The notes under the pieces are model-generated. The model saw only the letters and a program-made list of their open reading frames with translations, was not told where the DNA came from and made no database searches. Shown piece by piece: positions 1-26,588 of a stretch of 26,588 nucleotides of DNA. Position 1 is the first letter of the stretch. Every line of letters begins with the position of its first letter. Source of the stretch: a virus. A program made the position numbers and the translations under genes. The stretch is taken from the IMG/VR virus record IMGVR_UViG_3300047300_000183, positions 1-26,588 of that record. One strand, 5' to 3'.

Positions 1-860
1 TCATGTCTTCTGTTGGCAAGACTAAAGCAACTGCTGTTTACCACGAGTGGCAAACCGACAGCTTGGCTGCTGCTTCTTTGAGCAACTACGCTGTTGAAGG
101 CGCAACTGCTTCTGACGCAACTATGTCCCCAACAACCCGTGTTGGCAACCGCACTCAGATCGCACAGAAAACTGTTAAGATTTCTGGCACTTTGCAAAGC
201 GTTGACAAAGCTGGTCGTAAGTCTGAAAAGGCTTACCAATTGGCTAAAGCCTCTGCTGAGATCAAGCGTGACATGGAAACCTCTTTGTTGAGCAACCAAG
301 TTGCCTCTAATGGCGACTCTACAACTGCCCGCAAATTGGGTGGCTTGCAAGCATGGTTGGCTACCAATGGTGACTTCGGTACTGGTGGTTCTGCTGGCGC
401 TTCTGGCACTACTGCTCGTACCAACGGCACAAACCGCACTTTCACAGAAGACATCTTGAAGACTGTCATCAAAGAAGTGTATGCTGCTGGTGGCAATCCA
501 AAAGTGTTGATGGTTAACCCAGCACACAAGCAAACAGTTTCTGCTTTTGCTGGTATCGCTGCTCAGCGTTTCATGGCCCCAGCCAACGCTCCTACCACCA
601 TCATCGGTGCTGCTGACGTCTATTTGAGCGATTTCGGTACAGTTTCTGTTGTGCCTAACCGCTTCATGACTTCTACCAACTCTTGCGATGAAACCGCATT
701 TGTGCTTGACCCCGACATGGCTGCTGTGGCCTATCTGCGTCCCTTCCAGACCAACGAGTTGGCTGTGACTGGTGACAACGAGTCCACACAACTGTTGGCT
801 GAGTACACCTTGGAAGTTAAGAATGAAGCTGCTCACGGCATCATTGCTGACTTGTCATAA
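1..860 (+). CDS. Major capsid protein, SU10/DUF5309 type (5' partial)
   Basis: The product forms the icosahedral head shell. The visible 285 residues fit the DUF5309 / SU10 major capsid family: an early YHEWQTDSLA segment, a central lysine- and glutamate-containing helix, and a C-terminal segment with LRPFQTNELA and a final TLEVKNEAAHG strand typical of HK97-fold shells. In this family YHEWQTD normally lies some 40 residues inside the protein, so the ATG at base 3 is probably internal and the real start lies upstream of the window. Codon use is strongly biased (repeated GCT, TCT, GGT, AAG), as expected of the most abundant virion protein. A terminator follows directly, so the gene ends a transcription unit. 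The family assignment is from recognised sequence pattern; the missing N-terminus is inference. Confidence 0.9.
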   Translation, partial: MSSVGKTKATAVYHEWQTDSLAAASLSNYAVEGATASDATMSPTTRVGNRTQIAQKTVKISGTLQSVDKAGRKSEKAYQLAKASAEIKRDMETSLLSNQVASNGDSTTARKLGGLQAWLATNGDFGTGGSAGASGTTARTNGTNRTFTEDILKTVIKEVYAAGGNPKVLMVNPAHKQTVSAFAGIAAQRFMAPANAPTTIIGAADVYLSDFGTVSVVPNRFMTSTNSCDETAFVLDPDMAAVAYLRPFQTNELAVTGDNESTQLLAEYTLEVKNEAAHGIIADLS

Positions 861-875
861 TCACTAAGTGATTTA

Positions 876-913
876 AAAATGCCTCAGACTAACCATCTGG
901 GGCATTTTCTTTT
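876..913 (+). terminator. Rho-independent terminator after the capsid gene
   Basis: A 13-base arm AAAATGCCTCAGA (876-888) pairs with TCTGGGGCATTTT (896-908) with a single T-G wobble, around a 7-base loop, and runs into TTTTCTTTT. It sits 15 bases after the capsid stop codon and would insulate or attenuate transcription into the connector genes. Confidence 0.9.
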
Positions 914-923
914 CTAGCCAAAC

Positions 924-932
924 TGTTAGAAT
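924..932 (+). promoter_or_regulatory. Extended -10 promoter, possibly leaderless
   Basis: TGTTAGAAT is an extended -10 (TGn plus 5/6 match to TATAAT). It ends 6 bases before the ATG at 939, so a normal start site would fall on or next to that ATG. There is no SD sequence between. No convincing -35 is seen, since that space is taken by the terminator. The same geometry recurs at 19614-19631. Confidence 0.4.
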
Positions 933-938
933 TAAGCC

Positions 939-1244
939 ATGACAAACTTTAGACAAACTGCTGTTCATGCTGATGGTGATGGTGGCATCATTATTGAAAC
1001 TCGTCAGGATATTTCTGCAATCATTGAGCAGAATAAAAAAGAGTACAACTCTTACGATGAGAGAGCTAAATGGTCAGACCATTTGTTTGGCAATAAGGTT
1101 GCATCTATCCCATTAACTGTAATTGATGACCTAAATGCAAAAGGCATCATGCGTGGTTTTGCTGTATTAGATGAGAAGCGCTTTAAGGCGTGGTTAAACG
1201 AACGAGATAACAGAGTTTTTAGAACTCGAACAGGAGTTGTATGA
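939..1244 (+). CDS. Conserved phage protein in the head-tail connector position, function unknown
   Basis: 101 residues, hydrophilic, no membrane segment or recognised catalytic motif. The middle part (ERAKWSDHLFGNKVASIPL) and the C-terminal FKAWLNERDNRVFRTR look like a compact alpha/beta fold. It lies between capsid and adaptor genes, where podovirus-like phages keep small head-completion or connector proteins, so a virion role is possible but unproven. Its stop overlaps the next start in ATGA, indicating translational coupling. No SD precedes its ATG, while an extended -10 lies 6 bases upstream, which raises the possibility of leaderless translation. Confidence 0.7.
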   Translation: MTNFRQTAVHADGDGGIIIETRQDISAIIEQNKKEYNSYDERAKWSDHLFGNKVASIPLTVIDDLNAKGIMRGFAVLDEKRFKAWLNERDNRVFRTRTGVV

Positions 1245-1861
1245 GTTTCGCTACTTACTCTGATTTAAAGACCTCGATTGCCAACTATTTGGCTCGGTCT
1301 GATCTGACAAGCCAGATTTCTGACTTTGTTACCTTTGCTGAGAATCGCCTCCGTAGAGAATTGCGTATTCGTCAAATGCTCAAGTCTGTGACGACTGCAA
1401 CTGTTTCAGGTGACTCAACTGTTGAATTGCCTAGCGACTTTTTGGAAGTGCGTGATTTTGTCATTCTGACAAACCCAATCACTCCACTTAGCTATTCAAG
1501 CCCTTCAGCATTGTCTAATGACCCTGTTGCATCACAAGTTGGTGTGCCAAAGTCTTATTCAATCTTGGCTAACGACTTCTTGATGTCGCCAGTTCCTGAT
1601 GGTGTTTATACGGCTAGATTGCTGTACTACGCTGCACCTGCATACTTGTCTGATAGCAATACAACAAATGTATTCCTGACAACTGCACCTGATGCTTTGC
1701 TTTACGCTTCTTTGATTGAAGCAGAGCCATATCTTTTCAATGACGCACGAATCAACACATGGGGAACTATGTACGATAGAGCGATTTCCTCTCTTGCCAA
1801 GTCTGACCAAGAAGGTCAATACTCTGGCGTTCCTTTAGCAATGAAATTAACTCCAAGGTGA
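1241..1861 (+). CDS. Head-tail adaptor protein (P22 gp4 / SU10 adaptor-like)
   Basis: 206 residues. The N-terminal part (TYSDLKTSIANYLARSDL, then FVTFAENRLRRELRIRQM) is the signature opening of the phage adaptor family that binds below the portal and forms the ring on which the tail nozzle assembles. A beta-rich middle (LPSDFLEVRDF, YSILANDFLMSPVPDG, ARLLYYAAPAYLSD) and a C-terminal helical segment ending in a short basic tail complete the fold. Its start overlaps the stop of the previous gene (ATGA). Position between capsid and nozzle genes agrees with this role. The portal is expected upstream, outside the window. Confidence 0.85.
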   Translation: MSFATYSDLKTSIANYLARSDLTSQISDFVTFAENRLRRELRIRQMLKSVTTATVSGDSTVELPSDFLEVRDFVILTNPITPLSYSSPSALSNDPVASQVGVPKSYSILANDFLMSPVPDGVYTARLLYYAAPAYLSDSNTTNVFLTTAPDALLYASLIEAEPYLFNDARINTWGTMYDRAISSLAKSDQEGQYSGVPLAMKLTPR

Positions 1862-1865
1862 AACT

Positions 1866-2252
1866 ATGGCAGAAATGTCCAATTTTTTGGAAAACTCTCT
1901 GATTAACGGCACATTACGCGGAACTACTTACACAGCACCAACAACTGTGTATTTGGCTCTCTACACTTCTGACCCAACAGACGCTGATACAGGTACTGAA
2001 GTATCTGGTACTAGCTATGCTCGTCAGTCAATCACATTTGGTGCGCCTAGCAATGGTGCATCTACCAACTCTGCTGCTATTGAGTTTCCTCAAGCTGGTG
2101 GCTCATGGGGTACTGTTGCCTACGTTGGTATTCGTGACGCTTCTACTGGCGGTAACTTGCTGTATCACACTCCATTAGATGCTTCTAAGACAATTGCAAC
2201 TGGCGATGTGTTCCGCATTGCTGCAGGTTCTTTGAGCGTCACATTGGCGTGA
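1866..2252 (+). CDS. Small virion protein, Gp80-like tail/fibre family
   Basis: 128 residues. It opens with SNFLENSLINGTLRGT and PTTVYLALYTSDPTDAD, a pattern shared by a widespread phage structural family (Gp80-like), and ends in a beta-rich domain with YVGIRDASTGGNLLYH. These proteins are small, all-beta virion components found beside adaptor and tail genes. An AAGGTG SD lies upstream. The next gene starts one base after the stop. The exact location in the particle cannot be told from sequence. Confidence 0.75.
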   Translation: MAEMSNFLENSLINGTLRGTTYTAPTTVYLALYTSDPTDADTGTEVSGTSYARQSITFGAPSNGASTNSAAIEFPQAGGSWGTVAYVGIRDASTGGNLLYHTPLDASKTIATGDVFRIAAGSLSVTLA

Positions 2253-2253
2253 G

Positions 2254-3144
2254 ATGGCTGATTTACTGCCTCCGTGGACTATTGATTCGCTAGACCAATT
2301 AAAGTCTAGCATTGATGACTTAACACTCACACTCGATAGTCCACTCTACGAAACATCAGTAACCCTATGGGATGCCTATGGGTCTGTTAGCGCTTCTGCG
2401 AGCGTTACAGCCGATGCTACTAGGGTTCAGTATGGTGGGGCGGCAGTAGATGGAACAGCAACAGTAACCGCTGATGCTATTCGTGTTCAGTACGCTAGTG
2501 CAAGCATTGATTGCTCTGCTAGCGTTACTTGTGCAGGTACAAGGGTACAGAACGCCTCCGTAGGCATTGATGCAGTAGCAATCGTTACTTGCGATGCAAC
2601 CAGAGTTCAGTTTGGTAGTTCAAGTATTACAGCAAGTGCTGAAGTAACTGCTGTTGGTGGCATCATTAAAGATGGTGTAGCCACTATCACTTGCACAGCT
2701 ACTGTTGTTGCTAATGGTGGTATTGTTGCTGAAGGTGTAGCTAGCGTTACAGGAACTGCAACAGTAAGTGCATCGGCTATCAGAGAGCAAAACGCCTCTG
2801 CAAGTATTGATGCAACTGCAACTGTAACTGCTGAAGCAATCCTAGTTCGTGATGCTGTGGCAAGTGTTGAGGCTACGGCTACTATCACGGTTAGTGCTAC
2901 TGCCGATTACGCAGGTGTTGCTAGCGTTACTGGTACGGCTACGATTGTTGCTGATGGTCATGTGCTTGGTGATAATTGGTCAAATATCACATTTGATGAC
3001 AACACATGGACTCCAGTATCTAGTAACTCAAATACTTGGACAGCAATTGCACATAACTCAAACACATGGACGGATGTTGCGGTAAACGACAACACATGGA
3101 CAATTCAGTCTCAAGGAAGTAACACATGGCTACGACAAAATTAA
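2254..3144 (+). CDS. Repeat-rich fibre-like tail protein
   Basis: 296 residues in three parts. Residues 1-43 are a non-repetitive head (LLPPWTIDSLDQLKSSIDD) likely to anchor the protein. Residues 44-240 are about ten imperfect 19-20-residue units rich in Ala, Val, Thr and Ser, with a core like ATVTADAxRVQYxSASID; such units suggest a beta-solenoid or trimeric fibre shaft. Residues 241-296 carry five NTW motifs spaced about 10 residues apart. Placed between the Gp80-like protein and the nozzle, it is probably a tail appendage or nozzle-bound fibre. The last 19 bases overlap the nozzle gene in another frame. No enzyme domain is seen. Assignment as a fibre is inference from repeat architecture and position. 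Confidence 0.7.
   Translation: MADLLPPWTIDSLDQLKSSIDDLTLTLDSPLYETSVTLWDAYGSVSASASVTADATRVQYGGAAVDGTATVTADAIRVQYASASIDCSASVTCAGTRVQNASVGIDAVAIVTCDATRVQFGSSSITASAEVTAVGGIIKDGVATITCTATVVANGGIVAEGVASVTGTATVSASAIREQNASASIDATATVTAEAILVRDAVASVEATATITVSATADYAGVASVTGTATIVADGHVLGDNWSNITFDDNTWTPVSSNSNTWTAIAHNSNTWTDVAVNDNTWTIQSQGSNTWLRQN
2383..2973 (+). repeat. Coding tandem repeats, about ten units of 57-60 bases
   Basis: Degenerate direct repeats coding 19-20-residue units. Recurrent DNA words include GCTAGCGTTAC (about 2518, 2740 and 2931) and GTTCAGTA/GTTCAGTT. Copies have diverged at the DNA level but keep the Val-Thr-Ala alternation. Such arrays can gain or lose units by slippage and so alter fibre length. 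Confidence 0.7.
2974..3141 (+). repeat. NTW-motif coding repeats
   Basis: Five copies of Asn-Thr-Trp spaced at about 30 bases. Four of them are coded by AACACATGG, a word that contains an out-of-frame ATG. The last copy supplies the start codon of the nozzle gene at 3126. Confidence 0.75.
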
Positions 3145-4571
3145 CATTTGGCGAATGGATGCCAGACCAACCAAGTTTTACAGGCGCTTTGGTTGATGCT
3201 AAAAACGTGGTGTCTCAGGCTATTGGTTATGGCCCACTTCCAACAGCGGCTACATTCTCTGCGGCTGCTTCTGAAAACCTTACAACATTGGTGGCAGGGA
3301 AGACCCCTGCTAACGCTACTAAGTTGTTTGCTGCTGGCTCAACCAAGATTTATGATGTTTCTGGTGTGGGCGCTTTAACCAATGTGTCTAAGTCTGGTGG
3401 ATATACGCCCAACGCTTCAAACGACAGATTCCGATTTACACAGTTTGGCAATGTAATTATTGGCACTAACAATAGTGACCCGATTCAAGCCTACACATTG
3501 GGAACTTCTACGGCATTTGCTGACTTGTCTGCTAGTGCGCCTAAATGTAAGTTTTTGACAGTAGTTCGTGACTTTGTAGTTACTGCTTTTACGACAGAAT
3601 CTTCTGTTCCATACCCTACTCGTGTGCGTTGGTCTGGCATCAATGATGAGACTGCATGGGGTTCAGATCAAGTTACTCAAGCTGACTATCAAGATATTCC
3701 TGATGGTGGACAAATTGTCGGCATCCGTGGCGGTGAGTTTGGTTTGGTTCTGATGGAAAAAGGTATATCTCGCATGAGCTATATCGGCACTCCATTCATT
3801 TTTCAGTTTGACAATATCTCTCGTGGCAAGGGATGTATCGCAGCAGGTTCTATCGCACAAGTTCAAGGAATTACTTTCTTCCTAAGTGACGATGGTTTCT
3901 ATATGTGCGATGGTCAGAATGTCACTCCAATTGGTGCAGAAAAGGTTGATCGTTGGTTCTTCCAAAATGCCGATGAAAGTGCATTTGACACTATGTCAGC
4001 GGCTGTTGACCCTGTTCGTAAGTTGATTATTTGGAACTTTAAGACTACTTTTGCAGAGCGTAAGTTGATTATTTACAACTTTAAGACTCAAAAGTGGACT
4101 TATGGAGATGCAGGAACTGACTATATTTCTGATGCTTCTACATCGGCTACGACACTAGAAGGCTTGGATGCCATTTCTTCTAGCATTGATGCCTTGCCAG
4201 TATCTTTGGACTCAATTTTGTACATGGGTGGTAAGTACTTCCTTGGCGGTACTTATGGCGCTTATGTCATGACTTACAACGGAGCTAATGCTACTGGAAA
4301 CATCATTACAGGCGATTTAAACGCTGGTGGGCGTTCGGTAGTTACTTTGGCTCGTCCAATGGTTGACGGAGGCTCTGCGACTGTCGCTGTGGCTTCTAAG
4401 ACGCTGTTGAGTGAACAACCATCGTTTGGAACGGCAGGTACTGCTGACGCTGATAATCGTATTTCATTGAGGTCTAACGGAAACTACCATCAATTTAGGG
4501 TTATCCCTACTGGGACATGGAAGACTGCTGTTGGCATTGATGTTGAATTGCAAGGTCAGGGAGTTCGCTAA
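3126..4571 (+). CDS. Tail nozzle / packaged-DNA stabilisation protein (beta-propeller)
   Basis: 481 residues. The N-terminus (LTFGEWMPDQPSF, then DAKNVVSQAIGYGPLP) and repeated blade-like segments (FRFTQFGNVIIGTNN, CKFLTVVRDFVVTAF, RVRWSGINDETAW, VGIRGGEFGLVLMEKGI, GITFFLSDDGFYMCDGQ) match the P22 gp10-like / podovirus nozzle family, a hexamer that closes the tail channel after packaging. An SD (AAGGA, about 7 bases upstream) selects this ATG among several identical ATG-containing repeats. The gene overlaps the previous stop by 19 bases and the next gene by one base (TAATG). A local duplication at 4017-4088 gives RKLIIWNFKT followed 4 residues later by RKLIIYNFKT. Confidence 0.8.
   Translation: MATTKLTFGEWMPDQPSFTGALVDAKNVVSQAIGYGPLPTAATFSAAASENLTTLVAGKTPANATKLFAAGSTKIYDVSGVGALTNVSKSGGYTPNASNDRFRFTQFGNVIIGTNNSDPIQAYTLGTSTAFADLSASAPKCKFLTVVRDFVVTAFTTESSVPYPTRVRWSGINDETAWGSDQVTQADYQDIPDGGQIVGIRGGEFGLVLMEKGISRMSYIGTPFIFQFDNISRGKGCIAAGSIAQVQGITFFLSDDGFYMCDGQNVTPIGAEKVDRWFFQNADESAFDTMSAAVDPVRKLIIWNFKTTFAERKLIIYNFKTQKWTYGDAGTDYISDASTSATTLEGLDAISSSIDALPVSLDSILYMGGKYFLGGTYGAYVMTYNGANATGNIITGDLNAGGRSVVTLARPMVDGGSATVAVASKTLLSEQPSFGTAGTADADNRISLRSNGNYHQFRVIPTGTWKTAVGIDVELQGQGVR
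4017..4088 (+). repeat. In-frame near-identical 30-base duplication inside the nozzle gene
   Basis: Bases 4017-4046 and 4059-4088 are identical at 28 of 30 positions, with a 42-base period (14 codons). The two differences change Trp to Tyr. The reading frame is kept. Confidence 0.85.
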
Positions 4572-4879
4572 TGTTTAGAACGCTTCCTCCTTTTGGCGGA
4601 GATCAAAGGCAAGTTGCTGAGGTTGTTCGTGGATTGATGGACGGAAAGTCTAACAACACAGGGTCAATCACTTTGACACAAAGCGCAACATCTACAACCT
4701 TGAATGACAGACGGATTGGCGCTAATAGCGTCATTTTGTTCATGCCGACAAACGATAAGGCGGCAGAGGAGATTGGGCATGGGCATATGTATGTCTCTGC
4801 CAGAGGGCAAGGAACTGCAACCATAACGCATGGAAGTCATGCGCACGATATGATTTTTGATTATGCAGTTATTGGTTAA
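4571..4879 (+). CDS. Small conserved virion protein
   Basis: 102 residues. The N-terminal helix (VAEVVRGLMDGKSNNTGSIT) followed by strands with SVILFMPTNDKAAEEIG and ending TATITHGSHAHDMIFDYAVIG matches a small protein found next to nozzle genes in many podovirus-like phages; its precise role is not established. It is coupled to the nozzle gene by a one-base overlap (TAATG). A promoter and hairpin follow its stop, so it closes the connector operon. Confidence 0.7.
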   Translation: MFRTLPPFGGDQRQVAEVVRGLMDGKSNNTGSITLTQSATSTTLNDRRIGANSVILFMPTNDKAAEEIGHGHMYVSARGQGTATITHGSHAHDMIFDYAVIG

Positions 4880-4900
4880 TTTTTGTAATTTATGTATAAT
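4872..4900 (+). promoter_or_regulatory. Sigma70-type promoter for the internal virion proteins
   Basis: TTGGTT (4872-4877), 17-base spacer, then consensus TATAAT (4895-4900). The -35 overlaps the end of the preceding gene. Start of transcription would be near 4907, about 44 bases before the next ATG. Confidence 0.65.
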
Positions 4901-4930
4901 GGATTCCGTGGATGACCCATTACGGAGTCC
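4901..4930 (+). promoter_or_regulatory. Inverted repeat directly downstream of the -10
   Basis: GGATTCCGT (4901-4909) pairs with ACGGAGTCC (4922-4930), 9 pairs with one wobble. It begins on the base after TATAAT, so it could be an operator. In read-through transcripts it would be a hairpin before the SD at 4940-4944; it lacks a strong U tract, so it is at best a weak terminator. Confidence 0.5.
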
Positions 4931-4950
4931 TAATCTTTTAGGAGAAAGTC

Positions 4951-5769
4951 ATGGCGACAACAACCACAACCACAATTGACCCAACAATTCAACCATATCT
5001 GCAATATGGTTTGACTGAGGCACAAAAGCTTTATCAAGGCGGTGGCCCTCAGTACTATGGCGGTCAGACTTATGTAAGTCCTTCAACAACCACTCAAACT
5101 GGTTTACAGGCTCTTGAGGCTCGTGCTACTCAAGGCAACCCTTTACTTGGTTCTGCACAACAGCAATTGCAAAACACCATTTCTGGTGGCTTCTTGCAAG
5201 GCAATCCATTCTTCCAAGGCGCTTTCCAACCTGCTGCTACAGCGGCTGAAGCTCAATTCAAACAAACATTGGGTGATGTAGGCTCTGCGGCTTCTCGTGC
5301 AGGTCGCTATGGCGGTGGTGCAATGCAGACCTTGCAAGATCGTGCAAGCAGTCAATTTGCTAAAAGTTTGGCTGACACAGCAGGTAATCTTGCTTATCAG
5401 AACTATGCTCAAGAGCGTGCGGCTCAACAAGCGGCTACGATGGCTGCTCCTGCAATGGCTTCTGCTGACTACCAAGACATTCAGAATCTGTTGCAAGCAG
5501 GTCAGGCTCGTGAGGGTTACACAGGCGCACAGCAACAAGCTGACATTGCTCGTTTCAATTTCTTGCAAAATCAACCACAACAGAACTTGCAAAACTATCT
5601 GTCATTGGTTTATGGCAACCCTTTGGGACGAGTTGCTCAATCTACAGCTAGTGGTGCGGCTGACGCATCTACCTTGCAAAACTTGTTAGGTCTTGCCGCT
5701 GTTGCTGGTGGTGTTGAAAAGAATACTGGATGGCTGAGTTCTGGTTGGAACAAGTTGTTTGGTGGATAA
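4951..5769 (+). CDS. Putative internal virion / ejection-type protein, Gln- and Ala-rich
   Basis: 272 residues. It starts with a Thr-rich stretch, then YLQYGLTEAQKLYQGGGPQ and YYGGQTYVSPSTTTQTGL, followed by long Gln/Ala-rich helices (residues about 65-210) and a Gly-rich end (WLSSGWNKLFGG). The pattern GRYGGGAMQTLQDRASSQFA is common in small virion proteins that precede ejection proteins in podovirus-like phages. It lacks enzyme motifs and a membrane anchor. An SD TTTAGGAGAAAGTC precedes the start. It heads an operon of three genes, the other two being clearly ejection-like, which supports an internal virion role by context only. Confidence 0.65.
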   Translation: MATTTTTTIDPTIQPYLQYGLTEAQKLYQGGGPQYYGGQTYVSPSTTTQTGLQALEARATQGNPLLGSAQQQLQNTISGGFLQGNPFFQGAFQPAATAAEAQFKQTLGDVGSAASRAGRYGGGAMQTLQDRASSQFAKSLADTAGNLAYQNYAQERAAQQAATMAAPAMASADYQDIQNLLQAGQAREGYTGAQQQADIARFNFLQNQPQQNLQNYLSLVYGNPLGRVAQSTASGAADASTLQNLLGLAAVAGGVEKNTGWLSSGWNKLFGG

Positions 5770-5779
5770 GGAATAAATC

Positions 5780-7084
5780 ATGGCTGGACTATTAGATATT
5801 TTTGGTACTGGTGGCTCAGATACGATGAGCCTTCTTGGTATGTCGCCAGAGGCTATTCAGCGTAATCGTGACGATGCTCAAGCACAAGCCTTGTACGCAT
5901 TGGCAGGTCGCTTGTTTCAAGGTGGCAACACAGGGCAATCTATTATTGAAGGCTTGCAAGCTGGTCAAAAAGCCTACAAAGGCGGGATGCAAGATACCTT
6001 GCAAAGTCAATTGCAAAACTATCAACTCCAAGAATTGAAGAAGAAAAAAGAGTTAGAGCAACAAGCATTGATGCGTCAGCAAGCTGTTGAGAACGAAATC
6101 ACTAAAGCATATCGTCCACAAACATTTGCTGAGACACCATTGACCAACATCATGGGTCAAGAGATTGCAGGGCCAAACCAACCACAAGCAGCAGGTCTTG
6201 GCTTAGAGTCTCTTGCTCCTAAGTTGATGGCTACAAAAGAAGGTCGTACTGCTTTAAATGAATTGCTTACTGCTCAGAAATCAATGGCTGGTGAGACATT
6301 CAAACTTGGTGAAGGCGAGAAGCAATATCAGCGTGACCCATTGACAGGTCAAGTTAAAGAAGTTGCTACTGGCGCACCTAAAGAAAAAGAATTGAAGTAT
6401 CAAGATATTGGTAATGCCATTGTTGCGTTTGATTCAAAAGGCAAAGAAGTTTCTCGTATTGCCAAAGGTCGTGCGCCAGAAGGCCCTGTAAATTTCCAAA
6501 CAATTGAAACAGATCAGGGTTTGATGGCGTTCAATCCAAGAACACTACAAATGACTCCAGTTCTTGATGCAAAAGGGCAACCAATTACTAAAACTGGTAA
6601 GCCAACTGAAGCAGAAACTAATGCAGCAGGTTTTGCTTCTCGTATGGTAGCTGCTAATCAAATAACATCTAAATTGGCTACTGGTCAACAACCTAAGTTT
6701 GGCGAAGCTGTTTTAAGTGCTATTCCTTTAATTGGCAAAACAATTCCAGAGGTTATCCCTGAAGGCATTGGCGGTCTATCTGCTGAACGTAGACAATACT
6801 TGCAAGCGGCTAATAACTTTATTCGTGCAAACTTGCGTAAAGAGTCTGGTGCTGCAATTGGTGCTGATGAATGGTTAGCTGAGTTTGTTAACTATTTCCC
6901 ACAGTACAACGATGATGAGCAGACAATTAAAAACAAAGCAATTTTCCGTAACATTTTGACTCAAAACATGGTTGGTGCTGGTGGCAAGTCATACAAAGCA
7001 CCTAACATGAATCCTGAAGAATCAATGACTGATGTATATGGATTAAACCCAAGACTGCGTGATTCTTTACGTGGAGGTCGTTAA
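5780..7084 (+). CDS. Internal virion protein (DNA ejection-associated)
   Basis: 434 residues. The N-terminal third is helical and coiled-coil-like, with a basic LQELKKKKELEQQALMRQQ stretch near residue 85. The C-terminal part contains QAANNFIRANLRKESGAAIG, then EWLAEFVNYFPQYNDDEQTI and a conserved Lys/Arg segment, the signature of a widespread phage internal protein family thought to be injected with the DNA. Start is preceded by AAGGAATAAATC. The stop overlaps the next start (TAATG). Family recognition is good; injection into the host is inferred from family and neighbours. Confidence 0.7.
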   Translation: MAGLLDIFGTGGSDTMSLLGMSPEAIQRNRDDAQAQALYALAGRLFQGGNTGQSIIEGLQAGQKAYKGGMQDTLQSQLQNYQLQELKKKKELEQQALMRQQAVENEITKAYRPQTFAETPLTNIMGQEIAGPNQPQAAGLGLESLAPKLMATKEGRTALNELLTAQKSMAGETFKLGEGEKQYQRDPLTGQVKEVATGAPKEKELKYQDIGNAIVAFDSKGKEVSRIAKGRAPEGPVNFQTIETDQGLMAFNPRTLQMTPVLDAKGQPITKTGKPTEAETNAAGFASRMVAANQITSKLATGQQPKFGEAVLSAIPLIGKTIPEVIPEGIGGLSAERRQYLQAANNFIRANLRKESGAAIGADEWLAEFVNYFPQYNDDEQTIKNKAIFRNILTQNMVGAGGKSYKAPNMNPEESMTDVYGLNPRLRDSLRGGR

Positions 7085-9102
7085 TGGCTTACGAAAACAT
7101 TGAGCGTATCCGTGAAAATCTTATCAAGATGGTTGATAAGAACGCACCAGTAGCGCATATTGACAAGTACCTTAAAGAAGAAGGTTTTACACAAGAATCT
7201 TTTGCTAAAGCATTAGACCTTGTAAAACAATCTGGTGGTAAAACTGCTGAGTTTGGTGCTGGTCGATCATTAGCTCAAGGTGCTACTTTTGGTTTTGCTG
7301 ATGAACTTGAGTCATTGATTAAATCAATTAGTGGTCAAGGCACTTATGAACAAAACTTAGCTGCTCTTGAACTTGCTAAACAAAAGTATGGTCAACAAAA
7401 TCCTAAGACAGCATTGGCAACTGAAGTTGTTGGTGGATTGCCTTATGCTTTAGTTCCATTCTTAGGAACTGCTCGATATGCTCAAATGGCTAAAGAAGCT
7501 GCCCCATTGGTTCGTGCAGGAATTACCGCTGGCTCATCTGCTGTTACAGGTGCGCTTACTGGCGCATTGTCTGGTGCTGGTGGCGCAGGGGTTGGTGAGC
7601 GTATGGCTAGCGCACAAGCTGGTGGTGCATTTGGTGGCATGGTAGGTGGCGCTGCTCCTGCTGTCACAAAAGGCATTGGCATGGCAGGTGGCAAAGTAGT
7701 TGACGTAACTAGCGGCATCCCTGTTGTTCAACAAGTTGGAAAAGCTGTTGGATTGGCTACTGGTCAAACAGTAGATGCGGCTAATCGTGCTAAAGCCAAA
7801 CTTCTTGAGGCAATGTATCGTGATAAGGTTAGCCCTGCTGACTTGGAAAAGATGATTGCTGCTGCAACTAAGCCAGTTGGTATTGTTGATATTGCTGGTG
7901 AGAATGTTAAGTCTTTGGCTGATGTTGTTCAGAAGTATCCAAGCACAGCACGACAAACTGCAAAAACTGCTCTTGAGGAGCGTGGTTCTGGTCAAGCAGA
8001 TCGAATCAAATCTGACATTTCTACTTACTTAGGCTCATTTAATGATCCTATTGAATATGCAAAACAGATTTCTGCTCGTCAAAGTCAGACTGCTGCACCT
8101 TTGTATGAAAAAGCATATGCAAAAGGTCAAGGTCTTGCTTATCCAGAATTGAATAAATACTTTGAACTTCCACAATTCCAAGATGCTTACAAAAGGGCGC
8201 AACGAATTGGTAAGTTAGAAGGTGTTGATATTCCTGATTTAACTGCTGGTGCGCCATTTGATTTGCGTACTCTTGATTACGTTAAGCGTGGTCTTGATGA
8301 TGTTATTCAAAGTGGTAAACAAACAGGTGGTCTTGGACGTACTGAGCTAAACGCATTAAACAAGCGCAAGAACGATTATTTGTCGTTGCTTGATGACTTA
8401 GTGCCAGAATACAAACAAGCTCGTCAAGCATGGGCTGGAGATCAGTCATTGATTGATGCTACTGAAGCTGGCAAAGATTTCTTTAAGCTGTCTGCCTCAG
8501 ATGCAAAGCGTGCATTTAATGAGCTGTCAAAGTCTGAGCAAGACGCTTATCGTATTGGTGCTATTGACGCATTGAAGAACAAGATCAACACAGCTAAAGA
8601 TACGGCAGACATTCGTAAACGTATTTTTGGTTCTACTGAAGAACGTGATCGCATTTCTTCATTATTCCCAGATCAGAAGTCTTTCAATAAATTTGAGAAA
8701 GATATGTTGACTGAAGCAACAATGCGCAAAACTCAAGAGAAAATCTTGGGTAATTCTGCTACAGCAGAGCGTCAACTTGGTATGCAACAGCTTGAGGCAG
8801 AGCCTAGCTTTATTGGTCAACTGATTGAGCAAGGCCCACTACGAGGAACTATGGGTTATTTGAAAGCACAAGGTCAAGGCGTAGCAGGTCAAACTGCTGA
8901 AGAACTTGGCCCTATGCTGTTCAAACTTGGTGACCCAAGAGCAAACCTTGAGACACTAAAAGGATTGAGCGCATACGAAAAGTATTTGCTTGATCTTGAG
9001 GCTAAGAAAGCAGCAGGTTTGACTGGCGCATCTACAATGACTGGATTGTTAGACACAGAAAAACCATATCGTGTAGATTTAACTGGAATGGCTAACCCCT
9101 AA
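7084..9102 (+). CDS. Large internal virion (ejection) protein with a membrane-active Gly/Ala region
   Basis: 672 residues. The N-terminus has a short helical domain, then AQGATFGFADELESLIKSI, a motif frequent in large podoviral internal proteins. Residues about 115-215 are rich in Gly and Ala with hydrophobic runs (VVGGLPYALVPFLGTARYA, GALTGALSGAGGAGVGERM), suited to insert into the inner membrane during DNA delivery. The rest is long helical sequence rich in Gln, Lys and Glu. No lysozyme or transglycosylase motif is apparent. It is coupled to the previous gene by TAATG. An antisense HNH gene follows the stop, so the operon is interrupted here. Confidence 0.7.
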   Translation: MAYENIERIRENLIKMVDKNAPVAHIDKYLKEEGFTQESFAKALDLVKQSGGKTAEFGAGRSLAQGATFGFADELESLIKSISGQGTYEQNLAALELAKQKYGQQNPKTALATEVVGGLPYALVPFLGTARYAQMAKEAAPLVRAGITAGSSAVTGALTGALSGAGGAGVGERMASAQAGGAFGGMVGGAAPAVTKGIGMAGGKVVDVTSGIPVVQQVGKAVGLATGQTVDAANRAKAKLLEAMYRDKVSPADLEKMIAAATKPVGIVDIAGENVKSLADVVQKYPSTARQTAKTALEERGSGQADRIKSDISTYLGSFNDPIEYAKQISARQSQTAAPLYEKAYAKGQGLAYPELNKYFELPQFQDAYKRAQRIGKLEGVDIPDLTAGAPFDLRTLDYVKRGLDDVIQSGKQTGGLGRTELNALNKRKNDYLSLLDDLVPEYKQARQAWAGDQSLIDATEAGKDFFKLSASDAKRAFNELSKSEQDAYRIGAIDALKNKINTAKDTADIRKRIFGSTEERDRISSLFPDQKSFNKFEKDMLTEATMRKTQEKILGNSATAERQLGMQQLEAEPSFIGQLIEQGPLRGTMGYLKAQGQGVAGQTAEELGPMLFKLGDPRANLETLKGLSAYEKYLLDLEAKKAAGLTGASTMTGLLDTEKPYRVDLTGMANP

Positions 9103-9117
9103 GAGGAAATTATGTAA
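9103..9117 (+). other. SD followed by ATG-TAA start-stop
   Basis: GAGGAAATT leads into ATG (9112-9114) followed at once by TAA (9115-9117). It looks like a good initiation site with its reading frame cut off, just before the stop of the antisense HNH gene. It may be the scar of a gene start displaced by the HNH insertion, or a minimal regulatory ORF. Confidence 0.5.
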
Positions 9118-9122
9118 GAAGC

Positions 9123-9611
9123 CTAACTAAACCTAGCAAAATCTCCGTGTAGTTCTGATGCGGCTTTTTTGTAGGCTTCATGGGCTTCTTCAGCAGTTTT
9201 ATAGCAACCTAAATGGATTTCCTTGTAGTCAACTGTAATTCTTGCAACAAAGTTTTTGTTTTGCTTATGAAAATAAATGCCTTTAAACCCAGTCGTGTTG
9301 TTTACTCTAAGTTTGGTATTTCTGTTGTTTTGAGCATTTGTTGCTTCACGCAGATTAGAAAACAGATTGTTTGAGCGATTGCCATCAATATGATCTATTT
9401 GCTCAGGCCAATAACCATGAAACATCATAAAAATAATTCTATGAGCGTAGTGTTTCTTTTTATTAATTGTTACTTCATAGTAGCCGTTACTTTTTTTAAG
9501 TCGGCTAGCTTGTTTGCCTATGAGTTTGTTCCCTCTGCGGTCAACCTTCCAAAAAAGATGACCATCACGATATTCAAAAATCTCGTTAAGAAATTGCTGT
9601 GTGATTTCCAT
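9123..9611 (-). CDS. HNH homing endonuclease with AP2 DNA-binding domain (antisense)
   Basis: 162 residues from the ATG at 9611, which has a GGTGG SD-like sequence; a longer reading with a TTG start at 9710 would add 33 residues unlike the family. N-terminal part FEYRDGHLFWK is typical; the HNH core is AHRIIFMMFHGYWP, then QIDHIDGNRSNNLFSNLREA. The C-terminal AP2-type fold runs TGFKGIYFHKQNKNFVARIT through HEAYKKAASELHGDFARF. Such free-standing enzymes cut an allele lacking the gene and spread by repair copying. It is transcribed against all neighbours and more AT-rich than them, signs of transfer. A second HNH-AP2 gene lies at 11930-12448. Confidence 0.88.
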   Translation of the reverse strand: MEITQQFLNEIFEYRDGHLFWKVDRRGNKLIGKQASRLKKSNGYYEVTINKKKHYAHRIIFMMFHGYWPEQIDHIDGNRSNNLFSNLREATNAQNNRNTKLRVNNTTGFKGIYFHKQNKNFVARITVDYKEIHLGCYKTAEEAHEAYKKAASELHGDFARFS

Positions 9612-9629
9612 ACGTCCACCAAAGAAAAA

Positions 9630-9720
9630 CCCCTTGAACACACGCAGTACCAGTGCGAATATCCAAGGGGTAGCCAGTGGCTTAGAACTATGAAGGTCTG
9701 GTACACCCAAGGTCTAAGCC
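9630..9720 (-). ncRNA. Candidate structured leader RNA with three interlocked inverted repeats
   Basis: Three perfect inverted repeats interleave: CCCCTTG (9630-9636) with CAAGGGG (9664-9670); GTACCAG (9647-9653) with CTGGTAC (9698-9704); GGCTTAGA (9679-9686) with TCTAAGCC (9713-9720). Order along the DNA is A, B, A', C, B', C', with gaps of 8-11 bases. On the minus strand the last arm CAAGGGG runs into TTTTTCTTT just before the HNH start, so a regulatory leader for that gene is the simplest reading. The strand and function are inference; no known RNA class was recognised. Confidence 0.45.
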
Positions 9721-9744
9721 TGTCGATATTCTTTCATAAACAAA

Positions 9745-9773
9745 TTGCCTTGTCAACCACCAAGGCTTAAAAT
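9745..9773 (+). promoter_or_regulatory. Promoter candidate for the tail fibre gene
   Basis: TTGCCT (9745-9750), 17-base spacer, TAAAAT (9768-9773). The spacer contains a hairpin-forming GCCTTG (9747-9752) and CAAGGC (9761-9766). Start would be near 9780, ahead of the TAGGAG SD at 9788-9793. Confidence 0.45.
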
Positions 9774-9799
9774 TAGATCAACCGAACTAGGAGTCCAAA

Positions 9800-11410
9800 A
9801 TGGCCCGTACGAAGATTAGTGAATTTAGCGCAACACCTGCCAATAATACTGATATTGACAGCATCAACTTGGCCGAGGGTTGTGCCCCGAGTGGCATTAA
9901 CGATGCTATCCGTGAGTTAATGGCTCAACTGAAAGACTTTCAGACTGGTGCTGTTGGCGACTCATTTAACGGCCCTGTAGGAACTACTACAGCCGCCGCA
10001 GGTGCTTTCACTACTCTGAGCGCTTCTAGCACAGTAACCTTGTCTGGTGGTACAGCCAATGGTGTTACATATCTGAACGGCTCTAAAGTCCTTACAAGTG
10101 GCTCTGCTCTTACTTTTGATGGGACTAATTTATCGTCAACAGGTGGAGCGACATTCCAAGGAAGTCCTACAGGATACAGCGGTGGCGAGGTTCGATTAGG
10201 CCCAACAACAGCAGATGTTCAGTCTTCTGTTTCCACACAAGCCACAGGCTCTCCTATTCTTTTCTTTGACCATCGAGGCACAAGCAACACAGGTATTTTT
10301 GCTTGGCGTAATAGCTCTGGCGGAGCAAGTGAGTTAATGCGCCTAACCTCTACAGGTCTTGGCATTGGGACGAGTTCGCCTGCTGAGAAACTTAGTGTTG
10401 CTGGAAACATTCGACTCAACGGAAACAGAGCAGTAATTTTTCAACAAGATTCTGGTGTAGCTACTGGTGCTTTGTCATTCCGTAATAGTTCAGGCACTCA
10501 AAAAGCCGCAGTAGCTAGTTATTACAATGTTGCAGACGAAGGAAACTTAGAGTTTATTGGGCCAAGCGGTAGCACCAATATGTTGCTAAACTCCTCTGGC
10601 AACCTTGGATTAGGAGTTACTCCTAGTGCTTCTTGGGCAAGCGGAACACAATCATTTCAGTTTGGCCCATCTTCTGCGTTGTACAACCCAGGAAGTGGTT
10701 CTCGTGCAGTTCTTGCGTCAAACGCAATTTTTACTTCTGGTGTCAGTACAGCAACATACATCACCAGCAACGCTGCTGCTTATTACGATCAAGACAACGG
10801 AAGTCACAAGTGGAACATTGCCCCATCAGGCACAGCAGGAAACGCCATTACCTTCAGCCAAGTGATGACATTGGATGCTAGTGGGAATTTGCTAGTGGGT
10901 AAAACAGGAATTGATTTCACAGTCAATGGCGCTCAATTCCTGTCTGGGGCTGGTGGAAGTTCAATTACTTCTACAAGTGTTGCCTGCCTCGGTTTGAATT
11001 TATTGGGTTCTGACGGAACTATTGTAGGTTTTTATAAATCAAGTTCCGCTGTAGGTTCAATCTCAGTTACAACAACCGCTACCGCCTACAACACATCATC
11101 CGACTACCGCCTGAAAAACACCATTGCCCCAATGACAGGCGCATTGGCTAAAGTGGCTCAACTAAAGCCTTGCACTTACAAGTGGAACGCTGACGGCTCT
11201 GATGGTCAAGGATTCATTGCTCACGAACTTGCCGAAGTTGTGCCTCAATGCGTGACTGGTGAGAAGGATGCTGTGGACGAGGAAGGCAATCCTAAGTACC
11301 AAGGCATTGACACATCATTCTTGGTGGCTACATTGACAGCGGCTTTGCAAGAGGCTCATGGTTTGATTAAAAGCCTTGAGGCTCGTGTTGTTGCGTTGGA
11401 GGCAAAATGA
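9800..11410 (+). CDS. Tail fibre protein with C-terminal peptidase S74 chaperone
   Basis: 536 residues. The N-terminal 60 (MARTKISEFSATPANNTDID, then INDAIRELMAQLKDF) is the virion-attachment module common to podoviral fibres. A long Ser/Thr/Gly-rich beta region follows, with repeats such as LRLTSTGLGIGTSSPAEKLS. From about residue 434 (SDYRLK) the intramolecular chaperone begins: this Ser-Lys pair is the autocleavage site of S74 domains, which trimerise the fibre and then cut themselves off. GFIAHELAEVVP and a terminal coiled coil (IKSLEARVVALEAK) complete it. The receptor-binding role is inferred. The coiled coil stops abruptly at the overlapping HNH start (ATGA); the following gene ends with what looks like the rest of it. 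Confidence 0.9.
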   Translation: MARTKISEFSATPANNTDIDSINLAEGCAPSGINDAIRELMAQLKDFQTGAVGDSFNGPVGTTTAAAGAFTTLSASSTVTLSGGTANGVTYLNGSKVLTSGSALTFDGTNLSSTGGATFQGSPTGYSGGEVRLGPTTADVQSSVSTQATGSPILFFDHRGTSNTGIFAWRNSSGGASELMRLTSTGLGIGTSSPAEKLSVAGNIRLNGNRAVIFQQDSGVATGALSFRNSSGTQKAAVASYYNVADEGNLEFIGPSGSTNMLLNSSGNLGLGVTPSASWASGTQSFQFGPSSALYNPGSGSRAVLASNAIFTSGVSTATYITSNAAAYYDQDNGSHKWNIAPSGTAGNAITFSQVMTLDASGNLLVGKTGIDFTVNGAQFLSGAGGSSITSTSVACLGLNLLGSDGTIVGFYKSSSAVGSISVTTTATAYNTSSDYRLKNTIAPMTGALAKVAQLKPCTYKWNADGSDGQGFIAHELAEVVPQCVTGEKDAVDEEGNPKYQGIDTSFLVATLTAALQEAHGLIKSLEARVVALEAK

Positions 11411-11910
11411 CCGAAATCTGGCATCCATGTGCGGGATATGAAACTCACTATGAAGTGAGCAATTTTGGCAATGTGCGTTCTATTGAGCGTATGGTAAACA
11501 ATCGCCTAGGAAATGGTGTTCGAAAGTCACCTGCAAAATTGCTTAAACAAGGTAAAAGCAAGTCTGGTTACATGATTGTTAGTTTTTGTGTTGACGGTAT
11601 AAAAAACAACCAAAATGTACATCGACTTGTAGCAAGAGCATTTATTCCAAATGAAAGCAATAAACCTCAAGTTAATCACAAGAATGGTGTCAAAACAGAC
11701 AACAATATTGAAAACCTTGAATGGGTTACTGTTTCAGAAAATGGTCTTCATGCTTACAGAACTTTAGGCATTACAACTTGGAATAAAGGTAAAACTTTAC
11801 CAAAATATAGTGACGCAAGAAAAGCACAAATTAGTGAAAGAATGAAAAATTGGCACAAAGCCAACAAACTCAAAGCAGAATTCGATGCCTACAAAGCATC
11901 ACACCCCTAA
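11407..11910 (+). CDS. NUMOD4-HNH homing endonuclease fused to a displaced fibre tail
   Basis: 167 residues. Residues 1-45 are a NUMOD4 DNA-binding motif (EIWHPCAGYETHYEVSNFGN). The HNH core follows (VHRLVARAFIP, then PQVNHKNGVKTDNNIENLEW), then a NUMOD3-like region (TWNKGKTLPKYSDARKAQIS). The last 13 residues, LKAEFDAYKASHP (DNA 11869-11907), are unlike an HNH end and have a more GC-rich codon choice; they read as a continuation of the fibre's coiled coil. Its ATG overlaps the fibre stop, so it is co-translated with the fibre. HNH identity is firm; the fused tail is inference. Confidence 0.88.
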   Translation: MTEIWHPCAGYETHYEVSNFGNVRSIERMVNNRLGNGVRKSPAKLLKQGKSKSGYMIVSFCVDGIKNNQNVHRLVARAFIPNESNKPQVNHKNGVKTDNNIENLEWVTVSENGLHAYRTLGITTWNKGKTLPKYSDARKAQISERMKNWHKANKLKAEFDAYKASHP

Positions 11911-11929
11911 TCTTTTAAAAGGAAACACC

Positions 11930-12448
11930 ATGACCTTGACGCAAGAAGAAGCACACCGCTTGTTTGAGTACAAGGATGGAGTTCTATTTTGGAAAGAGCA
12001 ATTAGTATCTAACTTCCCAACACATTCAGACCATAAAAGATGGACAACAAGATTTGCAAATAAACAAGCAGGTTCTTGTGCTGGGATTTATGTAAATGTT
12101 TCAGTCAAAAATGTACGGCATCAAGTGCATAGAATTATTTTCTTAATGCATCATGGATATATGCCTAAAATTGTTGACCATATAAATGGGAAAACTCAAG
12201 ACAATAGAATTGAAAATTTAAGAGCCGCAACACATACTGAAAATTTAAGGAATTGCAAAATTCCTAAGACAAATACTTCAGGATATAAAAATGTTGTTTG
12301 GCACTCTCAAAGAAAAAAATGGAATGTTAGATTAACTATAAACCATAAAAATACATCTTTTGGTTTATATGATGATATTGAACTTGCTGATCTTGTTGCA
12401 CAAGAAGTAAGGAATAAATATTTTGGTTCTTTTGCTCGTAATTTTTAA
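11930..12448 (+). CDS. HNH homing endonuclease with AP2 domain
   Basis: 172 residues from the ATG at 11930, chosen because AAAAGGAAACACC lies just upstream and because TQEEAHRLFEYKDGVLFWK is the usual family opening; an in-frame start at 11885 would run through the previous gene's end. The HNH core is QVHRIIFLMHHGYMP followed by IVDHINGKTQDNRIENLRAA. The AP2-like part has TSGYKNVVWHSQRKKWNVRL and ends FGSFARNF. It is a distant paralogue of the antisense gene at 9123-9611. It is markedly more AT-rich than the fibre, consistent with recent acquisition. It stands between the fibre and the small fibre-associated gene at 12458. Confidence 0.88.
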   Translation: MTLTQEEAHRLFEYKDGVLFWKEQLVSNFPTHSDHKRWTTRFANKQAGSCAGIYVNVSVKNVRHQVHRIIFLMHHGYMPKIVDHINGKTQDNRIENLRAATHTENLRNCKIPKTNTSGYKNVVWHSQRKKWNVRLTINHKNTSFGLYDDIELADLVAQEVRNKYFGSFARNF

Positions 12449-12457
12449 AGGAAATAT

Positions 12458-12748
12458 ATGACTTCATATACATGGACTATTAGCAATCTTGAAAGAGATA
12501 CATCAAACAATTTTGTAACAACGGCTCATTGGCAAGCCACAGCTACTGATGGCGATCACACAACATCCGTCTATGCGACTTGCTCTTGGGAAAGTGGTAC
12601 TCCAGTTATTGCATACGAAAATCTTACGCAAGAAACTGTTTTAAGTTGGGTTTGGGAAAATATTAGTAAATCCGCTACAGAGGCTTCATTGGCTGCTCAG
12701 ATTGCTTTGCTGAAGAATCCTGTAAAACAAAGCGGTACGCCTTGGTAA
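12458..12748 (+). CDS. Small fibre-associated phage protein (DUF7936-like)
   Basis: 96 residues. It opens TSYTWTISNLERDTSNNFVT, continues TAHWQATATDGDHTTSVYAT, and ends in EASLAAQIALLKNPVKQSG. This family is commonly found directly after tail fibre genes and may be a fibre accessory or assembly protein; its function is not established. Its SD (AAAGGAAATAT) lies across the end of the upstream HNH gene. The two HNH genes have probably come between it and the fibre. Confidence 0.7.
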   Translation: MTSYTWTISNLERDTSNNFVTTAHWQATATDGDHTTSVYATCSWESGTPVIAYENLTQETVLSWVWENISKSATEASLAAQIALLKNPVKQSGTPW

Positions 12749-12756
12749 AACGAGAA

Positions 12757-12778
12757 GCCACCACTCGATTTTGGTGGC
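12757..12778 (+). terminator. Hairpin between fibre block and lysis block, weak terminator
   Basis: GCCACCA (12757-12763) and TGGTGGC (12772-12778) form 7 perfect pairs around an 8-base loop. The tract after it, ACTTT, is too short for a strong terminator; it may attenuate, or protect the mRNA end. Confidence 0.5.
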
Positions 12779-12794
12779 ACTTTAGGAGAAAATC

Positions 12795-13007
12795 ATGGGC
12801 GAGAAAAAAACAAACCCTGTGACGATTGACGGAGTTGAGTACATCTTTGAGGACATGACACCAGAGCAACAAGCCTTGCTCAACCATGTTATTGACTTAG
12901 AGCGCAAACTTAACTCTGCTAAGTTCAATGTTGACCAACTTCAAGTAGGCAGAGATGCTTTCTTTGGTCTGCTCAAAACATCATTAGAGAAAAAGCCAGA
13001 GGCGTAA
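12795..13007 (+). CDS. Small coiled-coil phage protein (DUF6447-like)
   Basis: 70 residues. The first part, NPVTIDGVEYIFEDMTPEQQ, then a helix ALLNHVIDLERKLNSAKFNV, and a C-terminal GRDAFFGLLKTSLEKKPEA, resembles the DUF6447 pattern of a short beta hairpin before a coiled coil. The function is unknown. The SD TTTAGGAGAAAATC is nearly the same as the one before 4951. It is immediately followed by the holin start. Confidence 0.55.
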   Translation: MGEKKTNPVTIDGVEYIFEDMTPEQQALLNHVIDLERKLNSAKFNVDQLQVGRDAFFGLLKTSLEKKPEA

Positions 13008-13235
13008 ATGGAACAGCACACCGCAGAAGTTGCATCAGCAGTAGCAACTAAAGCAGCTTCAGTAGCAACCTATGGAGGCGCTAGTAGTGCCATATTCTTT
13101 GGTTTAACAGCCAATGAGTTTGGTGCTATCTGCGGTGTAGCAATTGGTTTTATCGGTCTTGTGGCTAATATCTGGTTCAAGCATCAACACTTAAAGTTGG
13201 CTCGTAAAGAATCTGGTTGGTACACAGAGGATTGA
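13008..13235 (+). CDS. Holin, HP1-like family
   Basis: 75 residues. It has an amphipathic N-terminal stretch (SAVATKAASVATYGGAS), a hydrophobic segment (SAIFFGLTANEFGAICGVAI) continuing into GFIGLVANIWF, and a short charged C-terminus (KHQHLKLARKESG), as in class II / HP1-type phage holins. Holins oligomerise in the inner membrane and open it at a set time. Position at the head of the lysis block and close coupling to its neighbours support the call. A second membrane protein at 14055 could act with or against it. Confidence 0.75.
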   Translation: MEQHTAEVASAVATKAASVATYGGASSAIFFGLTANEFGAICGVAIGFIGLVANIWFKHQHLKLARKESGWYTED

Positions 13236-13236
13236 T

Positions 13237-13740
13237 ATGATTCCACTCGACCCCATAGCTGCTTTAAATGGTCTTCAAAGTGCCATTTCAATGGTCAAGA
13301 AGGCTAGTAAGGTAGCCAATGATTTAAGCGGTCTTGCCCCGATGATTGGCAAGATGTTTGATGCCAAGAGTGCTGCTACTCGTGCTTTGATTGAAGCCAA
13401 GAAGGGTGGTAACAAGGGGTCAAACTTAGGCGCTGCACTTCAGATTGAAATGGCGCTTGAACAAGCCAGAGCATTTGAAGAAGAACTGAAGATGTTGTTC
13501 ATGCAGACAGGAAAGATTGATGTCTGGAACAAGATCAAAGAGCGTCAGCTACAAATGGACGCTGACGATGCCAAAGAGATGCGTAAGCTAAGAGAGCAAG
13601 AAAAGCGTGAGAAGGAAGCTGAAGAAGAACAAATGACTTACCTGATTGCAGGACTGGCTATTGTTCTTTTGTTGTTTGCTGTTTTTGTTGGCGTATCTGA
13701 GATTTCAGATATGTGCGCTAAGACAAAGTGCGGTAGATGA
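13237..13740 (+). CDS. Coiled-coil protein with C-terminal membrane anchor
   Basis: 167 residues. The N-terminal half contains AALNGLQSAISMVKKASKVA and GGNKGSNLGAALQIEMALEQ; then KMLFMQTGKIDVWNKIKERQ and a highly charged helix (residues about 110-132) rich in Lys, Arg and Glu. Residues about 135-152 (YLIAGLAIVLLLFAVFVGV) form one transmembrane helix. Related proteins lie near lysis genes in aquatic podovirus-like phages, with no known function. It may be a membrane-anchored virion or lysis factor. The stop overlaps the next small ORF (ATGA). Confidence 0.65.
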   Translation: MIPLDPIAALNGLQSAISMVKKASKVANDLSGLAPMIGKMFDAKSAATRALIEAKKGGNKGSNLGAALQIEMALEQARAFEEELKMLFMQTGKIDVWNKIKERQLQMDADDAKEMRKLREQEKREKEAEEEQMTYLIAGLAIVLLLFAVFVGVSEISDMCAKTKCGR

Positions 13741-13886
13741 ATGAGTACCAAAAGCAATTTGATCTGTTTTGCAGAATCATGTGCTACGGATGGGCTGTTT
13801 GGTGGTTTCTCGGGTTTCTAAGATTCCTACCTGATGACCTATCCAACAGGATTGTTGACCTTTTACTGTCAAAGATAGGGTTATGA
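13737..13886 (+). CDS. Tiny membrane protein, 49 residues
   Basis: An ORF of 49 residues whose ATG overlaps the previous stop (ATGA) and whose own stop TGA overlaps the next start (ATGA). It begins MNEYQKQFDLFCRIMCYGWA and has one aromatic-rich hydrophobic segment (CYGWAVWWFLGFLRFL, residues about 16-31) followed by a polar amphipathic C-terminus (DDLSNRIVDLLLSKIG). Double coupling and a clear membrane helix support expression. It is not recognised; a lysis modulator is possible. Confidence 0.6.
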   Translation: MNEYQKQFDLFCRIMCYGWAVWWFLGFLRFLPDDLSNRIVDLLLSKIGL

Positions 13887-14083
13887 GATATTTACTACTT
13901 TTGTTTCTATTGACAGGTTGTGAGGATAAATACAGGTATTTCTGCCAGAATCCTGACAACTTTATCCACCCTAATTGCCAAAAGCCAAAGTGCCAGTTTA
14001 CTCAGACTTGCCCTGAATACTTGGTAGCTCCAATTCTTGAAAAAAAGGTTAACGATGTCCAAGAAACAAAGACCAACAATTGA
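13883..14083 (+). CDS. Cysteine-rich small lipoprotein
   Basis: 66 residues. A very short signal (MRYLLLLFLLTGC) ends in the lipobox LLTGC, so Cys13 should be lipidated. Residue +2 is Glu, not Asp, which favours outer-membrane sorting. Four more cysteines follow (21, 32, 37, 43), enough for two disulfides in the periplasm. It sits inside the lysis block but separate from the Rz1-type lipoprotein at 14754. Lysis helper or superinfection-exclusion lipoprotein are both possible; nothing in the sequence decides. Confidence 0.7.
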   Translation: MRYLLLLFLLTGCEDKYRYFCQNPDNFIHPNCQKPKCQFTQTCPEYLVAPILEKKVNDVQETKTNN

Positions 14084-14552
14084 AGAAGTAGAAACCTATG
14101 TCTGGGGTTTTGTGGTCGTAGTGGTCACATTGATTCTTTGCTTCATTGTTGTGGCTTTGCTTTACTCTGTCACCTTTGTGACTCAGCCAATCAAGAGTAT
14201 GGCCCCGATTGACATGGCTTATACCAAGATGCTGAACGACATTGTTCTGCTGATTGTTGGTGGCATCGGTGGTGTTATCGGTAAGAAGGGTGTTGGAACG
14301 GCTGTAAACGCCATACAAAGCGCTGTAACGCCTCCTCCTAGCCCAACACCGCCTCCAGTAGTTCAAGCGTCTGTAACGCCTTCTATAACTACTTGGGGTT
14401 TAACATCTCAATCGCCTAACTGGATGAATTTTAAAAATCCTGATCTGGACGAGTCTTGGACTCCACCGCCTCCTCCTACTACGCCACCTGACTTGCTAGA
14501 GGATGACCATGACAGGGAACAATTGGCTATTGCTAGAAAAGAGGTCGGCTAA
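14055..14552 (+). CDS. Two-TM membrane protein with proline-rich tail, holin-like
   Basis: 165 residues from the ATG at 14055 (AAAAAAGG upstream); an in-frame TTG at 14037 is less likely. A first long hydrophobic segment (about residues 16-42, VWGFVVVVVTLILCFIVVAL) and a second (about 65-80, DIVLLIVGGIGGVIGKKG) are followed by a Pro-rich C-terminus (TPPPSPTPPP, WTPPPPPTTPP). The arrangement resembles two-TM holin or antiholin proteins with a long cytoplasmic or periplasmic tail. It overlaps the lipoprotein gene by 29 bases and ends one base into Rz. Function is inferred from topology and position. Confidence 0.6.
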   Translation: MSKKQRPTIEEVETYVWGFVVVVVTLILCFIVVALLYSVTFVTQPIKSMAPIDMAYTKMLNDIVLLIVGGIGGVIGKKGVGTAVNAIQSAVTPPPSPTPPPVVQASVTPSITTWGLTSQSPNWMNFKNPDLDESWTPPPPPTTPPDLLEDDHDREQLAIARKEVG

Positions 14553-15043
14553 TGATCCCACTACCTTGGTTATTATTTGGTCTTTGCATTGCTTTATTTG
14601 GCACATACAGAGGTGGATACCATTTTGGTTGGTCAGACAGAGATAAAGAGATGCAGATTGAGATTGCTAAGAAGAATGAGGAATCTCGCAAGACTGAACA
14701 GAAACTTACTGAACAACTGAACGAAAACGCTAGTAAATTACTGGAGGCAAACAATGTTATCAGCCAAAAAACTAATGCTCTTAGTGTTGCCAATCGTGCT
14801 GGCAAGTTGCGCCTCTGCCCCACAAGTAGTGTACCAACCACCACAAATACCACAACTTCCTCCACAGATACAAAAGCAACCAGTCAACCTGACAGAGCGC
14901 CTGACACAGCTTCTGATGCCGAAAGAGCAACCATCGAAGCCATCGCAGAAATAGTCGCACAGGGTGACAAGAATACCGCTGCGCTTAACGCTTGTGTGGA
15001 TTCATACAATCAAATGAGAGAAATGCTAAATGGTAACAAGTGA
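14552..15043 (+). CDS. Rz-like i-spanin
   Basis: 163 residues. An N-terminal inner-membrane anchor (PLPWLLFGLCIALFGTYRG) is followed by a long charged coiled coil (about residues 30-75), then a Thr/Ser-rich linker and a helical C-terminus with ACVDSYNQMREML. This is the plan of Rz inner-membrane spanins, which join an outer-membrane partner to fuse the two membranes at lysis. The partner gene lies entirely inside it in another frame (14754-14954), the classic Rz/Rz1 arrangement. It overlaps the endolysin by 14 bases. Confidence 0.85.
   Translation: MIPLPWLLFGLCIALFGTYRGGYHFGWSDRDKEMQIEIAKKNEESRKTEQKLTEQLNENASKLLEANNVISQKTNALSVANRAGKLRLCPTSSVPTTTNTTTSSTDTKATSQPDRAPDTASDAERATIEAIAEIVAQGDKNTAALNACVDSYNQMREMLNGNK
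14754..14954 (+). CDS. Rz1-like o-spanin lipoprotein, nested in Rz
   Basis: 66 residues in the +1-type frame inside the Rz gene, with its own SD (GGAGG at 14743-14747). The signal KKLMLLVLPIVLASC ends in the lipobox LASC. The mature part is Pro- and Gln-rich (QVVYQPPQIPQLPPQIQKQP), as in Rz1, which spans the periplasm as an extended chain. It acts at the outer membrane with Rz. The +2 residue is Ala, agreeing with outer-membrane sorting. Confidence 0.88.
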   Translation: MLSAKKLMLLVLPIVLASCASAPQVVYQPPQIPQLPPQIQKQPVNLTERLTQLLMPKEQPSKPSQK

Positions 15044-15629
15044 ACAACTCAAACAACTGCACATTGGCTCAGAATGGGTTGATGCGCTGAATGACACTTT
15101 TCAGCGTTTCAATATCCTTACACCTATCCAACAAGCCTCTTTCATTGGTCAATGTGGTCACGAGTGCGGTAACTTCAAAGTCCTTGAGGAGAACTTGAAC
15201 TATCGTGCTGAGACATTGATGAAGCTATGGAAGTCTCGATTCCCTACAATTGAGATTGCCAACGAATACGCCAGAAACCCTAAAAAGATTGCGAACAAAG
15301 TATATGCCTCAAGAATGGGAAACAGAGATGAGTCGTCTGGAGATGGCTACCGCTTTCGTGGTCGTGGGTGTATTCAACTTACTGGTCATGCTAATTATTT
15401 TCATGCTGGTAAGGCTTGTGATGTGGATTTTGTCATGGAGCCTGATCTGGTAGCTACTCCTAAGTACGCTGCTATGACTGCTGGTTGGTTCTGGAACACT
15501 CACAAGCTAAACAAGTACGCTGATATTCGTGATTTCACAATGATGACAAAAAAGATTAACGGAGGCACGATAGGATTGAATGATCGCATTAAGCACATCA
15601 ATCATGCCTTAGAGGTTTTAAATGCCTAA
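15030..15629 (+). CDS. Endolysin, GH19 chitinase-like muramidase
   Basis: 199 residues. QQASFIGQCGHECGNF carries the family catalytic Glu (Glu45), and NYRAETLMKLWKSRFPT and YRFRGRGCIQLTGHANY are conserved GH19 segments. Phage GH19 enzymes cleave the glycan strands of peptidoglycan. No signal peptide is seen, so release needs the holin. The gene overlaps Rz upstream and the metallopeptidase gene downstream, placing it at the centre of the lysis block. Confidence 0.92.
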   Translation: MVTSEQLKQLHIGSEWVDALNDTFQRFNILTPIQQASFIGQCGHECGNFKVLEENLNYRAETLMKLWKSRFPTIEIANEYARNPKKIANKVYASRMGNRDESSGDGYRFRGRGCIQLTGHANYFHAGKACDVDFVMEPDLVATPKYAAMTAGWFWNTHKLNKYADIRDFTMMTKKINGGTIGLNDRIKHINHALEVLNA

Positions 15630-15996
15630 TATCCCAACCCAAGAAGAAGCACAAATATTTGCTGAAAGTGTAAAAAAATGGCAACAAGTGCTGAGTCTTG
15701 GAGATTGGAGAATTGAGAAGGGTGTTAAACCCGCCAAGCAAGCAATGGCTTCTGTTGAATTTAACGAGACTGCCAGACTTGCTGTTTACAGATTGGGAGA
15801 CTTTGGCGCTGAAAAGATAACGCCAGAGAGTCTTGATAAGACTGCACTACATGAGCTACTTCATGTATTTCTGCACGACTTGATGATGGTGGCAACTGAC
15901 CCTAAGTCCTCAGACGAAGATATTGAAATGCAAGAGCATAGGGTTATCAATTTGCTGGAAAACATTTTGACCAAGGATTCAAATGGGCGCACATAA
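15622..15996 (+). CDS. Zincin-like metallopeptidase domain protein
   Basis: 124 residues. The motif HELLH (residues 77-81) in the context LDKTALHELLHVFLHDL is the HExxH zinc site of zincins; a downstream Glu/His segment (EMQEHRVINLLE, about 102-113) could give the third ligand. The N-terminal part WQQVLSLGDWRIEKG is a short beta-alpha lead typical of small phage and mobile-element zincins. The substrate is unknown. It overlaps the endolysin by 8 bases and the next gene by 14. Confidence 0.75.
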   Translation: MPNIPTQEEAQIFAESVKKWQQVLSLGDWRIEKGVKPAKQAMASVEFNETARLAVYRLGDFGAEKITPESLDKTALHELLHVFLHDLMMVATDPKSSDEDIEMQEHRVINLLENILTKDSNGRT

Positions 15997-16966
15997 CGAG
16001 TCTTGCACAGACGTTGAATTTATCAAACTGTGGGGCGAACTTCAGTCTGCTGCAAAACTGGCAGATCATTTAAAAATCAACATTAGGGCAATTTATTTGC
16101 GTAGAAGATGGATCGAAGAACACTACAAGATCAAATTAGGCTCTTCTGACCATCGTGGTGCAAAATACGACAGCAATAGACCAAAGTCCTTTTCGCCTCT
16201 AAAGCAGATAAACCTTGGTATAGAGGACGGAGTTGTATTGGTGTTCTCTGATGCTCACTTTATCCCACAACAACGCTCTACAGCTTTTAAAGGGCTTTTA
16301 TGGGCTATTCAAGAGTTTAAGCCTAAAGCAGTTATCTGTAATGGCGATGCGTTTGATGGTGCGTCTATATCTCGCCATGATGCTTCTGAACACCAGACTT
16401 CTGTTATTCAAGAGTTAAAGGCTTGTCAGGCTATGCTTGGTGAGATTGAGGAGGCATCTAAAGCTGAACGTCACAATGTAAAGCTAATCTTTACATACGG
16501 AAATCACGATGCTAGGTTTGCTGCTAAGTTAATTAACCATGCTCCACAATTTAAAGATGTGCATGGCTTTAAGTTGACAGACCATATCCCAGATTGGGAG
16601 TTCTGTTGGGCTTGTTGGCCGACAGATAAAGTGATTGTTAAGCATCGCTATAAAGGCGGGATTCACGCTACTCACAACAATACTGTTAACGCAGGTGTGT
16701 CTATCGTTACTGGACACTTGCACTCTCTAAAAGTTACGCCATTTACAGACTACAACGGAAACAGGTTTGGCGTAGATACAGGAACACTTGCCGAGCCTGA
16801 TGGTCCACAATTTACTTATGGCGAGTTAAATCCAAGCAATCATAGGTCAGGCTTTGCAGTTCTGACCTTTTTTAATGGTCAATTGCTATGGCCTGAACTA
16901 GTCCACAAGTTTGATGAGGGACTGGTTGAGTTCCGTGGTGAAGTTATTGATGTGAGTGCATTTTGA
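15983..16966 (+). CDS. Calcineurin-like metallophosphoesterase with N-terminal HTH
   Basis: 327 residues. Residues about 10-45 look like a helix-turn-helix (SAAKLADHLKINIRAIYLRR). The catalytic part has all metallophosphoesterase motifs: SDAH (89-92), NGD (120-122), GNHD (173-176), a His-containing GGIHATHNN (225-233) and GHLH (244-247). These bind two metal ions and hydrolyse phosphomonoesters, diesters or nucleic-acid ends. Such proteins are found in many phages with unsettled roles. The HTH suggests DNA binding. It is translationally coupled to the metallopeptidase before it and the small membrane ORF after it. Confidence 0.85.
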   Translation: MGAHNESCTDVEFIKLWGELQSAAKLADHLKINIRAIYLRRRWIEEHYKIKLGSSDHRGAKYDSNRPKSFSPLKQINLGIEDGVVLVFSDAHFIPQQRSTAFKGLLWAIQEFKPKAVICNGDAFDGASISRHDASEHQTSVIQELKACQAMLGEIEEASKAERHNVKLIFTYGNHDARFAAKLINHAPQFKDVHGFKLTDHIPDWEFCWACWPTDKVIVKHRYKGGIHATHNNTVNAGVSIVTGHLHSLKVTPFTDYNGNRFGVDTGTLAEPDGPQFTYGELNPSNHRSGFAVLTFFNGQLLWPELVHKFDEGLVEFRGEVIDVSAF

Positions 16967-17106
16967 GCGCTTGGCTAATCATTTTCACAGGGGCGATATA
17001 CGCTTACATAGCTGGTGAACAACTATGGAAAGACAACCCACACATGGCTATTGTGTACGCAGGGTACGCATTTTCAAATGTGGGTCTTTACTTACTTGCT
17101 AAATAG
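16963..17106 (+). CDS. Small two-TM membrane protein, TTG start
   Basis: 47 residues, starting at TTG overlapping the phosphoesterase stop (TTGA). It reads SAWLIIFTGAIYAYIAGEQL, then a short loop WKDNPHM, then AIVYAGYAFSNVGLYLLAK: two membrane helices with a conserved AGYAFSNVGLY end seen in similar small phage proteins. Function unknown. It ends the rightward late block and its last 8 bases overlap the end of the leftward gene at 17099. Confidence 0.65.
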   Translation: MSAWLIIFTGAIYAYIAGEQLWKDNPHMAIVYAGYAFSNVGLYLLAK

Positions 17107-17407
17107 TTTCACGCACAAATAAACCATTGGGCAACAGTACTCCCTTGCGACTTTTGATTTGGTCAAACGCAATTTCCATGCAGTTTACCAGATTGATATC
17201 TTGTAAGGCGCAATAAATTACAAGTGCTGTCATAACGTCACCAACACCATCAGCAATTTCTTCTTTGTCGCGCTTAATCGTTGCGTCTGCCAACTCACCT
17301 AACTCAGACATTGCTTTGAGTAGCTGAGTCTCTGGATTGCTGTTTGGAATGATCTTGCGAGCTTCCGCCCATTGGATGATGCGAATTTCTACATTAGCGT
17401 ATGACAT
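17099..17407 (-). CDS. MazG-like nucleotide pyrophosphohydrolase
   Basis: 102 residues, all-alpha NTP pyrophosphatase pattern: KAMSELGELADATIK gives the ExxE pair (Glu35, Glu38) and KEEIADGVGDVMTALVIY gives ExxD plus a further Asp (Glu50, Asp53, Asp57), which together bind magnesium. These enzymes hydrolyse NTPs or dNTPs to monophosphates; phage copies may shift nucleotide pools or reduce the host alarmone response. SD AAAGGA precedes the start. It is the last gene of the leftward operon. Confidence 0.85.
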   Translation of the reverse strand: MSYANVEIRIIQWAEARKIIPNSNPETQLLKAMSELGELADATIKRDKEEIADGVGDVMTALVIYCALQDINLVNCMEIAFDQIKSRKGVLLPNGLFVRETI

Positions 17408-17418
17408 AATTTTTTCCT

Positions 17419-17670
17419 TTATTTAATATTGTGTGCGGCTTCAATGGCTCGGGCGAACTGCTTATGCCAGCCAAAATGGTGATGCCCGTATTCGCTTGTC
17501 AAATTGACCTCGTCAATGCAGTTTCCAATCTCCTCATCCGTCAGCGGCTTGCGCTGTGGTGGCTGTGCCAAGGCTTTAATTAATGCCTCACAAACAATGT
17601 ATTCAGGTTGATTGGGTGAATGAATCCCCATGCCAACTTGCGCTAATTCAATCAGTTTGTCTTTAGTCAT
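17419..17670 (-). CDS. Small helical phage protein, LTDEEI family
   Basis: 83 residues: an N-terminal helix (KDKLIELAQVGMG), a second helix (YIVCEALIKALAQPP), the phrase RKPLTDEEIGNCIDEV, and a C-terminal helix ending ARAIEAAHNIK. The build (Ala/Leu helices, a linker with Pro and Gln, an L[ST]xEE-type helix) matches the rightward genes at 23771 and 24286, suggesting paralogues of a common phage filler family. Function unknown. Its ATG overlaps the previous stop (ATGA). Confidence 0.6.
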   Translation of the reverse strand: MTKDKLIELAQVGMGIHSPNQPEYIVCEALIKALAQPPQRKPLTDEEIGNCIDEVNLTSEYGHHHFGWHKQFARAIEAAHNIK

Positions 17671-17999
17671 AGCTTAATTTTCATAACCCTTTGTTTCTTA
17701 CCAGAGCGTCCTACTCTAGTGCCGATGATCTCGATATATCCTTTGTCTAGCAAAGCACGATAACGAGCCGTAATGGATGAATAAGGGTACTCAGGAAACA
17801 TCTCTAGTATCTCGTCTGAAATACACCCATCAGGAAAGCCTTTAATAGCCTCATAGACAATACTTTCCATCTTCTTGGTATCAACTGCTTGGGCAGCGTC
17901 AATAGAGGTTTCTGGGCTGTCTTTTCGATGCAACTTAAATGGCGCTGTGCCAAAGAAGTTATCCATTGAAAGTTTCATTCTGTTAAACATATCATTCAT
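17667..17999 (-). CDS. Winged-helix DNA-binding protein
   Basis: 110 residues. The first 45 are polar and probably flexible; the rest is a winged helix: MESIVYEAIKGFPDGCISDE, then PYSSITARYRALLDKGYIEI as recognition helix and following strand, then a basic wing (GTRVGRSGKKQRVMKIKL). Such domains occur in phage regulators and replication-accessory proteins. It sits with SSB-like and ERF genes, so it may regulate or assist that recombination operon. SD AAAGGAG is at the ideal distance from the ATG at 17999. Confidence 0.7.
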   Translation of the reverse strand: MNDMFNRMKLSMDNFFGTAPFKLHRKDSPETSIDAAQAVDTKKMESIVYEAIKGFPDGCISDEILEMFPEYPYSSITARYRALLDKGYIEIIGTRVGRSGKKQRVMKIKL

Positions 18000-18024
18000 T
18001 ACTTTCTCCTTTAGGTGGGCGGTA

Positions 18025-18196
18025 CTAACATTCGTCCGACAAAGACATCCAAGTAGCCTGAAATACTTTGCCTGCTTTCCCGCCCGTAAACTTAATTGGT
18101 GAGGCTACTCGCTGAGTCTGGGTGGGATTCGATACCCACGATTCAACTGTTAGCTTTCGCCAGCTTCTCAGCATCCGCTTTCGCCTCGTAAATCAG
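18025..18196 (-). pseudogene. Small gene split over two frames (frameshifted or recoded)
   Basis: The space between the SSB-like gene and the winged-helix gene is coding-like throughout on the minus strand, but in two frames. From a CTG at 18196, overlapping the upstream stop (CTGA), one frame reads IYEAKADAEKLAKANS and stops at TGA (18143-18145). One base further on, the next frame continues as ESWVSNPTQTQRVASPIK and FTGGKAGKVFQATWMSLSDEC, ending TAG at 18025-18027. Joined by a +1 shift at AGT-TGA they make about 56 residues. Alternatively an ATG at 18174 in the second frame gives a 49-residue protein with a less natural N-terminus. The product is not recognised. Confidence 0.5.
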
Positions 18197-18441
18197 AATG
18201 GTGCATCATCATCAAAATCTTGACGAGGTGAGCGCTTTGTAGGTGCTTTAGCTTCCTTTTGATCTTTAGCTTTGATAGACAAGGACATGAACTTAGAGCC
18301 ATCCTTGCCTTCTTTAATCCATGCGCTAATCCAGAAATCTACACCCTCTACATTAAGTGACCCTTTGTAGTGAGGAAACTTCTCGTCATCCCTGCGGTCG
18401 TTCTTCCATAACGCACCACGATTTTCATTGTTGTATTCCAT
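18193..18441 (-). CDS. Small SSB-like protein with acidic tip
   Basis: 82 residues. It opens NRGALWKNDRRDDEKFPHYK, then GSLNVEGVDFWISAWIKEGK and SKFMSLSIKAKDQKEA, a compact beta-barrel-like pattern found in short phage proteins (DUF736-like) beside recombination genes. The end DFDDDAPF copies the acidic C-terminal tip by which bacterial SSB recruits partners. A role in coating single strands alongside the ERF protein is likely. Its SD (AAGGAG) is formed by the last codons of the ERF gene. Confidence 0.7.
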   Translation of the reverse strand: MEYNNENRGALWKNDRRDDEKFPHYKGSLNVEGVDFWISAWIKEGKDGSKFMSLSIKAKDQKEAKAPTKRSPRQDFDDDAPF

Positions 18442-19044
18442 TTATAACTCCTTGGCTTTCTTAATTGCCGTTCTTACTTTGCTTGGCAGTAGTCCCCACA
18501 AAGCCACTTTTTGATCGGCTTCTAGGTTTTCTGCTTCCATTTTCTCAAGACCTTGTTTTCCATCAAGGGCTATGAGTTCCATTGCTAACTCCCTGAGATA
18601 TTCCATCTCCTCTGGTGGTAGCGTATCTGCTATGCCTTGTGTAGGCGTAATAATGACTTTTTCTTCTTTGATTGGTGCAGAAGAATCCAGAGCATCATGC
18701 TCAACGATCTCCATTGCTGTCATCCATAAATATCTGCGCTGATATGTCTCAACAGCACCAAGATTTTGGATGGCGTGAGCGCCTTTTAGATTGGCCTCAA
18801 CCATTGGCGATGTAATGACAATGTTAGTGCCATCATCAACATCTGTGATTGTAAGGCTTGCATACTCTGAGTCATATGAGATAACTCCACACAATCCTAA
18901 AGTATGAAAAATCTGATTGATCTGTGGCAAAAAATCACCAAGTTCAAAATAGTAGTAATTGCTAAATTTGTTATGCCCAGACTTCTTTAATTCCGTCTGT
19001 TGCAACATCATTCTTGCATTCATTAACTTCTTATGTACCATCAT
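18442..19044 (-). CDS. ERF family single-strand annealing protein
   Basis: 200 residues. GHNKFSNYYYFELGDFLPQI, the central ADLV-equivalent ITSPMVEANLKGAHAIQNLG and AVETYQRRYLWMTAMEIVEH are the ERF superfamily core, which binds single-stranded DNA and promotes annealing and recombination of phage ends or replication intermediates. The C-terminal 80 residues are helical and acidic, typical of the variable tail. It is co-transcribed with an SSB-like gene, as is usual. An AAGGAAG SD precedes a double ATG (19044 and 19041), and either could be used. Confidence 0.88.
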   Translation of the reverse strand: MMVHKKLMNARMMLQQTELKKSGHNKFSNYYYFELGDFLPQINQIFHTLGLCGVISYDSEYASLTITDVDDGTNIVITSPMVEANLKGAHAIQNLGAVETYQRRYLWMTAMEIVEHDALDSSAPIKEEKVIITPTQGIADTLPPEEMEYLRELAMELIALDGKQGLEKMEAENLEADQKVALWGLLPSKVRTAIKKAKEL

Positions 19045-19050
19045 TCTTCC

Positions 19051-19209
19051 TTATTGAATTCTTGAGACTTGCTTTGCTAACAACCATTTGTCACCCAGCT
19101 TGAGTACTGATCTGACCCATTTGCGCTGATTGTGTTGGTTGACTTCTGTAGGGACTGCTTTGTTGTTGTAAAGCTGTCGTGCTTTGCGTCTTAGTTCTTG
19201 AGTGTTCAT
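19051..19209 (-). CDS. Small basic phage protein, 52 residues
   Basis: 52 residues: MNTQELRRKARQLYNNKAVP, then NQHNQRKWVRSVLKLGDKWL, ending AKQVSRIQ. Strongly basic, no cysteines or membrane helix. This pattern (helix, HNQRxWVRSV, LGDKWLLA) is one I associate with small conserved phage proteins near recombination genes. Its ATG overlaps the stop of the gene before it (ATGA), and its stop lies 6 bases before the ERF start. Nucleic-acid binding is plausible from its charge. Confidence 0.65.
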   Translation of the reverse strand: MNTQELRRKARQLYNNKAVPTEVNQHNQRKWVRSVLKLGDKWLLAKQVSRIQ

Positions 19210-19409
19210 GCTTCTCTCGCTTTCAGCATTGCGTCTGCAATCCGATAAGAGATTTCTGCAACGTGTTCATTGCTGTATTCGCCAACAATTTCAGCAGTCA
19301 GCAAACCTGTCATAGCCTTAGCCGCAAAGTAGTCACGCAATGTCATGCCTCTATCCCAAGACATTGTTTCGCCATCATCAACAGTAGATGGAAATGCCAT
19401 TTTGTTCAT
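19206..19409 (-). CDS. Conserved small phage protein
   Basis: 67 residues: a loose N-terminus (FPSTVDDGETMSWDRG), then MTLRDYFAAKAMTGLLTAEI and a C-terminal helix ISYRIADAMLKAREA. The phrase GMTLRDYFAAKAM with a terminal ADAMLKARE is shared by many phage and prophage proteins of unknown function. A GGAG SD is upstream, in the end of the preceding ORF. It is part of the leftward early operon. Confidence 0.7.
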   Translation of the reverse strand: MNKMAFPSTVDDGETMSWDRGMTLRDYFAAKAMTGLLTAEIVGEYSNEHVAEISYRIADAMLKAREA

Positions 19410-19410
19410 G

Positions 19411-19503
19411 TCAGCCTCTCCATGCGAGCATTACGCCAATGCCACCAAAGATGATGACTGCCAATGTCCACTCAACTAGCGTTTGAATAATATTACTTTT
19501 CAT
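19411..19503 (-). CDS. Tiny membrane protein, first gene of the leftward operon
   Basis: 30 residues: MKSNIIQTLVEWTLAVIIFG followed by GIGVMLAWRG. One membrane helix fills residues about 6-27. The SD AAGGAGAACCAA is excellent and the ORF starts directly after the conserved promoter and leader, so it should be the first translated product of the operon. Too short to assign; small early membrane peptides in phages often act on host membrane proteins. Confidence 0.6.
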   Translation of the reverse strand: MKSNIIQTLVEWTLAVIIFGGIGVMLAWRG

Positions 19504-19509
19504 TTGGTT

Positions 19510-19578
19510 CTCCTTAAAGACCCTTGCGAACTGCTTGGGCTGACTGAAGTATAGCAAAGAATCCACAGAATGTTTAAA
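19510..19578 (-). promoter_or_regulatory. Leftward early promoter with conserved leader hairpin (copy A)
   Basis: On the minus strand TTTAAACA (19578-19571) is followed by TTTGCTATACT, an extended -10 (hexamer 19553-19548), and a leader GTCAGCCCAAGCA (19544-19532), GTTCGCAAGGGT, CTTTAAGGAG. The leader can fold with CCC paired to GGG and an inner GC/GC pair. The same module appears at 22573-22640 on the plus strand. Confidence 0.75.
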
Positions 19579-19594
19579 TTATTTTCACGAAGTG

Positions 19595-19622
19595 TTGATT
19601 TTTTGCAAATTGTTGTTATGAT
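19595..19622 (+). promoter_or_regulatory. Rightward early promoter, extended -10, likely leaderless transcript
   Basis: TTGATT (19595-19600), 16-base spacer, TATGAT (19617-19622) preceded by TGt. The -10 ends 6 bases before the ATG at 19629 and no SD lies between, so the mRNA may start at the ATG, as lambda cI mRNA does from its maintenance promoter. Flanking TTGCA (19603-19607) and TGCAA (19622-19626) could be half-sites of an operator. Confidence 0.65.
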
Positions 19623-19628
19623 GCAACT

Positions 19629-19808
19629 ATGACAAAACAAGACGAAATCCAATCCGACAAGGAATTCATAACCTTATATGGTGGCAGTTCTGCTTTAGCT
19701 AAAAGGCTTGGCATATCTGTCCAACGAGTCCATAACTGGACGATCAGGGGAATTCCTGCATCAATGAAACTCAAGAACCCTAAGTTATTTTTAAAGAAGC
19801 GCAAATGA
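19629..19808 (+). CDS. Cro-like helix-turn-helix regulator
   Basis: 59 residues. TLYGGSSALAKRLGISVQRV followed by HNWTIRGIPASM is a Cro/YdaS-type HTH: helix 2 SALAKRLG, turn, recognition helix VQRVHNWTIRG, and the Ile-Pro typical of this group. It faces the leftward early operon across a 125-base control region, the usual place for a switch protein. It probably represses one or both divergent promoters. Its stop overlaps the start of a second regulator (ATGA). No SD is seen, see promoter at 19595. Confidence 0.8.
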   Translation: MTKQDEIQSDKEFITLYGGSSALAKRLGISVQRVHNWTIRGIPASMKLKNPKLFLKKRK

Positions 19809-20149
19809 CAAAACAAGCAATTATCAAAGCACTCAAGAGTGGCCCTAAATCATCAAAAGAACTAGCAGACCAGTTTGGTTTACCAAGAGCAACAGTTATT
19901 TCAGCAGCACAAGACTTGCGTGACCAAGGAATAATCAAGACTGGTAAAGTCAAAATAGGTCGGTTTGTCTTTGCTGAATACACCCTGCTTAAAGATGATG
20001 CAGAAGACGACAATGGCGTTAAGTACATCTGTGGTATCCCTACCTATGGCATCTTTTCTAAAGCTGAGTATGCTGTGATGAAGCAACAAGCTAGTCGTTT
20101 GTTTGGTAAGCAAGGTAAAAAAGAGATTACCAACAACCAATTTATTTGA
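19805..20149 (+). CDS. Winged-helix regulator
   Basis: 114 residues. The first 65 form a clear winged helix: IIKALKSGPKSSKELADQFG, LPRATVISAAQDLRDQGIIK, then TGKVKIGRFVFAEYTL as wing. The rest is a mixed tail with GIPTYGIFSKAEYAVMKQQA and a basic end. It is translationally coupled to the Cro-like gene, and both begin with the same 13 bases (ATGACAAAACAAG). It may control the replication genes downstream; the promoter at 20127 overlaps its 3' end. Confidence 0.75.
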   Translation: MTKQAIIKALKSGPKSSKELADQFGLPRATVISAAQDLRDQGIIKTGKVKIGRFVFAEYTLLKDDAEDDNGVKYICGIPTYGIFSKAEYAVMKQQASRLFGKQGKKEITNNQFI

Positions 20150-20155
20150 TACAAT
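20127..20155 (+). promoter_or_regulatory. Promoter for the replication operon
   Basis: TTACCA (20127-20132), 17-base spacer, TACAAT (20150-20155) preceded by TGa, an extended -10. Transcription would start near 20162 and give a leader of about 92 bases before the DUF1376 gene. Confidence 0.55.
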
Positions 20156-20166
20156 AATTTGAAACA

Positions 20167-20237
20167 CGGCTAGGTCTGAAGTCATGAGCAGACCGAAAAG
20201 AGTTCCTCCCTCTCCTGCCGCAGTTTCTTTTAGGGAG
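20167..20237 (+). promoter_or_regulatory. Folded 5' leader before the DUF1376 gene
   Basis: GGTCTG (20173-20178) pairs with CAGACC (20189-20194) around a 10-base loop that holds the ATG of a 19-residue ORF. CTCCC (20206-20210) can pair with GGGAG (20233-20237), and CGGC (20167-20170) with GCCG (20217-20220). A translation-coupled control element is possible. Confidence 0.4.
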
Positions 20238-20243
20238 CTGTAA
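20184..20243 (+). CDS. Leader mini-ORF, 19 residues
   Basis: ATG at 20184 opens MSRPKRVPPSPAAVSFREL, stopping 10 bases before the next ATG. It is basic with a PPSP run that could slow the ribosome. An AGG lies 9 bases upstream. It may be a regulatory leader peptide or a chance ORF; there is no comparative evidence in the window. Confidence 0.3.
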   Translation: MSRPKRVPPSPAAVSFREL

Positions 20244-20253
20244 AAGGCGAGTT

Positions 20254-20982
20254 ATGTACTATTACTCTTTTAACATTGGTGACTACCAAAGTCACACATC
20301 TCATCTTTCTGAGACTGAGGATTTAGTCTACAGGCGTTTGCTTGATTGGTACTACCTCCATGAATGTCCAATTCCTCTTGATGAATCTGAAGTTTCAAGA
20401 CAGATTCGTATGCGTTCGCATACCGAAAGCATTGCAATCGTATTGCGAGAGTATTTCGAGCGCACAGATGATGGGTGGATTCATCACAGGGCAAATAAGG
20501 AAATAGCCAAGGCTGATGAGAAATCAGAGAAGGCTAGTGCTAGTGCTAAAGCTAGATGGAGTAAGCGTGATGCGAACGCATTGCCAACGCAATCCGAAAG
20601 CAATGCTACCCAATACACAATACCCAATACACAAGACACAGAACACAAGACACATATTTCCGTATCTAAAGATACGGGCAAAAAGCCGTTATCAACTGAC
20701 GAGATTATTTTTAGTTATGGAGTTCCTTTGTTGACCAATGCTGGAACACCAGAGAAAAATGCTAGATCGTTTTTAGGTGGTTTACGCAAAGTTCATGGTG
20801 ATGAAATATTGGTCAATGTATTGCGTGACTGTATTCGTGCCAAACCATTACAGCCACTTGAGTGGTTGGCTAAGGCTTTGCCTCCTGATGGCATAAAACC
20901 TAAACTGAATAAGCAAGAGGCGCTTGAAGCCTCAAATCGTGCAGTCGTTGAGCGTCTTTTAAAGAAAGAAGGTTTGGTATGA
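20254..20982 (+). CDS. DUF1376 replication-initiation-like protein
   Basis: 242 residues. The N-terminal YYYSFNIGDYQSHTSHLSET and DLVYRRLLDWYYLHECPIP are the DUF1376 (YdaU-type) domain, a winged-helix found in phage replication organisers. A charged linker (KASASAKARWSKRD) and a low-complexity Thr/Gln section separate it from a C-terminal domain with EIIFSYGVPLLTNAGTPEKN and EWLAKALPPDG. It probably binds the phage origin and works with the next gene product, by analogy with O and P of lambda. It overlaps that gene by 4 bases (ATGA). Confidence 0.8.
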   Translation: MYYYSFNIGDYQSHTSHLSETEDLVYRRLLDWYYLHECPIPLDESEVSRQIRMRSHTESIAIVLREYFERTDDGWIHHRANKEIAKADEKSEKASASAKARWSKRDANALPTQSESNATQYTIPNTQDTEHKTHISVSKDTGKKPLSTDEIIFSYGVPLLTNAGTPEKNARSFLGGLRKVHGDEILVNVLRDCIRAKPLQPLEWLAKALPPDGIKPKLNKQEALEASNRAVVERLLKKEGLV

Positions 20983-21572
20983 ACATCCATCAAAAATCAG
21001 ATTTTTATCAATTAGTCGGTGATGCTTTAGGTTATTGGAAGCAAGATGTAAGCGAGTTCTCTCTTAATGTCTGGTGGCATGGATGCCAGAACTATGATTT
21101 TGAACAAGTTGCACAAGCCCTGAGTAACCATGCAACAGACCCAGACAAAGGCCAGTTTGCGCCAAAGGTGGCTGATATTGTGCGGATTCTTGGTGGCACA
21201 AAGACAGATCGATCTTTGCGTGAGTGGGGGCGGGTACACGATGCGATGAGTTCAGTAGGCGCTTACAGCGATGTTGACTTTGGTGATAGTGCTACTCATG
21301 CTGCGATTAGAGATATGGGCGGATGGCCTAAGTTATGTCGTTCAAGTCTTAATGAGCTTGGATACCTTCAGCATCGTTTTTGCGAGCTTTATAAAACATA
21401 CGATGGTCAAACAAGTGATGTCCCTGCTTTGATGGGTGATAGATCGCCTGATGAAATGTTTAAGAAAAAAGGCTTGCCGCCTCCAAAACCTAAACTTATT
21501 GCTGGTGGAAATCCAAGCAAACTGAAACCTCTTGAGTTGCATACTCAAATTGTTCAAGCATTGGGAATGTGA
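20979..21572 (+). CDS. DUF6475-like replication-associated protein
   Basis: 197 residues. The opening FYQLVGDALGYWKQDVSEFS followed by WWHGCQNYDFEQVAQALSNH and GQFAPKVADIVRILGG is typical of the DUF6475 group that follows DUF1376 genes in phages and occupies the place of a helicase-loading protein. The middle section (AIRDMGGWPKLCRSSLNELG) and Pro/Lys-rich end (KKKGLPPPKPKLIAGGNPSK) are also family-like. A loader role is inferred from synteny; no ATPase motif is present. Confidence 0.7.
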   Translation: MNIHQKSDFYQLVGDALGYWKQDVSEFSLNVWWHGCQNYDFEQVAQALSNHATDPDKGQFAPKVADIVRILGGTKTDRSLREWGRVHDAMSSVGAYSDVDFGDSATHAAIRDMGGWPKLCRSSLNELGYLQHRFCELYKTYDGQTSDVPALMGDRSPDEMFKKKGLPPPKPKLIAGGNPSKLKPLELHTQIVQALGM

Positions 21573-21694
21573 TGTCTCACGCTGACGCCATGAAACTACT
21601 GGACAAGGTGCGTGAGGGCGTGCCTTTCCCACTACACCTGATAAACAAAGCCTTGGAGCTTACTGGCGACTTATGTATTCCAGACGAAACATAG
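21572..21694 (+). CDS. Small conserved phage protein, 40 residues
   Basis: MSHADAMKLLDKVREGVPFP, then LHLINKALELTGDLCIPDET. The ATG overlaps the previous stop (TGATG) and the last 22 bases overlap the next gene. The pattern HADAMKLLDxVREG with a terminal ALxLTGDL is repeated in similar small ORFs between replication genes of other phages, as far as I recall. It is helical, with no known function. Confidence 0.6.
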   Translation: MSHADAMKLLDKVREGVPFPLHLINKALELTGDLCIPDET

Positions 21695-21882
21695 AAAACC
21701 CAAGCGATAGAGTAATTCTCGAAATGGCCGAGGCTAGAGAGTTATTCCGTAATTGGGAATCAAGCAAGAATCGTGATCTTATTCGTGCCAGACTAGAGAG
21801 AGCAGAAAGAATCTATGGTCGTGGCGCTAGAGATCGCATAAGAGCGTACATGGCTCAAATGAGAGATGGGAAACTAGAATGA
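21673..21882 (+). CDS. Small basic helical protein
   Basis: 69 residues, rich in Arg (about 20%): SDRVILEMAEARELFRNWES, then RDLIRARLERAERIYGRGAR and DRIRAYMAQMRDG. Two amphipathic helices and no cysteine. It is embedded in a tight chain: overlap of 22 bases with the previous ORF and ATGA with the next. Nucleic-acid binding or a replication accessory role is possible from charge and context only. Confidence 0.6.
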   Translation: MYSRRNIENPSDRVILEMAEARELFRNWESSKNRDLIRARLERAERIYGRGARDRIRAYMAQMRDGKLE

Positions 21883-22145
21883 GATATGCCGCTAGAGTTG
21901 ATGCTAACCAAGCCCAGATAGTTTCTGCCTTGCGAGCCGCAGGTGCTTATGTCTGGATTATTGGATTGCCAGTTGACCTTTTGGTTGGCTATAAGAATCA
22001 CACTTTTCTGGTGGAGATTAAAGATGGCTCTAAAAAGCGTTTAACCAAGCTACAAGCCGACTTTTTTGAGAATTGGTCTGGAAGTACATTGGCAAGAATA
22101 GATAGCCCAGAAGCGGCTTTACGAATGATCGGAGTAGTTAAATGA
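21879..22145 (+). CDS. PD-(D/E)XK nuclease, VRR-NUC / resolvase-like
   Basis: 88 residues. ANQAQIVSALRAAGAYVWII is the usual first helix and strand; GLPVDLLVGYKNHTFLVEIK holds the catalytic Asp and the ExK pair (Asp33, Glu46, Lys48); LTKLQADFFENWSGSTLARI adds the conserved Gln-containing helix. The size and pattern fit the small phage Holliday-junction-type or VRR-NUC-like nucleases. It probably processes branched DNA made by the replication and ERF/NinB genes around it. Confidence 0.75.
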   Translation: MRYAARVDANQAQIVSALRAAGAYVWIIGLPVDLLVGYKNHTFLVEIKDGSKKRLTKLQADFFENWSGSTLARIDSPEAALRMIGVVK

Positions 22146-22543
22146 TTCTTAACCTGACAAGCACAAAACAGGCGAAAACTAGTATTCGTCTTCATTGGGA
22201 CAAGATAACCAAGGCTTTGGACTCTGGCAAACATCTAACGATGGAAATAAAGCTGGCAAGCAAAAGCCGTGAGCAAGAGGAAAAGTACCATGCAATGATT
22301 GGCGACATTGCCAAACAAGCACAGCACATGGGTGCTAAGTGGTCTGCCGAGGATTGGAAGCGTTTACTGGTTGACCAATACTTGCGTGAAACAGAGAACA
22401 TACAAGGGAAGATCATTCCTAACCTTGATAGCTCTGGCATTGTCCAACTAGGTATGCAGACAAGGAATTTCACTAAAGAACAAGCAAGCGAATTCGTAGA
22501 GTGGCTTTACTCTTGGGCTGACGAGAATGGTGTTGTTCTTTAG
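22142..22543 (+). CDS. ninB: NinB-like recombination protein
   Basis: 133 residues, close to NinB length. KSREQEEKYHAMIGDIAKQA, HMGAKWSAEDWKRLLVDQYL and the end EQASEFVEWLYSWADENGV are the NinB (lambda Orf) pattern. Lambda Orf replaces host RecFOR functions by binding single-stranded DNA and SSB, which fits with ERF and the SSB-like gene in the leftward operon. It closes this operon: the next gene has its own promoter after a gap of 104 bases. Confidence 0.85.
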   Translation: MILNLTSTKQAKTSIRLHWDKITKALDSGKHLTMEIKLASKSREQEEKYHAMIGDIAKQAQHMGAKWSAEDWKRLLVDQYLRETENIQGKIIPNLDSSGIVQLGMQTRNFTKEQASEFVEWLYSWADENGVVL

Positions 22544-22572
22544 CAACTAAGTATAAATCCCTATGAAATATC

Positions 22573-22640
22573 TTTAAACACTTTGTTTAGTTTGCTATAC
22601 TCACGTCAGCCCAAGCAATTCGTGAGGGTACTTTTAAGGA
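22573..22640 (+). promoter_or_regulatory. Early promoter with conserved leader hairpin (copy B)
   Basis: TTTAAACA (22573-22580), TTTGCTATACT (extended -10, hexamer 22596-22601), GTCAGCCCAAGCA (22605-22617), ATTCGTGAGGGT, CTTTTAAGGA. It matches copy A at 19510-19578 along its whole length with small indels. GCCC (22609-22612) can pair with GGGT (22626-22629), making a hairpin at the 5' end of the mRNA close to the SD. Confidence 0.75.
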
Positions 22641-22647
22641 TTAAGTC

Positions 22648-22899
22648 ATGGAATACGAATTTGAAACAACTACTGGTGCTGGTGGCGAGACTGTGCAATG
22701 CGTCTTGGAATACGACATGGATGAGGAAGGCACTTATGCTGAGAATCTAAAGTCAATCAAGTATGAAGGCATTGATGTAACTTCTTTGCTGTCTGACGAG
22801 CAATTCATAGAAATAGAAATGACTGGCACGATGATGCTGTCTAGCCACTTGATTGCAGAAGCTGATATGGCAAAGATTGCTGAGTACGAGCGCAAATGA
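22648..22899 (+). CDS. Acidic protein, first gene of the accessory operon
   Basis: 83 residues, strongly acidic (many Glu and Asp), with EYEFETTTGAGGETVQCVLE, YDMDEEGTYAENLKSIKYEG and a C-terminal helix LIAEADMAKIAEYERK. The N-terminal half alternates as beta strands. It is not recognised. As the first gene after the conserved promoter and leader it should be made early and in quantity; small acidic early phage proteins often act as inhibitors or DNA mimics, but no evidence here shows that. Confidence 0.6.
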   Translation: MEYEFETTTGAGGETVQCVLEYDMDEEGTYAENLKSIKYEGIDVTSLLSDEQFIEIEMTGTMMLSSHLIAEADMAKIAEYERK

Positions 22900-23045
22900 A
22901 CTACATTGCTTGTTTACCAAAAGAGCCAGACGCTAAATGTGAGAACTGCAAGCGTTTTAAGCAAGCCAGTAGCTATGTGAATGTTAAGAATTCCAAGGAC
23001 AAGGCTTGCATCTATATGCCCATATCTTTACAGGTGAAGAAATGA
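22896..23045 (+). CDS. Small protein with CxxC knuckle, 49 residues
   Basis: 49 residues: NYIACLPKEPDAKCENCKRF, then SSYVNVKNSKDKACIYMPIS. Cysteines at 6, 17, 20 and 39 could bind one zinc. Coupled on both sides by ATGA overlaps. Not recognised. Confidence 0.55.
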   Translation: MNYIACLPKEPDAKCENCKRFKQASSYVNVKNSKDKACIYMPISLQVKK

Positions 23046-23227
23046 ATAAGGAAAATATTTGGTTTGCTTGGTATCCAGTTCGATTGGGTGCATTAGGAAC
23101 TGGAAGGCTTGTCTGGTTAAAACGAATTTGGCGTAATGAATGTATGGGCGTGACAATTTATCAGCCATTGGAGATGGCAATAGAAGCTTATGAGTCAATT
23201 CAAAAAGCAATAGGCAGAAAAGTATGA
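23042..23227 (+). CDS. Small phage protein, 61 residues
   Basis: MNKENIWFAWYPVRLGALGT, GRLVWLKRIWRNECMGVTIY, then a helix EMAIEAYESIQKAIGRKV. The ATG at 23042 overlaps the previous stop; an upstream in-frame TTG at 23006 is less likely. It is basic, Trp-rich, with a predicted beta part before one helix. Not recognised. The build FAWYPVR...GRLVWLKxV is a pattern I associate with short phage proteins. Confidence 0.55.
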   Translation: MNKENIWFAWYPVRLGALGTGRLVWLKRIWRNECMGVTIYQPLEMAIEAYESIQKAIGRKV

Positions 23228-23403
23228 ATATTTATTTAGTTTGCAAACATCAAAGATTTACGGACCGTTATGGTTCAGGTTATTACAAGGCGTTCACAAT
23301 AGATAGCCATTGGTATTCAAAAATTGCACAAGACATTTGCAAAGACTTGAATAGCCGTTCAAAAAAATATTTTTACAGAGTTAAGAAGATAGTAATAGTA
23401 TGA
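23224..23403 (+). CDS. Small phage protein, 59 residues
   Basis: MNIYLVCKHQRFTDRYGSGY, then YKAFTIDSHWYSKIAQDICK and a basic end SRSKKYFYRVKKIVIV. Tyr- and Lys-rich, alternating strands at both ends. ATGA overlaps on both sides show it is part of the translated chain. Not recognised. Confidence 0.5.
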   Translation: MNIYLVCKHQRFTDRYGSGYYKAFTIDSHWYSKIAQDICKDLNSRSKKYFYRVKKIVIV

Positions 23404-23633
23404 ATATCTTTGTGTACACCAAAAAAGGATGCCCTAATTGCGTATCTGCCAAGAATCTACTCAAGTCAAAAGGCTTGAAGTTTATCGAGTGCGATATGGA
23501 TGTTAAAGATGTTCGTGAGTCATTCTTCTTTGCTTATCCAGACGCAAAGCAACTACCGCAGATTTTTATTAATGACCAAAGAGTTGGCGGTTTGGCAGGG
23601 TTGCAAGCTGCTTTGAAACAGGTGGGTCTATGA
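23400..23633 (+). CDS. Glutaredoxin
   Basis: 77 residues. FVYTKKGCPNCVSAKNLLKS has the CxxC active site (Cys11, Cys14); KQLPQIFINDQRVGG supplies the cis-proline and the GG turn of the glutathione site. It is the usual size for phage glutaredoxins, which can reduce ribonucleotide reductase or host proteins. No reductase gene is in the window, so a host enzyme would be the partner. Cytoplasmic. ATGA overlaps at both ends. Confidence 0.88.
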   Translation: MNIFVYTKKGCPNCVSAKNLLKSKGLKFIECDMDVKDVRESFFFAYPDAKQLPQIFINDQRVGGLAGLQAALKQVGL

Positions 23634-23761
23634 ACGATGATTCTGAAACAGCCGATTTTTTTAGATTGTTGTTCATTTGCATTGGAAGCTACTTAATTGG
23701 TAGCGAATACGGCACAGCACTTGGTTGGGGTATTTGGTTTATTGCTATGGCTTTAGATTGA
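23630..23761 (+). CDS. Tiny membrane protein, 43 residues
   Basis: MNDDSETADFFRLLFICIGS, then YLIGSEYGTALGWGIWFIAM and ALD. Two short hydrophobic segments (about residues 10-24 and 30-42). The ATG overlaps the glutaredoxin stop. Not recognised. Confidence 0.5.
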   Translation: MNDDSETADFFRLLFICIGSYLIGSEYGTALGWGIWFIAMALD

Positions 23762-23770
23762 GGTGCAAAA

Positions 23771-24070
23771 ATGACTAAAGAAGCATTAAATATTGCGTTG
23801 AAGGCGTTAGAACGGGTAAATACAAGCCCACATCTTGAAGACTGGCATCACGCTTTTGATGAGGAAATCATTGCCATCAAGCAAGTGCTAGCAAACGATG
23901 CCCTAGAAAAGATGGCAGAGAACGCTAGAGAGTTGGGCTTGGACTATGAGCCACAGCGCACATGGGTAGGTTTAACTAAAAAAGAATTCCAAGAAGCAGT
24001 AGAAGGCTTGGAAGACTTAGAAGATTGTTGGGTTGCTATTGAATCTGCACTAAGGAGCAAAAATGACTGA
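23771..24070 (+). CDS. Small helical phage protein, paralogue group
   Basis: 99 residues: TKEALNIALKALERVNTSPH, a helix EEIIAIKQVLANDALEKMAE, then TWVGLTKKEFQEAVEGLEDL and a C-terminal helix. The layout (KEAL..AL.ALE, AI..VL, WVGLT.., Glu-rich helix) matches the gene at 24286 and more loosely 17419. Such proteins are common in phage accessory regions and of unknown function. SD-like AGGTGCAAAA precedes the ATG. Confidence 0.6.
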   Translation: MTKEALNIALKALERVNTSPHLEDWHHAFDEEIIAIKQVLANDALEKMAENARELGLDYEPQRTWVGLTKKEFQEAVEGLEDLEDCWVAIESALRSKND

Positions 24071-24293
24071 ATGGACAAAAGAGGAAGACGAAGCCTTTAA
24101 CGATGTTGAAAGGCAATCTAATCTTGGTAAGCAAATCCTAAGAGATTTAGGACAGCCTTACCACTATGACACTTATGTATCACCTTCTCAGCGCAACCAA
24201 GTGCTAGAGGAAGTGGCTAAAGTACTTGATGAACATCCAACTTGGACTGGTCGCATGTGCGCTCAACAAATTAGGGATATGAAACATGGGTAA
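24063..24293 (+). CDS. Small acidic phage protein
   Basis: 76 residues: TEWTKEEDEAFNDVERQSNL, GKQILRDLGQPYHYDTYVSP, then EVAKVLDEHPTWTGRMCAQQ and IRDMKHG. Mostly helical, acidic at the N-terminus. Start overlaps the previous gene by 8 bases and its end overlaps the next by 8. Not recognised. Confidence 0.55.
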   Translation: MTEWTKEEDEAFNDVERQSNLGKQILRDLGQPYHYDTYVSPSQRNQVLEEVAKVLDEHPTWTGRMCAQQIRDMKHG

Positions 24294-24561
24294 AGATGAG
24301 GCTTTAAAACTTGCTTTAGACGCACTTGAGCCTCAAGAAATGTGGGCTGAATGGTATTTAGAAGGCCATGTAATCCCAAAGGCTGTACAGGCTATAAATC
24401 AAGCTCTAATGCAACCTAGTAAACAATGGGTTGGATTATCAAATGAAGACATAGACGAGCTAATTCCAAGAGCTGATCTATCTGGAGACTACAGCTACCA
24501 AGATATGTATGCCGTAGCTCGAATTGTTGAATACAGACTAAGGATGCAAAATCATGGGTAA
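24286..24561 (+). CDS. Small helical phage protein, paralogue group
   Basis: 91 residues: GKDEALKLALDALEPQEMWA, HVIPKAVQAINQALMQPSKQ, WVGLSNEDIDELIPRADLSG and a helix AVARIVEYRLRMQNHG. Clearly of the same build as 23771 (KEAL..AL.ALE, AIxxAL, WVGL[ST]) and similar in phrase to RKPLTDEEI at 17419. Function unknown; duplicates of this family probably arise by recombination between phages. Confidence 0.6.
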   Translation: MGKDEALKLALDALEPQEMWAEWYLEGHVIPKAVQAINQALMQPSKQWVGLSNEDIDELIPRADLSGDYSYQDMYAVARIVEYRLRMQNHG

Positions 24562-24754
24562 AGGCTCAAGTCCAAGGAAATTTTCAGTAAGTAATGAAGA
24601 ATACGCAAACCGATGGAACGCCATTTTCGGAAAAGATAATGACTCGCAAGAAAACAAAGAGAAAGCATTGGAACTTGATCGATCCGCTGACGCACGCCCT
24701 AGTGGGAGCAGCGATAACACCAAGAGAGAAGCTGGACAAACTCAGATTCCTTGA
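24554..24754 (+). CDS. Conserved small phage protein, overlaps the next gene out of frame
   Basis: 66 residues. The start GKGSSPRKFSVSNEEYANRW followed by NAIFGKDN is a pattern shared by many phage proteins (MGKGSSPRxxSV...WxxIFGK), which supports a real gene. The rest is a polar, probably disordered tail (EKALELDRSADARPSGSSDN). From 24639 it shares 116 bases with the next gene in a different frame. Confidence 0.65.
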   Translation: MGKGSSPRKFSVSNEEYANRWNAIFGKDNDSQENKEKALELDRSADARPSGSSDNTKREAGQTQIP

Positions 24755-25100
24755 GTATTCAGCACTAGATGCGATCACTAAAGGCATGGGGACAGTACAA
24801 GACTGGCGCACACTTGTTGATGTGCTTAATCTTGCTGAAATGATGGGTAAGAACGGAATTGGCCCAGAAGTATTGCCTATCTGCGAGAAAGCCCAAGAAA
24901 GCCTCCATAAAGCCGCTATGCGCTATCAAGAAACCATGCGTATGGGTTTAGATGGAGAAGGTATAAAAGCCATCAGAGACTTGCTTGAGTATGCTGATCT
25001 GCAACAAGGAAGTATCTCAAGAAGTGAGTTTGAGAGATACATTCAGAAAACAAAAGACTACATTCGTTCACATGGAGATAGGGTGATTGAAATTGAATAA
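24639..25100 (+). CDS. Conserved phage protein, function unknown
   Basis: 153 residues from the ATG at 24639 (GGAAAAG SD upstream); a longer reading from 24594 would add a poorly fitting N-terminus. TRKKTKRKHWNLIDPLTHAL, then AAITPREKLDKLRFLEYSAL and GTVQDWRTLVDVLNLAEMMG, EKAQESLHKAAMRYQETMRM, and SRSEFERYIQKTKDYIRSHG form a long helical protein. The family is common in phages of Betaproteobacteria as far as I recall, with no known role. The first 39 codons are read over the C-terminal half of the previous gene. Confidence 0.7.
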   Translation: MTRKKTKRKHWNLIDPLTHALVGAAITPREKLDKLRFLEYSALDAITKGMGTVQDWRTLVDVLNLAEMMGKNGIGPEVLPICEKAQESLHKAAMRYQETMRMGLDGEGIKAIRDLLEYADLQQGSISRSEFERYIQKTKDYIRSHGDRVIEIE

Positions 25101-25350
25101 CAATCCGACAAAGCGTGAAAGACTACACCTAGCAAGAATCAAAGAGATGCCTTGCGGTGTTTGTGGTCAGTCTGGGCCATCGGATGCACACCACATAAAA
25201 CAGCACTACCAGTATCTCTGTATTCCGCTATGCAAGGACTGCCACCAAGGGTCACACAATGGAATCCATGGTCAAGCACGAATTTGGTCAGTTTATAAAC
25301 ATGATGAAATGTCAGTTTTAAACGACACTTTAGCCAAGCTGATTGGATAG
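25087..25350 (+). CDS. Ref-like / HNH-type nuclease
   Basis: 87 residues if the TTG at 25087 is used; a TTG at 25093 is also possible, both close to the GGAGATAGGG SD. PCGVCGQSGPSDAHHIKQHY gives CxxC and a DAHHI motif, and IPLCKDCHQGSHNGIHGQAR a second CxxCH with further His: the zinc-bound HNH build of small phage recombination-enhancement (Ref / DUF968-like) nucleases. P1 Ref is a RecA-dependent nuclease. It is the last gene before a strong terminator. Confidence 0.75.
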   Translation: MKLNNNPTKRERLHLARIKEMPCGVCGQSGPSDAHHIKQHYQYLCIPLCKDCHQGSHNGIHGQARIWSVYKHDEMSVLNDTLAKLIG

Positions 25351-25371
25351 AATCTAATTGAGTTGCCACTT

Positions 25372-25400
25372 TAGAGAGACCTTGTTCTCTCTATTTTTTT
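25372..25400 (+). terminator. Strong Rho-independent terminator
   Basis: TAGAGAGA (25372-25379), loop CCTTGT, TCTCTCTA (25386-25393): 8 perfect pairs followed by seven T. It ends the early accessory operon 22 bases after the Ref-like gene. Confidence 0.9.
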
Positions 25401-25410
25401 GTGGGATAAT
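25382..25410 (+). promoter_or_regulatory. Promoter overlapping the terminator
   Basis: TTGTTC (25382-25387), 17-base spacer, GATAAT (25405-25410) preceded by TGg, an extended -10. The -35 lies in the loop and right arm of the terminator, so the new unit starts near 25417 directly behind it. Confidence 0.55.
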
Positions 25411-25434
25411 GGTACAAACTCCATGAGGATTGCC

Positions 25435-25884
25435 ATGTCTGGTTTGCTAGCACCACAAGCTGAAATTACTATCGAGATTGCCCAACAAGAGGGCGAAAGC
25501 ATGATTTCCGCTGAGGAAAACGCTAAAACTCGTGATTTCTTGATGGAAAACTGGTGTTTAGGCCCAGAAAAGACCAATCAGCCAAACATGGACTACTGGC
25601 GAAAGCTATCAAAAGTATGGCGTATTGCTCCAGAACAAGCCAAGCGTAACTTGTGCGCTAACTGCGAATATTTCAACGATAGCCCAGATATGTTGGCTAA
25701 GATGGAATCAATCCCTGAAGACAAGTTTGACAAAGATGGCGGTGGTCGTGGATGGTGTTCCAAGTGGAATTTTATCTGTCACAACCTGCGTACTTGCCAA
25801 GCATGGGAAAAGGGTGAGCAACCCGAGCCAGAAGTAGAAGACTACGAGAATGGCGACATGGAGGAAGAAAATGGGAACGACTAA
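25435..25884 (+). CDS. Cysteine-rich phage protein
   Basis: 149 residues from the ATG at 25435 (AGGA five bases upstream). MDYWRKLSKVWRIAPEQAKR leads into a cysteine-rich core: LCANCEYFND, GGRGWCSKWNFICHNLRTCQ. Cysteines in CxxC, WCxKW, FICHNL and CQAWE positions could hold zinc or an Fe-S cluster. The acidic tail is low-complexity. Similar proteins occur near packaging genes in aquatic podovirus-like phages. Function unknown. It begins the new transcription unit after the terminator. Confidence 0.7.
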   Translation: MSGLLAPQAEITIEIAQQEGESMISAEENAKTRDFLMENWCLGPEKTNQPNMDYWRKLSKVWRIAPEQAKRNLCANCEYFNDSPDMLAKMESIPEDKFDKDGGGRGWCSKWNFICHNLRTCQAWEKGEQPEPEVEDYENGDMEEENGND

Positions 25885-26005
25885 CCAAAAGCAATATACC
25901 CAGAAAGAGATTGAGCAAGCCAAGAAAGAAGCCGAAAAAAAGGCTAAATCTAACGGCTGGCAAGATATGGCTTATAAGTTCTATGCTCAAAAGGGCAAGA
26001 AGTGA
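25871..26005 (+). CDS. Tiny charged protein, 44 residues
   Basis: MGTTNQKQYTQKEIEQAKKE, then AEKKAKSNGWQDMAYKFYAQ and KGKK. Lysine-rich single helix. Start overlaps the previous gene by 14 bases, with GAGGAAG as SD; its stop overlaps the GTG start of the next gene (GTGA). Not recognised. Confidence 0.55.
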   Translation: MGTTNQKQYTQKEIEQAKKEAEKKAKSNGWQDMAYKFYAQKGKK

Positions 26006-26253
26006 TTAAGCGAGGAACAGAGCAGTTTTCTGGCTATAACAAGCCAAAGAGAACTCCTAATCACCCAACCAAGTCTCACGCTGTTTTAGCAAAGTCTGGT
26101 GAGGATGTAAAACTCATTAGGTTTGGTCAACAGGGTGTAAAAGGATCTCCTGATGGTTCAGCAAGGAATGAAGCGTTCAAGGCTCGCCATGCTGACAATA
26201 TCGCCAAGGGTAAGATGAGTGCGGCGTGGTGGGCGTCAAAAGTTAAGTGGTAA
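26002..26253 (+). CDS. DUF6321-like conserved phage protein, GTG start
   Basis: 83 residues. FSGYNKPKRTPNHPTKSHAV, LAKSGEDVKLIRFGQQGVKG and NEAFKARHADNIAKGKMSAA followed by WWASKVKW form a highly conserved basic protein found near packaging and head genes of podovirus-like phages. Its function is not known; DNA or capsid binding is plausible from charge. The GTG at 26002 overlaps the previous stop. Confidence 0.75.
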   Translation: MIKRGTEQFSGYNKPKRTPNHPTKSHAVLAKSGEDVKLIRFGQQGVKGSPDGSARNEAFKARHADNIAKGKMSAAWWASKVKW

Positions 26254-26272
26254 GAAAACAACAGGTGAAACT

Positions 26273-26452
26273 ATGAAAACTCCTAAGATGAACAAAGTTG
26301 GCAAAGCTAAGATGGCTACTGTCATGCACGAGTTTGGCAAGGGTGAGCTTCACTCTGGAAAAGGTGGGAAAGTAGTTTCCAACCCTAAACAGGCGGTTGC
26401 CATCGGAATTGCAGAAGCTGCAAAAAAAATGGGCCGATATAAAGGCAAATAA
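26273..26452 (+). CDS. DUF6496-like small basic protein
   Basis: 59 residues from the ATG at 26273; an in-frame start at 26219 inside the previous gene is less likely. KMATVMHEFGKGELHSGKGG and KVVSNPKQAVAIGIAEAAKK match the small family MHEFxxGxLxSGxGxxVxxxKQAIAIA-type that is common in phages and some bacteria. Basic, with a Gly-rich loop followed by a helix. Function unknown. A palindromic promoter-like region follows. Confidence 0.7.
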   Translation: MKTPKMNKVGKAKMATVMHEFGKGELHSGKGGKVVSNPKQAVAIGIAEAAKKMGRYKGK

Positions 26453-26481
26453 TATTTTACGAATATTATGATAAAATATTC
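26451..26481 (+). promoter_or_regulatory. Operator-like inverted repeat with extended -10
   Basis: AATATTTTA (26451-26459) and TAAAATATT (26472-26480) are a perfect 9-base inverted repeat with a 12-base centre. The right arm contains TAAAAT (26472-26477) preceded by TGa, an extended -10. A dimeric regulator bound here would cover the promoter for the gene at 26502. Confidence 0.6.
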
Positions 26482-26501
26482 ACAAACCGAAAGGAATGTG
26501 A

Positions 26502-26588
26502 ATGGAACGGCAACAGCGAGTAGTTGTTAAAGATGGGAAGGAGTTGCATCATTGTTCAAGATGTAGCTCATACAAAGACCCATCTGAA
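26502..26588 (+). CDS. Zinc-ribbon-like protein, 3' partial
   Basis: 29 residues before the window ends: MERQQRVVVKDGKELHHCSR, then CSSYKDPSE. Cys18 and Cys21 (HHCSRCSSYKDPSE) look like the first half of a zinc site in phage proteins of the type CSRCK..KPxSEF. AAGGA lies upstream at a good distance. The remainder, and so the function, is outside the window. Confidence 0.6.
   Translation, partial: MERQQRVVVKDGKELHHCSRCSSYKDPSE

Follow-up and report, generated by a model that had tools for sequence, protein, structure and literature searches.

Why should two divergent early operons with unrelated first genes begin with nearly the same sequence, and which part of that sequence is being kept? 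The question was raised by the virus record IMGVR_UViG_3300047300_000183 (positions 1-26,588; this whole 26,588 nt stretch is called the window below), in which an initial annotation had described two similar promoter and leader regions. Both copies were present where they had been placed, with 85% identity over a 39-nt core between 19520-19558 (minus strand) and 22591-22629 (plus strand). The joint pattern matched twice in the window and never in 100 shuffles, and the pattern and a window-wide scan returned exactly two copies, with no others in the 26.6 kb. As had been claimed, the likeness breaks off ahead of the start codons (19503, minus; 22648, plus), and unrelated genes follow, one for a 30-aa membrane peptide on the left and one for an 83-aa protein on the right. 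The features of the region are collected in Table 1.

Table 1. Early promoters, leaders, first genes and flanking signals in the window
Feature	Position	Strand	Basis or remark
Operator-like palindrome TAAACA-CTT-TGTTTA	22575..22589	.	Over the right-copy -35; read in sequence
Right-copy promoter TTTAAA, 17 nt, TATACT (extended -10 TGCTATACT)	22573..22601	+	-10 ends 6 nt before the conserved +1 A
Right-copy leader, predicted +1 A to Shine-Dalgarno AAGGA	22608..22640	+	Model R1, 57.2 bits, E 5e-16
Right 5'-terminal hairpin GCCC/GGGU, A-rich internal loop, GC/GU inner pairs, AAUUC loop	22609..22629	+	Folding, covariation
First gene of right operon, 83 aa, without family match	22648..22899	+	Same place in most relatives
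Left-copy promoter TAAACA, 17 nt, TATACT	19548..19576	-	Sequence
Left-copy leader, predicted +1 A (19541) to AAGGA	19511..19541	-	Model R1, 50.8 bits, E 6e-14
Left 5'-terminal hairpin GCCC/GGGU, GC/GC inner pairs, AGUUC loop	19520..19540	-	Folding
First gene of left operon, 30-aa membrane peptide; ERF recombinase and SSB genes follow	19411..19503	-	
Third early unit, without leader: YdaS/Cro-like regulator, predicted leaderless mRNA (TATGAT, 6 nt, ATG at 19629)	19595..19808	+	
Intrinsic terminator closing the right early operon	25372..25393	+	
Predicted late promoter TTGTTC, 17 nt, GATAAT with extended TG; overlaps the terminator	25382..25410	+	Sequence; layout same in relatives

The boundaries of the conserved block were the same in relatives. 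In 231 of 233 distinct contexts the block opened at an A placed 6-7 nt downstream of the -10 hexamer, whichever hexamer was present (TATACT, TACAAT, TACACT or TAGAAT), and it closed at the Shine-Dalgarno (SD) sequence. Because the A holds its position behind such varied hexamers, conservation begins at the predicted transcription start (+1), which is the first base of the leader. Right-hand leaders had 96% mean identity between genomes, against 54% at the third codon positions of the right operon's first conserved gene, in most cases the next one, and 42% in the stretch from -60 to -11. The identical 33-nt leader occurred in 21 combinations of promoter and first gene, drawn from seven promoter classes and 11 first-gene families; several gene families occurred behind left as well as right leaders. 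From these boundaries, the contrast in identity and the exchange of promoters and genes, it follows that the kept unit is the transcribed leader and not the promoter.

Of the single promoter-plus-leader module that had been proposed, the leader is kept, whereas the promoter in front of an identical leader may belong to any of the seven classes. The upstream part of that module, TTTAAACA, is present in the window but is mostly a variable operator-like palindrome over the -35, unconserved in relatives. Palindromes such as TAAACA..TGTTTA and CAACA..TGTTG stand upstream of many copies in relatives. Comparison with relatives and a covariance model, the check suggested at the outset, recovered conservation from GTCAG to the SD with the first three bases alone varying: AG lies inside the leader, and GTC, constant in the two copies of the window, varies in relatives, so that GTCAG is only in part the start of the element. 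Most relatives (L241-L257) also carry palindromes of the type TAGGGAAAGTACCTA / TAGGTATAAACACCTA at about -60 to -40 of both early promoters; these are weak or absent in the window and, judged by sequence, are likely to be the site of a second regulator.

The leader (31-36 nt) was detected in more than 150 related phage contigs (at least that number, viral contigs having been scanned with three short patterns), and all 160 loci counted carry relatives of the early genes of this phage group. Copies per locus did not exceed two; 75 of the 160 loci had two, and in 74 of these the copies were divergent. The rule is simple: of two divergent early operons, each carries a single copy. At the one remaining two-copy locus (L179) the copies run in the same direction, 7.3 kb apart, perhaps through rearrangement or an assembly fault. 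With a covariance model, the pair was present in nearly all of 23 records of 26-37 kb, and both copies were found in 18 of 18 near-complete genomes read closely (the window and 17 others); these records had been chosen for at least one leader copy, from collections of uncultured contigs, many of them fragments. A second set of loci, chosen by the metallophosphoesterase gene only, was free of this selection bias: the left leader was present in all 21 loci reaching the group's regulator or the 30-aa membrane peptide, and the right leader in all 13 loci extending to the far side.

Between the copies, the 18 genomes encode a Cro/YdaS-like regulator, a winged-helix protein and a DUF1376 primosomal protein, usually with a nuclease and NinB or another gene. 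A TA...T hexamer lies exactly 6 nt before the ATG of the regulator in 18/18 genomes (window, L241-L257); its mRNA is therefore predicted to be leaderless, and thus only two of the three early units would carry the leader. The 30-aa membrane peptide (19411-19503, minus) is strongly conserved, and in most leader-bearing genomes its gene comes first or second in the left operon.

Searches against Rfam 15 gave no match at the gathering score over the window, and the right copy had none at E<=10. The leader was not matched in genome contigs, and no genome encoding the metallophosphoesterase turned up; since both searches were empty, no prophage or host was found. Annotated phage records searched by blastn gave no match to the leader, and the stretches read of the distant annotated relatives MW202462, MW202710 and MW202879 held no credible one. 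No phage leader of this kind was found described in the open-access literature, which is weak evidence of absence.

The hairpin spans +2 to about +22 of the predicted transcript. Each of the two leaders folds as A-GCCC-(internal loop)-GC-loop-GC/GU-(internal loop)-GGGU, after which come an unpaired U-rich stretch and AAGGA; this agrees with the CCC/GGG pairing and the inner GC/GC and GC/GT pairs pointed out earlier. In the short-type leaders, counted on an alignment of ungapped hairpins, all 132 pair cells were standard, and both inner pairs showed two-sided changes (GC, AU, GU; CG, AU). When the long types were included (45 distinct leaders), 97.7% of cells were paired and two-sided changes occurred in 5 of 8 pairs, on structure-guided alignments, which favour the model and were used because MAFFT on all leaders together misplaced the outer stem. 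None of 500 shuffles was as high in paired cells, in two-sided changes or in covariation score, and sliding the partner by 1-3 columns lowered pairing to 24-42%. The complementary strand paired in 83.0% of cells against the 97.7% of the sense strand, 52 of 305 cells were G-U pairs, and the arms were spaced by 13, 15 or 16 nt. Since the sense strand pairs better and arm spacing varies, the folded molecule is RNA and not a fixed DNA palindrome. At the outermost pair a wobble is kept, G.U in 42 of the 45 distinct leaders and A.C in the other 3; the stems are weak, at about -6 to -9 kcal/mol. Loops read AAUUC, AAAUC or AAAAC, and an A is conserved in the loop and in the internal loop. The SD, at about +29 to +33, is mostly unpaired (median 0.72), and the start codon follows at about +40. 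Left hairpins differ among genomes in stem length and loop, and left and right copies remain distinct from each other. With its RNA structure kept through compensatory change, the leader fits the dedicated early control element that had been proposed, and it is a structured phage leader absent from Rfam 15, bounded by the predicted +1 and the SD.

A sister clade shares the gene order of these phages but has another regulator, and no homologue of the 30-aa peptide was found in it; it has the leader at neither place. Most of its left operons (L265, L271, L274, L278, L281, L295, L308 and others) begin instead with an unrelated hairpin, GUGGG/CCCAC, at the predicted +1, for which covariation was weak (12 sequences); no hairpin was found in the left operons of L290 and L299, and the right operon has an AU-rich leader only, without hairpin. 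A hairpin of other sequence at the same left position makes the 5'-end hairpin a recurring, not a universal, solution, and the clade offers a natural comparison.

On balance we favour, with somewhat better than even confidence, a leader that acts as a 5'-terminal stem-loop joined to a strong ribosome-binding site, stabilising and boosting the two early mRNAs. Transcription would start at the conserved A, and the RNA from +2 to about +22 would fold into the small hairpin with its A-rich internal loop. A single unpaired 5' base would then remain, hindering 5'-end-dependent decay by RppH and then RNase E (which may not be the enzymes of this host), and the open U-rich and SD stretch would draw ribosomes. 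Both enzymes need single-stranded 5' ends and are hindered by 5'-terminal structure (PMC3997798); as one base is unpaired here, slowed decay can be inferred. Two features expected of such a protector were found in the sequences: the stem-loop lies within 1-2 nt of the 5' end (at +2 of the predicted start, in 231/233 copies), and it is conserved as RNA structure by covariation and strand comparison. The phages keep one copy per early operon and swap the promoters ahead and the genes behind. Among the three functions put forward by the initial annotation, which is partly supported as a whole, mRNA protection fits best, as an interpretation of structure and position; nothing was found pointing to host polymerase capture. 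Several observations sit uneasily with a protective role. The right leader is kept base by base, loops included, which is more than a mere protective stem needs; a wobble closing pair that frays easily is odd for a pure protector; the stems are weak; and the sister clade's right operon and a few of its left operons do without a hairpin.

Some of these points would suit a binding site for a trans-acting factor, whether a small RNA or an RNA-binding protein of phage or host, through which both early mRNAs would be switched jointly, for instance to shut off early translation. The near base-by-base constancy of the right copy, the conserved A residues, the kept wobble and the ceiling of two copies per locus agree with such a site, which we nevertheless regard as unlikely: no obvious phage protein of RNA-binding type lies behind the leader, the small basic 52-aa ORF of the left operon often lacks an arginine-rich start, stem length and loop differ among left hairpins, and the sister clade has another hairpin. 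The twin leader may also be a regulatory RNA of very small size whose binding to RNA polymerase, or to a specific factor, co-switches both early operons, with promoters and genes exchanged around a fixed socket, a proposal to which we give a low probability. Retention of the leader chiefly as a recombination joint for swapping promoter and gene modules would account for the free combination of promoter classes and gene families on an identical leader and for gene families shared by the two copies, but left and right copies stay distinct and recombination alone leaves the compensatory changes unexplained, which makes it very improbable. Equally remote is a stretch that works as DNA, as an operator or a start region governing promoter escape or pausing. 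It adjoins the promoter, and palindromic operators lie near many copies, but conservation runs from +1 into the SD; the operator reading was rejected on the G-U pairs, kept by RNA only, and on arm spacings unfit for a fixed dimer site.

The third function proposed was antitermination in cis, in which a put- or nut-like hairpin in the nascent RNA, by itself or together with a phage protein, binds RNA polymerase and carries it past terminators. We consider this quite improbable. Like putL and putR of HK022, the leader is structured, stands at the start of the left transcript and occurs in two copies on divergent early operons (18/18 genomes here). HK022 put RNA is, however, about 70 nt long with two stem-loops (PMC9378689), whereas the leader is far smaller, one 21-nt hairpin with coding from about +40. 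The fixed spacing between hairpin and SD is also unexplained by antitermination. Lambdoid nut sites likewise place a small hairpin on both early operons, with boxA upstream of a boxB hairpin that has a GNRA-like loop, and an arginine-rich N protein is encoded in the left operon. Some short left variants of the leader do carry TCTTTAA, which we take to be the boxA core, but the U-rich stretch is no constant boxA and lies 3' of the hairpin instead of 5', the loop is not GNRA-like, an internal loop is present, and no N-like arginine-rich protein appears to be conserved. The 52-aa ORF (19051-19209, minus; 16 of 18 genomes) was set aside as an N-like candidate: its arginine-rich start, present in the window, is missing from many relatives.

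A search of the left operon in all 18 genomes turned up no intrinsic terminator. On the right, a conserved terminator closes the operon in 16/16 genomes whose stretch reaches that far, and the late genes have their own predicted promoter (TTGTTC-17-GATAAT in the window) directly behind it. With no intrinsic terminator on the left and a predicted late promoter after the right one, antitermination would not be needed as far as intrinsic terminators go. Three genomes have putative terminators soon after the first gene on the right; these overlap with a short predicted ORF and were discounted. Beside the terminator and late promoter lies a conserved GTTGCCA motif (25362-25368), sometimes in a small hairpin; in all genomes reaching it, this group stands ahead of the gene preceding the terminase region.

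A large group of uncultured phages opens two early mRNAs with the same hairpin at the predicted 5' end, in a leader not catalogued before that most likely keeps the messages stable and well translated. The 33-nt leader is portable, having been combined in nature with seven promoter classes and many genes, and its effect on mRNA life and translation is directly measurable.

Two known leaders resemble the stabilising leader favoured here. That of T7 gene 10 has a 5' hairpin and is transcribed from a promoter of the phage's own polymerase, unlike the leader studied here. Like our leader, it is a phage leader with an enhancer-type stretch before a strong SD, as the g10 ribosome-binding site is described in PMC8748333; the likeness is one of description, not of alignment, and implies no common origin. 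The ompA and papA leaders of E. coli share a stem-loop at the extreme 5' end, a short single-stranded stretch and a ribosome-binding site. The phage leader differs from them in its A-rich internal loop and wobble closing pair and in a stabilising effect that is here deduced; it is also nearly invariant across many phages, present twice per genome, and detached from promoter and gene alike.
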